From: Acidobacteriota bacterium
GTDB taxonomy: Bacteria; Acidobacteriota; Blastocatellia; UBA7656
DNA length: 61,031 nucleotides
Assembly: GCA_016201275.1 (NCBI GenBank)
Contig: JACQDB010000031.1
Span: forward strand, 1-61,031
Direction: 5' to 3'
A program made the translations under genes and the position numbers. Shown here one piece after another: positions 1 through 61,031 of this stretch (the stretch's first letter is position 1; every line of letters starts with the position of its first letter). The notes beneath the pieces were generated by a model, which saw only the letters and a list, made by a program, of their open reading frames with translations, did not search any database and was not told the DNA's origin.

Positions 1-56
1 CTATCACCCGCTTCGCAGGCTAGCGAGAGATGGTTTCGCATTTACCCAGCGCTGAC

Positions 57-140
57 GCACTGGGCTATATGCTATCGCCCACTTCGCGGGCTAAAAAACT
101 ATCGCAGTTGATGAAGTTCTGACTTATGGGTAAAAGTAAG
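57..140 (+). repeat. Left arm of 84-bp terminal inverted repeat
   Basis: The 84 bases are the exact reverse complement of 60948-61031, the last bases of the window. The core, GCTATCGCCCACTTCGCGGG, resembles the 81-bp tandem units at 35.1-35.3 kb and a degenerate copy near 12.9 kb, so this is a member of a dispersed family. The simplest reading is that assembly stopped at a multicopy repeat. Confidence 0.9.
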
Positions 141-242
141 CCCTTACGGTCGGGCTACGGCTACGGAGACAGATTCCAGGGTTTGCAGACACGCCCTAAG
201 CTCGACTTGGTACAAGTTGAGATGGAGCAATACAAATTTCGT

Positions 243-288
243 CTGAATCCCGCCGATGGAAATCGGGGGATGCTTAATATCCAACCGA
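243..288 (+). repeat. Isolated copy of stem-covarying hairpin repeat
   Basis: The sequence has the same layout as the cluster at 26771-27138: GAATCC, a short hairpin (CCGAT, loop GGAA, ATCGG), then GGGGATGCTTAATATCCAACC. The stem bases differ from most copies of the main cluster but still pair. Confidence 0.65.
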
Positions 289-479
289 CACCGCAAGCCG
301 CTATAAGTTCAATCGTACTCACTTCCGCATTACTTTTTTGGCCCTACCGAATATCCAGGCCAATTCCATTTCGCTCAAACCGCCTGAGTCAAACAAACAG
401 GGAGCAGCCGCGCCGCTTTCTGCCCGCTCACAGCGCTTCGCGAACTTAAAGTATGGTAACGCGTTGGTGCCGGAAAGGC

Positions 480-1328
480 TTATTGTCGTTGTGCGACAGG
501 AGGCCGCGTAGGAGTGGACGACATACGTTCGGCGGCGTCAATCTGGCTGAGCACCGGAGCCGTCTCTTCGAGAATCTCTTTGGTCAATTCAATCGAAGAC
601 AGCAGCGAATCGAAATCCAGCGAGGTAATTTGTTCCGGCGATTGCATGGTCATCACTTCATCGTTGACCAGTTGGAAGAAACTCTCTATGGATTGCAACT
701 GCGCTTCAACCCGCTTCATGGAATTTTCCATGTTGTTATAGTTGGTTAGGCGTTTTTGCAGAAACTCCTGATTCTGTTCAAAGAGGCGGCGCGTTGTCTC
801 ATCGGGAGCTTGCGCGATGGAACGCTCGGTCTGTTGTATCTGATTGCGAATCTGCGTCAGGTTGGTCGAACGCAGATGATTCTTGCGTCGCCGGTAGGTA
901 TCAAGCATATCTACATACGATTCCCAGAACACATCCAGCGTCTGTATGCGCTCCGGCAACAAGGTGCCGCGAGTGAATTTCTGATAGTTGTCGTAAATCT
1001 GTTTTCGCATCCACGCCAGATAATTGACGGCCTCGCGTTCACGCGGATCAAAGGTGCGAATTAACTCGTCGCGGCGGCGTTGCCGATCAATTAGTTCCTT
1101 CTGCCGGGCGCGCCGATCCACCAAGCGACGATAGGCAAGCGTAGCCGGCATGGTCACCAGATAGAGCGCTTCACCGGCTGCCCCTACGGCAAGCGGCACC
1201 CAGGCAAGATGTTCGATGACACCGCCACTGGCGGCAGCATACACAGAGGCCGCCACCACGCCAACCATCCCCCAAATGTTCAAAGGCTCTTTAGCTGCCT
1301 CTTTGATATAGTTCGGTTTTTCCGACAT
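480..1328 (-). CDS. Hypothetical membrane protein with long coiled coil, next to PspA
   Basis: A 282-residue protein I do not recognise. Residues 20-65 contain two hydrophobic segments (around GMVGVVAASVYAAAS and LAWVPLAVGAAGEALYLV), and the rest is charged and helical with strong coiled-coil character (residues 70-250: many E, R, Q and L, almost no P or G). It would sit in the membrane with a large soluble helical part. It lies about 110 bp downstream of, and in the same orientation as, the PspA-family gene, so a joint role in membrane-stress response is plausible but inferred. The start is an ATG at 1328 (MSEKPNYIKEAAKEP). The C-terminal tail is Ser/Thr/Pro-rich. Confidence 0.7.
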   Translation of the reverse strand: MSEKPNYIKEAAKEPLNIWGMVGVVAASVYAAASGGVIEHLAWVPLAVGAAGEALYLVTMPATLAYRRLVDRRARQKELIDRQRRRDELIRTFDPREREAVNYLAWMRKQIYDNYQKFTRGTLLPERIQTLDVFWESYVDMLDTYRRRKNHLRSTNLTQIRNQIQQTERSIAQAPDETTRRLFEQNQEFLQKRLTNYNNMENSMKRVEAQLQSIESFFQLVNDEVMTMQSPEQITSLDFDSLLSSIELTKEILEETAPVLSQIDAAERMSSTPTRPPVAQRQ

Positions 1329-1335
1329 AACTCTT

Positions 1336-1432
1336 AATAGTCCCTAGTCCTTAATCCGTAGTCCCTAGTCCCTGGCAAGCTGCTTGATACGCGAACCGAA
1401 AGCTAAGGACTACGGATGAAGGACTAGGGACT
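1336..1432. repeat. Inverted repeat of short AGTCCCTAGTCC motifs
   Basis: Left side: direct iterations of AGTCCCTAGTCC / TAATCCGTAGTCC. Right side (about 1404-1432): their inverted complement (AAGGACTACGGATGAAGGAC...). The whole fills the gap between the PspA gene and the downstream membrane-protein gene, and an mRNA through it could fold into a long hairpin. Related CCGTAGTC motifs occur at about 5376-5470 and 32520-32610. Confidence 0.7.
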
Positions 1433-1437
1433 CATTA

Positions 1438-2178
1438 TTATTCAAGCGCTTTGGCGCGGTCGGCTGGCCCCAGCGACTTTTCGCTTTCGCTTTCGACACG
1501 CGGCGCGGCAGGTTGACCAACCCCCATCTGCTGTTTGTAAGCCGACAGCAAATCATCAACCTGAAGGTTCAAGGATTCGCGTTCGATGTCGGCAATCTGC
1601 GATTCGATGCCGCCGGTCGCCAAGTCCATACGCGCTTCGGCGGACGCCGAACGACGTTGAATCTTTTCACGCATTTCATCAAAGGTGCTGGAATCATCGC
1701 CGACTTGAAAGGACGACATGGCTTGAGAAAGTTGCTCCTGCATTTTCGCGGCGCGCGCTTCGTTGACCAGTTGCTGGGCTTCCGAGGCGCGCTTCTTCAC
1801 TTGCAGAATATAATTGTCTAAAAACTTTCGCGCCTGCACAGCCGCCGCGTGTGCCGAATCCAGTTGTCCGGCGGCGCGTTCTCTGGCGACCTGTTTTTCC
1901 TGTAGCGCAGAGATGTAGGTGCGGGCGATGTCATCGCGCCCTTGTTTGATGGCGGCTTTCACCTTGAGATCAAGTTCGCCAATTTCACGATCCAGCACCA
2001 CCGCCTGCTTTTCCAATTGTTTTTCGGTCGCCATCACTTGCGCGACATTCTCCCGCATCTTGGGAACATTGTCCTGCATATCGCGGATGGTCTGCTTGAG
2101 AATCAGCTCCGGGTCTTCTGCCGATTCGATGATGCCGCCGAAGACGGAACGAAACAGCCTTTTAATCCTCTCCCACAT
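1438..2178 (-). CDS. pspA: PspA/IM30 family envelope-stress protein
   Basis: PspA/IM30 proteins are ESCRT-III-like helical proteins that polymerise on the inner face of the cytoplasmic membrane and stabilise it under stress. The 246-residue product begins MWERIKRLFRSVFGG, an amphipathic helix typical of the family, followed by DPELILKQTIRDM and a nearly uninterrupted coiled coil to about residue 215. The start at 2178 is chosen over an in-frame ATG at 2235 because AAGGAGGAG lies just upstream of it and the shorter form matches the family N-terminus. No pspF/pspBC genes are nearby; the only neighbour in the same direction is the coiled-coil membrane protein downstream. Confidence 0.92.
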   Translation of the reverse strand: MWERIKRLFRSVFGGIIESAEDPELILKQTIRDMQDNVPKMRENVAQVMATEKQLEKQAVVLDREIGELDLKVKAAIKQGRDDIARTYISALQEKQVARERAAGQLDSAHAAAVQARKFLDNYILQVKKRASEAQQLVNEARAAKMQEQLSQAMSSFQVGDDSSTFDEMREKIQRRSASAEARMDLATGGIESQIADIERESLNLQVDDLLSAYKQQMGVGQPAAPRVESESEKSLGPADRAKALE

Positions 2179-2409
2179 TTCTCCTCCTTCACACGCCGCC
2201 TGCCATTCACCTCGCGCTTTCGTCTGCATTCTCAAGCACTGCTTCGCTCAGATGGCCAAAACGCTGAATCAGGCTCAATAGATTTTCGCTACCAGTCTAG
2301 CATAATTATCGGATGGCGAAAATTTAACATGGCGGGAAACGAATAGCGAATCGGCAAAGTTCTAAATCTATTTTGCAGCGCAAAATCATTGCCAACCCAA
2401 CAGCAAAAA

Positions 2410-5367
2410 TCAATTCCGATTCGAGCGATTTTCATAATGACTGATCTGTAGCGTTTGCCCATTACCCTGCACCATAATCAGGCCCTGTTGTCCGGTCTGC
2501 AAAAGCGAGATGTGGCGTTTGCGGTAACGCTCGACCACTACTTGATGCGGATGCCCGAACCGACTGCGTTGGCCTACAGAGGCAATCGCCCAACTTGGTT
2601 GCACGGCTTCAAGAAAGCCTTCGGTCGAAGAAGTTTTCGAGCCGTGATGCGGCACCTTCAACACTTCGGCGCGCAGATTTATGCCCATTTTTATTAGGGT
2701 TTCTTCACTTTCACGCTCAATGTCGCCGGTCATTAAAATGGTGTTCGCGCCGTAACTCAGGCGCACCACTAGGGAATCGTTGTTGGCGGATCGCAACGCC
2801 GGTTCCAGGGTTCGCAAAGGCCATAGAACTTCAACGCTGACGCCTTCGATTTGCAATTGCTCACCGGCCTGAAGCAACGCCAGCGGCGCTTGTTGTCGCC
2901 GTGAAGCTTGTACAAATGCGGCAAACTCCGAATTGTTTTCGACCACGCGCCCGACGATGGCTTCTTTGATTTGGAAATTCCGTGCGACCGTCGCCAGCCC
3001 TTGTATGTGGTCGGCATCGGCGTGAGTTGCCAACAGATAATCAATTTTCGTCAGCCCCAATGACCACAAAAACCGCGACACCACGGTTTCACCTATCGCC
3101 ACGCCCGACTCGAAAAACTCTATCTCATCCTCTGCGCCGGACGCTGTGATCTGGCTGTCTTGCGCTTGCGCTTGTGGCAACGATGCGGCTGACAATTTTT
3201 CCCTTGCAGCGTCACGCGCTGTTCCGAAAGCCAGTTCACCGCCGCCATCAATTAACATCGTAGTGCCTTGCGGAAAGACGACTAGCGCAGCATCCCCTTG
3301 TCCCACGTCTAAAAAATAAATCGTCAATTTGCCTTTCGGCAAACGCGCAGGAGGTTTGATGACGGCAATCATCGCCAGCCACAAAATCAACAACACGCTG
3401 ACCGTCGTAAGCCTTTTCAAGCGCCTCGTCTGTTGCTGACGCCGATGGCGCGCTTGGCTTTCGGCTTCGCGTCTGGCGGCTTCCATCGTGGTTTGCGGCT
3501 GATGCGTTGCCGATTGGCGCGGCGTTTTTTTGGTAGGTTGCCAATGGTCCAACACCACCATCAGCGCAATGATCGGCACAAAGTACAAGGCATACAGACT
3601 GGCTTGCCAACCTTCATAATGAGCCGCACGAAAGGTCATGCCAGGGATGTCCAGAAACGGATGAATCGCATTGACCAAAGCGTAATGCGCCAGTTTCACC
3701 GTCCATACCGAGGCCTTTACTAACCACCCGGCGAAGGAAAATTTCAACGCGCCCGCCAACAACGCTACACTGGCGGCAATCATGAGGATGCCGGTGAGCA
3801 AGCCCGAAACGATGTTGAGCAAAATGCCCACCGGCGCGACGCGATTGAAATAGACCACCATCAACGGCAGAGTAAAAAGTTGAATCGCGGTTGAAGTGAT
3901 GAGCAATCCGACCACGCCTCTGCACCAGCCTTGCACACGCCAGCGATTGAGCCAACGCGCCAGTGCCGATTTTTCCAGCCCATAGGTGATCGGCGCTTTG
4001 TACATCTCCCGTTTGAAGGCGCGTTCATCCCAATACAGCATTTCGCAAACGGTTCGCCATACCGGCACACAGTTGGGCGGATGTGGCGTTGCGGGAGTTG
4101 GTTGCCATTGACCTATGGCGCGACATTTTTCCAATAGTGGCAATGCCAGCGAGACGATGGCGGCGACCGCCGCGAAACTCAATTGAAACCCAGGATCGGC
4201 TACCAGAGCCGGTTTCAAGGCGAGCATCAAAAATGCGGCGAGGCAAATCGTGTTCAAAGAAACGGCCTGACGAAACCAGAGCGGCGCAAGCAAACCTAGG
4301 CTGATCATCAAGGTCGCCCGCAGCACCGGCGGCGCAAGTCCCACCATCAAGGCATACGCCCATAAAACCACAAAAGCGCCAGCCCAGCGCCATAGCTTCG
4401 GCCTTTTGAACAGATCTTCACGTTTGCGCGGCGTCACCGACAGCGAAAATTTTGCGCTCGCGGCAGTGCGCGGCGCACGCTTGAAGAAAGGAAAATTGAG
4501 CAGTGCAAAGGCCAGAAGGCTGAAGTGCATACCGGAAATCACCAGAGTGTGAAACGTCGCGCTCTGGCGCAAGCGTTCGCTGGTCTCGGCGTCGAGAAAA
4601 TAGCGATTGCCCAGCATCATCGCTTTCAAGGTTCCGGCTTCCGGCTCACGGAAGCGCGCCTCTATGGTTCGCAGCATTCGCAAACGCAGATGGTCAAGCG
4701 CAGCGAACAGCGGGTTCACGCGGACGCGACCCAGCGGTTCAATCAACAGCGGACTTTTTATGTTGCCGCGCAAATCGTAGCCTTGACGTTCAAGAAATTC
4801 ATTGAAGTCTATCGCGCCGGGATTTTGATAAGTGTGGGCGCGTTCGAGTCTGACCAGCACACGCAGACGCGAGCCGGAATCAAGCGCCAGTTGTTGAAAA
4901 GTGGTTTGCACTTCCGGGTCCGCAATCCTGATGACCAGACGGGCGCGCCCACTGGCCGGAATCACTTCATCAAAGACGCGCAGGCGCTGTGCTTCAACCT
5001 CCAGATAGTAGCCTTCGAGCGCCGGTTCCGGCGGCGCAATCAGTACGCCGGTCAACTCCACCGCATCCTCTGATGAAAACCTGTGGGCTTCAAAAAGCCT
5101 GATTAATCGAGGGTTTTTAGCTTCTTTGACGTCCGCTTGCGCCAGCAAAGCGCCGCTGCAAACAACTCCTATCAAAAGATGCAGCGTCGCCGCCGTGGCT
5201 TTCTTCCGACCTATAAAACGCAAGGCATAGATGACCGATGACAACCCCAGCAAGAGCAGCAAGGCACGCGGCGGCGCGATAAATTTTTCGCTGAGAATGC
5301 CCACAACCAAGGCCGCAGTCAGATAAATGAATGGTTGGCGGCGCGGCAAAAAACTCGATTCCATCAT
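2410..5367 (-). CDS. comEC: ComEC/Rec2 DNA-uptake channel protein
   Basis: This inner-membrane channel moves single-stranded DNA into the cytoplasm during natural transformation. The 985-residue protein has N-terminal membrane helices and a soluble DUF4131-like part (to about residue 230), a competence domain with multiple helices (about 240-620; note SATFHTLVISGMHFSLLAFA), and a C-terminal metallo-beta-lactamase-like domain. The latter shows FLDVGQGDAALV, the metal motif THADADH and VPHHGSKTSS. An Ala/Gln/Glu-rich stretch of about 50 residues interrupts the beta-lactamase domain between DGGGE and the THADADH motif. It is longer than the roughly 750-800 residues usual for the family. No other competence gene is in the window. 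Confidence 0.95.
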   Translation of the reverse strand: MMESSFLPRRQPFIYLTAALVVGILSEKFIAPPRALLLLLGLSSVIYALRFIGRKKATAATLHLLIGVVCSGALLAQADVKEAKNPRLIRLFEAHRFSSEDAVELTGVLIAPPEPALEGYYLEVEAQRLRVFDEVIPASGRARLVIRIADPEVQTTFQQLALDSGSRLRVLVRLERAHTYQNPGAIDFNEFLERQGYDLRGNIKSPLLIEPLGRVRVNPLFAALDHLRLRMLRTIEARFREPEAGTLKAMMLGNRYFLDAETSERLRQSATFHTLVISGMHFSLLAFALLNFPFFKRAPRTAASAKFSLSVTPRKREDLFKRPKLWRWAGAFVVLWAYALMVGLAPPVLRATLMISLGLLAPLWFRQAVSLNTICLAAFLMLALKPALVADPGFQLSFAAVAAIVSLALPLLEKCRAIGQWQPTPATPHPPNCVPVWRTVCEMLYWDERAFKREMYKAPITYGLEKSALARWLNRWRVQGWCRGVVGLLITSTAIQLFTLPLMVVYFNRVAPVGILLNIVSGLLTGILMIAASVALLAGALKFSFAGWLVKASVWTVKLAHYALVNAIHPFLDIPGMTFRAAHYEGWQASLYALYFVPIIALMVVLDHWQPTKKTPRQSATHQPQTTMEAARREAESQARHRRQQQTRRLKRLTTVSVLLILWLAMIAVIKPPARLPKGKLTIYFLDVGQGDAALVVFPQGTTMLIDGGGELAFGTARDAAREKLSAASLPQAQAQDSQITASGAEDEIEFFESGVAIGETVVSRFLWSLGLTKIDYLLATHADADHIQGLATVARNFQIKEAIVGRVVENNSEFAAFVQASRRQQAPLALLQAGEQLQIEGVSVEVLWPLRTLEPALRSANNDSLVVRLSYGANTILMTGDIERESEETLIKMGINLRAEVLKVPHHGSKTSSTEGFLEAVQPSWAIASVGQRSRFGHPHQVVVERYRKRHISLLQTGQQGLIMVQGNGQTLQISHYENRSNRN

Positions 5368-5552
5368 AAGGTCTTGCGTCCGTAGTCGTGCGCCCGTAGT
5401 CCGTAGCGTTTGGTTTACGTGCGCCGCTGTTCTTTTTTATTGGGCAACGCGAAGGCGCTCCACGAGGGCTAAGGACTCGTGGTCAGAGGCTACCGACGAC
5501 ACCGGGAAATCAGTTGACAAGTGTGAATTCAAGAGTCAATTATCTACACCAT

Positions 5553-5915
5553 ATGAGCGAAGATATTTCCGAGTTACAAGTTCGCGTGCATGAATTTGCG
5601 AAAGCCACCGATGCGCCGAAGGAATCATTTTTGATGCGGCGTTGTGCGCTCGACGACAGCGAGCAGGTGCAATCGGTTATAGACGGGTTGACGCTTTCGC
5701 TAATCAGTTTCTGCTATCACCGCCATCCACGCGGTGAAAATGTGCATGAAGTCATGGAGATGCTGGACAAGGAGGAATCGGGGTCGGACGCCGCACAGGA
5801 TTTGGAGCGCCGCGCCGATGATGCGGCGGCTCTGCAAATTCCTTTTATCGTCACCCTCAACCGCCTTGTCGAAGAGTATCACGAATTGAGAAAACAACTG
5901 GAAGCCAGAATGTAA
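5553..5915 (+). CDS. Hypothetical small acidic helical protein
   Basis: A 120-residue soluble protein (MSEDISELQVRVHEFAKATD...) that I cannot assign. It is acidic and predicted helical, with a C-terminal stretch (LNRLVEEYHELRKQLEARM) of coiled-coil type. The ATG at 5553 is preferred over one at 5514 by composition; no clear ribosome site is visible for either. It is the only plus-strand gene in this part of the window and is flanked by minus-strand genes. Confidence 0.55.
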   Translation: MSEDISELQVRVHEFAKATDAPKESFLMRRCALDDSEQVQSVIDGLTLSLISFCYHRHPRGENVHEVMEMLDKEESGSDAAQDLERRADDAAALQIPFIVTLNRLVEEYHELRKQLEARM

Positions 5916-6047
5916 AGCGGTCTTCCGGCTTCATCGTCAAGCAATTTTTAGGGTGCGGCTGAATTTGAGAATCATCCGCCGAAAGCGCCAATGGAGATGA
6001 ACCGCGCCGCTTGCCGTTACAGAAAGCGACGGTCAAAGGCGCACGCT

Positions 6048-6419
6048 TCAATCGTCCGCATCATCATCGGGATCGGCTGGCTCGTTGGGTGACAAAGCTT
6101 TGATCTCCACGGAAATTTCTGCACGCCGTTGCTTCGCCAGTTTCATAATCAGGGAAAGATGTTTGCGGGCGCGACGCGCTGCCGCTTTATTGGTTTTCTG
6201 ACGGAAAGCCATATTTTCAGCGGCAAAACGTCCTACCTCAACCAGCAGTTCGCCGGTCGTGCTGCCTTGTGCGCGCCGATCAAACAAGCGTTGATTCAAC
6301 ACCCGGCGTTCGGTCACTCCGCTTGGTGGCCCCATATCCACCTTGCGCCTTTCCATAATCGGCTCGTCGGTGGGCTGCCCCGGCTCGCCGTTTCCGTCGC
6401 TATTGAAGTGGTCTGACAT
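6048..6419 (-). CDS. Hypothetical basic/acidic protein of 123 residues
   Basis: The product starts MSDHFNSDGNGEPGQP, has a strongly basic helical middle (KTNKAAARRARKHLSLIMKLAKQRR, about residues 80-104) and ends in an acidic tail (PADPDDDADD). No known domain is apparent. GGAG eight bases before the ATG at 6419 supports translation. The basic segment could bind nucleic acid, but that is only a composition-based guess. It lies downstream of recN in the same direction, about 240 bp away. Confidence 0.6.
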   Translation of the reverse strand: MSDHFNSDGNGEPGQPTDEPIMERRKVDMGPPSGVTERRVLNQRLFDRRAQGSTTGELLVEVGRFAAENMAFRQKTNKAAARRARKHLSLIMKLAKQRRAEISVEIKALSPNEPADPDDDADD

Positions 6420-6659
6420 TGACTATTCTCCAGATTGAATTTTTGATTTTGCCGGTACTCGCGGCAACTGCACTCATTATCAGGGGCAAGCAGAAAGTAA
6501 CTTTACGTCCCTTAGTCTAGCATATGGATGGGAAGTTTTAATAGACTTATTTCAATCCCCACGTCCCCCGAAACGGGCAGGAAAAGCCGGAATTTAGCCG
6601 ATTTTCAAAAACTTTCTGCGCCCACTGGCGAGAAAAACGTCACGCCTGACGCGACCTCA

Positions 6660-8363
6660 TCACACCTTCAATAACTCTTTGGCGTGGCGGCGTGCGGTCT
6701 CGGTGATCGCGGTTCCGGTCAGCATTCGGGCGATCTCTTCGACGCGCCCTTTGGTGTTGAGCTTGTCCAAACTCACCGCCGTGCGTCCTTCGATGACGCT
6801 CTTTTGCACCAGCAAATGAGTATCGGCAAAGCGCGCGATTTGCGCTTGATGGGTGACGCATAAAACTTGATTCGAGGCCGACAGCCGTTTCAATTTTACG
6901 CCTACCGCTTCGGAGACCCGCCCACCTATGCCGGTGTCTATTTCATCAAAGACGATGGTGCGCGGATACTCGGAAGCGTTGGCGATGGTTTTCAACACCA
7001 GCATCAGACGCGAGGCTTCGCCGCCCGATGCGACTTTGGCGAGCGGGCGCACCTCTTCGCCGACGTTGGCCGAAACATAAAACTCCACTAGGTCTATGCC
7101 GCGCGCATGAAAATGGCGCGCGGCCTCTTCATCCATCAACTCGGCCTCGACAGGCGCATGGATGCGCGCTTCAAAGCGCGCATTCTCCATCGCCACTTCC
7201 GCCAAATCACCGACCACGCGCTTGGCAAAACTCTGTGCCGCCTTGTCGCGCTTGGCGTGCAATTGTCTGGCGACCTCCAGGTATTGCCGCCGCGCCGCGC
7301 TTAAAGATTTCTGCAACTCTTTTTCGCGTTCGTCCGAATGCTCGATGTGCAACAAGCGGTCTGACGATTTTTCCAGATGCTCCAAAGCGCTTTCGATAGT
7401 GCCGCCGTACTTGCGTTTCAAGCGCGAAATTTCCGCCAGCCGATTTTCGACTTCGCCCAGACGGGTGGGCGAAAATTCCAGCCCCGCGGCGAAATCGCGC
7501 AGCGCAAACGCCAAATCTTCAAGCAGGGCGCGAGCCGATTGCAAACCTTCGAGATAATTTTTGAAACTCGATTCGTATTGCGCCAACTCTTCGACGCGGC
7601 GCGTCGCCTGGCCTATGCGGGCAATCGCCGAATCGTTGTCTTCATAAATCAAGCCGTAGCTTTCGCCGCCCATCGTCGTCAACTTTTCGACGTTATTCAA
7701 ACGACGACGCTCTTCTTCCAAGCGCTCATCTTCGCCTATGCTCAATTGGGCGCGTTCCAGTTCATCAATTTGAAAGCGCAATATGTCGAGCAGTTGAAAT
7801 TTTTCGGCATCATCTTTTCGCAGTTCATCGAGTTCGCGTTTGCGCGCCAACCACTGTTTGTAATGCGCCGCGACCTCTTGCCGCAGGTTCAGCAACCCCG
7901 CATACTCGTCGAGCAATTCCAGATGAGTGTCAGGATTAAAGAGCGTCTGTTGTTCGCCCTGCCCGTGTATGTCCACCAGAAATTGCCGCAACTCTTTCAA
8001 CAAAGCGAGGGTGGCAATTTGATGATTGATGAAAATTTTATTGCGCCCGGTGGCGGTTAGTTCGCGGCGAATTAAAATTTCGAGGCGCTCTTCCTCAGCG
8101 GACAACTCGATACCGGCGGCGGCCAACAACGCTTCCAGTTCAGGATTGCGGCCTACGGAAAAGAGTCCTTCGATGAAAGCGCGAGTCTCTCCGGCTTTAA
8201 TCATGTCGGCAGCAAAGCGTCCGCCAATCAAAACGCCCAGCGCGTCCACGATGATGGATTTGCCGGAGCCGGTTTCGCCGGTCAATAAATTGAGGCCGCG
8301 CTCAAACTCGACTTGCAAATCGTCTATCAAAGCGATGTTGGAAATGTTCAGCAGTGTCAGCAT
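6660..8363 (-). CDS. recN: RecN, SMC-like DNA repair ATPase
   Basis: RecN is a cytoplasmic SMC-like protein acting in double-strand-break repair by holding DNA ends or sister duplexes together. The 567-residue length fits the family. Walker A GETGSGKS is near residues 31-38, after the typical start MLTLLNISNIALIDDLQVEF. The centre is a coiled coil. The C-terminal ABC signature (ASGGEASRLMLVLK) and Walker B (IVFDEIDTGIGG) are intact, followed by a CVTHQAQIA motif. The gene stands alone rather than with argR or nadK as in some phyla. Confidence 0.97.
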   Translation of the reverse strand: MLTLLNISNIALIDDLQVEFERGLNLLTGETGSGKSIIVDALGVLIGGRFAADMIKAGETRAFIEGLFSVGRNPELEALLAAAGIELSAEEERLEILIRRELTATGRNKIFINHQIATLALLKELRQFLVDIHGQGEQQTLFNPDTHLELLDEYAGLLNLRQEVAAHYKQWLARKRELDELRKDDAEKFQLLDILRFQIDELERAQLSIGEDERLEEERRRLNNVEKLTTMGGESYGLIYEDNDSAIARIGQATRRVEELAQYESSFKNYLEGLQSARALLEDLAFALRDFAAGLEFSPTRLGEVENRLAEISRLKRKYGGTIESALEHLEKSSDRLLHIEHSDEREKELQKSLSAARRQYLEVARQLHAKRDKAAQSFAKRVVGDLAEVAMENARFEARIHAPVEAELMDEEAARHFHARGIDLVEFYVSANVGEEVRPLAKVASGGEASRLMLVLKTIANASEYPRTIVFDEIDTGIGGRVSEAVGVKLKRLSASNQVLCVTHQAQIARFADTHLLVQKSVIEGRTAVSLDKLNTKGRVEEIARMLTGTAITETARRHAKELLKV

Positions 8364-8488
8364 TCGCCACAGATGTTAGAGATTGAACGAGCGTATATCA
8401 AGCGGCAAACGCCGAGATTTGCGCTTCACCGCCTGGCTCAATAGTTCAGAGCTTATCGCGCCAGCGTCGGCAACGCTGGTCGCCCGGA

Positions 8489-8806
8489 TTAGCGCGAAAT
8501 TTTCACTTCGCTGATTTGAATCAGCGGTTTGATATTGGTGTAGTTGGGAATGTCGCCCTGCAAAACTTCGGCGTTCGGCATGAAAGCGGCCTGAAAAGCC
8601 TCCACAGAATCGAAGAGCAGATGACAGACGGCAACAAAAGGCGCAGGTAAATCCGCCGTGCCGCCGTTCAGTCCGCTTTGGATGCTAATGCCTTTCAGCG
8701 CCGGAGCCAATTTTTCTTCGGTCATAGGAATATGCTGGTTGCAATAATATTCGAGATCAAAGGTGCCGCCTTCCTGTTGCGGATAGTGAATGCTGACTTG
8801 AATCAT
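8489..8806 (-). CDS. EthD-family small dimeric alpha/beta protein
   Basis: The 105-residue protein begins MIQVSIHYPQQEGGTFDLEYYCNQHIPM, the pattern of EthD-type dimeric ferredoxin-fold proteins, with the conserved H-x-P and a later FDSVEAFQAAF segment. EthD relatives are involved in degradation or small-molecule metabolism, but the role of this subgroup is unknown. Its ATG overlaps the stop of the DUF3037 gene (ATGA, 8803-8806), and AGGAGA lies 11 bases upstream inside that gene. The three genes from 10087 to 8489 therefore look like one operon. Confidence 0.88.
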   Translation of the reverse strand: MIQVSIHYPQQEGGTFDLEYYCNQHIPMTEEKLAPALKGISIQSGLNGGTADLPAPFVAVCHLLFDSVEAFQAAFMPNAEVLQGDIPNYTNIKPLIQISEVKISR

Positions 8807-9327
8807 GAGGTTTCGTTCTCCTGTGAATTTGGTTTGCTCGGAGTTTTCCGACGATTGCTTTTCGACTTCTGTGGCTGCCGATTATTTTTTATTGGAGACG
8901 CGGCTGCCGCTTTTTGCTTATGCAAAGGCGCGACAGGACGCGGCGGACGCACCATAGTGTCGAGCAGATGCTCCAGCACTTCAAGTGGATTCTGGCAACG
9001 TCCGCTATGCACGGGCGAGGTTTGAATCATGGTGCTGCGCGTGGCGGTGAGCCAATAAAAGCGCTCGCGTTGCGATAACTGACCAATCGCTCCGGCCTGT
9101 TCGCCGCCCGCGCAAATCGCCAGTATCGCTTGCAAGTGCGCGCTCATGGTTTCCCTGTCCAAAGTCGCGTCCAGCGCCCGCAAACGCCCTTCGTCCACTT
9201 CAAGGCGCGCTTCAAGAAATTTCTGCGCCGGACAGGAAACGATGACGCCGACATTGATGAACTCCTGGCGCTCGACTTTCGGAACGACGCGAATGATCGC
9301 GTAATTATAGGTAGATGGCTCGCGCAC
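8803..9327 (-). CDS. DUF3037 family protein
   Basis: The N-terminus reads REPSTYNYAIIRVVPKVERQEFINVGVIV, characteristic of DUF3037, a family of unknown function. The last 50 residues are a low-complexity Lys/Pro/Ser/Asn tail (QPQKSKSNRRKTPSK). I place the start at a GTG at 9327 because GGAGGAGG (9334-9341, reverse strand) sits six bases before it; an in-frame TTG at 9345 lies upstream of that ribosome site. The gene begins inside the end of the HipA-like kinase gene (23-bp overlap) and overlaps the EthD start by 4 bp. Confidence 0.88.
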   Translation of the reverse strand: MREPSTYNYAIIRVVPKVERQEFINVGVIVSCPAQKFLEARLEVDEGRLRALDATLDRETMSAHLQAILAICAGGEQAGAIGQLSQRERFYWLTATRSTMIQTSPVHSGRCQNPLEVLEHLLDTMVRPPRPVAPLHKQKAAAASPIKNNRQPQKSKSNRRKTPSKPNSQENETS

Positions 9328-10087
9328 GAATCGCCTCCTCCACAAATTCTCGCGGGGCTTCCAACCGCTGCGTCAAATAGTCGAGGTACGCCTCGCGGTA
9401 GTGATCGTGATGACCGAAATGGGAATCGCCAACCAACCAGTCATCCGGAATCATTTGCACAATATCGCTAATCATCTTGACGCTAATTTGGGCGCGCATC
9501 TTCGCATCCGCATCGCGCAGCGAACCGGCAAAGCGCAACAGCACATGGTCTTTGATCAAAGGGAAAGGGCTGCGGCTGCGTTGGAGATAATTATTCCAGG
9601 AATGATGAAAGTAGAGCGCCGCGCCGTGGTCTATCAACCACAGCCGCCGGTGCCACATCAGCATATTGGTATTGCGCGGCGTGCGATCCACGTTGGTCAC
9701 GAAGGCATCGAACCAGACAATAGCCGAAGCCAGTTGGGCATCTGGCGTATCGGCCACCGGATCAAACATCACCGCGCCGGGCAGATAATCGAGCGCCAGA
9801 TTCACCCCTGCACTGGCTTTGATAAGGTCTTGGATTTCCGGGTCGGGTTCGGTGCGCGCCAATTCCATATTGAGTTCCACCAAGACGATTTCCGGCACTG
9901 GCAAGCCCACGGCGCGTGCCAGTTCACCGGCCACCAGTTCGGCAACCAAGGCTTTGTTGCCCTGCCCCGCGCCGCGAAACTTCAATACATACATTCCATC
10001 ATCATCGGCTTCGATGATGGCTGGCAGCGAACCGCCCTCGCGCAGCGGCGTGACATAACGGGTGGCATTTACGGTTCTCAACTTCAT
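9305..10087 (-). CDS. HipA-like kinase
   Basis: A 260-residue protein resembling HipA-type Ser/Thr kinases. It has a nucleotide-binding-like N-terminus (EADDDGMYVLKFRGAGQGNKALVAE), a catalytic loop NVDRTPRNTNML (about residues 130-141), and LIDHG as the metal-binding motif equivalent to DFG. It is shorter than E. coli HipA (440 residues) and lacks the HipA N-terminal subdomain; no HipB-like HTH antitoxin gene is adjacent. Instead it is fused by overlap to a DUF3037 gene, a pairing I recall from many bacteria. Whether it phosphorylates a tRNA synthetase, as HipA does, cannot be told from sequence. Confidence 0.85.
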   Translation of the reverse strand: MKLRTVNATRYVTPLREGGSLPAIIEADDDGMYVLKFRGAGQGNKALVAELVAGELARAVGLPVPEIVLVELNMELARTEPDPEIQDLIKASAGVNLALDYLPGAVMFDPVADTPDAQLASAIVWFDAFVTNVDRTPRNTNMLMWHRRLWLIDHGAALYFHHSWNNYLQRSRSPFPLIKDHVLLRFAGSLRDADAKMRAQISVKMISDIVQMIPDDWLVGDSHFGHHDHYREAYLDYLTQRLEAPREFVEEAIRARAIYL

Positions 10088-10394
10088 CGGTATTTATACG
10101 TTCCAGAAAAATTGATCAAAGGTGATCAAACCGCAGCAAATTCTAACAGAGTTATGAAGGTCATCTCTCATCATTGATGCACCCGAAAAGAAAAATCGGC
10201 TGTGGCTCAAGGGAGTGAGAACGGCAAGGGTTTCGTAGTTCCACCTACAGGCCAAAGGCATAAAGTTCAGCGAAGTCCGACAAACTACAGGTTGTCGAAC
10301 CTTTTTGGCAAACCTGAACTTCGTGCCTTTGGGCTATGGCCGTGCCTGCCGTTTCCTCAATGACCGCTTGATGAATGGCCAACTACCAGTACCT
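10088..10394. repeat. Intergenic long palindrome
   Basis: Within this gene-free stretch, 10252-10272 (GGCCAAAGGCATAAAGTTCAG) pairs with about 10314-10334 (CTGAACTTCGTGCCTTTGGGC) with a few mismatches, enclosing an inner CCGACAA/TTGTCG stem. It resembles the window's other REP-like palindromes but I see no second copy. Confidence 0.6.
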
Positions 10395-10667
10395 TCATGA
10401 AATCAACGTGGATTCAACGTAAGCATCATCCAGCACTTTCATGATGATGTTATAGCTGACGACCGTTTCGCCTTGTTTGTTGATGCAGGTCAAAACTTCG
10501 ATGTTATCCAGATGCTGCACCTTGATATCGTCGAGCGGTACGCTGGGATAATGGTCAACATAATCGTTTTTGATGGCCTGAAACGCCAGTTCTCTGGAAC
10601 TGTACGCGCCAATCGGAAATTCAAATAATCGGCTATCTATTTGCGGAATGAGAATGTAAATATTCAT
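10395..10667 (-). CDS. Hypothetical 90-residue protein
   Basis: The product (MNIYILIPQIDSRLFEFPIGAYSSRELAF...) is a small soluble alpha/beta protein without a recognised family. The start at 10667 is favoured over an in-frame ATG at 10685 because GGAGAGG lies seven bases upstream of it. It ends 300 bp from the HipA-like gene and follows the heptose-phosphatase gene by about 100 bp on the same strand, so co-transcription with the latter is possible. Confidence 0.65.
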   Translation of the reverse strand: MNIYILIPQIDSRLFEFPIGAYSSRELAFQAIKNDYVDHYPSVPLDDIKVQHLDNIEVLTCINKQGETVVSYNIIMKVLDDAYVESTLIS

Positions 10668-10769
10668 CGCTTGCCTCTCCAACAATCGCCACGCTCTCGC
10701 AGTCGGTTGCGGCCTCTGGTGTCAACGCCTGACGCAGGTCCTGACCATTCGCTGGTTTGCTCCTTCGTT

Positions 10770-11414
10770 TCACGAAGGCTTGCCTCCTGCCAAAATCCGG
10801 GTCACCGCGTCGAGCAAATTTTCTGCGACGAGGGAAGGATAACATGGCCAGCGTTCAATGTGGGCAAGAGTTTCGTTGCCGTAGCCGGTTCGCACCAGGA
10901 CGCCTTGCGCCCCGGCGTTGCTGGCTAAATTGATGTCGCTCGCTTTATCGCCGATGACCAACGATGTCGCCAGGTCAATGCCATGTTCGTGCGCCGCCCG
11001 TTCCAGCATTCCGATTTGCGGTTTGCGACAGGCGCAGACCTGGCGAAAGCGCTCATCACCAATGCGCGGATGATGCGGACAATAATAAATCGCATCCAGA
11101 TGCGCCCCGTCTTTGGCCAGTTCAGCCTGCAACCGCTCATGAATTTTGTCGAGCATCGCTTCATCCAGCAAGCCGCGTGCGATGCCCGATTGATTGGTGA
11201 TGACAATCACTTTCCAGCCCGCTTCATTGATGCGACGTATGGCTTCTGCGGCATACGGATAGATGACAAGTTCATCAGGGTGCGCGGCATAGCCGATGTC
11301 TTCATTAATCGTGCCGTCGCGATCCAAAAAGATTGCGCCTTGCGGCTTGCGGCTGGCGGCTTTGGTGTTGTCAGTTTGGCTTGCGGCCTTGGTGTTGTTG
11401 GTTTGCGATGTCAA
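10770..11414 (-). CDS. gmhB: D-glycero-D-manno-heptose 1,7-bisphosphate 7-phosphatase
   Basis: A HAD-IIIA phosphatase of the GmhB type, which dephosphorylates heptose bisphosphate during synthesis of ADP-heptose for lipopolysaccharide. The nucleophile motif FLDRDGTINED is near residues 29-39. It is followed by VIVITNQSGIARG, a zinc-binding Cys/His set (CPHHP ... CACRKP) and the late motif VIGDKASDI. The start is a TTG at 11414 after AAAGGA; the first 20 residues contain a direct repeat (TNNTKAASQ / TDNTKAASR) encoded by a 30-bp DNA duplication, so a shorter start inside is possible. No other heptose gene is present, and GmhB-like enzymes of other sugar specificity cannot be excluded. Confidence 0.85.
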   Translation of the reverse strand: MTSQTNNTKAASQTDNTKAASRKPQGAIFLDRDGTINEDIGYAAHPDELVIYPYAAEAIRRINEAGWKVIVITNQSGIARGLLDEAMLDKIHERLQAELAKDGAHLDAIYYCPHHPRIGDERFRQVCACRKPQIGMLERAAHEHGIDLATSLVIGDKASDINLASNAGAQGVLVRTGYGNETLAHIERWPCYPSLVAENLLDAVTRILAGGKPS

Positions 11415-11520
11415 TTTTTTGTCCAGTCCTTTGCACGTTCATTTTCAGTTCAACGAAATTCAACCTTCATCAAAAATATCCGCAACAACCAATCCGCAAT
11501 CTGCAATCGGCAATCTGCAA

Positions 11521-12744
11521 TCAGTAGAGGGTGTCGGCGATGCCCAGCAAAGCGGAGATGTTGTGCTGCACATAATCTATGCGGATTCGCATCACTTCAA
11601 GGCTTTCGCGAAAGCCGCCTTGGGCGCTGTGCAGGTTCGGCAGATGGAAGCGTTGGGCGTCGGTGAATTGCTGCGACAGTTGAAACCGCGCCGCCGCTTT
11701 CAAGGCATCGGCAAATTTTGCGGCGCGCTTATCGTTAGCCGCTTTCGCCAGCCGATAGGCCGCCAATATGCCTTCGGCGCGCGAAGCGGCGGGCGTAGCG
11801 CGTGGCACTCCGGGCGCAAATCCTCCGGCATATTCGGCGGCATCGGCGGCGCTGTATTGATACGCAACCATAGCGTCGGCAAGCGCCAGCGTATGCTCAA
11901 AGTATTGCGGTTGCGGCTTGATGTTGTGCAAGGCTTCAAGGGCTTGCATCAACCAGGCGTCGGGCGGCAACTCGTGCAAGCGGCGTTGCGAATCCACCAG
12001 ATAATCGGCAGCGCGCCGCGCCGCTTGCAGCAAGCGCTGATCGCCGGTAATTTGGTACATATCTACCAAACCCAAAATCGCTTCGCCGGGATAATAAAGC
12101 GAGACGTTGCCTTCGGGTTCGTCGCCGCGCAGCCGATGATAACTGGCAAACGCGCCATCCGGGCGTTGCAGAGCGAGAATCATATGGGCCAGACCACGGG
12201 CGGCTTCGCGGTTGGCGTTCTTTGCATCCAGCTGAAGTTGTTTGGTCAGCACCAGCAAAGCCAGCCCATTGGCTCCCAGTTTGGCTTTGCCATCGAAATC
12301 CAGAACATAGAGCGCCGCTTTGCGTGGCACAGCGCGAAAGGTGGTTTGCAGAAAGCGGCAGGCCAGCCGCGCCGCCAACAGATAGCGCGCCTCATGGGTC
12401 GCTTTATAAAGTTGAAAGAGCGACCAGGTGGTGCCAGCGTGGCGAAGAATATTGTAGCGGCGCTGGGGAAACTCATTTTTTTCGGGGTCGTAGAGGTAAT
12501 GAAAACTGCCGTCTTGTTTCTGCATCCGCAACAGGTAATCGCCTCCGGCTTGGGCGGCATTGAGCAATTGCGCTCTGGTTAAACGGATGGGCGCGGCGGA
12601 CTGATCGGGCGGCGGCACAGCGGGCGCTTCTACGGGTGAAGCCGTCTTCACAGCAGCATCCGGCAGCGCGCTCTGATAACAGGCCACCAGAAAGACCGCT
12701 ATTAAAAGCGCCACGACACGCCATTGCCGGAAGGCAAATCTCAT
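11521..12744 (-). CDS. Lipoprotein with alpha/alpha-toroid (six-hairpin-like) fold
   Basis: The signal peptide ends in a lipobox (IAVFLVACYQS, Cys at about residue 22), so the protein is likely membrane-anchored on the periplasmic side. The mature part has repeated helical hairpins with Gly/aromatic-rich turns (GGDYLLRMQKQDGSFHYLYD, ANGLALLVLTKQL, ALQRPDGAFASYHRL, GEAILGLVDMYQITGDQRLL), typical of alpha/alpha toroids such as glycoside hydrolases, lyases and thioredoxin-domain-associated DUF255-type proteins. I cannot name its substrate. It is separated by about 105 bp of short AATCTGCAATC iterations from gmhB downstream. Confidence 0.72.
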   Translation of the reverse strand: MRFAFRQWRVVALLIAVFLVACYQSALPDAAVKTASPVEAPAVPPPDQSAAPIRLTRAQLLNAAQAGGDYLLRMQKQDGSFHYLYDPEKNEFPQRRYNILRHAGTTWSLFQLYKATHEARYLLAARLACRFLQTTFRAVPRKAALYVLDFDGKAKLGANGLALLVLTKQLQLDAKNANREAARGLAHMILALQRPDGAFASYHRLRGDEPEGNVSLYYPGEAILGLVDMYQITGDQRLLQAARRAADYLVDSQRRLHELPPDAWLMQALEALHNIKPQPQYFEHTLALADAMVAYQYSAADAAEYAGGFAPGVPRATPAASRAEGILAAYRLAKAANDKRAAKFADALKAAARFQLSQQFTDAQRFHLPNLHSAQGGFRESLEVMRIRIDYVQHNISALLGIADTLY

Positions 12745-13496
12745 AGAAAGAAAATACTAGACGCCGAAGAATATGGCGAGAGCAGTTTCAAATCATCGGG
12801 CTGCGCTATCCGCTTGCCGATGCGGTTGGCTCAGGATTGTGGGCGAAATAAAGTGCAACCCGGTACGGGCGACCCTGCGGTGGTCGCCCCTTCTTGAAAG
12901 CGATTGGGTAGCCCACTTCGTGGGCGTAAGCATAAAGCCACGGATGTTAGCCCGTGGACGAGCGCCCCGTCGCTGCATAAAATGCGTACAGAAAAATGCT
13001 GGCGCGGCAATACTGACTTGAAATCGTCCACCGCCTTCCCTCTGACCGAAGGCGTCAATGGCGGCTTTCGGCTCGGCGCAAAAAAATCTAACTGTTGAAA
13101 GCGCAAGATTTTTTTTGGCCTGAATATTTTCCTCCATCAACTCGGTCATATTGTTCAAGCAGGCATACCAATTGCACATAATTCTCGGTGATAGTTTTTT
13201 GAAGCTACGCTGTACTTTTTTCATACTCAAAATTGAATAGCATTGGAGCAGCAATACGAAAACCAAATTGATTTCTGTCCCTTTTGGTTGAAGGGTCTCG
13301 TTACTCTGATTCTTGAGCCGTTTCGGTATGCAATCATCTGGCGATAAGGACTATAGCGAAAACCATTTTGAAGCTTCATGAAAAAGCCTATGTTTTATTA
13401 TTACCATAACTCACGCGGTGCGGTTTCCGGCATCCTCGTGGCTCCGTTTTTCAATAACCAGTGTCGGCAATATCTTGTCAATTGAGAGGAAAAAAT
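12745..13496. repeat. Gene-free spacer with two repeat families
   Basis: About 12841-12892 carries a copy of the GGGCGACC palindrome family (AAATAAAGTGCAACCCGGTACGGGCGACC...). About 12902-12975 holds an inverted, degenerate member of the CCCACTTCGTGGGC/GGCTTTATGCTTACGCCC family seen at 35.1 kb and at the window ends. A 157-residue minus-strand frame here is built from these repeats. The rest, up to the kinase start, shows nothing I can identify; a promoter for the 13.5-kb gene must lie here. Confidence 0.65.
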
Positions 13497-16400
13497 ATGG
13501 CTCAATCAAAAAGGTCTATAGCGAAATCGCGTAGCAAAGCCAAAGACTCTGAAGAACTCAGCATAATGGCCGCCCCTCTGCTGATGGATGAAGAAGGCAA
13601 CGAATTAAAGCTCTTGCTACAGGGCTTGCTGGCCGTCAAGCGTGGCAATTTCGCGGTCCGTTTGCCCGATACCTGGACCGGCATCAACGGCAAACTCGCA
13701 GACACTTTCAACGAAGTCGTCGAGATGAATCAAATGATGGCGGCGGAGTTGGAACGGGTAGGCCGCGTCGTCGGAAAAGAAGGCAAAATCACCCAACGCG
13801 CACGCTTCAAATTAATCGGCGGCTCGTGGTCGGGGATGCTTGATTCGATGAATGGCTTGATTGACGATCTGGTGCGTCCGACCAGCGAAATGACTCGCGT
13901 CATCGGCGCGGTTGCCAAAGGCGACCTGTCGCAAACCATGACCGTAGAATTCGACGGCAGAACCTTGCAGGGCGAATTTCTTCGCACCAGCAAAATCGTC
14001 AACGCTATGGTTGAACAACTCGGTTCGTTCTCCGCCGAAGTCACCCGCGTCGCACGCGAAGTCGGAACCGAAGGCAAACTCGGCGGCCAGGCGCAGGTCA
14101 AAGGCTTGTCGGGTACGTGGAAAGATTTGACCGATAGCGTCAACTCGATGGCCAACAACTTGACCGCGCAAGTGCGAAACATCGCCGACGTGACCATAGC
14201 CGTAGCCAACGGCGACCTCTCCAAAAAAATCACTGTGGACGTGCGCGGCGAAATTCTCCAACTCAAAGACACCATGAACACTCTGGTTGACCAACTGCGT
14301 TCGTTCTCTTCGGAAGTCACACGCGTTGCTCGCGAGGTCGGAACCGATGGCAAACTCGGCGGCCAGGCAGTCGTGCCGGGCGTTGCTGGCGTTTGGAAAG
14401 ACCTCACCGATAACGTCAACTTCATGGCCTCGAACTTAACTTCGCAGGTCCGCAACATCGCGCAAGTCGCCACCGCTATTGCCAGCGGCGACCTCTCGAA
14501 AAAAATCACCGTGGACGTGAAGGGCGAAATTCTGGAATTGAAAAACACGATTAACACGATGGTGGATCAGTTGAATTCATTCGCTGCCGAAGTCACTCGC
14601 GTGGCGCGTGAAGTCGGTACGGAAGGCAAGCTCGGCGGCCAGGCCGAAGTGAAAGGCGTCGCCGGTACTTGGAAAGACCTCACCGATAACGTCAACTTCA
14701 TGGCCTCGAACTTAACTTCGCAAGTCCGCAACATCGCTCAGGTTTCGACAGCTATTGCCAAAGGCGACCTCTCGAAAAAAATCACTGTCGAAGTGAAAGG
14801 CGAAATCCTCGAACTCAAAAACACCATCAACACGATGGTTGACCAATTAAACTCGTTCGCCGGTGAAGTCTCTCGCGTCGCACGCGAAGTCGGAACCGAC
14901 GGTAAACTCGGCGGTCAAGCGCAAGTGCCTGGGGTGTCGGGGACGTGGAAAGACCTTACCGACAACGTCAACTCGCTGGCGGCAAATCTCACAGGGCAAG
15001 TCCGCAACATCGCGCAAGTCGCCACCGCCATCGCCAGCGGCGACCTCTCGAAAAAAATTACTGTAGATGTGCGCGGCGAAATTCTGGAATTGAAAAACAC
15101 GATTAACACAATGGTGGATCAGTTGAATTCGTTCGCCGCCGAAGTCACCCGCGTGGCGCGTGAAGTCGGAACCGAAGGCAAGCTCGGCGGTCAAGCGCAA
15201 GTGCCTGGAGTGTCGGGTACGTGGAAAGACCTTACCGATAACGTCAACTTCATGGCGGCAAACCTCACAGGTCAAGTCCGCAACATCGCCGAAGTGACAA
15301 CCGCTGTGGCCAACGGCGACCTCTCGAAAAAAATCACCGTGGACGTGAAGGGCGAAATTCTCGAACTCAAAAACACCATTAACACGATGGTTGACCAGTT
15401 GAATTCATTCGCCGGTGAAGTCTCTCGCGTCGCACGCGAAGTCGGCACCGAAGGCAAGCTCGGCGGCCAGGCCGAAGTGAAAGGCGTCGCCGGTACTTGG
15501 AAAGACCTCACCGATAACGTCAACTTCATGGCTTCGAACTTAACTTCGCAAGTCCGCAACATCGCGCAAGTCGCCACCGCCATCGCTAACGGCGACTTGT
15601 CAAAGAAAATTACCGTGGATGTGAAAGGCGAAATTTTACAACTCAAAGACACCATCAACACGATGGTTGACCAATTAAACTCGTTCGCCGGTGAAGTCTC
15701 TCGCGTCGCACGCGAAGTCGGAACCGAAGGCAAACTCGGCGGCCAAGCCATCGTCAAAGGCGTCGGCGGTACGTGGAAAGATTTGACCGATAACGGCAAC
15801 TTCATGGCCTCGAACTTAACTTCGCAGGTCCGCAACATCGCGCAAGTCGCCACCGCTATTGCCAGCGGCGACCTCTCGAAAAAAATCACCGTGGACGTGA
15901 AGGGCGAAATTCTCGAACTCAAAAACACGATTAACACGATGGTTGACCAGTTGAATTCATTCGCTGCCGAAGTCACTCGCGTGGCGCGTGAAGTCGGTAC
16001 GGAAGGCAAGCTCGGTGGCCAGGCCGAAGTGCCTGGGGTGTCGGGTACGTGGAAAGATTTGACCGACAATGTGAACTCTATGGCGGCGAACCTCACCGAC
16101 CAGGTGCGCGGTATCGCCAAGGTCGTGACCGCCGTGGCCGATGGCGATTTGAAACAAAAACTGACGGTGCAGGCGAAAGGCGAAATCGCCTCGCTTGCCG
16201 AAACCATCAACAACATGATTGACACGCTGGCCACCTTCGCCGATCAGGTGACGGGCGTGGCGCGTGAAGTCGGCGTGGATGGTCGTCTGGGCGGCCAAGC
16301 CGTAGTGCCGGGCGCGGCGGGAACGTGGCGCGACTTGACTGATAACGTCAATCAGTTGGCCGCCAATTTGACTACGCAGGTGCGCGCCATCGCCGAAGTC

Positions 16401-19322
16401 GCAACCGCCGTGACCAAAGGCGACTTGAGCCGCACCGTGCAGGTCGTGGCACGCGGCGAGGTCGAAGAGTTGAAGAACAATATCAACGAAATGATTCGCA
16501 ACCTCAAAGAGACGACACAGACCAACGCCGAACAGGACTGGTTAAAAACCAACATCGCCAAGTTCACGCGCCTCTTGCAAGGGCAGCGAGATTTGCTCGA
16601 AGTCTCGAAGTTGACGCTGTCGGAACTGGCTCCGTTGGTCGGCGCGCAGCACGGCATCTTTTACATCATCGAAAACGATGAAGAAGGCGAAGCGGTGTTG
16701 AAGATGAAGAGCAGTTACGGCTACCGCGAACGCCGCGTCATCTCGAATTCATTGCATCTGGGCGAAAGTCTGGTCGGCCAGGCGGCGCTGGAAAAACAAC
16801 GCATACTGTTGACCAATGTGCCTGCCGATTATGTGCAGATCAATTCCGGTTTGGGCGAAGCCAAGCCGCTCAACGTCATTATCCTGCCGGTGTTGTTTGA
16901 AGGCTATCCGAAAGCGGTGATCGAGTTGGCGTCGTTTGAGCGTTTCAGCGCCACGCATCAATCGTTCCTCGAACAACTGACGGAAAGTTTAGGCATCGTC
17001 ATCAACACCATACAGGCGAGTACGCGAACCGAAGATTTGTTGAAGCAGTCGCAATCGCTGGCCAAAGAGTTGCAAAGCCAGCAAGAGATTTTGAAGAAGA
17101 CCAACGAAGAGTTGGAAGACAAAGCGCGCCTGCTTGAAGAACAGAAGATCGAAGTGGAGCAGAAGAATCAAGAGGTCGAGTTGGCCAAGAGCGCTTTGGA
17201 AGAGAAAGCCGAACAGTTGGCGCTGACCTCGAAATACAAATCGGAATTCCTCTCGAATATGTCGCACGAGTTACGCACGCCGCTCAACAGTTTGCTGATA
17301 CTGGCGCAACAACTGGCGGAAAATCCACAAGGCAACCTCGAAGAAAAACAGCGCGAATATGCGCGCACCATTCAAAACGCCGGACAGGATTTGCTGGCCT
17401 TGATTAACGACATTCTGGATTTGTCGAAGATCGAATCCGGCACTGTGACCCTGGATTTGCGCGACTTGTCGTTCAGCGAAATCGAAGACCAGATGGAGCG
17501 CGTCTTCCGTCATCAATTCGAGCGCAAAGGGCTGCGCTACATCATCGAACGCGATACGTATTTGCCCAAGACCATGTTTACGGACTCCAAACGCTTGCAG
17601 CAGATTTTGAAAAACCTTTTGGCCAACGCTTTGAAATTCACCGAACGCGGCCAGGTCAGATTGCGCGTAGAGCCGGTGACTGGCGGCTGGAATCCCGACA
17701 ATCGCTCGCTCAACGACGCGCCCGAAGTCCTCGCCTTTGCGGTGTCTGACACCGGCATAGGCATTCCCGCCGCTAAACAGAAGATCATCTTCGAGTCTTT
17801 CCAACAGGCCGAAAGCGGCACCAGTCGCAAGTACGGCGGCACTGGATTGGGTTTGACCATCAGCCGCGAACTGGCGCAACTGCTGGGCGGCGAACTGGTG
17901 GTGCAGAGCGAAGTTGATCAAGGTAGCACCTTCACCCTCTTCATCCCTTTGCGCTACAAAGCTACGGACGCCGCGCAATACGTCAGCCGCCGCAACGCCA
18001 ATGAAACGGAAGGCAAAGAGTTGCGCGCTCAGTTTCTCGCCTTGAGCGAACAACTGCACCAGCATGGCGCGACGGCTTCCGAATTCAGCGATGACCGCGA
18101 AGAGATTCAAACGGGCGATGCGGTGTTATTGATTATCGAAGATGATATGAGTTTTGCGCGGATTATCTTGAGCGCCGCGCAGGAGCAAGACTTCAAGGGC
18201 ATCATCGCCAACAGCGGCGAGATGGCGTTGACTCTGGCCGCGCAATATCAACCCACGGCGATCACGCTCGACATCAATCTGCCGGATATGAACGGTTGGG
18301 TATTGCTCGACCAATTGAAAGTCAATCTGCACACCCGTCATATTCCCGTGCAGGTGATGTCGGTGACCATGCCGAGCAATCAGCATCTTGGCCACAGTTA
18401 TGGGGTGTTGGAGCAACAGGAGAAGCCCACCAACCGCGAAGGCATCGAAGAGGTCATCGCGCACATAAAAGAGTTTGTCGAAAAACCCAGCAAGCACTTG
18501 TTGGTGGTCGCCGAAGACAACACGGCGCGTCAACATACGCTGGAGTTGCTAGGCAACGGCGATATAGAAGTAACCACGGCGGGGTCGGTCGAAGAAGGTC
18601 TAGCGGCGCTGGAAGCGACAGATGCCGACTGTCTGTTGCTGGATGCCAATCTGCCGGACAAAGCGGCCTTGCGCGTCCTGGAAGGCCTTGTCAAGCAACC
18701 GAGCCTGCGAAATATTCCCGTGGTGTTGCAAGGCGAGGCAGAGTGGACGGCCAGAGAAAAAGCTGAGTTCTACCATCTGGCCAAACAACTCAAGGTCAAA
18801 GAGGTCGCCTCGCCGCAACAACTGTTCGCGGAAACGGCGCTGTTTCTGCATCGCGCCGCGACCGATGTGCCGGAGGGCAAACGCCATTTGCTCTTTGATC
18901 TGTACCATCCCAATCAAGTGCTGGTCGGCAAAAAGGTGATGATTGTGGACGATGACATACGCAACATCTTTGCCTTGACCAGTCTGCTTGAGGCTTACGG
19001 GATGCAGGTTTATTCTAAAGACAACGGCAAAGGGGCGATTGAATTGCTCAAAGAGACGCCGGACCTAGACGTGGTATTGATGGACATGATGATGCCGGAA
19101 TATGATGGCTATGAAACCATGATGGAGATTCGCTCGCTGTTGCAGTACAAGACGCTGCCGATTATCGCGCTGACCGCCAAAGCCATGAAGGGCGACCGCC
19201 AGAAGTGTCTGGACGCAGGAGCTTCCGATTATATCGCCAAGCCGGTCAACCGCGAGCAACTGTTGTCGGCCTTGCGAGTGTGGACGTGCCAGGAAAAAGG
19301 TGATCTGTACAGCGTCGCCTGA
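13497..19322 (+). CDS. Soluble poly-HAMP hybrid histidine kinase with three receivers
   Basis: This 1941-residue protein has no membrane segment. The order is: short basic N-terminus; HAMP-type array (about 38-1008) with units of exactly 92 residues (VRNIA...[11 protein letters not shown]...GEILELK...VDQLNSF...VAREVGT...GGQA...[11 protein letters not shown]); GAF-like domain (about 1022-1178); coiled coil; HisKA with phosphoacceptor His1257 in NMSHELRTP; HATPase with GTGLGL; three receivers with acceptor Asp near 1592, 1716 and 1863. Receiver 3 is complete ([23 protein letters not shown]); receiver 2 lacks the usual Thr/Ser region. The architecture resembles fungal group III (Nik1-type) kinases and related bacterial kinases, in which the HAMP chain controls the kinase. 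The start is the ATG at 13497 after GAGAGGA. Confidence 0.93.
13896..16655 (+). repeat. Ten in-frame 276-bp tandem repeats (HAMP units)
   Basis: The VRNIA-type codon block recurs at 14172, 14448, 14724, 15000, 15276, 15552, 15828, 16104 and 16380, always 276 bp apart with no indel, and a diverged unit precedes at 13896. Central units are nearly identical at nucleotide level; 14417-14533 and 15797-15913 are identical over 117 bp at an offset of 1380 bp, which is five units. This implies recent unit duplication or gene conversion. One unit has a GTC-to-GGC change giving DNGNF in place of DNVNF (15796). Confidence 0.93.
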
Positions 19323-19345
19323 GTTGGTTTCGGCTGGGCAATCCT

Positions 19346-19383
19346 GGGCAAGCGGCGCTGTTTTCTAACGCCGCCGCTTGCCC
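19346..19383 (+). promoter_or_regulatory. Strong hairpin between two kinase genes
   Basis: GGGCAAGCGGCG (19346-19357) pairs perfectly with CGCCGCTTGCCC (19372-19383) around a 14-base loop. No T-run follows, so it is not a typical intrinsic terminator; it may limit read-through or stabilise the transcript end. It covers the upstream in-frame ATG (19378), which supports the later start at 19414. Confidence 0.65.
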
Positions 19384-19413
19384 AACCACAGGGCGGACGC
19401 CAAGGAAATTCCC

Positions 19414-21597
19414 ATGCAAGAGAAGCATAAAGTCAACCTGTTACTGGTGGATGATCACCTTGATAATCTGACAGCCATGCGCGCCGTGTTAGAAGAACTC
19501 GGCGAAAATATTGTCACCGTAGATTCCGGCAAAAAGGCTTTGCGGCGTTTGCTCGATGAGGAATTCGCCCTCGTCCTGCTGGATGTGGATATGCCTTTGC
19601 TAGACGGCTTTGAAGTCGCAGAGATGATGCGGCAGGTGAAAAAACTACAGCACACGCCGATTATTTTCTTGACCGCTTTTTATCAAAATGAAAGCCAGGT
19701 CTTCAAAGGTTATTCGTTGGGAGCCGTGGATTATCTCTTCAAACCCTTCGAGCCGGAGATTTTGAAAGCCAAAGCGCGCTTCTTCATAGACCTCTATCGC
19801 AAGAACGCCGAGATTCAAGTGCAGGCGCAACTCTTGCAGGAAGGCAATCAGAAACTCGATCAACTCAATGCCGACCTTGAGCGCCGCGTCAACGAACGCA
19901 CCAGCCAGTTGCGCGCCGCCGTGGAGAACTTGCAACGCGAAATCGCCGAGCGCAAAAAAGCCGAAGCCGCCTTGCGCCAACGCGAACAGGACTTGACCGA
20001 CTTCGTTGAGAACGCCTCTGTGGGAATGCACTGGGTGGGACATGACGGCACGATTCTCTGGGCGAATCAAACGGAGTTGGACTTATTGGGCTACACGCGA
20101 GACGAATATTTCGGGCGTCCGATTAGCGAATTTCACGCCGATCAAACGGTGATCGAAGACATACTGAGTCGTCTGGGCAGCAAAGAAACCTTGTGCAATT
20201 ATGAAGCGCGTTTGCGTTGCAAAGACGGTTCGATTAAAACCGTTTTGATCAACTCGAATGTCAAATGGCAAGGCGAAGAATTCATTCACACGTACTGTTT
20301 CACCCGCGACATTTCGGAGTTGAAAGAGGCGGAACAAGCGCGAGAAGAATTGCTGGCGCGGGAACAATTGGCACGCGCCGAAGCCGAAACCGCCAATCGT
20401 TTGAAAGATGAATTCCTTGCCACCCTGTCGCACGAATTGCGAACTCCCATGAATTCGATCCTTGGCTGGATCAAGCTGTTGAACGGCGGCACTCTCAATA
20501 CCGAGACGGCGGAGCGTGCGCTGGAAACCATCGAGCGCAATGCCAAGATGCAGGCGCAACTGATTGAAGACATCCTCGATGTCTCGCGCATCATTGCCGG
20601 AAAACTGCAACTGCAATTGCAACTGGTGTCTTTTGATGCTGTCGTTAAAGCGGCGGTCGAAACAATGCGCCCGGCTCTTGAAGCCAAGAACATCAAATTT
20701 CACCTGGAACTTGAGCGCGGCCTGCCGACAACTTTAGGCGACTCGACGCGCTTGCAGCAAGTGGTGTGGAATCTGTTATCGAATGCGGTAAAGTTCACGC
20801 CGACCAAGGGCGAAATCACCATATCGCTGCGGCGCGCCGAGGCGACGATGCAGCTACAAGTGCAAGACAACGGCCAGGGCATCTCGTCCGCTTTTCTGCC
20901 GTATATTTTTGACCGCTTCCGACAGGCGGATGGTTCGACGACGCGCAAGCAGGGCGGTCTGGGATTGGGTTTATCCATTGTGCGAAGAGTGGTTGAATTG
21001 CACGGCGGCACGGTGCGCGCCGACAGTGCAGGCGAAGGTAAAGGCGCAACCTTCACCCTTGATTTGCCGATTAACACGACTCGTTTGTTCAATGGCAACA
21101 CCGAGCCAGCGCTAACCAATAGCAATTTCCACAAGGCGAAACATCTGCCCAGCCTCGCACAGGTTCAAGTTCTGGTGGTGGACGATCAGGAAGACACCCG
21201 CGAATTAATCTGCTTCATCCTCAATCAGTGCCAGGCGCAAACCAAAGGCGCAGGCACGGCGCAGGAAGCGCTGGCGCTGTTGCAGGAATGGCAGCCCAAT
21301 GTCTTGGTCAGTGATTTGGGAATGCCCGGAGAAGACGGCCACAGTTTGATTACGCGGATTCGTGCGGCCTGGCGCGACACCCAGATACCGGCGCTGGCCT
21401 TGACCGGTTATGCGTTGGACGAAGAGCGCCAACGCGCTTTGGAAAACGGCTTTCAAGCCTACTTGACCAAGCCCGTCAGTCCCGATGAATTAATCTCAAT
21501 GATCGCCCGCCTCGCCAGCGACTCGTTGCCGGTTAAAAAAAATTTGAATCAGGCCAAGTCATCTTCCGGTTCACCAAAATGCCGTGAACCGCTATAA
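19414..21597 (+). CDS. Hybrid histidine kinase, REC-PAS-HisKA-HATPase-REC
   Basis: The 727-residue protein has no membrane segment. Order: N-terminal receiver (LLLVDDHLDN, acceptor Asp57 in LLDVDMP, LTAF, FKPF), coiled coil, PAS domain (about 190-310, FVENASVGMHWVGHDG), HisKA with His340 in TLSHELRTP, HATPase (DNGQGI, GGLGLGLSIVRR), and C-terminal receiver (VLVVDDQEDT, Asp634, TKPV). The N-terminal receiver before the sensor is the layout of kinases that accept phosphate from another kinase, and the poly-HAMP kinase immediately upstream is the obvious candidate donor (inference). The start at 19414 follows AAGGAAA; the alternative ATG at 19378 lies within the hairpin. Confidence 0.92.
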   Translation: MQEKHKVNLLLVDDHLDNLTAMRAVLEELGENIVTVDSGKKALRRLLDEEFALVLLDVDMPLLDGFEVAEMMRQVKKLQHTPIIFLTAFYQNESQVFKGYSLGAVDYLFKPFEPEILKAKARFFIDLYRKNAEIQVQAQLLQEGNQKLDQLNADLERRVNERTSQLRAAVENLQREIAERKKAEAALRQREQDLTDFVENASVGMHWVGHDGTILWANQTELDLLGYTRDEYFGRPISEFHADQTVIEDILSRLGSKETLCNYEARLRCKDGSIKTVLINSNVKWQGEEFIHTYCFTRDISELKEAEQAREELLAREQLARAEAETANRLKDEFLATLSHELRTPMNSILGWIKLLNGGTLNTETAERALETIERNAKMQAQLIEDILDVSRIIAGKLQLQLQLVSFDAVVKAAVETMRPALEAKNIKFHLELERGLPTTLGDSTRLQQVVWNLLSNAVKFTPTKGEITISLRRAEATMQLQVQDNGQGISSAFLPYIFDRFRQADGSTTRKQGGLGLGLSIVRRVVELHGGTVRADSAGEGKGATFTLDLPINTTRLFNGNTEPALTNSNFHKAKHLPSLAQVQVLVVDDQEDTRELICFILNQCQAQTKGAGTAQEALALLQEWQPNVLVSDLGMPGEDGHSLITRIRAAWRDTQIPALALTGYALDEERQRALENGFQAYLTKPVSPDELISMIARLASDSLPVKKNLNQAKSSSGSPKCREPL

Positions 21598-21667
21598 TCC
21601 TAGCGGACTGAATTGAACAGCCCGATGATTCTATAATCGAAAACGACATCACAAAGGAGCAAACTTG

Positions 21668-22069
21668 ATGAATCTCGACAACACGAATTTTTCCCCTCTG
21701 GTGCGGAGGCTGTCCCTCTTCGCTGTGGCTATTTTACTGAGCGGCGTGGCGGTGCTGACCGCCCAGGCGCGTCCCGCCTTACAAGACAATGGGTTGGTGC
21801 AGGTGGAATCCAAGTACGTCTGCATGATTAATAATCAGCGCTTCGATAAAGAGCAGATACCGGTTGCCGTGCAGGGCAAAACCTATTACGGCTGCTGCGA
21901 AATGTGCAAAGGCAAATTGCAGGGCGATGCGAAAAGCCGCATGGCCATTGATCCGGTCAGCCACAAAAAAGTGGACAAAGCCAAAGCCATTATCGGCGCG
22001 ACTGCCGATGGCAAAGTTTTCTATTTCGAGAGTCTGGCCAATCTGAAAAAATACAAACCCGCCGCCTAA
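21668..22069 (+). CDS. Exported TRASH/YHS-like metal-binding protein
   Basis: A 133-residue protein with an N-terminal hydrophobic signal (about residues 15-38, SLFAVAILLSGVAVLTAQA). A domain with KYVCMINNQRF, GKTYYGCCEMCKGKL and a late KVFYF follows, the Cys pattern of TRASH/YHS-type metal-binding modules (as in MlpB-like exported proteins). It probably binds a soft metal such as copper in the periplasm; this is inferred from the Cys motif. The start at 21668 follows AAAGGAG (a TTG directly before it is less likely). It lies 70 bp after the hybrid kinase and is followed by a clear terminator. Confidence 0.78.
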   Translation: MNLDNTNFSPLVRRLSLFAVAILLSGVAVLTAQARPALQDNGLVQVESKYVCMINNQRFDKEQIPVAVQGKTYYGCCEMCKGKLQGDAKSRMAIDPVSHKKVDKAKAIIGATADGKVFYFESLANLKKYKPAA

Positions 22070-22098
22070 GCGGCTGGCCAATTGCGACCAACCAACCC

Positions 22099-22141
22099 GC
22101 GCCGCGATGCCGGATTACACCCTCATCGCGGCGCTTTTTTT
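22099..22141 (+). terminator. Intrinsic terminator after the TRASH-like gene
   Basis: GCGCCGCGATG (22099-22109) pairs perfectly with CATCGCGGCGC (22124-22134) and is followed by seven T residues. It ends the plus-strand set that starts with the poly-HAMP kinase. Confidence 0.9.
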
Positions 22142-22243
22142 GTAGGCGCAACTCGCCGCCGCCTTGCCCTTGTGTGCTTGTGGCCAGGCCGCGTCAACCC
22201 CCTGGCGTCTAGGCTCGTAGTAACAGCTTGCCGTTTCAACGGG

Positions 22244-22558
22244 TCAGGCGATGCTGTCAAACACCCATTCGGAGGCTAAGAAATCGTCTTCGTCCTGGTG
22301 ACGAAAAGCCCAGCTATTGATATGGCGAAAAAACGCACTGCGGTGGCGCTCAAGCGCTGCGGGGGCGGCGATGACCGCCAACCGCCGCACCGGAAACTGC
22401 GGGTGGTTCGGATTAATCAACTCTATATCGAAGCGATGTTGTTTATGGCGATCAACAACGGTGTCCGAGGCGTTGGCGATTTGCGCCACATAGTTGCCAT
22501 AAGCGGTTTGATAAATAAACCCATCAATCGGGAGAAACTGATTGATACTGTTTATCAT
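22244..22558 (-). CDS. Hypothetical 104-residue protein
   Basis: A small soluble protein (MINSINQFLPIDGFIYQTAYGNYVAQIANASDT...) of unknown family. AGAAGGAG lies a good distance before its ATG, which strongly supports translation. The first half looks like a small beta sheet and the second is richer in charged and aromatic residues (HINSWAFRHQDEDDFLASEWVF). It lies between convergent and divergent units and has no partner gene. Confidence 0.7.
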   Translation of the reverse strand: MINSINQFLPIDGFIYQTAYGNYVAQIANASDTVVDRHKQHRFDIELINPNHPQFPVRRLAVIAAPAALERHRSAFFRHINSWAFRHQDEDDFLASEWVFDSIA

Positions 22559-22753
22559 GCTTCACTCCTTCTGGGGATTAAAAGAGAGAACCAGTATTGA
22601 GTTCATCGAGACAGTCTTTATGAGGAGTTTTTAGTTTACACCAATGCCGTTGCGACGGGCAATTTCGCCAGCGCGAAATCAAGGCTCACGGCAAAAAAGT
22701 TACAAAAAGATAATCTCTGATCGGGCAAAAAAAGTAAGGCTGGTGGAGAAAAT

Positions 22754-23036
22754 GGTAGTGGGTCAAGGAGGAGAGAAAAGAAAAGTTTGGAGTTCCGCCT
22801 TCAGGCGGTTGTTTCAGCCGCTAACAAGACCGCCTTCAGACCAATGGCGTTAAGATGTAGCGCAGACGGTCTAGTCTGCGGCTGACAGCAGCAAGCTAAG
22901 ACTTGGATTTCGTGCGCTTCTGCCACCAAGTCCGCCGCCGGCTAGACCGCCTGCGCTACATCTATGCCGCTTCACTTCATGCCATTGGCCTGAAGGCGGA
23001 ACTCCAAACTCTATCTCTCTCGATTGAGCCACTACC
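22754..23036. repeat. MITE-like palindromic element A, copy 1 (full)
   Basis: The outer inverted repeats begin GGTAGTGGGTCAA (22754) and end TTGAGCCACTACC (23036). Inside these lie near-identical arms around AGTTTGGAGTTCCGCCTTCAGG, and a centre with GATGTAGCGC...AGACCGCCTGCGCTACATC arms and a GCTGACAGCAGCAAGCTAAGACTTGGATTTCG block. Two further copies are at 30915-31173 and 40520-40751. No coding frame is conserved. Confidence 0.88.
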
Positions 23037-23040
23037 GAGA

Positions 23041-23089
23041 AAATAAAGTGCAACCTTGTAGGGGCGACCACCGCAGGGTCGCCCCTACA
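23041..23089. repeat. GGGCGACC palindrome, copy 2
   Basis: AAATAAAGTGCAACCTTGTAGGGGCGACC is followed by its complement; TGTAGGGGCGACC (from 23057) pairs with GGTCGCCCCTACA (to 23089). Relatives are at 12841-12892, 52691-52813 and 55783-55814. It abuts element A copy 1. Confidence 0.85.
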
Positions 23090-23255
23090 GGGCCTTGGAA
23101 AATCACGCAAGTTTTGCAGGTTATTTTATCCACAATCATCAGGCGCGACCGGCGACCAACTTCGCTGTCTTGGCTCCACAGAAGCCAACCCAAGTTTCCA
23201 GCGCTACGCCTTCAACCCTACGCTTTTCGCGCTACCTAACCTCATGCCTGGCGCG

Positions 23256-26069
23256 TCAAACCGCTTCGTCGCCGAGCTTGTCCAAAAGTTTTTCCAGCGC
23301 TCCCAGGTCAACCGGTTTGACCAAATGATGAGTAAAACCGGCCTCCTGTGATTGCCGCCGGTCTTCATCCTGCCCCCAACCGGTCAAGGCGATGATGACG
23401 ACTTCTTTGCCTTCCGGTAGTTCGCGTATGCGCCGACAAGCGTCATAGCCGTTCATCTCCGGCATACCGATGTCCAGCAAAATCACATCGGGGCGAAACC
23501 CCATAGTCTCTTTGACAGCGGCCAATCCATCATTGGCGGTACGCACTTCGTTGCCCATAATCCCCAGCAAAATCGCCATGCTGTCGGCAGAATCTACGTT
23601 ATCATCGGCCACCAAAATACGCCGTCGCGCCGCCGCCGTCGGCGCTTGGGCTTGCTCTTCCGGCACCAGCGAAGAGGGTTTTGCCGACCCCAGCGCCGGT
23701 AAACGAATCACAAACTCGCTGCCCGTGCCATATCCTGCGCTGTGCGCTGTGATGTTGCCGCCATGCATTTCCACCAGTCGGCGGGCAATGCTCAAGCCGA
23801 TGCCCAAACCGTCTTTGGTGCGTTCGGGCAGCGGGTGTGCCTGGGTAAACATTTCAAAAACTTTGGTCAGCATAAACACCGGAATGCCTATGCCGTTGTC
23901 CTTGATGCTGATGACAATCTCGTCGCCTTGTTGACGCGCACGGAAATAAATCTGTCCGTCTTTTTCGGTATATTTGGCGGCGTTATTCAACAAGTTGGCA
24001 AAGACCTGCGCCAAGCGCGTCACGTCGGCTTCAACCGGAATGGCTTGGTCGGGCAGTTCCAGCGTCAATTGATGACCGTATCGTTGAAACAGCGGACGGC
24101 TGATTTCAATAGCGATTTGCGCGACCTCCGCGAGATTGACGCGCTCTTTGCGAAGTTCGATTTTGCCTTGGCTGATGCGGCTCAAGTCTAAGAGGTCGTC
24201 TATGAGTCGCACCATCTGTTGTAACTGACGCTCCATCATGCTGTGCGCTTGTTCGACGGCTTCGCGGTTGTCAGGCGCGAGGCGCATAATCTGCAAGCCG
24301 TTGCGTATGGGCGCTAAAGGATTGCGTAACTCGTGCGCCAAGGTCGCCAGAAATTCGTCCTTGCGGCGATCATTCTCTTTCAACTCGCGCACCAATCCCA
24401 AACGCTCATAAGCCACGGTCACGTAATGACTGATGGTTCGCAGAAATTCCACTTCATCATCATCGAACTGATCGCGTGTGCGGCTGGCAAACGACAAGGT
24501 GCCGAGTAATTTGCCGTCGGCGATCAAAGGGCTACAGGTATAGGCGCGTATGCCGAACGATTTGACTAACTGCGTCATCTGGTCATCGGAGTCTTGTATA
24601 AAAGTTGCCACGATGGGAGTGCGACAGAGCGCGACCGTACCGCAGACCGCTTGCCCGAATTCCAGGCGCTGTATGCTTTGCGCGATCTCTTCGGCAATGC
24701 CTACGCAGGATTCCAGGCGCAAGGCATCCCCGGCCTCGTTGACCATGAAATTGAAATAGGTATCCAGCTCGAAATGCGGCGCGAGTTTATAAAAGATTTC
24801 GCGCATCATCTTATCCGGCTCTACCGTGGTGAGCAGTATGGAAGCGGCTTCCCACATCAGGCGCTGGCGTTCGGATTGTTTCTGCAAAGTGGCTTCGATG
24901 CGCTTGCGTTCGGTGATGTTGCGAGCGACGCTGGAGGCTCCGACAATTTGCCCTTGCCCGGCACGAATCGGCGACAAGGTCAAAGAGACATCCACCTTGC
25001 GACCGTCTTTGGTCAAGCGCAGAGTTTCATAATGAGCGAGGTGTTCGCCGCGTCGCAGGCGCTTGAAAATCTGGCGCTCCTCTTCATACTGCTCCGGCGG
25101 AATGATGAGCGTGATGGCGCTGCCGACCGCTTCGGCCTCTGTATAGCCGAAGAGATTTTGCGCGCCGCGATTCCAAGACATAATCGTGCCGTGCAAATCT
25201 TTGCTGATGATCGCGTCAGCAGAAGATTCGACGATGGCGGCAAGCAAGGTGTTGGCGTGTTCGGCGCTTTTGCGTTCGCTGATGTCGCGGAAGAAAACCG
25301 AAACCCCGCCGTCGGGCAAAGGATAAATTTTATTCTCGTACCAACGCTGTAGGGTCGAATCATAGCTTTCAAAATCGCTGACCAATTGCTCGCTCACGGC
25401 GCGACGCAAGGCGGGTTCCATCTCGCTTTGCGCCAGATGCGGCGCTTCTTCCCAAACCAATTTGCCCAGTAATTCGGCGCGCCTGCGCCCCAACAAACCT
25501 TCGGCTTCGGCATTGACATAGGTATAACGCCACTGGCGATTCAGAGTAATCAAACCATCGCTGAGATTTTCCAATATGCAGTTGACGCGCTCCACGGCTT
25601 GTTGACGAATCGCCGCCAGTGCCTGGACGCTGCGTAAACCGTCGAGCAGTTCCTGAGCGCTGAAGGGTTGTACAAGAATGTCGTCGGCCCCACAGCGCAA
25701 GCTTTCTATACGAAATTGGTGATCGGCATTGGCCGCCAGCATGAGGATGGGAAGCGCCGCGCTTGTCGCCTCTTCACGCAGCGTCTGCACCAGCGGCAAG
25801 CCTGCGGCGTTGGGCAACTCTGCGTCTATGAGGATGACATCGGGAGAGTGTTCGAGAATAACGCCAAGCGCCTGCTGCCCGTGAGGAAGCGTGTGCAGTT
25901 GATAATTGGCGGCGCGCAGTTGCGGCATGAAATGACGCCACGCGGCGACCTCGCCAATCAGCAAAAGCGTTTTCGGCTTGGCCTCGGGCGTCGCCGCTGG
26001 CCGGTCGGCTCCATCGTCATGCAACAACCCTTCAGCTGCGTTGACGTTCAGTCGAGAATCTTTTTTCAT
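23256..26069 (-). CDS. Hybrid histidine kinase, pseudoREC-PAS-PAS-GAF-HisKA-HATPase-REC
   Basis: The 937-residue protein starts at the ATG at 26069 (MKKDSRLNVNAAEG), which overlaps the stop of a small upstream gene. Order: receiver-like domain, two PAS domains, GAF domain, HisKA with His579 in TLAHELRNP, HATPase (DNGIGI, DGLGIGLSIARR), and a complete C-terminal receiver (VADDNVDS, Asp866 in LLDIGMPE, ALTGW, VKPV). The N-terminal receiver keeps an acceptor-like Asp (ILIDAELP). It lacks the acidic pair (LLIGEVAAW) and has Gln instead of the conserved Lys (LVQPF), so it is probably not phosphorylated normally. No membrane segment is seen. An earlier in-frame start at 26117 is possible. Confidence 0.9.
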   Translation of the reverse strand: MKKDSRLNVNAAEGLLHDDGADRPAATPEAKPKTLLLIGEVAAWRHFMPQLRAANYQLHTLPHGQQALGVILEHSPDVILIDAELPNAAGLPLVQTLREEATSAALPILMLAANADHQFRIESLRCGADDILVQPFSAQELLDGLRSVQALAAIRQQAVERVNCILENLSDGLITLNRQWRYTYVNAEAEGLLGRRRAELLGKLVWEEAPHLAQSEMEPALRRAVSEQLVSDFESYDSTLQRWYENKIYPLPDGGVSVFFRDISERKSAEHANTLLAAIVESSADAIISKDLHGTIMSWNRGAQNLFGYTEAEAVGSAITLIIPPEQYEEERQIFKRLRRGEHLAHYETLRLTKDGRKVDVSLTLSPIRAGQGQIVGASSVARNITERKRIEATLQKQSERQRLMWEAASILLTTVEPDKMMREIFYKLAPHFELDTYFNFMVNEAGDALRLESCVGIAEEIAQSIQRLEFGQAVCGTVALCRTPIVATFIQDSDDQMTQLVKSFGIRAYTCSPLIADGKLLGTLSFASRTRDQFDDDEVEFLRTISHYVTVAYERLGLVRELKENDRRKDEFLATLAHELRNPLAPIRNGLQIMRLAPDNREAVEQAHSMMERQLQQMVRLIDDLLDLSRISQGKIELRKERVNLAEVAQIAIEISRPLFQRYGHQLTLELPDQAIPVEADVTRLAQVFANLLNNAAKYTEKDGQIYFRARQQGDEIVISIKDNGIGIPVFMLTKVFEMFTQAHPLPERTKDGLGIGLSIARRLVEMHGGNITAHSAGYGTGSEFVIRLPALGSAKPSSLVPEEQAQAPTAAARRRILVADDNVDSADSMAILLGIMGNEVRTANDGLAAVKETMGFRPDVILLDIGMPEMNGYDACRRIRELPEGKEVVIIALTGWGQDEDRRQSQEAGFTHHLVKPVDLGALEKLLDKLGDEAV

Positions 26070-26278
26070 ACGTTCGTCGTCATACAACGGCTTGGCGAGG
26101 CACGCGCCTGGCACCAAGCATCAAGACTTTCCACCAGCGTTTTCCCACACACGAAGCGCACGTTATCCCAACCATTCGCAACGCCGAAATTCTCGCCTTG
26201 CGAATGACCAAGCACCGCGCCGCCGGTCGCTATCAACAGCAGACTTGAATAGCAAAACCATCGCCGCGCCATCGTCAC
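26066..26278 (-). CDS. Possible small exported protein coupled to hybrid kinase
   Basis: A 70-residue frame with a good signal peptide (ARRWFCYSSLLLIATGGAVLGHSQ) and a short mature part with three Cys. Its TGA overlaps the kinase ATG as ATGA (26066-26069), a usual sign of translational coupling. I find no family for it, and no strong ribosome site is visible, so it could be a chance frame. If real, it might be an exported partner of the kinase, although the kinase itself appears cytoplasmic. Confidence 0.45.
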   Translation of the reverse strand: MTMARRWFCYSSLLLIATGGAVLGHSQGENFGVANGWDNVRFVCGKTLVESLDAWCQARASPSRCMTTNV

Positions 26279-26653
26279 CAGGATATAGCGTTGGAGAGTG
26301 TAGAGTAAATCCTCAAGCTTACGGTCTCACGTCCGGCAAATTATATCGAAAGTCCGGCAATCGTGAAAAGGCTCCGGCCATTGGTGAGCGGGCTTGCAAG
26401 TTGGTCGCGACCTTGATGCGGCCTTGATAAAAATCGGCGGGGATAAAAAAGGTAGGACACCGACGACGACTGACTTCGCCGCCTTAGCTCGACTTTGTAC
26501 AAGTTGAAATTGGCCAGCACCAAGCCAAGAGCTTGCGTTGTGGTTCGCGCATGGAAGTAGTGAACCTCGCCTCAAAAGTTGAGGTTCACTACTTCCATTG
26601 GTGAAAGTAAAAAGCGGATTCAGTCAGGATGATTCGCTTCTGGAAAAATCTAG

Positions 26654-26780
26654 CAACGGAGAGTCTAGGCGGTTGGGTCATTCGCCTGAATCCCCCAACG
26701 GAGAGCCGAGGCCGTTAGGCAATTCATCTGAATCCCTCAACGGAGAGTCGAGGCGGTTTGGCCATTCGTCTGAATCCCCC
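26654..26780 (+). repeat. 42-bp tandem repeat, three units
   Basis: CAACGGAGAGTCTAGGCGGT-like units start at 26654, 26696 and 26738, with the next CAACGG at 26781 opening the hairpin repeats. Read in frame they give NGESRRLGHSPESP-like 14-residue repeats, but the frame continues into non-coding hairpins, so I treat it as DNA repeat rather than gene. Confidence 0.75.
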
Positions 26781-27138
26781 CAACGGCAGTTGGGGGATAC
26801 TTAAAGTCCAACCTACAGAGCAAACAAGCAAAGTTTTTTGCAATCCCCCCAACGGCAGTTGGGGGATACTTAAAGTCCAACCTTGAGCATCGGGCAAGGT
26901 TGGACTTTAAGTATCCACCGATTTCCATTGGTGGGATTAGTTTATCGGTAGCAGCGTTTCGTAGGTTGGACTTTAACCATCCCCCAACTGCCGTTGGGGG
27001 GATTCGTTTATGGTTAGCGGTGTTTCGTAGGCTGAATTTTAACCATCCCCCAACTGCCGTTGGGGGGATTCGTTTATCGTTGGCGGTGTTTCGTAGGTTG
27101 GATTTTAACTATCCACCGATTTCCATCGGTGGGATTGG
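26771..27138. repeat. Cluster of six hairpin repeats, two forward and four inverted
   Basis: Each unit is a short hairpin flanked by a conserved tail: TGAATCC, hairpin, GGGATACTTAAAGTCCAACCT. Forward copies start at about 26771 and 26841; inverted copies lie at about 26896-26940, 26962-27006, 27028-27075 and 27093-27138. Two stem types alternate with the same flanks: CCCCCAAC/GTTGGGGG and CCACCGAT/ATCGGTGG. Base changes on one side of the stem are matched on the other, so pairing is conserved. Inverted copies share a TTTCGTAGGTTGG leader. Confidence 0.85.
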
Positions 27139-27177
27139 CAAGGTTTGGTCGTCTCTAAAAAATGTGCAAAGTCGAGA

Positions 27178-27229
27178 TGAGCGGCGGTCTTTGACTATCG
27201 GAATTTCAGTGGTCAAAGACCGCCGCTCA
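27178..27229. repeat. GCGGTCTTTGAC palindrome downstream of the chemoreceptor gene
   Basis: Perfect 18-bp arms: TGAGCGGCGGTCTTTGAC (27178-27195) and its complement (27212-27229), 25 bp past the stop of the chemoreceptor gene. It could act as a transcript end on either strand, though there is no T-run. Related stems occur at 38353-38450, 43233-43291 and 49585-49711. Confidence 0.8.
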
Positions 27230-27253
27230 ACTGCTCTCAAGCGAGTTTGTCAT

Positions 27254-29404
27254 TCAGTCTGAGACTCGCGCTTCGCGGTTGTTGACAGGGTTCATGGCAT
27301 AGTGCGAAACCGGCGCGTCTTTAATTTTGAACATCACCATAGAATCGTTGAGTTGATCGGATAGCTCGACCATGCCTTTCACCGTGCTGGCGGTCTGGTG
27401 AGCGCTCGCCGAAGTCTCATAGGTAATATTGGAAACCGATTGCATGACGTTAGCCAAATCATTGGTCACGCGGGCGTGTTCTTCGGAAGCCACAGAGATT
27501 TCTTCAATCAACTCCGCCGATTGTTTGACCGCCGCCGCAATCTCGCTCAAGGACTGGCTGGCGTGTTCGGCCAACTGGCGACCGGCGGTAACCCGCTCCT
27601 TGCCCTGTCCCATCGCTTCTAGGGCTTCCGCCGTTTCTTCCTGAATGGCGCGTATCAGTTTGCTGACATCTTTGGTCGCTCTGCCGGTGCGGTCGGCGAG
27701 CTTGCGAATCTCATCGGCAACCACACTGAAGCCCAGTCCCGCCTGTCCGGCGTGCGCCGCTTCTATCGCCGCGTTCAAAGATAACAGGTTGGTTTGCGTA
27801 GCAATCTCGTCTATCAAATCTATGACCTCGGAAATTTTGGAACTGCGTTCGCCCAGCAGGCGCATTTTTTCGGCAGTCACCTGCACGGCGTTTTCAATTT
27901 GCGACATCGCCGCAGACGTATCAAAGGCCGATTGATTGCCAAGCGCCGCTTTCTCTAAAGCTAGGCGCGCTGCATCCGAAGAGTTCACCGCATTTCTTGA
28001 TACTTGACTCATCGAAGCCGCCATTTCATTAATGGCGCTTGAAATATTGGAAATCTCCTGAGTTTGTCGTTGCGCGCCTGCGGCAATCTGATCGGAAGCC
28101 GTGTGAATCTGCACGGCGCTTGACGAAACCATCACGCCCATCTGTTTGACCTGCAACAGCATGGTGCTGAAATCCTCAAGCATTTTATTGAAGGCGACGG
28201 CAATGCTGCCCAAAGTATTTTCGCCTTCCACGCCGCGCCGGCGCAAATCGCCTTTTGCAACCGCGTTGACGACCTCTAAAAAAGCTTCCAGATTTTGTGC
28301 CAATTGTTCTTCGGCAAGCTTGCGTTCGGTGATGTCTTTGGAGATGGCAACCAAGCCGGTAAACTCGCCCTCCTGACTTTGAATCGGCACTTTCGTAGTC
28401 ATCATCCAACGCGCTTCGCCATTGGGCTTGATAATTTGTTCGACGCAATTCAGCAAAGGCTTGCCCGCCTTGATGAATTCCTGTTCACTGGCCAACGCCT
28501 CTTTCGCCATATCGGAAGGGTAAAAATCGAAGTCGCTTTTGCCAACTGCGTCATCAGGATTTTCCAGATCGAGCAATTCCGCCAACCCTTGATTGATGCG
28601 TATGAAGCGCCCCGCCAAGTCTTTGAAGTAGATGCAATCGGGAATATGGGTCAGCAAAGTATGCAGCAGGTCGCGCTCGCGTGCCAGCGCCTTTTCGACC
28701 TCTTTGCGCGCCTTGATATTCTGTAAAGTGGTGCGTATGCCGTTGACCTTGCCATCGGCATCGCGGATCAAACGGTCTTCGGCCAGCACCGGCAGCAAGC
28801 TGCCATCTTTACAAATGAAGTGGCGTTCAAAAGCTTGCAGCGGCACTTCCCCGCTCAACTTTTTGGCGATGGCATCGCGGGAACTTTTTTCCAAGATGAA
28901 CTCGGAAGGGTGATGACCGATCATCTCCTCAGCGCTATAACCCAGCAACGCCAGTTCCGTATGATTGACTCGCATCAACACCCCGTCGGCGTTCAACTCG
29001 TGATAGCAGACCGGAGCATCATCGAAAATATCTTTATAGATGGTCAGTTCATGTTGCAGGCGTTGCCACTCTTCACGGCTGACCGGCGCTGCCGCAAGCC
29101 CTTGCTCAAGCGCCTCGGATGACGCCATAGATGGGCGCAAGTTTTCGGCCAGCCTGGTCGAAAGCCACCACGTCAACCCGAACAACAGCAGCATAGACCC
29201 TGTAGCGCTCAACGTCAGCTTGACCGGTTGCACGCTGTCGGGCGCTTGATTGAAGCTCATATACGCAACGCCTAGCGCCAATAGAATAGCTAAACCGGCG
29301 GACGTTAAAAGCGCCAGAAAGATTTTTTTATCGGGAGCAGTATTTTGCCATTGGCTCGCAAAGCCGGAAGAACCTTCGTCCTTCATCCATGAACGCTTCA
29401 TCAT
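27254..29404 (-). CDS. PAS-containing methyl-accepting chemotaxis protein
   Basis: The 716-residue protein has two membrane helices near the N-terminus (about 29-49 and 64-81) with almost no periplasmic loop. Two PAS domains (about 125-235 and 240-365, ending NIKARKEVE and DITERKLAE), a HAMP-like segment ([27 protein letters not shown]) and a methyl-accepting signalling domain with the hairpin tip [20 protein letters not shown] follow. It therefore probably senses an internal signal such as redox or energy state. Whether it feeds flagellar or type IV pilus motility, or another Che pathway, is unknown, since no che genes are in the window. GAGGAGG precedes the ATG at 29404. Confidence 0.93.
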
Positions 29405-29694
29405 TTATTGGCCTCCTCGTCGCGCTCGGCAACAAACAACTGGAAAAGAAATTTGACTCAAGTAACAGCCTTTGCATTCTAATTGCAGAGGAAATCGGAA
29501 ACAATAGTTGTCTTGGGGAGGCCGAAGCCTGAAATTTCTGATTTGCGGCAGGCACTCTACAGAACTTTTTTTGCTACGCAGTCAATGAAGAGAGACGAAG
29601 CTTTTTCCTTGCTCGCCCCGCTACACCAAGATTTTTTTTTAGCGCGGCCACGGTGTTTCCGGCTCAACATTTCAGGTAAGCTATTGCTGCAAAG

Positions 29695-30858
29695 ATGTCT
29701 ATCAAGCCAAACTCTTTCAAACTGCCGACACGGTCAATAGCGATGACTCTGGCTTGCCTGGTTTTGTTCCTCGTCGCCGCCTGTCAACAGACGCTGCCGA
29801 CGCTTGCGCCTGCCGCCCCAGACCCTATGATTGAGGCGTATCAACAAGCCAAGAAAAAAGTCGAAGAAGGGCGCGGCGAGCCATCCGGTCGCAACGCCAG
29901 AATTATCATTCCCAAAGAGTTGCTGCATTATGCCGACCGTCGCCGCTTTCTGGCGCTTCAATACGCCGCTTGGAGCGAGTTTCATAACGAGATTCCGCAA
30001 GACTATTTGGAGTTGCTGGAGTTGATTGAGAAAGGCAGCCTGGTGGAAATGGCCGCGCTTGGCGAGGCGTATTTGCTCTACGGCGTCGGCGAGATGAGCG
30101 ACCGCGAGCCCTTTTCGTACTACGATGCAGCGACCGGCGAAAACCTCACCTTGTACAAAAACTCACAGGAGTTTGCAGCGGCGCAAATCGCCTTTGATGC
30201 TTCATTGCAGCAACTGCAAAAGCAAAGCGCTGATTTACAAACGCAGCGGTTGGCGAGCCAAGACGCCAACTTGAAAGGCAGCTTGGCGACGCGCCTGAAA
30301 GCCTTGCAGGAAGCCATTGATGAAGTCACTTTGAAAAAGAATCTCGGCGAATTTTTTTACACCGACCCGGTGCGCCGCGAGATGCTGTTTGCGCGTTATC
30401 GTTGGCTGGCCAACGCGGCGGCGAATTTCCGAGGGCAGGCTTACGATTTGCAAGACCCCGCCAGTCGGCATCAATTCAAGATGCGTTTGTTGAGTTTCAT
30501 ACGCCCCGAAGCCCGCCGCATGATTTTGCAAGTCGCCGCTCTCTACAAAGAAAAATTCGGCAGACCTCTGCCCATCACGTCGTTGATTCGCACTCAGCAA
30601 TATCAAAATCAACTGCGCGAGACCAATGCGAACGCCGCAAAAGTTGACGTGCCGCCGCACACTACAGGCTTGGCCTTCGACATCTTCAACGGCTGGATGA
30701 GCGCCGCCGAGCAGAATTTTTTAATGACAGAGATTGCCAGACTCGAAGCCAGCGGGCGCGTCGAAGCGTTGCGCGAAAACCGCGACCACATACACGTCTT
30801 CACTTTTGCCATCGGCAAACCGCCTGCTGAAGAGCGCGTCGCGCAGGCTTTGAAATAA
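29695..30858 (+). CDS. Lipoprotein with LAS-type (M15/DUF5715-like) peptidase domain
   Basis: A 387-residue protein with a signal peptide ending in lipobox VAACQQ (Cys about residue 30). The helical middle part includes a Gln-rich coiled coil. The C-terminal domain has SLIRTQQYQNQL, PPHTTGLAFDIF and RDHIHVFTF, placing an SxxR, HxxGxAxD and HxH in the order of LAS metallopeptidases (D-Ala-D-Ala carboxypeptidases and murein endopeptidases). It likely cleaves peptidoglycan cross-links in the periplasm. DUF5715 is my best family match, from memory. It stands alone, divergent from the chemoreceptor gene. Confidence 0.8.
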   Translation: MSIKPNSFKLPTRSIAMTLACLVLFLVAACQQTLPTLAPAAPDPMIEAYQQAKKKVEEGRGEPSGRNARIIIPKELLHYADRRRFLALQYAAWSEFHNEIPQDYLELLELIEKGSLVEMAALGEAYLLYGVGEMSDREPFSYYDAATGENLTLYKNSQEFAAAQIAFDASLQQLQKQSADLQTQRLASQDANLKGSLATRLKALQEAIDEVTLKKNLGEFFYTDPVRREMLFARYRWLANAAANFRGQAYDLQDPASRHQFKMRLLSFIRPEARRMILQVAALYKEKFGRPLPITSLIRTQQYQNQLRETNANAAKVDVPPHTTGLAFDIFNGWMSAAEQNFLMTEIARLEASGRVEALRENRDHIHVFTFAIGKPPAEERVAQALK

Positions 30859-30914
30859 AGGGATTTTCACTATGCAACGCAAGCAGCATTATTAGTTCAA
30901 GGCGAAGAGATGTT

Positions 30915-31173
30915 GGTAGTGAGTCAATTTACAGAGAAAAGAAAAGTTTGGCGTTGCGCCTTCAGGCCAATGGCATGAAGTGAAGCGGCATAGATGTAGC
31001 GCCGACGGTCTAGCCGGCGGCGGACTTGGTTGCAGAAGCGCGAAATCCAAGTCTTAGCTTGCTGCTGTCAGCCGCAGACTAGACCGTCGGCGCTACAGTT
31101 TTTCTTGACTTAACGCCATTGGCCTGTGGGCGGTACGCCAAACTTTTTTTTCTCTCCTCCTTGCTCCACTGCC
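30915..31173. repeat. MITE-like palindromic element A, copy 2 (full)
   Basis: It begins GGTAGTGAGTCAA and ends CTCCACTGCC, with inner arms AAAGTTTGGCGTTGCGCCTTCAGG / GGCGGTACGCCAAACTTTT and the AAATCCAAGTCTTAGCTTGCTGCTGTCAGCCGCAGACTAGACC block in inverse order to copy 1. It fills the whole spacer between two convergent genes. Confidence 0.87.
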
Positions 31174-31186
31174 GCGTCATCAATAT

Positions 31187-31744
31187 TCAGCCTTGATAAT
31201 CCATCTGTTGGCGGATTTGTTCGCGGGTTTTGTGGTCGGTGAATTTTTCACAAAGGTGCAATCCCAGATCAATAGATGAACTGACACCGCGTGCAGTAAT
31301 CACTTCGCCTTCGTCAACCACTTTGTCATTTACCACTGCCGCGCAATACTTTTCCAACAAAGCGAACGCCGAGGGATGCGTGGTGGCGCGTTTGCCTTGC
31401 AGAAATCCGGCGGCCCCCAAAAGCAACGAGCCGGTACAGACCGAAGCCTTGAGCGGACAACTCGCCGCAGTCTTAATCCAGGCGATGAACGCCGCATCGT
31501 TGACCAGGTTTCTAGCGACGAAGCCGCCGGGAACGATGACCACATCGTAAGCGCTCAACGATTCACCTATCTTGTCTGGCGTAAACCGCAGCCCCGTCGG
31601 ATCGCTGACGGTTGCGGTGTAGGCGCAAATCTCCCACTGCACATCTTGCCGATACCGCATGATTTTCAGGCGCGTCACGGCATCATAGACGCCTATGAAA
31701 TCGAGCGCCGTCATACCATCAAAGATGACAAAAGCGATTTTCAT
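31187..31744 (-). CDS. DJ-1/PfpI family protein
   Basis: A 185-residue protein of the class I glutamine-amidotransferase-like DJ-1/PfpI superfamily: MKIAFVIFDGMTALDFIG, VVIVPGG, and the nucleophile elbow ASVCTGSLLLGAAG with the conserved Cys. Relatives include isonitrile hydratases, glyoxalases and the sensor part of some AraC regulators; the substrate here is unknown. I choose the ATG at 31744 because the family normally starts at MKIA. It lies 11 bp after the small membrane gene, as the third gene of a DUF6677 operon. Confidence 0.87.
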   Translation of the reverse strand: MKIAFVIFDGMTALDFIGVYDAVTRLKIMRYRQDVQWEICAYTATVSDPTGLRFTPDKIGESLSAYDVVIVPGGFVARNLVNDAAFIAWIKTAASCPLKASVCTGSLLLGAAGFLQGKRATTHPSAFALLEKYCAAVVNDKVVDEGEVITARGVSSSIDLGLHLCEKFTDHKTREQIRQQMDYQG

Positions 31745-31755
31745 GGAGAGAGAAA

Positions 31756-31932
31756 TTACCAACGCGGAATGGCGAACAACACCCAAGACAACACCAGGCC
31801 GATGCCCAGATACATACCAAACACTTTCAACCCGTACACCAAGCGGTCACGATTGCTGTGCAGATTGGGAGCGATGCCAGCGGAAACGATGGCGGTGATG
31901 GTCGCGTACAACGTCATCATCAAAAAGTGCAT
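31756..31932 (-). CDS. 58-residue membrane protein in the DUF6677 operon
   Basis: The frame starts with an ATG at 31932 (MHFLMMTLYATITAIVSAGIAP) and ends with a TAA at 31756 (...LSWVLFAIPRW). It has two hydrophobic helices joined by a short basic loop (NLHSNRDRLVYGLK). Its start overlaps the stop of the DUF6677 gene (TAATG), and it ends 11 bp before the PfpI start, so gene order and spacing support translation. The family is unknown to me; it is likely a partner of the DUF6677 protein in the membrane. Confidence 0.72.
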   Translation of the reverse strand: MHFLMMTLYATITAIVSAGIAPNLHSNRDRLVYGLKVFGMYLGIGLVLSWVLFAIPRW

Positions 31933-32405
31933 TAGCGTTTCCTCCCGGCGGCTATATCATAAACGTCGTACATCAACAGATAATTCAACAACCCGGCCAG
32001 ACAGGTAAAGGTGTTGCCATATTCATAGGTCGCGGCGCTCGGTTGCGGAACCGTGCCGAGGCCCAACAGGTAAGAGACCAGGTAGCAAAACCCTGAGCCA
32101 ATCTGCGCGAAGAACCACAGGACGCCGACGAAATCCGGCGCAGAGGAATGTTCCGTGGGCGAGGGCAGCGGATAAAACAGCCTTGCGTGCAAACTCAAGC
32201 CGAGGATGAAAGCGCCGGTAAGGGTGGCGAAAAACAGCAGGCCGCGCCCGTACTTGCCCAACACCAAATGGCCTGCGCCCGGCACCAACATAGCGGCCAC
32301 CACCGCCAGCATTCGTTTCGAGGCCGGATATGCTTTCGGCGCATCGTCATCAATCGCCGCGTAACGGGCGGCGAATTCTTCGGTCAAATCGTCTTTGGTT
32401 TGCAA
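31932..32405 (-). CDS. DUF6677 family membrane protein
   Basis: A 157-residue protein with a charged N-terminus, then about four hydrophobic segments with a TM2-like start (AAMLVPGAGHLVLGKYGRGLLFFATL). This matches DUF6677, which I know mainly from Acidobacteriota; its function is unknown. The start is a TTG at 32405 with AAAGGAG six bases upstream. It leads the three-gene set with the 58-residue membrane protein and the PfpI-like protein. Confidence 0.82.
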   Translation of the reverse strand: MQTKDDLTEEFAARYAAIDDDAPKAYPASKRMLAVVAAMLVPGAGHLVLGKYGRGLLFFATLTGAFILGLSLHARLFYPLPSPTEHSSAPDFVGVLWFFAQIGSGFCYLVSYLLGLGTVPQPSAATYEYGNTFTCLAGLLNYLLMYDVYDIAAGRKR

Positions 32406-32650
32406 GCAACGCTCCTTTGCGATGGGGTCAGACCTTCAATCTTAGAAGCCGCCTGCAAACAGTGTCAAGCAAGTCGCTCCGCTTGCAGCATTAGCCGTTT
32501 ACGCTTTCCTCGTGATAAATTTCTTGCGTCCTTAGTCTGCGCGCAGCGGTCATACGGCTCGTCCACCGTCAGCCTCGTGCAATGAAAATCGAAACGACTA
32601 AGGATGCAGGCGACCAATGACCGCTGCCCACTTGGAAAGGAATTTTTTTA

Positions 32651-34894
32651 ATGCTCAAATTTTCGCGTCTCTATGTGATCCTCCTCGCACTTACAATTTT
32701 CGCTGTTGGCAACCTGGAAGTCTTTGCCGTCAACCCGGTGTTCTGGGAAGTTGCCAAACAGGAAGACATTTTGAAAGGCGACGCTCGCGGCATCTCGATT
32801 GCCGAAAACGGCGCGCTGTCACTAGCGCCTTCTTACACCCTCATCTACGACACCAAAGAAGCCTACATCTGGTCAACCGCAACCGACGCGGCGGGCAACA
32901 TCTATTTAGGCACAGGCCACGATGGCAAGATTTTCAAAGTCGAACCCGACGGCACAGGCCGTCTGCTCTACGACGCCACCGAACTCGATGTGACCGCTTT
33001 AACCACAGACGCGAAAGGCAACCTCTACGCCGCCACTTCGCCCGAAGGAAAAATTTATAAGATCACCCCCGATGGCAACGCCACCACCTTTTTCGACCCG
33101 TCGTACAAATACGTCTGGTCGCTGTTGTATGACAACGCCACGGCGACGCTTTATGCGGGAACCGGCGATAAAGGCGTGATCTTAAAAATTGATGCGGCAG
33201 GCCAAGGCACGGTGCTGGCCGATACCACCGAAACCAACATCGTGGCGCTGGCGCTCGACCAAAGCGGCAATGTAATCGCCGGCACGGACCCCAGCGGACT
33301 GGTCTTACGCATTGCGCCCAACGGCAAAACTTTTGCCTTGCTCGATACCCCGGCGCAAGAGATTCATAATCTGACCATCGCCGCAGACGGTTCCATTTAT
33401 GTGCTGGGCGTCAATCAACAGGGCGCGGCACAAAAGACCACTAGCGTCGGCACCTCCTCCACCACCAGCTTGACCAGCGAAGGCGTCATACGCATCTCGA
33501 CATCCGATGAAGAAGGCGCGGCAGTCGTTCAAAACGCAGAAGCCGCTACTTCGCGCAGCAGCAGTAGCAGCAGCAGCGGCGGCAGAAGCACGGTCTATCG
33601 CATACTGCCGGATGGCGGCAGTGAAATGTTATGGAGTTCCGGCGACACCTTTGGCTTTGCGATGAAAGTGATGGCAGACGGCAATATCCTCGTCGGCACA
33701 GGCAGCAAAGGGCGCATCTATTCCATTCATAAAGACCGCTCGCAAACTTTGCTGATTCAATCGCCCGAAGAACAGACTGCGGCAATCTTTGCCATCGGCG
33801 ATACGCTCTTTGCGGCGTCCAGCAATTTAGGCAGGCTCTATCGCATAGGCAATCAAACCGTCAGCGAAGGCAGTTATCTGTCCACCGTGCGCGACACCAA
33901 ATTTGCCGGACAATGGGGCGCAATCAATTGGCGCGGCGCTGGCAACGTGCAAATTCAAACCCGTACCGGCAATACCGAAACGCCGGATTTAACGTGGAGC
34001 GAATGGTCTGCGCCGTACAGCAAAGCCGAGGGCGATCAGATTTCCAGTCCACGGGCGCGCTTCATTCAATGGAAAGCCATATTGAAAAGCTCCGCATCAA
34101 CCAGCAGCGCCGTCAAGAGCAACAGCGCCGCCGCTCCCAGCGCGACCCCGCCGAGCGCCAAACTCGAAGCCGTCACCATCGCTTATCTGCCGCGCAATCA
34201 AGCGCCCGAAGTGACGGCAATTAATGTGTTACCTCCCGGCGTAGCGTTGCAGGAATTGCCTACGGGCATTGACCCTTCGATTCTGTCATCGGGACTTGAC
34301 CCGCAATTATTCGGGCTGTCCACCAACTTGCCGCCGCGCCGATTTTTCCAACGCGGGGCGCGCACCGTCATCTGGACGGCGAGCGATGCCAATGACGACG
34401 CGCTGATTTACGATTTGTATTACAAACCGCTGGGCGATAGTGCGTGGCATCTGCTGGCCGAGCATTTGACGCAGAATTACTACACCATTGACGGCAACCG
34501 TCTGGCTGATGGGACGTATTATTTCAAAGTGGTAGCCAGCGATGCGCCGGAAAACCCTGCAAACACCGCCTTAAAAAACGAACGCGCTACCGACACCATC
34601 GAAATAGACAACACGCCGCCGACGATTAAAGCGAGCGCGCCACAGCTGAACGGCAACAGCGTAGAGATTACCTTCGAGGTAACGGAAGCAACCAGCCGCA
34701 TCATCAAAGGCGAATACAGCATTGACGGCGCGCCTTGGCGGCTGGTCTCGCCACTGGACGGCATCGCCGATTCCGCCAGAGAGAGTTTCACCGTCAAAGC
34801 CAGTTTCGATAAACCCGGCGAACACATCATCGCCTTCCGCTGCGCCGACTCAAGCTCAAACGTCGCAACCAGCAAAGTCACAGTGACGCGCTAA
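32651..34894 (+). CDS. Secreted beta-propeller protein with C-terminal Ig/Fn3-like domain
   Basis: The 747-residue protein has a signal peptide (VILLALTIFAVGNLEVFA). Repeated propeller blades follow (ATDAAGNIYLGTGHDGKIFKV, TTDAKGNLYAATSPEGKIYKI, TLYAGTGDKGVILKI, QSGNVIAGTDPSGLVLRI), as in NHL/SMP-30-type propellers. A Ser-rich linker (SRSSSSSSSGGRS, about residue 310) and later Ala/Ser-rich linker separate the propeller from C-terminal beta-sandwich regions (FQRGARTVIWTASDANDDALIYDLYYKP; DNTPPTIKASAPQ). It probably works at the cell surface in binding rather than catalysis; the ligand is unknown. GGAAAGGA precedes the ATG. Confidence 0.82.
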   Translation: MLKFSRLYVILLALTIFAVGNLEVFAVNPVFWEVAKQEDILKGDARGISIAENGALSLAPSYTLIYDTKEAYIWSTATDAAGNIYLGTGHDGKIFKVEPDGTGRLLYDATELDVTALTTDAKGNLYAATSPEGKIYKITPDGNATTFFDPSYKYVWSLLYDNATATLYAGTGDKGVILKIDAAGQGTVLADTTETNIVALALDQSGNVIAGTDPSGLVLRIAPNGKTFALLDTPAQEIHNLTIAADGSIYVLGVNQQGAAQKTTSVGTSSTTSLTSEGVIRISTSDEEGAAVVQNAEAATSRSSSSSSSGGRSTVYRILPDGGSEMLWSSGDTFGFAMKVMADGNILVGTGSKGRIYSIHKDRSQTLLIQSPEEQTAAIFAIGDTLFAASSNLGRLYRIGNQTVSEGSYLSTVRDTKFAGQWGAINWRGAGNVQIQTRTGNTETPDLTWSEWSAPYSKAEGDQISSPRARFIQWKAILKSSASTSSAVKSNSAAAPSATPPSAKLEAVTIAYLPRNQAPEVTAINVLPPGVALQELPTGIDPSILSSGLDPQLFGLSTNLPPRRFFQRGARTVIWTASDANDDALIYDLYYKPLGDSAWHLLAEHLTQNYYTIDGNRLADGTYYFKVVASDAPENPANTALKNERATDTIEIDNTPPTIKASAPQLNGNSVEITFEVTEATSRIIKGEYSIDGAPWRLVSPLDGIADSARESFTVKASFDKPGEHIIAFRCADSSSNVATSKVTVTR

Positions 34895-35312
34895 TCATAG
34901 CGAGGCGATGTCACAGGGTGTTGGAGTATAGACTTATGTCATCATTGGTTTTAGAGCTACAGAGAAATGCTTACACTTCTAGGTAGTGGGTCAAGGTGGA
35001 GAGATAAGTAGCCCAAGCCTGAGCGCGGGATGGACAATCCAACAATATCAACAAGCCGTGAAACGGGCGACAGACATTGCGAACATCAAGGCTGTCGCCC
35101 GTTTCACGGGCTTTGAAAATTCTTCTTGCTATGCTTCCCAGCGTTCCGCTTCGCTTCACACTGGGCTTTATGCTTACGCCCGTTTCACGGGCTTTGAAAA
35201 TTCTTCTTGCTATGCTTCCCAGCGTTCCGCTTCGCTTCACACTGGGCTTTATGCTTACGCCCGTTTCACGGGCTTCTTGTGCAGCACTTTTATATTCACA
35301 CTTTCCTACAAC
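34895..35312. repeat. 81-bp tandem repeat region
   Basis: CGCCCGTTTCACGGGCTTTG starts at 35096 and 35177, and CGCCCGTTTCACGGGCTT again at 35258, giving an 81-bp period with two complete units that look identical. An inverted GCCGTGAAACGGGCGA lies at about 35055. The unit also holds CCCAGCGTTCCGCTTCGC...CACTGGGCTTTATGCT, related to the window-end repeats. At 34982 the sequence GTAGTGGGTCAAGGTGGAGAGA matches the outer end of element A. There is no constant repeat/variable spacer pattern, so it is not a CRISPR array. Confidence 0.8.
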
Positions 35313-36803
35313 TCAATGCTCTTTCACGATCTTCGCCAAGCGCCGCACGCCTTCTTGAATTTTGCGTTCGCTCAAACCGGCGTAGCCTAAAACGAATTCA
35401 TCGCGTCGCGCATTCTTCAAATAATACAAACGCGCACTGACCAAACCGACGCCTTCCTGTCTTGCTGCCTGCACGAATTCTTCATCGCTCATCTTCACCT
35501 GCACACGCGCCATCAAATGCATACCGGCGTTCTCACCTAAAATTTCTACGCGCTCGCCGCAATGATATTGCAAGGCTCGCACCAGCGTCTGCCTGCGCCT
35601 GTCGTATAGCGTTCGCATTCTCCGCAGGTGTCTTTCCAGATGACCCTCTTTAATAAAATCGCGCAACACGCGCTGCTCTACAATCGGCGTCTGCCGGTCG
35701 GCCAGCCACTTCGCACGCGCAAACACTCGCGTCAACGGCTCCGGCACAACCATATAGCCGACCCGCAACGCCGGAAACAGTATCTTGGAAAACGTCCCTA
35801 CATAAATCACCGAGTGGCTATCAGCCAAGCCTTGCAGCGCCGGAATCGGGCGCGACGAGTAGCGAAACTCGCTGTCGTAATCGTCTTCGATAATCAACGC
35901 CTCGGTGTGTTCCGCCCACTTCAACAACTCGAAGCGGCGGGGCAGAGACAACACTGCGCCGGTCGGAAATTGATGCGACGGGGTGACGTAAACTACTTTC
36001 GGATTAATCGAAGAGTGCGCCGCCAGAGTTTCTACAGCCAGCCCCGCATCATCAACCGGAATCGGCAACAGCTTCGCGCCCTGCGCTAAAAAAGCGCGCC
36101 GCGCCCCCAGATAACCGGGATTTTCTAGCGCCACCGTGTCGCCGCGTTCGATCAACACCTGCGTAATTAAATCGAGCGCCTGCTGCGAACCGTTGACGAT
36201 GATGATTTGTTCGGCCTCGCAATTGACGGCGCGGGATCGCGAGATATAACCGGCAAGCGTTTCGCGCAAGGGCCTATAGCCTTGCGCGTTGTCGGCATAA
36301 TCGAGCATACGCGCATTGCTGGTGCGATAGTGACGCAGCAACAACCGCCGCCACAAACGCAGAGGAAATTCATCGAGCGCCGGTCTGCCGCTCTTGAAAT
36401 GAATCGGCGTTTCCGTCTCGTGCGGTTCAAATGGTTCAACATCGGTGAGGCTGTTGCCGTAAGCCGACAAGCGCAGCGGCCTGACTTGGCGGCGCGTCTT
36501 CGCGGTTGCGGTTTTCAGCGTTCTCTTTACCGGCGCGGGTCGCAATAACTCCTCCGGCAGTTGATGACAAACCTTCGTCCCCGACCCGATAGCGGTTTGC
36601 AAATAGCCTTCGCTGATCAGTTGGTCATAACTCTGAGTCACCGTGGTGCGCGATACGCCTAAAGATAGCGCCAGCGCCCGCGACGACGGCACGCGCTCGC
36701 CCGGCGTCAAACGCCCCGCCAGTATCAACTGCCGCAAGGCGTCGTAAAGTTGCCGGTGCAAAGGCGCGTTCGCTTGATGATGCAAAGTGATTGCCAGTTC
36801 CAT
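35313..36803 (-). CDS. MocR/PdxR-type GntR regulator with aminotransferase-like domain
   Basis: The 496-residue protein has an N-terminal GntR winged helix (about 1-80; LILAGRLTPGERVPSSRALALSLGVSRTTVTQSYDQL). A fold-type I aminotransferase-like domain follows, with the PLP Lys in YVGTFSKILFPALRVGYM and the IIEDDYDSEFRY motif. Such MocR regulators sense pyridoxal phosphate or related amines and usually control a divergent gene. Here the divergent neighbour at 36891 encodes a PNP-oxidase-like protein, which fits vitamin B6-linked control. The ATG at 36803 starts MELAITLHHQANAPLHRQLYD, the normal family N-terminus. Confidence 0.93.
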   Translation of the reverse strand: MELAITLHHQANAPLHRQLYDALRQLILAGRLTPGERVPSSRALALSLGVSRTTVTQSYDQLISEGYLQTAIGSGTKVCHQLPEELLRPAPVKRTLKTATAKTRRQVRPLRLSAYGNSLTDVEPFEPHETETPIHFKSGRPALDEFPLRLWRRLLLRHYRTSNARMLDYADNAQGYRPLRETLAGYISRSRAVNCEAEQIIIVNGSQQALDLITQVLIERGDTVALENPGYLGARRAFLAQGAKLLPIPVDDAGLAVETLAAHSSINPKVVYVTPSHQFPTGAVLSLPRRFELLKWAEHTEALIIEDDYDSEFRYSSRPIPALQGLADSHSVIYVGTFSKILFPALRVGYMVVPEPLTRVFARAKWLADRQTPIVEQRVLRDFIKEGHLERHLRRMRTLYDRRRQTLVRALQYHCGERVEILGENAGMHLMARVQVKMSDEEFVQAARQEGVGLVSARLYYLKNARRDEFVLGYAGLSERKIQEGVRRLAKIVKEH

Positions 36804-36817
36804 GATTTGCCTCGTAA

Positions 36818-36868
36818 AAAGTGGACTGCTAGTTTATCACGAAACTGGCTATTGTTTAAGACCACTTT
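36818..36868. promoter_or_regulatory. Probable MocR operator and divergent promoter region
   Basis: The 87-bp gap between the divergent genes contains the inverted repeat AAAGTGG (36818-36824) and CCACTTT (36862-36868), with a further ACTGGCTATTGTTTAAGACCA segment between. MocR regulators usually bind repeats of this kind next to the divergent promoter. The assignment rests on position and symmetry alone. Confidence 0.5.
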
Positions 36869-36890
36869 GAATGCTATGTTGGACGCGATT

Positions 36891-37556
36891 ATGAAAAAAT
36901 TTACCCCTACGGAACGCACCACTTTGAAACGCTTACCGTCACGCGCCGAGTATGATCGCGAGACGGTTTACAAAATTCTCGACGAAGCCTTCCTCTGTCA
37001 CGTAGGGTTTGTCGTGGACGGGCAGCCGTATGTGATCCCTACGGGCTATGCGCGGCGCGGCGATACCTTGTACATACACGGCTCGGCGGCCAGTCGTATG
37101 CTGCGGTCGCTTGCCGAGGGCCTAGAGGTTTGCGTAACTGTGACTTTGCTTGACGGCTTGGTTTTAGCGCGCTCGGCGTTTCATCATTCGTTCAACTATC
37201 GCTCGGTCGTCGTCTTAGGCAAAGCCACGGTGGTGGAAAGCGCCGAAGAAAAATTCGCGGCGCTCGAAGCCTTCACCAATCACGTCATCCCTAACCGTTG
37301 GGCGGAGGTGCGCGAACCAAACGAGCAAGAGATGAAAGGTACTTTGGTGCTGCAACTGCCGCTTGTTGAAGTCTCTGCAAAAGTCCGCACCGGAGCGCCG
37401 ATTGATGACGAAGAAGATTACGCCATTGCGGTGTGGGCTGGCGTGCTGCCTTTGCAATTGACCGCTTCTACGCCGATTCAAGATGAGCGTATGCAAACCG
37501 ATATTGATTTGCCCGATTACGTTGTAAATTATTCAAGACCAGCAAAGAACGAATAA
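36891..37556 (+). CDS. Pyridoxamine 5'-phosphate oxidase-like flavin-binding protein
   Basis: The 221-residue product (MKKFTPTERTTLKRLPSRAEYDRETVYKILDEAFLCHVGF...) belongs to the split-barrel PNPOx-like family, with the motif YVIPTGYARRGDTLYIHGSAASRMLRSL. Members bind FMN, F420 or heme and reduce or oxidise small molecules; true B6 oxidases have a different C-terminus, so I do not call pdxH. An ATG at 36876 is an alternative start; neither has a strong ribosome site. The gene is divergent from and probably controlled by the MocR gene. Confidence 0.87.
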   Translation: MKKFTPTERTTLKRLPSRAEYDRETVYKILDEAFLCHVGFVVDGQPYVIPTGYARRGDTLYIHGSAASRMLRSLAEGLEVCVTVTLLDGLVLARSAFHHSFNYRSVVVLGKATVVESAEEKFAALEAFTNHVIPNRWAEVREPNEQEMKGTLVLQLPLVEVSAKVRTGAPIDDEEDYAIAVWAGVLPLQLTASTPIQDERMQTDIDLPDYVVNYSRPAKNE

Positions 37557-37586
37557 CCGCTCAGGCTCTACACTGCATCATGAAAT

Positions 37587-37686
37587 AGAGCGTGTCGCAG
37601 AATTCCAGAAACTGTCTATATGTTGTAGATGGTTAAATCATCACCTACAATATATGGACAGAAAACCCGTTTACGCGACACGCCCT
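37587..37686. repeat. 100-bp TA-flanked MITE-like element B, copy 1
   Basis: It starts AGAGCGTGTCGCAGAATTCC and ends TTTACGCGACACGCCCT, flanked by T and A, so the 12-bp ends are inverted repeats with a possible TA target duplication. The centre TATATGTTGTAGATG...CATCACCTACAATATAT is also palindromic. A second copy of exactly the same length and orientation is at 39392-39491. Confidence 0.85.
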
Positions 37687-37742
37687 AAATAATTGCCTCA
37701 ACATTTTTTCTGCAAGAGATTTCATAGACGAAGGAGATTGTC

Positions 37743-38291
37743 TTGACGAAGCAAAATATCGGCGACCAAATATTGAACGAGAACAACGAATTGCAAATCA
37801 CTGCTTCAAAATCATCCTCGCAAAATGATTTTGATTTTTTGGCGGGCAAGTGGAAAGTGCATAACAGGAAGTTGAAAACCAGGCTGAATCATTGCGATGA
37901 ATGGATAGAGTTTGACGCCGTTCAAGAGTGCTATCCGGTGCTTGGCGGCTTCGGCAATGTTGACCATTTTAGAACAGAGTTTGGCGGCGTGCCTTTTGAA
38001 GGATTGACCTTGCGGCTGTTTAATCCGGCAAACAGATTGTGGAGTCTCTACTGGGCTGACAACAAAGTAGTGGTTTTGGATGTTCCCGTGGTCGGTTCAT
38101 TTGAAAATAAGATTGGCAAATTTTACGCGAAAGATATTTTCAATGGCAAAGAGATACTGGTGCAGTTTCATTGGGAGATTACCGACGCAGACAACCTAAT
38201 CTGGAGTCAGGCATTTTCTGCCGACCGGGGCAACACTTGGGAATGGAATTGGTATATGTATATCAGCCGCGCTATTGGATGCGGCGGATAG
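37743..38291 (+). CDS. DUF1579-like (lipocalin-type) protein
   Basis: A 182-residue soluble protein whose conserved part begins FDFLAGKWKVHNRKLKTRL and contains WSLYWADNKVVVLDVPVVG and a C-terminal WEWNWYMYISR. This looks like a small beta barrel of the DUF1579-like group; ligand and function are unknown. The start is a TTG at 37743 with AAGGAGA five to seven bases upstream. Base composition is a little more A/T-rich than in the neighbours, and the gene lies between the two element B copies. Confidence 0.72.
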   Translation: MTKQNIGDQILNENNELQITASKSSSQNDFDFLAGKWKVHNRKLKTRLNHCDEWIEFDAVQECYPVLGGFGNVDHFRTEFGGVPFEGLTLRLFNPANRLWSLYWADNKVVVLDVPVVGSFENKIGKFYAKDIFNGKEILVQFHWEITDADNLIWSQAFSADRGNTWEWNWYMYISRAIGCGG

Positions 38292-38352
38292 CACCTTTAC
38301 CAAAGTAAAAAACTATCTCTGACCGCAAGTTGGGAAGCCAAAATCCACCTCT

Positions 38353-38450
38353 TATAGCGAATTTCATTTGCCCGCGATCCATGACACCTAGGTTGAGAGG
38401 CGGTCTGTGACCGCTTCTCAACCCATCGCACACCTCTGCAAGCCGCTATA
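38353..38450. repeat. Palindromic element with TATAGCG ends
   Basis: The outer ends are TATAGCGAATTT and its inverse GCCGCTATA. The core GGTTGAGAGGCGGTCTGTGACCGCTTCTCAACC (38391-38423) is a long hairpin, followed by GCACACCTCTGCAAGC. The same layout, with different core spacing, occurs at 49585-49711 and partly at 43233-43291. Confidence 0.75.
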
Positions 38451-38528
38451 ATACCGCCTTGATTGACACTATCGTCATCCACGTTATTCTTCTAGATGTC
38501 TAGACGAGCCTCTGATTGAGAGAAATAA

Positions 38529-39137
38529 ATGGGCTATTGTAGTACAAAATTGTTTGCCTGGCTTCAAGGAGCAGATTTCTATAAAAATCTACACTATGAA
38601 GCGATAGAAAAACTTCCCGCCAGCGAAGGCAAAAAATGGGTGGATGTCGGTTGCGGTCCGGGTCTTCTTACTCGCCTCGCCGCAGCAAAAGGATACCTTG
38701 CTATTGGAATTGACGCCGACTCTTTCATGATCCAAGAGGCAAAGAAAATCGCCCGTAACGAGGCTTCGTCGGCTCATTTTAAGATTGGCGATGTTTTCCG
38801 TATTCCGCCACAGAGCGCAGATATTGTTTCTGCCTCTTCCTTACTTGCGGCACTTGAGGACAAGGTCGGTGGATTTCAATCGCTTCTCAGTATAGTAAAA
38901 CCAGGCGGGTCGCTTCTTATCATTGAGCCGACCAATCAAATGACGCCGCAAGCTGTTGCTACACTGATTCGGGGTGGCTTAGGCGGCAAACGAATTAGTG
39001 GTTTACGACTATGGGCACGTGCGCGCGCAGGCAGGGCGGTGAACCCAGAAATATTCAAGGCTTCGGGGGCAGTCCCTGTCATCTTCACGCCCCTGCTTAA
39101 TGGGCTTGTCGGAGCCTGGCTTATTCAAAAAGAATAG
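38529..39137 (+). CDS. Class I SAM-dependent methyltransferase
   Basis: The 202-residue protein shows motif I VDVGCGPGLLTRLAA (about 38-52), an acidic motif II (IGIDADSF) and FKIGDVFRIPPQSADIVSASS, followed by IVKPGGSLLIIEP. It fits the small UbiE/Methyltransf_11-type enzymes. The C-terminus is truncated-looking and basic/hydrophobic, and the substrate is unknown. It sits between the two element B copies, and its codon use appears more A/T-rich at the start. Confidence 0.85.
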   Translation: MGYCSTKLFAWLQGADFYKNLHYEAIEKLPASEGKKWVDVGCGPGLLTRLAAAKGYLAIGIDADSFMIQEAKKIARNEASSAHFKIGDVFRIPPQSADIVSASSLLAALEDKVGGFQSLLSIVKPGGSLLIIEPTNQMTPQAVATLIRGGLGGKRISGLRLWARARAGRAVNPEIFKASGAVPVIFTPLLNGLVGAWLIQKE

Positions 39138-39138
39138 T

Positions 39139-39391
39139 AACTACCCAGCCTTTTGTGAGAGTTGAACTCTGTGCGGCGGTGCCGCTTTGAGGTGCGGAGA
39201 GTCTCGGACTCTCCGGTAGATTTGCCAACTCTTTTCGCGGCTCTGCCGCACCGGCAGCTGCGCCGCAGAAAAGCCTGTAGGCAGAGGCCCACGGGCGGCG
39301 CAGCCGCGAGAGGAAGGAGCGCAGTTTACGGAAAGGCGTAGCCCTTTCCGCACCTCAAAGCGGCACCGCCGCAAGCACTGGCTGGGTAGTT
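39139..39391. repeat. MITE-like palindromic element C
   Basis: Outer ends AACTACCCAGCC (39139-39150) and GGCTGGGTAGTT (39380-39391) are perfect inverted repeats. Inside, 39173-39198 (GCGGCGGTGCCGCTTTGAGG...) is the exact complement of 39347-39372, 26 bp. The centre has smaller hairpins such as GAGTCTCGGACTCTCC. There is no coding capacity. Element B copy 2 begins at the very next bases. Confidence 0.85.
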
Positions 39392-39491
39392 AGAGCGTAT
39401 CGCAAAATTCCAGCAACCGCCCATATATTGTGGATGGTTAAACGATCACACACAATATCTGGACAAAAAATCTATTTATGCAACACGCTCT
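39392..39491. repeat. 100-bp TA-flanked MITE-like element B, copy 2
   Basis: AGAGCGTATCGCAAAATTCCAG...TTTATGCAACACGCTCT, flanked by T and A. It aligns with 37587-37686 without a length change and in the same direction; differences are scattered, and the central TATATTGTGGATGG...GATCACACACAATAT stem is retained. Confidence 0.85.
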
Positions 39492-39547
39492 AGTTACAAA
39501 GAATAAGCGTGTATAGCAATTATTTAACTTTAGAAGAGGTATAAAGA

Positions 39548-39850
39548 ATGAAATGGTATCACTATTTACTAGCATTTTTCGCGGGAGTGTTTTTGGCAAA
39601 TTTCGTTCCCCACTTTGTTAATGGCATTTCCGGGAATCCCTTCCCTTCACCTTTTGGAAAGCCTCCTGGATTTGGCAATTCATCGCCACTAACTAATGTA
39701 TTATGGGGAGGTGCCAATTTGCTTTTTGGCTATACGCTATTACGATACAGCAAATTATCAGTTAATAATAAGGCATCTTTGGCTGTTTTCTTTTTAGGCA
39801 TTGTTGTTATGGGCGTCGTATTGAGTCAAGCTTTTAGTCATCATTTGTAG
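39548..39850 (+). CDS. Hypothetical small membrane protein
   Basis: A 100-residue protein with an N-terminal hydrophobic segment (YHYLLAFFAGVFLANFV), a Gly/Pro/Phe-rich loop and two further hydrophobic segments (NVLWGGANLLFGYTLL; LAVFFLGIVVMGVVLSQAF). AGAAGAGG lies about 9 bases before the ATG. The gene is clearly more A/T-rich than most of the window and lies just after two mobile-looking repeats, so recent acquisition is possible. Confidence 0.7.
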   Translation: MKWYHYLLAFFAGVFLANFVPHFVNGISGNPFPSPFGKPPGFGNSSPLTNVLWGGANLLFGYTLLRYSKLSVNNKASLAVFFLGIVVMGVVLSQAFSHHL

Positions 39851-40034
39851 TTTCCGCCCAAGCGCATAGCATTGTCGCCTCAACACCTGGCAGAAAGCTT
39901 GAAGGGCAGAACTCCAAAGAAAAATGTTCTCTCCTTTTTAGAAGAACAAAGCGGGTGCGAACACCGCTTAAAAGCGGGACTACGAAACCTCTTTTTTGAT
40001 TGAATCATTTTCGATTTTTTTAAGGAGACCAACA

Positions 40035-40505
40035 ATGACCCACGATGAAAGAGATGAATTGATTGCAGAATATGCCGCCGGTTATGACGAAGTTATCAGG
40101 AGTTTAGATAATTTCCCCGCCGATTCTTTATCAGCCCATCCACTGCCGGACAAATGGAGCGCCAACGAAATTATTCATCATCTGGCCGACAGCGAAATGA
40201 CCAGCGCCTTGCGCTTGCGGAAACTGCTCACCGAAGCGCATCCGATTATTTACGGCTACGACGAAGCCTTTTATGCCAAGCGTTTGAATTATAACGAACG
40301 CGATATAGCTCCGGCGCTTGAGGCGTTTCGTGCGGCGCGTTCGACCACCGTGCAACTCTTAAAAACCATGAGTGAAGAAGATTGGCAACGCGTAGGCTGG
40401 CACACCGAAAGCGGTTTGTATTCAGCGGAAAAATGGTTGCAGCTTTACGCCGCTCACGCCCACAATCACGCCGCGCAAATTCGCCGCCTGCGCGAGGAGT
40501 TATAG
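40035..40505 (+). CDS. DinB family protein
   Basis: A 156-residue four-helix DinB-fold protein: WSANEIIHHLADSEMTSALRLRKLL near residues 40-65 and a C-terminal YAAHAHNHAAQIRRLREEL. The His residues correspond to the metal triad seen in DinB/YfiT-type thiol transferases. The function in this subgroup is unknown. AAGGAGA six bases before the ATG at 40035 decides the start over an in-frame ATG at 39996. Confidence 0.88.
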   Translation: MTHDERDELIAEYAAGYDEVIRSLDNFPADSLSAHPLPDKWSANEIIHHLADSEMTSALRLRKLLTEAHPIIYGYDEAFYAKRLNYNERDIAPALEAFRAARSTTVQLLKTMSEEDWQRVGWHTESGLYSAEKWLQLYAAHAHNHAAQIRRLREEL

Positions 40506-40519
40506 AAGTTAAGAAAAAG

Positions 40520-40751
40520 AAGTTTGGCGTTCCGCTGTCTTCAGTTGGCAGGTTTCGCAACTCAAGCCTGCCGCCTGTAGGCCAATGGCATGAAGTTAAG
40601 CGGCATAGATGTACCGCAGGCGGTCTAGCCTGCGGCGGACTTGGTGGCAGAAGCGCACGAAATCCAAGTCTTAGCTTGCTGCTGTCAGCCGCAGACTAGA
40701 CCGTCTGCGGTACAACTTAACGCCATTAGTCTGAAGGCGGAACGCCAAACC
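40520..40751. repeat. MITE-like palindromic element A, copy 3 (core)
   Basis: It starts AAGTTTGGCGTTCCGCTG and ends AGTCTGAAGGCGGAACGCCAAAC, and shares AGGCCAATGGCATGAAGTTAAGCGGCATAGATGTACCGC and the CAAGTCTTAGCTTGCTGCTGTCAGCCG block with the other copies. The outer GGTAGTGGGTCAA ends are missing. It begins 15 bp after the DinB stop. Confidence 0.85.
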
Positions 40752-40764
40752 GTGCTACGTTGTC

Positions 40765-41451
40765 TCAAAATTTTTCCGCCACCTGAATCTCCACCCGTTC
40801 GCCTAAAAAACGCGGCTGGGTATGCAGCACATAAACATCCATTGCGGCTTTCACGCGTGCGCCGACTTCGCGCCATCTGGTGTTCGCCGATAATTCATAT
40901 GGCACAGCTTTGCAAGCAAAAGCCACCGCGTCTATGTCGTAATGTCGAGAGAGAAACAAAGCGCGATTGACATGAAAATCGTCCGTGATAATCGTCAGCT
41001 TGTTCAGATCAAAAACCGCTTTCGCCCGCGCCAGCGAATCCAAGGTTCGGAACCCCGCATAATCCGGCGTGATCGCCACTTCCGGCACGCCCAACTTCAT
41101 CAGCGCTTCTTTCATATCCGTAGGCTCGTCGTACCCTTGATGATGATTGTCGCCGCTCACCAGCAAATGTTTCACTTTGCCAGCGCGATACAAATAGGCT
41201 GCTGCTTCTATGCGCGCTTTGAAATGCGGATTGATAGCACCGCCGGACAGGGTTCGCCCCGCGCCCAAAACCAAGCCGACAGCGTTTTCAGGCAAAGCGT
41301 TGGCGTCTGTGAACACCTGCGCCGCCGTGCTGTTCACCATCCACACATTAACGCCGCCTACCAACAATACCGGCGACAGCAGAGCAACGAAGGCCGTCGC
41401 TTTCGGATGCGCTTGCGCTTTTTCAATGAGTAAATGAAGCAATCGCCGCAT
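40765..41451 (-). CDS. SanA/YdcF-like DUF218 protein
   Basis: The 228-residue protein has an N-terminal membrane anchor (ATAFVALLSPVLLVGGVNVWMV). A DUF218 domain follows: GLVLGAGRTLSGGAINPHFKARIEAAAYLYRAGKVKHLLVSGDN, RTLDSLARAKAVF, and LTIITDDFHVNRALFLSR. SanA relatives affect envelope permeability to vancomycin and detergents in enterobacteria; the reaction is not settled. I choose the ATG at 41451, 14 bp after the thiL stop, with GAGGCGAG upstream; an ATG at 41481 inside the thiL end is an alternative. It is probably co-transcribed with thiL. Confidence 0.88.
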   Translation of the reverse strand: MRRLLHLLIEKAQAHPKATAFVALLSPVLLVGGVNVWMVNSTAAQVFTDANALPENAVGLVLGAGRTLSGGAINPHFKARIEAAAYLYRAGKVKHLLVSGDNHHQGYDEPTDMKEALMKLGVPEVAITPDYAGFRTLDSLARAKAVFDLNKLTIITDDFHVNRALFLSRHYDIDAVAFACKAVPYELSANTRWREVGARVKAAMDVYVLHTQPRFLGERVEIQVAEKF

Positions 41452-41464
41452 AAAATTTCTCGCC

Positions 41465-42553
41465 TCAAATTTGGTGTTCATAGCCCGCAGGCAACAGCAC
41501 TTCAACTGTGCCTTCGCCTTCGATCAACAGTTCTCGGCTCCGCGTGATTTTGCCAATCAAGGTGACAGGCAATCGAAGCGCCGCAGCCAAAGCAAAAACC
41601 GCCGACTGATTTTCACCTCGCGCCGTAAACAACAATTCGTACTCTTCGCCGCTGTGCAAAGCCCTGTGCAAAGCAGTCACCTCTGGCAAGCTCTGTGCCA
41701 GCTCGCTCACGCCAGCGGCAAGCGGCATCCGCGCCGCTTGAATCTGCGCGCCGCAGTTGCTCTCTTCCAGTATGTGCCAGAGGTCTGTGCTGAACCCGTC
41801 GCTCACATCAATCATCGCCGTCGCCAGTCCGCTTTCACCCAGCGCCCGACCAAATTGCCAACGCGGCTCCGGCCTTAAATGTTTCCGCATAGCCTGCTGA
41901 CAGTGCGCTTGAAACAATTTTTCATCGGCATGAATTGTATCGTGAGCCGTCACCATTTTATTTTGTACGCCTTGCTCCGCAGGCTTAACTTCACCATTTT
42001 CGATAACGCTTTCATCAAATCGGTAGCCTTGTTCAAGCAGAGCAAGTCCCAATGCAGACGCGCCCAGAGAGCCGGTCACAAAAATCAAATCGTCCGTTTG
42101 TGCGCCACCGCGAGTCACCGCTTTGTTGCTCGCGCATTCGCCAATCACTATGGTGTCTAGAAATAAAGAGTCGGGCGAACTCGAAGTATCGCCGCCGATG
42201 ATGGTCACGCCGCTTTCGTCGGCCAATGCAAAAATGCCCTCCATCAATGCTGCGGCCAACGTCGCTTCCGCAGCGCGTGGCAACGCCACACTGACCAAGG
42301 CATAGCGCGGCGCGCCGCCCATTGCCGCTATATCGCTCAAGGTCACGGCCAGCGCTTTGCGCCCGATTAATTTCGGCGTCGCCCAGGCGCGGCGAAAATG
42401 CACGCCCTCGACGCTGACATCGCAACAAGCCAGTACATCAGTCGCGCCGCGAGTTTCGATCACCGCCGCATCGTCACCTATGCCGACGCGCAAGCCCTCA
42501 ACAGCGCCTGCGCGTTTGCGTATATGAGCAATGATGTCGGACTCTTTCGGCAT
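41465..42553 (-). CDS. thiL: Thiamine-monophosphate kinase
   Basis: ThiL phosphorylates thiamine monophosphate to thiamine pyrophosphate, using ATP. The N-terminus (GIGDDAAVIETRGATDVLACCDVSVEGVHF) and AVTLSDIAAMGGAP, IIGGDTSSSP, IDVSDGFSTDLWHILEES and GEEYELLFT are the family motifs of the PurM-like fold. The length, 362 residues, exceeds the usual 320-330 because of an insertion of about 30 residues after ALGLALLEQGYRF (ENGEVKPAEQGVQNKMVTAHDT). No other thiamine gene and no TPP riboswitch is seen upstream. Confidence 0.96.
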   Translation of the reverse strand: MPKESDIIAHIRKRAGAVEGLRVGIGDDAAVIETRGATDVLACCDVSVEGVHFRRAWATPKLIGRKALAVTLSDIAAMGGAPRYALVSVALPRAAEATLAAALMEGIFALADESGVTIIGGDTSSSPDSLFLDTIVIGECASNKAVTRGGAQTDDLIFVTGSLGASALGLALLEQGYRFDESVIENGEVKPAEQGVQNKMVTAHDTIHADEKLFQAHCQQAMRKHLRPEPRWQFGRALGESGLATAMIDVSDGFSTDLWHILEESNCGAQIQAARMPLAAGVSELAQSLPEVTALHRALHSGEEYELLFTARGENQSAVFALAAALRLPVTLIGKITRSRELLIEGEGTVEVLLPAGYEHQI

Positions 42554-42760
42554 TAAGACGACTCTCTAAACCGTATGGTATCACCTCGCTTGTCGGCACA
42601 ACAATTTGTATAGCAAAGGCGTCAGGCGTGGAGTAAAATACAACCGTTCTGCCCTTGCACCAGGTCATCAAACGCCGATGAATTGGCCTTTCAGGTTACT
42701 CGAAAGCCGTTACTTCACCATCACACAAGCCGAATTTTTTTGCAGGAGCAAAGCCGGTTC

Positions 42761-43141
42761 ATGAAAAATTCTTTCGACATAGCGAAGACCACGCCGTTGA
42801 TGGAAAAACCTGTCAAAGCCGCCGATGTAGCGGTGAATTTCACCCCCGTTGATGTGCCGACACCCAGGCCGGGCAATCTTACAGGGATGTTGGTCGCTAA
42901 TTTCAGTTATGCGGAAACGCCCATTAAAACGCTGGAATTTCTCTGTCCGCACTGCGGCAATCAATCCGGCAACACCGATCTGTTCTGTGTCTCCTGCGGC
43001 GAATTCATAGACCCGGACGAACCCATAAAGCGCGTCGAAGAAGTTGCGCCTCCGACCATTCCGGCCTGCGATGATTGCGGCACGCCCATCATTCTGGATG
43101 ACGTTTTCTGTATGTCTTGCGGCTCAGTCGTGACGCTGTGA
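42761..43141 (+). CDS. Double zinc-ribbon protein
   Basis: A 126-residue cytoplasmic-type protein. Residues 1-65 are low in recognisable structure (TPLMEKPVKAADVAVNFTPVDVPTPRPG). The C-terminal half carries two Cys4 zinc ribbons, CPHCGNQSGNTDLFCVSCG and CDDCGTPIILDDVFCMSCG, joined by a short acidic linker. Such ribbons mediate protein or nucleic-acid contacts. The start at 42761 follows GCAGGAG with a spacing a little longer than usual. It is divergent from thiL. Confidence 0.75.
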   Translation: MKNSFDIAKTTPLMEKPVKAADVAVNFTPVDVPTPRPGNLTGMLVANFSYAETPIKTLEFLCPHCGNQSGNTDLFCVSCGEFIDPDEPIKRVEEVAPPTIPACDDCGTPIILDDVFCMSCGSVVTL

Positions 43142-43232
43142 GCAGGAAGATAGAGACCCAAAAGAATCTCCAACACGCCTTGTGCATAAACCCTGACTTG
43201 GAAAACAAGCCGCTACCCAAAATAGCAGGAGA

Positions 43233-43291
43233 GCGGTTGAGAGACGGACTGTGACTGCGCCTTCCAGCGATCACAGTCCGCCTCTCAACCG
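43233..43291. repeat. Palindrome of the GGTTGAGAGGCGG family
   Basis: GCGGTTGAGAGACGGACTGTGACTGCG pairs with CGATCACAGTCCGCCTCTCAACCGC with minor mismatches, giving a hairpin of about 25 bp. It is followed by GCACACATCT, as in the other copies. It sits between the convergent zinc-ribbon and multicopper-oxidase genes, 30 bp from the latter's stop. Confidence 0.78.
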
Positions 43292-43322
43292 CACACATCT
43301 CATTTTGTCTGGCCGCTCGGTA

Positions 43323-44849
43323 TTACTTGCGACCTTCGCGGATTTTGGCCATGACGGTTTCGTACATCTCCGGCGACAACACTCGCACATAAGTCATCAT
43401 GCCCATAGTTGCCGCCGTCCAGTCTTTCGCCAAGCCGTAGGTTTCCGGTTTATTGACCGCTTCATCCATAGGCATCCACATATCCTGCGGATAGCCTTTG
43501 ACACGCATCTTGCTCTGTTGCACAGGCACCATCGCCATACCACATTTCGGACACTTGCCCGGCTTGTCCGATTTCACCTCCGCGTGCATAGGGCAAACAT
43601 ACATTCCTTCCTGCGCGCTCATGGTCGGAGCCTTATGCCCTTGATGCTGATCTTGACCCACCAGATTGGAGGTCTCTTTTTCGTTTTTGGTCATGCCCAT
43701 GCCGCGCCCCATACCCGGTGCCATGTCGTCTGACAGCGCGTGACCTTTGCGTACCACGCCCATGCCTTCTTCCATGCCTTTGCCGGTCTTCATGCCTTGA
43801 GTGCCATGAGTCATCGGCCCGACCATCGAAACCATTTGATTCATCATGTGATGCGGCAGATGACAATGCAACATCCAGTCGCCGGTATATTTGGCTTCAA
43901 ACTCTATGTCACGCGCCTGCGCCACCCCGACCAGCACGGTGTTGCCGGGATACCAGCCAACCTCCGGTATGCGTCCACCTTCCGTGCCGGTGACAAAAAA
44001 TTGATTGCCGTGCAGATGAATCGGATGATGATCCATGCCCAGATTGACCAGACGGATTCGCACGCGGTCGCCCTGTTTGACGATGAGCGGTGTGGTCGCC
44101 GGTCCCGATTTACCATTGAAGGTCAACCAGTTGAATTCCATCGAAAGGGTGTTCGGCACGGTGTTGTTCGGCAACAACGCCCACTCTTGAAGAATGATGC
44201 CAAAATCCTTGTCCACGCGCGGCGTGTGCGGCTTTTTCGGATGGATGATAAAAAAGCCTATCAATCCCATCATCTCCTGCATGGCCATGTGCGAGTGATA
44301 AAAGAAGGTGCCGTTTTGATGCAAGGTAAATTCATAGGTGTAAGATTCCCCCGGATAAATCAGCGGTTGACTGATAGCGGGCGCGCCGTCCATTTCAATC
44401 GGCACTTCGAGTCCGTGCCAGTGCGGCGTAGTGGCTTCGGGCAGATTGTTACGATAAATGATTCGCACGCGGTCGCCTTCATTGACTTCAATGGTCGGTC
44501 CCGGCACGCTGCCATTGTAGCCCCACGCATCAACCTTGCGCGCATCGCCCATCTCCGAGGCCGGCAGAAATTCAGTCTGCACGGGTTCGGCAATCAATTC
44601 AAAAACCTTGACGCCGTTGTCGAGTTTGAACGGCAGCTTGGGAAGGTCTGGCGTGTAAAACGGTACCACTGCGCCGGACGAAGCCTCAACCGACGCTTGC
44701 TTGTCAACCTTGACCATCGTTTTCGTAGCCTCGGCTTTCGGCGGTGCGGCTTGATGCTGTTCGTGTTGCGCCGCCGCAGCTTTGCCGGTCAAAGCTCCTG
44801 CGCCGATAATGGCAGAACTGCGTAAAAAAAATCTTCTACTCTTATTCAT
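43323..44849 (-). CDS. Multicopper oxidase with C-terminal heavy-metal-binding domain
   Basis: The 508-residue protein has a Tat-type signal (NKSRRFFLRSSAIIGAGALTG), so it folds with copper before export. Copper ligands are in HWHG (143-146), HSH (185-187), HPIHLHG (275-281) and HCHLPHHM (328-335), the full set for a type 1 site and the trinuclear centre in a short oxidase. After a Met-rich stretch (about 345-380: MKTGKGMEEGMG, MAPGMGRGMGM), YVCPMHAEVKSDKPGKCPKCGM forms the heavy-metal-binding domain often found in copper-handling proteins. It probably oxidises Cu(I) or an organic substrate in the periplasm. It is the last gene of a copper-type cluster with the cytochrome/TolC fusion. Confidence 0.93.
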   Translation of the reverse strand: MNKSRRFFLRSSAIIGAGALTGKAAAAQHEQHQAAPPKAEATKTMVKVDKQASVEASSGAVVPFYTPDLPKLPFKLDNGVKVFELIAEPVQTEFLPASEMGDARKVDAWGYNGSVPGPTIEVNEGDRVRIIYRNNLPEATTPHWHGLEVPIEMDGAPAISQPLIYPGESYTYEFTLHQNGTFFYHSHMAMQEMMGLIGFFIIHPKKPHTPRVDKDFGIILQEWALLPNNTVPNTLSMEFNWLTFNGKSGPATTPLIVKQGDRVRIRLVNLGMDHHPIHLHGNQFFVTGTEGGRIPEVGWYPGNTVLVGVAQARDIEFEAKYTGDWMLHCHLPHHMMNQMVSMVGPMTHGTQGMKTGKGMEEGMGVVRKGHALSDDMAPGMGRGMGMTKNEKETSNLVGQDQHQGHKAPTMSAQEGMYVCPMHAEVKSDKPGKCPKCGMAMVPVQQSKMRVKGYPQDMWMPMDEAVNKPETYGLAKDWTAATMGMMTYVRVLSPEMYETVMAKIREGRK

Positions 44850-45238
44850 AATTTCTTCCCCTTTTCAGTCGGAAGGCAAAAGGCAAAAAGCCTGACGATC
44901 AGCGCGACAGTTCAAGGAATTGATTAGCCAACTTTGTCCTCGCTTACGAAACCATTTCGATAGCCGTTCAACGCCGCGCTCGCACACTTCTCAGCGACAA
45001 TCCTGGCGCGAGGAAAAACGGAGCGCGAGGAGTTGAGAAGCGATCTTTGACCGTGTATTTCCTGTGGTTGCGTAATTCGGCATCACCAATCATCCCGCTG
45101 ATTCCTGCAAGCCAATACCGCTGCTCAACGGCGCATCTTTCAGGTGGTTTCGCTTTTCGCTATAACCAATGATTTCGCGGCCTCTAGCGGTTTCCGCCGA
45201 CTCTATCCTTCGCCTTGCGACCAATCCGATTTGTGATC
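44850..45238. other. 389-bp spacer without a visible gene
   Basis: I see no supported frame. A degenerate AGTTGAGAAGCGATCTTTGACCG segment near 45037 resembles the GGTTGAGAGGCGG palindrome family, with an incomplete partner. A promoter for the multicopper oxidase could lie here, but I cannot point to one. Confidence 0.5.
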
Positions 45239-47431
45239 TCAGTGTTTGTTGGTTTCCAGTCCTTGCGCGCCGCTCTTGAGGCCGTTCATGGTTCCGGCTT
45301 CTATGCCCATAGCGCCTCGGCTGTCGTTGACCGCATCCAAGCCGCCGCTCAACAAAAAGCCTTGGATGTGCAGCGCGTTTTGCCAGAGCTTGACCAGCGC
45401 GTTGACATAATCGCCTTGCGCTTGATAGTACGAGCGTTTGGCAATCAAGACCTGCGGATAGGCCGCCGCCATCTGCGAAAAACTGGATTGGTATAACGCA
45501 AAGGCCTGCTTCGCCCTCGGCAAGATGCTGTTCTGATAACTGTCCACCATGCGCTTGGCGTTTTGATACTCCATAAAAGCGGCAGCAAGGCGCGTCCGCA
45601 AGGTCAATTCGACGCGCTGCAATTCGCGTTGCGCGGCGTCGAGTTCGGCCTTCGCCGTAGCGATGTTGCCTTGATTGCGATTGAACACCGGCAGGCGAAA
45701 ACCAATTTCGAGATTGGCTTCGGGGCCGGTCTTTCTGGCAAACGGAGCGTTGCCGATTTCAAGTCTTTCGGTGCTGTAGCCGAAGCCGCCACGCACAATC
45801 ATATCCGGCACGCGCTCCGCATGGGCGCGGATGAGCGTCGCTTGAGCGCGTTCGAGTTTGGCTTTGGCGACCTTGACCTCCGGGCTTTCCTGCAAAATAA
45901 ACGCCAAGGTCTGATCGCGGTCAATGGTCGGCAGAGTTTTTTCCAGATCGCCGCTCAGTGGCATCATCGGCAGTTGCGGATTGCCAACTACGTTGGCGAG
46001 CGTCTGCCAGATTTTCGCGCTCTGGTTTTCCGCCTCGACCAAATCCAGATCGGCCTTCTGCGCTTCGACTTCGATTTCCAGTTGGTCCGGCATATCGGCC
46101 TGCCCAACATTCATCAACTCTTGCGTAACGCTTACCGCCTCGTTGTGCAGGTTGACCAACTCTCGGCGCGTATCTACCAGATGTTGCGCTCCCACCGCTT
46201 CATAATACAAGATACGGACATCATTGAGGACGCGCAGTTTTTGCGCTTCACTTTCCGCAAGCGCCTGACGCTGTTCTTTCTCGAAAATGTTCCGGCTCTT
46301 TTTTAACTTGCCGCCCAACGGAATCTCCTGCTCGACGAAAAAAAAATGCTCGCTCTTGTTGGTAAACGAGCGCAGCGCAAATTCTTCGCCGCGATAGCCG
46401 ACCAGAGGATTGGGAAACAAACCGGCCTGCAAGGTTCGCCCTTCGGCAGCGCGCAAAGCCGCATCGGCCTGCGCCAGTGTCGGGTTATTTTGCACCGCCA
46501 TCTTTTCCAAATCCGCCAAGCTAAGAGTCGGTGTATTGGCATCCATCGGCGGTTTGCTGAGTTCTTTCAAACTCTCTTTCATCTGATGCCCCATGTGTTC
46601 GTCCTGGGCATCCGGTTTCATTTGATGTCCGGCGTGTTCATCTTTTGCATCCGGTTTCATTTGATGTCCGGCGTGTTCATCTTTTGCATCCGGTTTCATC
46701 TGATGTCCGGCGTGTTCATCTTTTGCATCCGGTTTCATCTGATGTCCGGCGTGTTCATCCTTGGCGGCAGGCTTCGGCTCGGCTTGGCTTTGCGACATCG
46801 CCGGGGGCTGCATCTTCGCGTGATCGTGGTCGGCGTGTTGGTCTTTGGCGGCAGATGGCTGCGACTGTTTATTTGCCGCCTCTTTCTGCGCCTCTTGGTC
46901 GTGATGATGCTCATCGTGAGCCGCACCGCCGTGTTGGTGACGCGCTGAGGGCGGCACTGCCGCTTCTATTTTTTTACGCTCTGCAGCGGTCAACGTCGGC
47001 AGCTTTCGCAGAAAGGCAATGATCTGTTTGATTTCGGCGGGGGTGTGAGTTTTAGCAAATGCCGGCATCGCCGTGCCCTTCACGCCTTGTTGAATAATGC
47101 GCGTCAACTCGGCATCGCTTTTGGCCTGCACTTCCGGCGAAGTCAAATCGGCAGCGCCCACCGCTTTGCCCATTTCGTTATCGGCTTTGCCCGATGGCGC
47201 GTGACAAGAAGCGCAATGCGCGTCAAAGTGATTCAATCCCAACGCCAACTGGCGAGGTATGGCCGGTGCAGGTTTCGCTTTATCGGTTTGCGAATCCGCC
47301 AGAGTTTTCGCTTCCATCAGGAAAGCCGTGATCGCCAAAGCAAAGCCTAATCCGGCAGCAAAGTGTTTCGCGGCTTTCCCAAAAGCCTGTCTCCGCGCCA
47401 GCGGCGCAGATCGTTTCAAATCCATAAACAT
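45239..47431 (-). CDS. Cytochrome c / His-Met repeat / TolC-type efflux fusion
   Basis: A single 730-residue frame with three parts. Residues 1-45 form a membrane anchor or signal. Residues 60-150 are a class I cytochrome c domain (CASCH at 73-77, distal Met in GTAMPAF at 122). Residues 165-290 are a His/Met/Asp-rich linker with five 13-residue tandem units of the type DEHAGHQMKPDAK. From about 302 to the end is an outer-membrane efflux (TolC/CusC) domain with two similar halves (NPTLAQADAALRAAEGRTLQ; ESPEVKVAKAKLERAQATLI). TolC proteins form outer-membrane exit channels; the heme domain and metal-binding linker would be on the periplasmic side. The genes around it suggest copper. An ATG at 47425 is an alternative start. 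Confidence 0.9.
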   Translation of the reverse strand: MFMDLKRSAPLARRQAFGKAAKHFAAGLGFALAITAFLMEAKTLADSQTDKAKPAPAIPRQLALGLNHFDAHCASCHAPSGKADNEMGKAVGAADLTSPEVQAKSDAELTRIIQQGVKGTAMPAFAKTHTPAEIKQIIAFLRKLPTLTAAERKKIEAAVPPSARHQHGGAAHDEHHHDQEAQKEAANKQSQPSAAKDQHADHDHAKMQPPAMSQSQAEPKPAAKDEHAGHQMKPDAKDEHAGHQMKPDAKDEHAGHQMKPDAKDEHAGHQMKPDAQDEHMGHQMKESLKELSKPPMDANTPTLSLADLEKMAVQNNPTLAQADAALRAAEGRTLQAGLFPNPLVGYRGEEFALRSFTNKSEHFFFVEQEIPLGGKLKKSRNIFEKEQRQALAESEAQKLRVLNDVRILYYEAVGAQHLVDTRRELVNLHNEAVSVTQELMNVGQADMPDQLEIEVEAQKADLDLVEAENQSAKIWQTLANVVGNPQLPMMPLSGDLEKTLPTIDRDQTLAFILQESPEVKVAKAKLERAQATLIRAHAERVPDMIVRGGFGYSTERLEIGNAPFARKTGPEANLEIGFRLPVFNRNQGNIATAKAELDAAQRELQRVELTLRTRLAAAFMEYQNAKRMVDSYQNSILPRAKQAFALYQSSFSQMAAAYPQVLIAKRSYYQAQGDYVNALVKLWQNALHIQGFLLSGGLDAVNDSRGAMGIEAGTMNGLKSGAQGLETNKH
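46575..46763 (-). repeat. 39-bp in-frame tandem repeat
   Basis: GCATCCGGTTTCAT recurs at 46608, 46647, 46686 and 46725, a 39-bp period, with a diverged fifth unit at the left. It encodes the His/Met-rich 13-residue units of the fusion protein. Near-identity suggests recent expansion and probable length variation between strains. Confidence 0.92.
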
Positions 47432-47486
47432 CTCTCCATAAGCAGGCGTCAGCGAACCTATCGCCTACAGCCCACGGTTAGGATGG

Positions 47487-47600
47487 TGGATGAAATCAAG
47501 TGCAAGTTCAGAGGTACGCCTTTCGGCGTGAAGCGTCTGCGTCAACTCACGCCGAAAGGCGTACCTCTGAACCTCAAGAATTGCGTCTTATTTCATCTAC
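47487..47600. repeat. Palindromic element H
   Basis: Perfect 26-bp arms (47506-47531 and 47547-47572, core AGGTACGCCTTTCGGCGTGA) lie within outer ends GATGAAATCAAGTGCAA and TTGCGTCTTATTTCATC. The outer end resembles the AAATAAAGTGCAA lead of the GGGCGACC palindromes at 12841 and 23041, suggesting a shared end with different cores. Confidence 0.75.
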
Positions 47601-47667
47601 AATCCTTAGGTAATCTACAGTCGGTACACGAAGCATTGGAATTGGAGTTGGTGAAGCGGAGAGATGA

Positions 47668-48060
47668 TTAAATCAGTAGTGAACCGTAGAGAATAAAGTG
47701 CGGCGGTGCAACTTGATGCGGCGATAGCCGACGAACCGGACGCGGCGGCAGGGCGGACAAAGCCAAACGCCCACAAGTCACTTTCCCCTGCGACGAGGCC
47801 AATTGATGTTCCGGCGCATAAGTGTTGCCGACAGGGGTTTCCCGATGACTGGCCGGTGACGAAGAACAGCCGCAAGCGTCGCTGGACAGTTTGGCGGTTT
47901 GCGTTTTTTTGACCGTATGCGATTTGGCGTTGGCGCGAATCGTCGCCAGCGCACGACAACAGGCATGAGCATCTTCATGCATCATGCCGCAACCCCAGGC
48001 TTGCGCCGTTGCGCCACTGCTCAGAGCGACGAGTAAAATAAGTTGCAGCAATCTTCGCAT
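47668..48060 (-). CDS. Small exported Cys-rich protein of the copper cluster
   Basis: A 130-residue protein with a signal peptide (MRRLLQLILLVALSSGATAQA). The mature part has CGMMHEDAHACC and DACGCSS, which could bind a soft metal. No family is recognised. It lies upstream of the cytochrome/TolC fusion in the same direction with element H between them, so co-regulation is likely though not certain. The C-terminal part looks unstructured. Confidence 0.65.
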   Translation of the reverse strand: MRRLLQLILLVALSSGATAQAWGCGMMHEDAHACCRALATIRANAKSHTVKKTQTAKLSSDACGCSSSPASHRETPVGNTYAPEHQLASSQGKVTCGRLALSALPPRPVRRLSPHQVAPPHFILYGSLLI

Positions 48061-48143
48061 CATGGATTCAACTTGAAACCGGCTAAACTTCCTTATTGAT
48101 ACTACAGAGAGACTCCGGCATTTTCAAATTCGCACATCGCCGA

Positions 48144-49475
48144 TTATTCTCTGGTCGGCTTTTTCATATCGAATTTCTCCAGACGATATTGCAAGGTGCG
48201 AAAGGAAAGCCCCAATAATTTCGCGGCTCTGGTGATGTTCCAGCCGGTCTGCTCCATCGCTTGTGTAATCAAAGATTTTTCCAACTCCTCGAACGAGATG
48301 CCTTCGGGCGGCAGTTTGAAATTGAAACTGTTGGACGGCGAACTCTCCTGGCGAATCTCCAAAGGCAAATCTTCGACGCTGATTTCATCGCCTTCGCATA
48401 ACAGGATCGCCCGTTCGATAGCCGATTCCAGTTGTCGCACATTGCCCGGCCACGAATAATTCATCAACAGATTGCGCGCCGAAGCCGTCAAACCTTTAAT
48501 CTTGCGCGGTGAGTTGCGACTGTGCTTGGCAATGAAATACTCCATCAAAATCGCTATGTCATCGCGGCGATTGCGAAGCGGCGGCAGATTAATCGGGATG
48601 ATGTTCAAACGATAGTAGAGGTCTTCGCGGAAGCGTCCATCTTTGACCATCGCTTCCAGATCGCGGTTGGTCGCGGCAATCACCCGCACATCCACTTTCA
48701 GCGGTCGCGTGCCGCCGACGCGCATGACTTCGCGCTCCTGCAACACGCGCAGAATCTTGGCCTGCATCGGCACGCTCAAATCGCCGATCTCATCAAGAAA
48801 GAGCGAGCCTCGGTCGGCAATTTCAAACTGCCCTTTCTTCTGAACGTGCGCCCCTGTGAACGAGCCTTTTTCGTGGCCGAACAATTCCGACTCCAACAAA
48901 TTTTCATTGATGGCGGCGCAATTGACCGCCTGAAAAATTTCGTTGCGGCGCGGACTGGCCTTGTGTATGGCACGGGCGACGCGCTCTTTGCCGGAGCCGG
49001 ATTCGCCGCGAATCAACACCGTCGAACTGGAACCCGCGACCTTCAAAATCATGCGCTTGACGCGCTCGATCTCTTCGGACTGGCCGATGATTTCGTCATC
49101 AATTTGATGCAGACCCGACAGCGCCGTTTCCACCACCTTCAATAACTGTTCGCGGTCAACAGGCTTTTCCAAATAATCATAAACGCCCGCACGCATGGCG
49201 CTCTTCACCGATTCGACCGTGCCGTGCGCCGTCATCATCACCACGATGATCGAAGGGTCAACATCGGTCAGTTCCGTGACCAGTTGTATGCCGTCCATGC
49301 CGGTCATCTTGTTATCGGTCAACACCAGATCGAATTTATTATCGCGAGCGATTCGCAAAGCGTGTTCGCCGCTTTGTGCCGTTGTGACCGCGTAGCCCGC
49401 GTCTTCCAGAATCATCATGTAGATTTCGCGTTGATTCTTTTCGTCATCCACCACCAAAACTTTATTTCTAGCCAT
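48144..49475 (-). CDS. NtrC-family sigma-54-dependent response regulator
   Basis: The 443-residue protein has a receiver (KVLVVDDEKNQ, acceptor Asp54 in LVLTDNKMTG, EKPV), a sigma-54-activating AAA+ domain and a Fis-type HTH. The AAA+ domain shows Walker A GESGSGKE, the sigma-54 contact loop GSFTGA in place of the common GAFTGA, and LFLDEIGDLS. The HTH contains WNITRAAKLLGLSFRTLQYRLEKF. It activates transcription from sigma-54 promoters when phosphorylated. The kinase at 49814-51337 is the likely donor. The start is the ATG at 49475 after AGGAGAG; upstream frame residues lack family similarity. Target promoters are not identifiable by eye. Confidence 0.95.
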   Translation of the reverse strand: MARNKVLVVDDEKNQREIYMMILEDAGYAVTTAQSGEHALRIARDNKFDLVLTDNKMTGMDGIQLVTELTDVDPSIIVVMMTAHGTVESVKSAMRAGVYDYLEKPVDREQLLKVVETALSGLHQIDDEIIGQSEEIERVKRMILKVAGSSSTVLIRGESGSGKERVARAIHKASPRRNEIFQAVNCAAINENLLESELFGHEKGSFTGAHVQKKGQFEIADRGSLFLDEIGDLSVPMQAKILRVLQEREVMRVGGTRPLKVDVRVIAATNRDLEAMVKDGRFREDLYYRLNIIPINLPPLRNRRDDIAILMEYFIAKHSRNSPRKIKGLTASARNLLMNYSWPGNVRQLESAIERAILLCEGDEISVEDLPLEIRQESSPSNSFNFKLPPEGISFEELEKSLITQAMEQTGWNITRAAKLLGLSFRTLQYRLEKFDMKKPTRE

Positions 49476-49813
49476 TGGTCTATTCTGCTCTCCTGAAAAA
49501 ACTATAGCAAAGCATCCTTGAGTGATTGAAGCGCGAAAACCATTTTGGCAGGCAGAGAGTTTGGCCAAGAACTCTTCCTGCCACTAGAGCGGTTTTGGTT
49601 TGAGATTACGGAAATATCAAACCCGTTGAGCGGCGGTCGAAGACCTTCGTGCGGTCGAAGACCGCGGCTCAACGATAAGGTGTTCCGTACACACCTATGC
49701 AAACCGCTCTAAGACACCAAGCACACCAAGACTCATGAAGGCATCTTCGTGAGCCTTGCTGTCTGGGTGGCAAAACCTCTTGCCTCAAATGGCGATATGC
49801 AGACTTCCCAATT
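49476..49813. repeat. Two-component spacer with TAGAGCGG-ended palindromic element
   Basis: 49585-49711 begins TAGAGCGGTTTTGG and ends GCAAACCGCTCTA, giving inverted ends with a possible TA duplication. The core GTTGAGCGGCGGTC...GACCGCGGCTCAAC (about 49625-49672) is a hairpin with one mismatch. The element separates the kinase gene from its regulator gene, which otherwise would be adjacent. Nothing else is seen in this stretch. Confidence 0.78.
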
Positions 49814-51337
49814 TCACTTAGCGGCTTTTAATTTGATATTGAAGGTAGTGCCAAGATTTTCTTCGCTCTGCACTTCGATCCAGCCTTTATGCTCTTCGAT
49901 GATTTTTTTCGTCACCGCAAGTCCCAACCCGAAGCCTGCCTGTTTGGTGGAAAAGTACGGCTCGAAGACTTTGCCCAAATCATCGCGGCGTATGCCGGTT
50001 CCGGTGTCGGAAATGTTTACTTCGATGTGACCGTTGCGCTGGTGCACTGCGGTCGTCAAGCTGCCGCCAGCGGGCATCGCCTGCAAAGCATTAATCACGA
50101 TATTCGATAAACACGATTTCAATTTTTCGCGGTCGCCGTTGACCAACGTAGGCGCGGCGTCTTCCTCGACTTTGATTTCGACGCCCTGATCGTCGGCTTG
50201 TGGGCGCACCAACGCGAGGGTTTCATCCACCAAGCCGCGCATATCGAAATTCTGCACCGTTAGTTGAGCCGGGCGTCCGTAATTCAACAGGTCACTGACC
50301 ATGTGTTTCAAGCGCGTGATTTCATCTTTGATGGAAGAAAGTATGCGGGTGAATTGCTTGCGCTTGGCTTCGTCTTCGGGCGCGAACTTGCTGCTGACGT
50401 GATCAATCGAAAGGTTGATGACGTTAAGCGGATTGCGGATTTCGTGCGCCACAGATTGCGTCAAACGCCCGATGACGGCGGCGCGTTCCGACTGATTCAA
50501 TTTTTCTTCCAACTCGCGTTTGTGTTTCAAGCCGTCAATCATCTCGTTGAAGGTTTCCGCCAGTTGTCCAACTTCGTCATTGCGTATGATGTTGACGCGG
50601 AAATCGAGTTGGCTGTCGGCGACGCGACGAGCGGCGCTGGCCAACTCCTGAATCGGGCGGGTGAATTGCCAGCCGATGATGACGGCAATCATCAGCGCCA
50701 CCAGCAGCAAAACCGTGGTTGACCATTGCCGTATGTTGGACAGCGTTTGATTCTGGCTGGCGAGTTGATTGGTGGCTTCGGCGACTTGATTGATGACCGC
50801 GCCTTGATTGGTCACCAGTATGATCCAGTGCAACCCTTTATTGGCGGTATCGGTTTTGTAATAGTAAGTCTTGTCGTTGTAGTTGTGATTGCCAAAGGCA
50901 CCGACAAGCGGATCGCCGTCCATCACCCAGATTTTTTTGCGGTCGAACTCCTCCGAGTTTTCCCGCTTAGGCACAAAGATAGTCTTGTCATTGTCTATTA
51001 ATTCTTTAATCGAAGAGTCAATCACCTTGCCTTCTTTGTTGGCCACGATGATGGCTTCAATCGTCTTCGGCATATCTTCCGGCGACAGCACATTGTAAAG
51101 TAAATCCTCGCTGCCTAGACTCTTGGTGGCAATGCTCACCGCCTGCATCAAATCCAGAAAACCGCCATTCATCACTTCGGTGACTTTTTCATTCTGTTTG
51201 ACGATCTCTTTATTGATGCGCTGTTGCGCCCAGTAATCAAGCGCAAAGACTATGACGATGGTCAACAGCAGGCAGGCCGTCAGCAACAGCATGAGCCGGG
51301 CGCGAAAAGTCATCAGAAGTTTTATCTTGTTCGCCAT
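49814..51337 (-). CDS. Membrane sensor histidine kinase (NtrB-type partner)
   Basis: The 507-residue protein has a first membrane helix (about 12-35), a periplasmic sensor of about 165 residues, and a second helix (about 208-224). HAMP (FTRPIQELASAARRVADSQLDFRV), HisKA with His298 in SVAHEIRNPLNVI, and HATPase (SDTGTGI, GFGLGLAVTKKI) follow. The sensor has no Cys or His cluster, so metal sensing is not evident despite the copper genes next door. It is upstream of the NtrC-type regulator on the same strand, 338 bp away. Confidence 0.92.
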   Translation of the reverse strand: MANKIKLLMTFRARLMLLLTACLLLTIVIVFALDYWAQQRINKEIVKQNEKVTEVMNGGFLDLMQAVSIATKSLGSEDLLYNVLSPEDMPKTIEAIIVANKEGKVIDSSIKELIDNDKTIFVPKRENSEEFDRKKIWVMDGDPLVGAFGNHNYNDKTYYYKTDTANKGLHWIILVTNQGAVINQVAEATNQLASQNQTLSNIRQWSTTVLLLVALMIAVIIGWQFTRPIQELASAARRVADSQLDFRVNIIRNDEVGQLAETFNEMIDGLKHKRELEEKLNQSERAAVIGRLTQSVAHEIRNPLNVINLSIDHVSSKFAPEDEAKRKQFTRILSSIKDEITRLKHMVSDLLNYGRPAQLTVQNFDMRGLVDETLALVRPQADDQGVEIKVEEDAAPTLVNGDREKLKSCLSNIVINALQAMPAGGSLTTAVHQRNGHIEVNISDTGTGIRRDDLGKVFEPYFSTKQAGFGLGLAVTKKIIEEHKGWIEVQSEENLGTTFNIKLKAAK

Positions 51338-51467
51338 GAGCGCTGCTCAATCATCAAAAATTTCAGGAGAATCATAGCATAAACAAACGCGCTTTCGCGG
51401 CTCGTTGAATCCGTGTTGCGCTTGGCGATGGGCAACACGAGGGTGCTGGCAAGGTGAGTCTGCGCGC

Positions 51468-52610
51468 TCAGGATTCAGCACGCGAAGTGACGATGTTGCG
51501 CGTCGCTGCCCATTGCCGTAGGTCTGCGTGATTGATTGCCGCCGCCATCAATTCGGGGAATAAATCCGGTGTGCAGGCAAACGCCGCGATGCCCAGTTCG
51601 GCAAACGCCGCCGCTATCTGATGGTCATAGCTTGGCGCGCCGTCGTCATTCAAAGCCAGTAGCGCGATCATCTGCACGCCAGAGGCCACCAGCGCGGCGG
51701 CGCGTTTCAACATCTCTTCGGCATTGCCGCCTTCGTACAAATCGCTGATCAAAATCAATATGGTTTCCTGCGGACGCCGCGCCAGCGTCTGGCAATAACT
51801 CAAAGCGCGGTTGATGTCGGTGCCACCGCCCAGTTGCACACCGAACAATAAATCTGCGGGGTCGTCAATCTCTTCGGTCAAATCAACCACCGCCGTATCG
51901 AACACCACAAGGCACGTATTGACGGCAGGCAGCGAGGCCAGCACCGAACCGAAAATTCCCGAATAGACCACAGAGGTTCCCATTGAACCGCTCTGGTCAA
52001 CGCACAAAATAATGTCGCGCAGCGCAGCGCGTTTGCGCCCGTAACCGATGCGGGTTGCGGGAATGATGGTGCGATATTGCGGTTGATAATGTTTCAGATT
52101 CGCTTTGATGGTGCGCTGCCAGTCAATTTCATGGTGACGCGGACGGCGATTGCGCGAGGCGCGATTGAGACTTCCCAAAACCGCCTGGCGCATAGGATTT
52201 TCCAGTTTTCGTTGTAGCTCTTCAACCACGCGGCGCACCACCAGACGCGCCGTCTCTTTGGTTTTTTCGGGCATCACGTTGCTGAGTGACAACAGATTGG
52301 CGACCAGATGAACATCAGGCTCGACAGCTTCGAGCATCTCCGGTTCGAGCAACATTCGTCGCAGGTTCAAGCGTTCGAAGGCGTCCTGCTGCATCACACG
52401 AACTACCGACGAAGGAAAGTACGAACGTATGTCGCCAAGCCAGCGCGCCACGTTTGGCGAAGAGCTGCCGAGATTGCCGGAGCGGTCAGAGTCGTACAAC
52501 GCCTGCATAGCGCCGTCCATTTTGGCATCCATGCCTTGCAAGACGCAGCCCGTGCCATCGGCCTCATCGCCGCCCAAAATCAAACGCCATCGGCGCATTC
52601 GTTCGTCCAT
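51468..52610 (-). CDS. VWA-domain protein of the MoxR/SWIM cluster
   Basis: The 380-residue protein has a helical N-terminal region (1-195) and a C-terminal von Willebrand A domain with an intact metal site: CVDQSGSMG (Asp205, Ser207, Ser209), GGTDINRAL and LISDLYEGG. VWA proteins paired with MoxR ATPases act as metal-dependent adaptors in chelatase- or chaperone-like machines. It is the last gene of the cluster, 271 bp after the NADAR gene, with a repeat between. AGGAAAG precedes the ATG at 52610. Confidence 0.93.
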   Translation of the reverse strand: MDERMRRWRLILGGDEADGTGCVLQGMDAKMDGAMQALYDSDRSGNLGSSSPNVARWLGDIRSYFPSSVVRVMQQDAFERLNLRRMLLEPEMLEAVEPDVHLVANLLSLSNVMPEKTKETARLVVRRVVEELQRKLENPMRQAVLGSLNRASRNRRPRHHEIDWQRTIKANLKHYQPQYRTIIPATRIGYGRKRAALRDIILCVDQSGSMGTSVVYSGIFGSVLASLPAVNTCLVVFDTAVVDLTEEIDDPADLLFGVQLGGGTDINRALSYCQTLARRPQETILILISDLYEGGNAEEMLKRAAALVASGVQMIALLALNDDGAPSYDHQIAAAFAELGIAAFACTPDLFPELMAAAINHADLRQWAATRNIVTSRAES

Positions 52611-52690
52611 GTTCTTTCCTGATTCAACGATTCAAATTTCCCGAAGCTGTCGCTATTCAGAAAATGCTCTTCTGGAGAAAATTTCAAACG

Positions 52691-52813
52691 ACCTGTACGG
52701 GCGACCCCGCGGTGGTCGCCCGTGCGCCAAAGCCAACACAGTTCAAGTCACCCCTGCGCCAAAGCCAAAGGGTTTCAAGCAGGGGCGACCACCGCAGGGT
52801 CGCCCGTACAGGT
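52691..52813. repeat. GGGCGACC palindrome, copy 3 (double)
   Basis: ACCTGTACGGGCGACCCCGCGGTGGTCGCCCG at the left and its near complement AGGGGCGACCACCGCAGGGTCGCCCGTACAGGT at the right form one large inverted repeat of two hairpins. It lies between the NADAR and VWA genes. The upstream sequence AGAAAATGCTCTTCTGGAGAAAA is shared with copy 4 (AGAAAATGTTTTCTGGAGAAC), so copies 3 and 4 share a flank too. Confidence 0.85.
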
Positions 52814-52881
52814 CATTTAAGGATTCCGCTTTGCCGCAATTTTTTTTGAATCTCTATACAAGCCAGCGCCTCACTCGAAAA

Positions 52882-53322
52882 TTATTCCTCGCGCAAGGCG
52901 GCGCGCACCTCCATCAAAATTATGCCCAGCATATTTTTGCCTGTGCCGTCCGTGCCACAGCCCCAGTAATAATCGCTCGAAGTCTTCTCAATCAATTTTT
53001 CATCACCTGTCGAAAGCAGAATCTCGCGAATATCTGGATGAGTCTCGAATTTTCGTTGCACGGCTTTTCGCATCACATGATCTTTGACCGCTTCCCAATC
53101 TCTGCGAAGCGGACGCTTGCGTTCTCTACCCATATTGGCGGCTTGCTTTGGAGTTTTCGCGTTGCGGATTTCTTCTTCATCAGGCGTACCGGCAAACTTC
53201 TGCGCTTGGAAATAATGCTCACTGGTTCGCCAATGCTTGCCGTCCAGTTCAAAGCCGTGAGCCGAAAAATTGGAAAAGCAGCCGTAGGGAATTTCTCTCG
53301 TACTGTAAAAATAGATAGCCAT
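52882..53322 (-). CDS. NADAR family protein (ADP-ribose N-glycosidase type)
   Basis: The 146-residue protein matches the NADAR/YbiA-like family: YFYSTREIPYGCFSNFSAHGF, TSEHYFQAQKFAGTPDEEEIRNAKTPKQAANMGR, and the C-terminal YYWGCGTDGTGKNMLGIILMEVR. Known members cleave N-glycosidic bonds in riboflavin intermediates or remove ADP-ribose from guanine bases as antitoxins to DarT-type toxins. The start is the ATG at 53322 with GGTGGAG overlapping the end of the DUF5682 gene; a GTG at 53328 overlapping that stop (GTGA) is an alternative. Either way it is translationally linked to DUF5682. No DarT-like gene is visible in the window. Confidence 0.92.
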   Translation of the reverse strand: MAIYFYSTREIPYGCFSNFSAHGFELDGKHWRTSEHYFQAQKFAGTPDEEEIRNAKTPKQAANMGRERKRPLRRDWEAVKDHVMRKAVQRKFETHPDIREILLSTGDEKLIEKTSSDYYWGCGTDGTGKNMLGIILMEVRAALREE

Positions 53323-53324
53323 TT

Positions 53325-55649
53325 TCACTCCACCTTCAATCCCAACAACTGCGCGACCAACGGCAATATGCTATCGGCGCGTTCGCTGTCGAATTCATTT
53401 GAGCCAATAAAGACGGGCGTTTTTTCATCTGCGCCGCGTTTGACGCGCTCGCCCATCTGCCTGCGTTCGGCTTTGGCAAAGGTCGCAAAGGTTCGTCGCA
53501 ACAACGGCAACAACTCTGCGAAAGCATCGCTGTGCAGTTGCGTCACCCAAGCGTCGAGCGTCTGCCAGAGCTTGTCATCGTGCAGCAACAACAAGCCGCT
53601 GCCTTTCAAAAAGCCTTCCACCCAAGCCGCCGCTTTTGCCGGTTCGTTGGCAAGCGAAAGCGCCAAGCCCATGCGCCGCGCTGCTTCCTCCGACAACAGC
53701 ACGCCGCCATCGAGCAAGACCCGACAGCAGCGCCCAGCCAACAAGCCATGCAGATTTTCTTGCTCGGCCATACGCGCCAACACCTTGCGCCATTCCGCCA
53801 ACTGCGCTTCGTTGTCCAATAGTTGAATGGCGCTGTTGGTCTCCATCAACAATTTGAACATGGCTTCGGCGGCCTCGTCGGCAAGCGAGGCACAGGCCAA
53901 AGGCAAACTGATGCAGATGCGCGTCACCATCCCCTCCACCACCTGAGCGACAGCGGCAGTGTCGGTCTGTCTGACGTTGCCATAACGCAAGACATTGGCA
54001 AGCGGCGGCAAGGCTCCCATCAAGTGCGCGACATCGCCGGTCAACGCCGCTTCATTTTGCAACCTCGTCATCAACGCCTTGACCGCTTCCGGCAAATCGG
54101 CAAGCAGCGTCGCATCGAGCATCGCGGTCAACTGTGGCAGATCAACTTGTCCGTTGACTTGCTCTTTTACGCGAGCCGTCGCCGCTGCCTCAATCGTGTT
54201 GCCATAGATTCCCGCTTCGATCAGCTTGATAGAAAATTCCGGTTGCCATTGCAAACGCCAGGTTTCGTTAAACGTGCCTTTCCGGCCATAAACGCGCTCG
54301 GTCTTGCCCCAACCAAGGCTCAAGAGGTTCAAGCGGTGCAGCAGGTGACTGCGTTCCAAATCCGTAGGCTTGCGTAAATCGAACGCCAGAGTTTTTTCCG
54401 TCGCTTCCGGCATCAAACGCAAACGCTTCTGTTCGCGCAGCAAATCTTTCGCCAGCGGCACCATAGGCGTGTCGTCGGGAACCTTGCCCAGACGTTCGCT
54501 GACAATTAGCTTGCGACCAATCAAACGCATAGGCGCATCATCGCCAAAACAGAATACCGTCTGCGTCGCTTCGTTCAATTCCGCCAGCCCCGGCAACGGA
54601 TGCTGGCGCAGCGCCGCCAGCGTTTCCGCCAAACGCGCCGCTTCAATAATCGCAGCAGGCGAGGCGTCCAAATCCTCTTCGCGCAACAGGCGCGCTACGT
54701 TGGCCAGCCAGCGAATCGCTACGCGGTCAGGCGAATGCCAGAGGTGATCGTACCAACCCGGCGAAGGGATGCCCGCGCCGTAACCGCTCGCATAGGTCAA
54801 GCGCCCATACGTCCAAGGCACCCACGTCGCTTCGACTTTAATTTTTGGCAAGCCTTTCAATAACGCCGCATCGGTTTTTGCAGAAGAGGTTTCCACCAGC
54901 GCCGGAGCGTGCCAAGCGCCGCACACCACGGCGATGCGTTGGTAGCCTTCACCTTCGGCGGCGCGTATGGTTTGGCGCATGAAGGCTTCGCGTTGCAACT
55001 CGGATTTTTCATCAACCGACGGCAAGTCATTTCGCAAGGCGGTCATGGCTTCGAGTATGGCGGCAAATAAATCTTGGCTGTCGCGGCGATGCTCGACCAG
55101 GTGTTCCCACCAGCGTTCGCTATCGCTGTAGCCTGCGGCCTGAGCCAGCGCGCCTATCGGGTCAACGCGAAACGGCAAGCACTCGTTGACAGTTGGCTCC
55201 GCGTTCATCGGTTCGCCTTCAGCCGTTTCAACGGTCGCCTCGGCTTCGCCATTTTCTTCCGGCAAGTTTGTCGGGGCGTTTGTCGGCTCCTGTTGCTTTG
55301 CGGCTTCGGCTTCGGCTTGTCTGGCACTCCATTCGGCGAGGCGATGAGTTTGCGGCAAATCCATAAAACGTGCAGGAACATTTTGCTGCAAGGCATAGTG
55401 CAGCGCCTGCCATTCCGGTGAAAAGACTGCAAAGGGATAATAGACCGCCAGTTCCGGTTTATCGGCAACATACAACAGCAAAGCGACCGGCGGTTGCATC
55501 GCTTCGTGCATCAAAAGCGGCAAGACCTTTGCGGCTTCGGGCGGCCCTTCCACCAATAGACAATCGGGCGCAAGCGCTTCCAGCGCCCGCCGTAAACTGC
55601 GCGCCGAACCCGGCCCGTGATGTCGTATGCCAAATATGTGCAAGCTCAT
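53325..55649 (-). CDS. DUF5682 family protein with TIKI/TraB/EreA-like motifs
   Basis: The 774-residue protein starts MSLHIFGIRHHGPGSARSLRRAL, the DUF5682 N-terminus. It has GIRH (7-10), LLVEGPPE (Glu34), EAFMRQTI (about 222-229) and GAWHAPA (Gly244, His247). Two GxxH motifs with a Glu between and an R/M helix before the second are the signature of the TIKI/TraB/EreA/ChaN superfamily, so I infer a metal-dependent hydrolase-like domain in residues 1-260, interrupted by an acidic, low-complexity stretch (105-155). The remainder is helical and may bind the MoxR/VWA partners. The ATG at 55649 is chosen by family match; upstream frame residues look non-coding. Confidence 0.88.
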   Translation of the reverse strand: MSLHIFGIRHHGPGSARSLRRALEALAPDCLLVEGPPEAAKVLPLLMHEAMQPPVALLLYVADKPELAVYYPFAVFSPEWQALHYALQQNVPARFMDLPQTHRLAEWSARQAEAEAAKQQEPTNAPTNLPEENGEAEATVETAEGEPMNAEPTVNECLPFRVDPIGALAQAAGYSDSERWWEHLVEHRRDSQDLFAAILEAMTALRNDLPSVDEKSELQREAFMRQTIRAAEGEGYQRIAVVCGAWHAPALVETSSAKTDAALLKGLPKIKVEATWVPWTYGRLTYASGYGAGIPSPGWYDHLWHSPDRVAIRWLANVARLLREEDLDASPAAIIEAARLAETLAALRQHPLPGLAELNEATQTVFCFGDDAPMRLIGRKLIVSERLGKVPDDTPMVPLAKDLLREQKRLRLMPEATEKTLAFDLRKPTDLERSHLLHRLNLLSLGWGKTERVYGRKGTFNETWRLQWQPEFSIKLIEAGIYGNTIEAAATARVKEQVNGQVDLPQLTAMLDATLLADLPEAVKALMTRLQNEAALTGDVAHLMGALPPLANVLRYGNVRQTDTAAVAQVVEGMVTRICISLPLACASLADEAAEAMFKLLMETNSAIQLLDNEAQLAEWRKVLARMAEQENLHGLLAGRCCRVLLDGGVLLSEEAARRMGLALSLANEPAKAAAWVEGFLKGSGLLLLHDDKLWQTLDAWVTQLHSDAFAELLPLLRRTFATFAKAERRQMGERVKRGADEKTPVFIGSNEFDSERADSILPLVAQLLGLKVE

Positions 55650-55782
55650 AAAAATTTCGATGATGAAAAATGTAACCCGAAGGTTTGTTTCCGAGTTGAC
55701 AATCAACTGAGAAACAATCAACCGCTTAACAATTAACTATAGCGTTCAAGAAAATGTTTTCTGGAGAACTCAACAGCAGTCT

Positions 55783-55814
55783 GGTACGGGCGGCCACCGC
55801 AGGGTCGCCCGTAC
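55783..55814. repeat. GGGCGACC palindrome, copy 4
   Basis: GGTACGGGCGGCCACCGC is followed by AGGGTCGCCCGTAC; the arms pair over about 12 bases with one mismatch. It lies between the MoxR and DUF5682 genes, so two of the three spacers inside the MoxR/VWA cluster hold this family. Confidence 0.8.
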
Positions 55815-55837
55815 ATTCATTGCCAACGCTGCGCCAC

Positions 55838-56917
55838 TTACTCGGAAAGATGGCGGCAGGCGCGATAAAAATCTTTCCAACCGTTGCGCTCTTTGACTAC
55901 GGTTTCCAGATATTCGAGCCACACCACGCGGTCTTGCACAGGGTCTTTGACCACCGCGCCGACCAGACCGGCGGCGACTTCGTTGGCGCGCAACTGCCCG
56001 TCGCCGAAATGACCGGCCAGCGCCAAACCGCTATTGATAACCGAAATCGCTTCGGCAGTGCTGAGGCTTCCCGTAGGGCTTTTCAATTTCGTTTTGCCGT
56101 CGGCGGTGATGCCGTTGCGAAGTTCGCGGAACACCGTCACCACGCGGCGAATCTCTTCCAGCGCTGGCGGCTCGGCAGGCAATTCCAAGGCTCGCCCCAA
56201 ACTCTCGACGCGCCTTTGCACGATGTCCACCTCTTCTTCGAGGTTCGCCGGAACTGGCAACACCACGGTGTTGAAGCGGCGTTTCAAAGCGCTCGATAAT
56301 TCGTTCACGCCTTTATCGCGATTGTTCGCGGTGGCAATAAGGTTGAAGCCTTTGGTCGCCTGCACCTCGTCGCCGAGTTCGGGAATCGGCAAAGTTTTTT
56401 CCGACAAAATGGTAATCAAAGTGTCCTGCACATCCGCAGGTATGCGCGTCAACTCTTCGACGCGGGCGATCTTGCCTTCGCGCATGGCGCGCATCACTGG
56501 CGTCGCCACCAGAGCATTGAGCGATGGCCCTTCGGCAAGCAGGCGCGCATAATTCCAGCCATAGCGTATGCTGTCTTCACTGGTTCCGGCAGTGCCTTGC
56601 ACCAGCATAGTGGAATCGCCCGTAGCGGCGGCGGCAAGGTGTTCGGCAACCCAAGTTTTCGCCGTGCCGGGAACTCCCAACAACAACAAAGCGCGGTCCG
56701 TGGTCAACGTAGCGATGGCGATTTCGATGATGCGGCGATTGCCTATGTACTTGGGCGACACTTCAAAACCGTTGTCGAGTTTGCCGCCGAGTATGTAAGT
56801 CGCCACCGCCCACGGCGACAGTTTCCAGTTCGGTGGGCGTTGGCGCGTATCGCTTTTGGCGATCTCATGCAGCTCTTCGGCAAATTGGTGTTCGGCGTGT
56901 TGACGTAAAATTGACAT
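55838..56917 (-). CDS. MoxR-type AAA+ ATPase
   Basis: The 359-residue protein begins MSILRQHAEHQFAEELHEIA after AAAGGACA. It contains Walker A GVPGTAKT (81-88), a Walker B region IARVEELTRIPADVQD in which Glu-Glu replaces the common Asp-Glu, sensor 1 LIATANNRDKGVNELS, and the arginine finger SSALKRRFN. MoxR ATPases remodel or insert metal into client proteins together with a VWA protein; here VWA is four genes away on the same strand. The Glu-Glu form appears typical of MoxR proteins that accompany DUF5682 (from memory). The gene starts 156 bp after the DUF5691 stop. Confidence 0.94.
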   Translation of the reverse strand: MSILRQHAEHQFAEELHEIAKSDTRQRPPNWKLSPWAVATYILGGKLDNGFEVSPKYIGNRRIIEIAIATLTTDRALLLLGVPGTAKTWVAEHLAAAATGDSTMLVQGTAGTSEDSIRYGWNYARLLAEGPSLNALVATPVMRAMREGKIARVEELTRIPADVQDTLITILSEKTLPIPELGDEVQATKGFNLIATANNRDKGVNELSSALKRRFNTVVLPVPANLEEEVDIVQRRVESLGRALELPAEPPALEEIRRVVTVFRELRNGITADGKTKLKSPTGSLSTAEAISVINSGLALAGHFGDGQLRANEVAAGLVGAVVKDPVQDRVVWLEYLETVVKERNGWKDFYRACRHLSE

Positions 56918-57073
56918 CGCGTTTTGTCCTTTGTTTGTGAGCAATCAAACTCTTGGGAAACCCTGTGCGGCGTTTCCAAACTTGTACTTCTTGATCAACC
57001 GAAAATTCCATACTGACACGAAACCGGCTACAGGAGCCAGTTTCAAGGCTTGGATAAGTTTTGCACGCAGCGT

Positions 57074-58597
57074 TCACGTTCCTCGTCGAAGCTCTTCCAG
57101 CATCTCACAGCGAAAGCGTAAAGGCGCTTCGATATGTTCACCGGCATATTTTGTTTCGTACTCTTCCAGTTGCGGTTTCCACTTCATCACTTCTTCCAGA
57201 GCAAGCGTCGGCGACATAAAATATGACCAAGTTCGCAGCGCATAAAACCAGCCGCGATCATCGGCTTTGATGCGCTGGCGAGCGTGTTCCAACACCAGGC
57301 GCGTAAACCCTGCACTCCATTGATGAATGGCGTAACCAATCAAAGCCATCACTGCGCCTTTGCCCTGTTCCTTGTTGCCTAGTGCTTTGAGGAGGTCGCC
57401 AATCACCTGTTCGCGGCGCGGCAAGGGCAGCAAGCCTACGAGCGGCAAAGGGCTGAAGAGTGGCGTTTCCTTGCCTACGATAATTTTCAACAAAGCTTCG
57501 GCCATCGCTTCATCACGAAAACGCTGCGCGGCATTAAACCAAGCCAACATCAAGGCGCTTTGCCATTCGTTTTTGTCAGACAATTTCAACATCTCTGCGG
57601 TCGAAATTTTCCAGCGCTTGCGCCAAACCTCTAGGGGAACCGCGCCTAAAATCTGCGCCAGCCACCAACCGCGCTGTCCCAATTTGTCATTGGCTTGTGA
57701 AAATGGCGACGCGGCATCAATGCCGTCTCTTGCCATCGCCTTGTCGCAGGCTTCCGGCAGGGTGATGTCAAACCGCGAACGCAAGCCGGATTTGTGTTCG
57801 ATCAATCGCGAGGCGCGTTCGAGCATACGTTGACACAGGCGCGAGGGCGGCAGACGCGCCAGCATTTCCGCAGCGGCGCGGCGCACCTCTTTGCGTTTAT
57901 CATCCAGAGCATTTTCTAAAAACTCTTCGTCAGCCATCGAGACGTTGATCTGTAGCGCTTCGATGAAACGGGCGCGATCTGGTGGCGCTTCCTGCGGCCA
58001 GCTTGCGCTCAACCATTCAAGCGCGAGTGCAGGATTATCTTGGCGTAATTGTTTGAGCGCGCCCAAACGGTCTTCGGCGTTGCCGGTTTGCCAAATCTCT
58101 GCGGCGAGAGTGGCGCTGGTGACAAAACTCCATTCGGGATTTTGCAAGGCCAGCCAGACGCCGCGCCTGCCGATGACAGGCAGAATCAACGGGCGAAAAA
58201 TTTTATTGGCGGCTGCATAATTTAACAGCGATGGCAGCAGCATTGCATTGACGCGCTTGCCAGCCTCGGCCAACGCCTTGAGCCATTCGACCAGCGCATC
58301 ACGATATTCGCCGCTCAACATCAAGGCGAGATGCTGCGCGGCGCGTTCGCTGCACGCTGGTACTTCATCGGCTTCGCAAAATGACAGTGCAGGGATTTCC
58401 ACATCAATTGGCACGCGGCCTGCCTGTTGATGCAAAGCGACAATCGCCGCGCCCTGCAACAGCAACAAGGCTTGATCTGCGCCTTCGAGTCTGTTTAATA
58501 ATTCGCCCAACGCGCCGCCCGTTTGCGCCAGCGCAAACGCCTTGCGCTCGGTTCCGAGCAACGCATTGGTTACGAGGTCTTGCCAGAGATTGGTCAT
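57074..58597 (-). CDS. DUF5691 family helical-repeat protein
   Basis: The 507-residue protein (MTNLWQDLVTNALLGTERKAF...) matches DUF5691. It is almost wholly helical with HEAT-like repeats (EDRLGALKQLRQDNPALALEWLSASWP; DKRKEVRRAAAEMLARLPPSRLCQRMLERA), so it is probably a scaffold. DUF5691 has no known activity. Its ATG at 58597 is preceded by an in-frame TTG (58603) that overlaps the SWIM stop as TTGA, so the two genes are coupled. Confidence 0.9.
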   Translation of the reverse strand: MTNLWQDLVTNALLGTERKAFALAQTGGALGELLNRLEGADQALLLLQGAAIVALHQQAGRVPIDVEIPALSFCEADEVPACSERAAQHLALMLSGEYRDALVEWLKALAEAGKRVNAMLLPSLLNYAAANKIFRPLILPVIGRRGVWLALQNPEWSFVTSATLAAEIWQTGNAEDRLGALKQLRQDNPALALEWLSASWPQEAPPDRARFIEALQINVSMADEEFLENALDDKRKEVRRAAAEMLARLPPSRLCQRMLERASRLIEHKSGLRSRFDITLPEACDKAMARDGIDAASPFSQANDKLGQRGWWLAQILGAVPLEVWRKRWKISTAEMLKLSDKNEWQSALMLAWFNAAQRFRDEAMAEALLKIIVGKETPLFSPLPLVGLLPLPRREQVIGDLLKALGNKEQGKGAVMALIGYAIHQWSAGFTRLVLEHARQRIKADDRGWFYALRTWSYFMSPTLALEEVMKWKPQLEEYETKYAGEHIEAPLRFRCEMLEELRRGT

Positions 58598-58599
58598 CT

Positions 58600-59922
58600 T
58601 CAACTCAAACGGAAAAATTTTCCTTCAACCCAAACGCTCAGAGGAAAAAGTTGTTCGCCATTCCATTCGCCAAACAGTTGCAACGCTCGCCCACCGCTCA
58701 AGGCCAACAACTCCCAGCCCTTGTCGAATTGTTTAGACAGCCGCAAGCTTTTGCCTTTGGCGTCTTGCACCAGCCATTGCTCATTGACGCGCAGCGGGGT
58801 GACCGCAGACAACGTGACGGGCAAAAGTTCCAGCCAAGGGTTTCGCGCCAGCGCCGCCGCACGCGCTTCATAAATTTCCAACACCGATGCCGCGCTGAAT
58901 TCAGCGTCGAATGCCTTGTTGATTTCGCCGCGCTGTTTCAGCAAAGCGCGCAACGGATAGGCGCTGGGAAAAAAGACCAACTCGGCTTCCAACCCCAACC
59001 CCGCCAGCACCGTGATGTCGAAATTGTCGCGCCCGAAAGCGAATTGCAACAACAACGCCGAGCGCCGACTTTCACAGCCGTACAACCATGATCGTTGAGC
59101 GCGAAGTTTTTCTTCTTCATAAACGCGCTGCCCCAAAACTAGCCAGGTGTCGCGCACACCATCTTGGGCGAGCAATTCTTCCTGAACCGGATTCCAGCCA
59201 ATCAACTGGCGTATATCGGCCTGCGTTTCAAACGGCAGAGAGTCCAATCGTTGATAACCTTCAAGCAACAGTTGCAGCCTTGAAAGCCGCTCCAGCAGCC
59301 GATGCTGCCAGCCTTCGCCGGAAGCCGCCAGTCCTGCCATCTGGCGCAGCATACGCGCCAATCCTGCGGCCTGCGCGTCCACCAGTCGCGCCGCTTGCGC
59401 TTCCCAAAATTGATAGGGTTTGGTTTGCGCCGCCGCTAGTCCTTGTCGCACCAAATCGCGCAGCCATTGTTGCAATTCAACAATGCCCTGCTCGACTTTT
59501 CTGGCGCGTTGTTCGGCGCGTTTGAGGTGAGCGTTCGGATCAACATTTCTTTCTTCGCTCTCTTCTTTCTTCACGCGCTGTTCGGCTCTGGCGTCGCGTT
59601 TGACGAGCCATTCGCCAACCCAAGTGGGCGGCTCCTGTTTGGTGAAGGCGGCTTCCTGTGCGACAAACAGCAGGAACAAACCCAGCCCGTGTTTACAGGG
59701 AAATTTGCGACTTGGGCAACTGCATTGAAAGGCCGGTTCAGATAAATCTATCTGCGTTTGATAAGGATTTTTGCCGCTGCCCTGACACGCGCCCCACAAC
59801 GCTCTCGCGGAGCAACCGAGCGCCAGCCATTTGCTGCGATTGGCCAAGGCGCTACCGGCCTTCGCTGATGAAGGGTCCGGCGCAAGCGCGATAATCTGTT
59901 CGGCAGTCCAGGCAATCGGCAT
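58600..59922 (-). CDS. SWIM zinc-finger protein
   Basis: The 440-residue protein has a SWIM motif CSCPSRKFPCKH (Cys67, Cys69, Cys76, His78) after a helical N-terminus (WTAEQIIALAPDPSSAKAGSALA). A long helical region (100-260) and a mixed alpha/beta C-terminus follow. SWIM domains bind DNA or proteins. It is the first gene of the six-gene cluster, and its stop overlaps the DUF5691 start region. A promoter should lie between here and the tRNA gene (59923-60017), but I see no clear motif. Confidence 0.92.
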   Translation of the reverse strand: MPIAWTAEQIIALAPDPSSAKAGSALANRSKWLALGCSARALWGACQGSGKNPYQTQIDLSEPAFQCSCPSRKFPCKHGLGLFLLFVAQEAAFTKQEPPTWVGEWLVKRDARAEQRVKKEESEERNVDPNAHLKRAEQRARKVEQGIVELQQWLRDLVRQGLAAAQTKPYQFWEAQAARLVDAQAAGLARMLRQMAGLAASGEGWQHRLLERLSRLQLLLEGYQRLDSLPFETQADIRQLIGWNPVQEELLAQDGVRDTWLVLGQRVYEEEKLRAQRSWLYGCESRRSALLLQFAFGRDNFDITVLAGLGLEAELVFFPSAYPLRALLKQRGEINKAFDAEFSAASVLEIYEARAAALARNPWLELLPVTLSAVTPLRVNEQWLVQDAKGKSLRLSKQFDKGWELLALSGGRALQLFGEWNGEQLFPLSVWVEGKFFRLS

Positions 59923-60017
59923 AACATGAATCCGTCAAAGTTTTTTCGATTAAAAAGCAGAACGGAAATTAATGGAAGATAAACTTTGCCGAAGGTCTCC
60001 AAAGAGAAAAGATGTGG

Positions 60018-60089
60018 AGCGCGAGACGGGGATCGAACCCGCAACTTTTAGCTTGGGAAGCTAACACTCTACCATTGAGTTACTCGCGC
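60018..60089 (-). tRNA. tRNA-Gly (anticodon CCC)
   Basis: Read on the minus strand the 72 bases fold as a full cloverleaf: acceptor GCGCGAG/CTCGCGC, D arm ACTC AATGGTA GAGT, anticodon stem TTAGC/GCTAA with loop TTCCCAA (anticodon CCC), T arm GCGGG TTCGATC CCCGT, discriminator T. The CCA end is not encoded. It is on the same strand as, and just upstream of, the SWIM/MoxR cluster; tRNA genes are frequent integration points, but I see no integrase or attachment repeat. Confidence 0.97.
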
Positions 60090-60132
60090 TTCGAGATGGC
60101 GCGATTATGTTAAGCTGCATCCCAAAGAGTTG

Positions 60133-60834
60133 TCAATCGGTTGATTCAACAAAAAATCTATCGCAAATCGTCACCAATATTTTGTCAGTCTCTGGATAAA
60201 AATTTTCCTGAGCAAGAATCTCATCAGCGCTTTGCACATACTCCCCGACCGTCATATCGGCGCTTTCATGAGCAATCATTTTCGCCAGCGCGGCGTTGTT
60301 GCATTCGAGATGAAACTGCAATGCCAAGACCTGCTCGCCGTAAAGAAATGCCTGATTTTTACAGGCGGCGCTTGTGGCAAGAGGCGTGGCATCGGTTGGC
60401 AAATCGAAAGTGTCGCCGTGCCAGTGAAACGGTGTAAAGCGTTCCGGCACGCCTTGAAACAAGGGCAACTTCAACGCCGCTTCGGTTAAATCAATCGGCA
60501 ACCAGCCAATTTCTTTATGACGATTGCGATAAACTTTCGCGCCCAAGGCATCAGCAATGAGTTGCGCCCCCAAGCAAATTCCCAATACCGGCTTGGCCGT
60601 TTTGATGAACTCGCGGATGCAACGCTTTTCGTCAAGCAGCCACGGAAAATTCTCTTCTTCATAAATGTTCATGGGGCCGCCTAGCACAATCAGCGCATCA
60701 ATGGATTGAACATCAGGCGGCGGCTCGTTGCGATAAAAACGGGTAACGGTAAGGGTGTGTTGACGCGCCTGCGCCCACTCTTCGAGGCTGGCTAAATCTT
60801 CAAAAGCGACGTGCTGAAAATAGTGTAGTTTCAT
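60133..60834 (-). CDS. Type 1 glutamine amidotransferase (GuaA-like domain)
   Basis: The 233-residue protein is a stand-alone class I glutamine-amidotransferase domain: ALIVLGGPMNIYEE, nucleophile elbow VLGICLGAQLIADALG, and ALQFHLE with the catalytic His. A Glu of the triad is expected after the His and is seen in FHLE. Such stand-alone domains often act as gamma-glutamyl hydrolases or partner with unknown synthetases; the substrate is unknown. It is 43 bp upstream of the tRNA-Gly gene on the same strand. Confidence 0.92.
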   Translation of the reverse strand: MKLHYFQHVAFEDLASLEEWAQARQHTLTVTRFYRNEPPPDVQSIDALIVLGGPMNIYEEENFPWLLDEKRCIREFIKTAKPVLGICLGAQLIADALGAKVYRNRHKEIGWLPIDLTEAALKLPLFQGVPERFTPFHWHGDTFDLPTDATPLATSAACKNQAFLYGEQVLALQFHLECNNAALAKMIAHESADMTVGEYVQSADEILAQENFYPETDKILVTICDRFFVESTD

Positions 60835-60947
60835 GTTGCGAGGGTGCTGCCGAACCTTGTAGGTGGAAAAGCGCGGCGCAGCAGTCTAAATGAGTAGCCA
60901 AAAGTTTTTACAAAAATAATGTAACGACGCAGCCCTCTTTGCCCCGC

Positions 60948-61031
60948 CTTACTTTTACCCATAAGTCAGAACTTCATCAACTGCGATAGTTTTTTAGCCC
61001 GCGAAGTGGGCGATAGCATATAGCCCAGTGC
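60948..61031 (-). repeat. Right arm of 84-bp terminal inverted repeat
   Basis: The exact complement of 57-140. The window ends at the outer base of the repeat, while the left side has 56 further bases. Inverted rather than direct ends argue against a simple circular molecule. Confidence 0.9.

Follow-up and report, generated by a model that had tools for sequence, protein, structure and literature searches.

A YehL-type MoxR operon with a probable Ere/TIKI-type hydrolase, DUF5682, and a NADAR gene that is most likely a passenger

In E. coli K-12 the genes for a MoxR ATPase (YehL), a DUF5682 protein (YehM), a VWA protein (YehP) and a SWIM protein (YehQ) lie together as yehL-yehM-yehP-yehQ, and YehL is among the seven MoxR subfamilies that have been named (PMC3893208). 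We found no account of the function of DUF5682 or of yehLMPQ in the open literature searched. A MoxR ATPase with a VWA partner is also the basis of RavA–ViaA, which however belongs to another MoxR subfamily and is a two-gene system (PMC3893208). The MoxR–vWA ternary conflict systems described in PMC7159879 likewise join an AAA+ MoxR protein to a vWA partner, with VMAP, iSTAND, FtsH or a beta-propeller as the third component. NADAR proteins of the YbiA family hydrolyse riboflavin intermediates and can in addition strip ADP-ribose from guanine (PMC11125620, PMC11543638), and one member of the family is an antitoxin (PMC11125620).

The window, by which we mean the whole stretch of 61,031 nucleotides that was analysed, contains a counterpart of yehLMPQ (Table 1). 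Its MoxR protein is closest to YehL and is clustered with DUF5682, VWA and SWIM genes, which identifies it as part of a YehL-type MoxR operon. Homology is detectable for three of the four E. coli proteins: YehL against MoxR (E 7e-68), YehM against DUF5682 (E 1e-36) and YehP against VWA (E 2e-66). In E. coli, by contrast, the SWIM gene comes last, there is neither a separate DUF5691 gene nor a NADAR gene, and the operon is preceded by a DUF4132 gene. E. coli YehI was considered as a WGR-domain tie to PARPs and set aside, Pfam showing DUF4132 only. An Iodobacter mobilizable plasmid has a YehL-type operon side by side with a pair of DUF4132 genes and a type I restriction-modification system. In contrast to the ternary conflict systems, the third component in the window is DUF5682; none of VMAP, iSTAND, FtsH or beta-propeller components scored above the Pfam cut-off among the six proteins, bpMoxR reaching 25.7 bits against a cut-off of 27.

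Table 1. Genes and palindromic repeats of the YehL-type locus in the window
Feature	Position	Strand	Remarks
SWIM zinc-finger protein	58600..59922	-	first gene of the five-gene operon; Pfam SWIM; place kept in relatives
DUF5691 protein	57074..58603	-	Pfam 420 bits; HEAT_2 similarity weak
MoxR AAA+ ATPase, YehL type	55838..56944	-	AAA_5 E 6e-37; Walker A GVPGTAKT; Walker-B region RVEELTR
Further copy of the palindromic repeat, MoxR–DUF5682 gap	55786..55815	-	
DUF5682 protein, YehM counterpart	53325..55649 (start corrected)	-	Pfam 960 bits
NADAR, YbiA type	52882..53328	-	NADAR 149 bits; TIGR02464 ~166 bits
Hairpin of two inverted palindromic repeats, NADAR–VWA gap	52690..52815	-	inverted repeat, 49-nt arms
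VWA (CoxE-like), YehP counterpart	51468..52610	-	last gene; VWA_CoxE 165 bits, E 2e-48

The preliminary description had reported six co-directional genes, and all six open reading frames were recovered where it had placed them, with Pfam families that agree with its naming. The overlaps that it gave are real, being TTGA between SWIM and DUF5691 and GTGA between DUF5682 and NADAR; both downstream genes, DUF5691 (ATG 58597) and NADAR, have an alternative ATG six bases further in. Conservation in the alignment favours ATG 55649 over TTG 55721 as the start of DUF5682, with MSLHIFGIRHHGPGS conserved from there, which leaves a gap of 188 bp ahead of the corrected start. A second gap, of 271 bp between NADAR and VWA, contains a hairpin (−93.1 kcal/mol, z −10) built from a dispersed palindromic repeat, TGTACGGGCGACC...GGTCGCCCGTACA, of which more copies lie at 12863–12891 and 23060–23091. 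Given these two gaps, a single direction need not mean a single transcript: the hairpin could uncouple VWA from NADAR, and the six genes may therefore not form one transcription unit. A 24-nt near-repeat (TTCTCCAGAA..CATTTTCT, (−) strand), found ahead of VWA at 52656–52679 and ahead of DUF5682 at 55745–55768, is possibly a shared regulatory element or a repeat tail. Directly upstream of the operon lies a tRNA-Gly gene (60015–60089), a candidate integration point. Elsewhere in the window, a hybrid histidine kinase of 1953 residues (13461–19322) carries nine or ten tandem HAMP domains.

The MIDAS residues of the VWA protein (DQSGS, GGGTD and SDL) are intact, as had been stated earlier, and the SWIM protein retains its CxC...CxH motif. 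At the Walker-B position of MoxR proteins the usual form is Asp-Glu; RxEE[LI]TR stands in its place in 49 of the 52 family members, including that of E. coli, YehL, a feature observed in this analysis rather than a published criterion. In a locus from the class of the window (L052, 6774–10457), DUF5682 and VWA are fused in one open frame of 1228 residues, which hints directly at joint action of the two proteins.

The conserved unit comprises five genes, SWIM-DUF5691-MoxR-DUF5682-VWA, and not six. The identical order was found in the phylum of the window and in Cyanobacteria, Bacteroidota, Pseudomonadota, Chthonomonas (Armatimonadota), Planctomycetota and Deinococcota, and because it recurs across phyla it is far beyond chance. 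At least most of the five genes are present in records from Verrucomicrobiota and Actinomycetota; in Hymenobacter (Bacteroidota) SWIM and DUF5691 are annotated as one gene; and plasmid-borne copies of the unit occur in records from Actinomycetota, Deinococcota and Alphaproteobacteria. DUF5682 itself is uncommon, being present in roughly 2–4% of genomes per phylum sample. The earlier proposal of a MoxR–VWA pair with DUF5682, SWIM and DUF5691 as companions thus describes a set that is conserved across phyla, and it is the sixth member, NADAR, that falls away.

Our neighbourhood sample consisted of 62 DUF5682 loci and eight plasmid records (∼70 in all). NADAR lies inside the operon at the window only, and at all other DUF5682 loci of the sample, cyanobacterial ones included, it is absent from the operon. 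The preliminary description had itself named the finding of NADAR beside DUF5682 in this genome alone as evidence against its reading, and within the ∼70 loci this is the case. The nearest other NADAR gene on the same contig as DUF5682 is 13.8 kb away, in Niastella populi, which has a complete five-gene operon without NADAR; the remaining two are ∼28 kb from a DUF5682 copy fused to VWA (G009) and ∼36 kb from DUF5682 (G809). DUF5682 and VWA are directly consecutive, either tight or overlapping, in 35 of the 62 loci, and a same-strand gap of more than 250 bp separates them in only four, each time with different contents: NADAR in the window, a PIN gene accompanied by a small antitoxin-like open reading frame (L049), a different PIN gene together with a DUF4261-like one (L043) and SUKH (L126). 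At a further locus (L048) a SelR gene lies between DUF5682 and an inverted VWA gene.

Composition also sets NADAR (GC 48.5%, GC3 0.52) apart from the operon genes (GC 55–57%, GC3 0.60–0.67). The sampled sequences nearest to it come from Cyanobacteria and lie outside such operons (72% identity for L158), compared with 58–59% for class-mates. The NADAR tree leaves many forks open and places the window sequence outside every well-supported clade, so that the leaning to Cyanobacteria is drawn from identity and path length. The DUF5682 protein of the window also stands beside cyanobacterial ones in its tree (local support 0.92), so that joint or separate transfer of the two genes from such a source is possible; the shared leaning would also fit a six-gene unit arriving together from an unsampled donor. 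At the level of genomes NADAR was found in 25 of 57 DUF5682-positive and 13 of 59 DUF5682-negative genomes (stratified p = 0.02, uncorrected for kinship and with unmatched negatives), a mild co-occurrence that relatedness could produce. These data make NADAR most likely a passenger inserted in the unit and at most co-transcribed with it, and a partnership with the MoxR machine improbable.

The NADAR protein is ∼50% identical, by aligned residues, to E. coli YbiA (2B3W), scores 165.7 bits against a cut-off of 73.7 with the riboflavin N-glycosidase model TIGR02464, and carries in its last strand a Glu (LME), the residue that marks the YbiA subfamily (PMC11125620). It shares the NADAR domain with YbiA itself and with the NADAR members of the DarT1–NADAR and YarT–YbiA pairs (PMC11125620, PMC11543638), from which it differs in lying within a MoxR operon with no ART or DarT recognised adjoining. 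We rejected its identification as a DarT1–NADAR (DarTG1) protein, given that its neighbours are DUF5682 and VWA and not DarT, and that it has the Glu and not a BC4488-type Asp. Two divergent NADAR genes were seen on the same viral contig in two cases (L068, 1464–2455, where the frames overlap, and L070, 1589–3468).

The passenger reading can be narrowed further: NADAR may act as an ordinary N-glycosidase of riboflavin intermediates, in the role of YbiA, that happens to be co-transcribed and has no tie to the machine or to ADP-ribosylation. The model score, the resemblance to YbiA and the fact that it is the only NADAR gene in its genome all agree with this, and we regard it as a serious possibility that falls short of an even chance. 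A core housekeeping gene would not be expected to be missing from six of the seven family or order mates tested, as this one is; moreover, the activity of the YbiA family on ADP-ribosylated guanine, and its antitoxin member, speak against this reading. Relatives of the protein also keep other company. Microbial PARG (PF10021) was present in four of 21 genomes checked, each time beside or within ∼1.2 kb of a YbiA-type NADAR gene (G643, G329, G048 and G013, from two groups; loci L160, L164, L062 and G013:C207), whereas the genome of the window has none. This neighbourhood hints at ADP-ribose chemistry for the relatives of NADAR, which may form an ADP-ribose pair with PARG in those other genomes, and it is silent on the MoxR operon. 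Open literature on NADAR with PARG, in cyanobacteria or in an operon yielded nothing on function.

The invariant residues of DUF5682 in the alignment (G7, R9, H10, H11, E34, G244 and H247) are grouped in three motifs, G7xRHH11, E34 (in LVEGPP) and G244AWH247. All 12 YehM-branch sequences inspected, among them that of E. coli YehM, have RHH and GxxH, and a pattern search recovered the E motif in 10. This conserved RHH/E/GxxH signature is newly recognised here in DUF5682 and extends to E. coli YehM. DUF5682 thereby shows the features by which members of the Ere/TIKI superfamily are recognised in sequence, namely two GxxH-type His motifs and a conserved Glu, a lead that was taken from the motifs ahead of any fold comparison. 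One DUF5682 member in addition gave a weak Pfam match to TraB_PrgY_gumN.

In the follow-up comparison of the full AlphaFold model the matches were taken up by its helical C-terminal half, and the N-terminal 385 residues were therefore folded alone (pLDDT 73). The best alignment of this model was to a Tetrahymena complex IV subunit (Z up to 9.9), followed by EreC (6xcq; Z 7.5, rmsd 4.3, 157 residues) and BcR135 (3b55; Z 7.0), the range of 7.0–7.5 being one in which the tool warns of a mere common arrangement; matches after BcR135 had Z of 6.0 and below. Foldseek against the PDB returned nothing significant for either the full or the N-terminal model, and a PDB sequence search with DUF5682 profiles nothing convincing. 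Like EreC and BcR135, DUF5682 has two conserved His motifs and a Glu, and its N-terminal model suggests an alpha/beta core; it differs from them in having no sequence-level match to the superfamily and in its extra, large C-terminal half, which is modelled as a helical solenoid. The comparison suggests an Ere/TIKI-like fold for the N-terminal domain, and taken with the motifs it makes DUF5682/YehM probably a hydrolase of the Ere/TIKI type. The earlier suggestion that DUF5682 is an enzyme looks correct on the same two grounds.

The assignment of the five genes is firm: their content and conservation, the absence of NADAR from the other sampled operons and the DUF5682 signature are all seen directly, whereas the fold, the complex and each catalytic or regulatory step are inferred. 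We hold with moderate confidence that the locus is best explained as a YehL-type operon in which MoxR and VWA control a DUF5682 hydrolase, with an unrelated NADAR gene of the YbiA type inserted between DUF5682 and VWA. DUF5682 would hydrolyse its substrate at a His/Glu active site (RHH, EGP and GxWH) in the Ere/TIKI-fold N-terminal domain, and its C-terminal solenoid would bind partners. The MoxR ring would use the MIDAS of the VWA protein as its coupling and would remodel DUF5682, switching it on or off, or feed it a substrate, while the SWIM protein and DUF5691, which is HEAT-like, may be recruitment factors that select the target or keep the assembly together. NADAR would meanwhile run a reaction of its own, as a YbiA-type N-glycosidase or in the de-ADP-ribosylation of guanine.

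The purpose of such a machine can be read in more than one way. It may be a conflict system, anti-phage or inter-bacterial, with the DUF5682 hydrolase as effector in the manner of the MoxR–vWA ternary systems, in which the MoxR–vWA couple is a threshold switch (PMC7159879). The patchy and sparse distribution of the unit, and plasmid copies that adjoin recombinases and a restriction-modification system, would suit this role. Against it, PMC7159879 makes no mention of SWIM, YehL or DUF5682, the system is located in the E. coli K-12 chromosome, and no hypervariable effector was noticed. PADLOC gave weak matches only, and we did not adopt a defence-system label for the locus. We consider a conflict role possible on this balance, though less likely than not.

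Somewhat more doubtful is a maturation or metallochaperone machine in the style of CoxD–CoxE or NorQ–NorD, in which DUF5682 would be either the client or a peptidase or esterase that acts on the client. The VWA protein is CoxE-like, and MoxR–VWA pairs mature enzymes elsewhere (PMC3893208); however, no recurrent metalloenzyme was seen beside the operon in the annotated relatives inspected.

That NADAR was recruited as a working part, removing the mark when the machine meets an ADP-ribosylated or N-glycosylated target, we think very unlikely: the GTGA overlap with DUF5682, its status as sole NADAR of the genome, the mild genome-level co-occurrence, the PARG neighbours of its close relatives and the leaning of both proteins to Cyanobacteria would be in keeping with recruitment, but ∼70 loci provide no second NADAR-bearing operon, unrelated genes fill the same junction elsewhere, the composition is unlike that of the operon genes, and the gene has neither a recognised DarT or ART adjoining the operon nor a PARG partner in the genome. 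Just as improbable is a lineage-specific NADAR subunit of a machine that handles ADP-ribosylated molecules, the unit having come whole from a cyanobacterium-like donor.

In conclusion, reading NADAR as a passenger, the most likely case, removes a misleading tie of the yehLMPQ-type system to ADP-ribosylation and points instead to a separate NADAR–PARG pairing in other genomes. For the system itself, which occurs across many phyla and whose DUF5682 signature is retained from E. coli to Cyanobacteria, the recognition of DUF5682/YehM as a probable Ere/TIKI-type hydrolase would offer a first activity to test, together with three residues for mutation.
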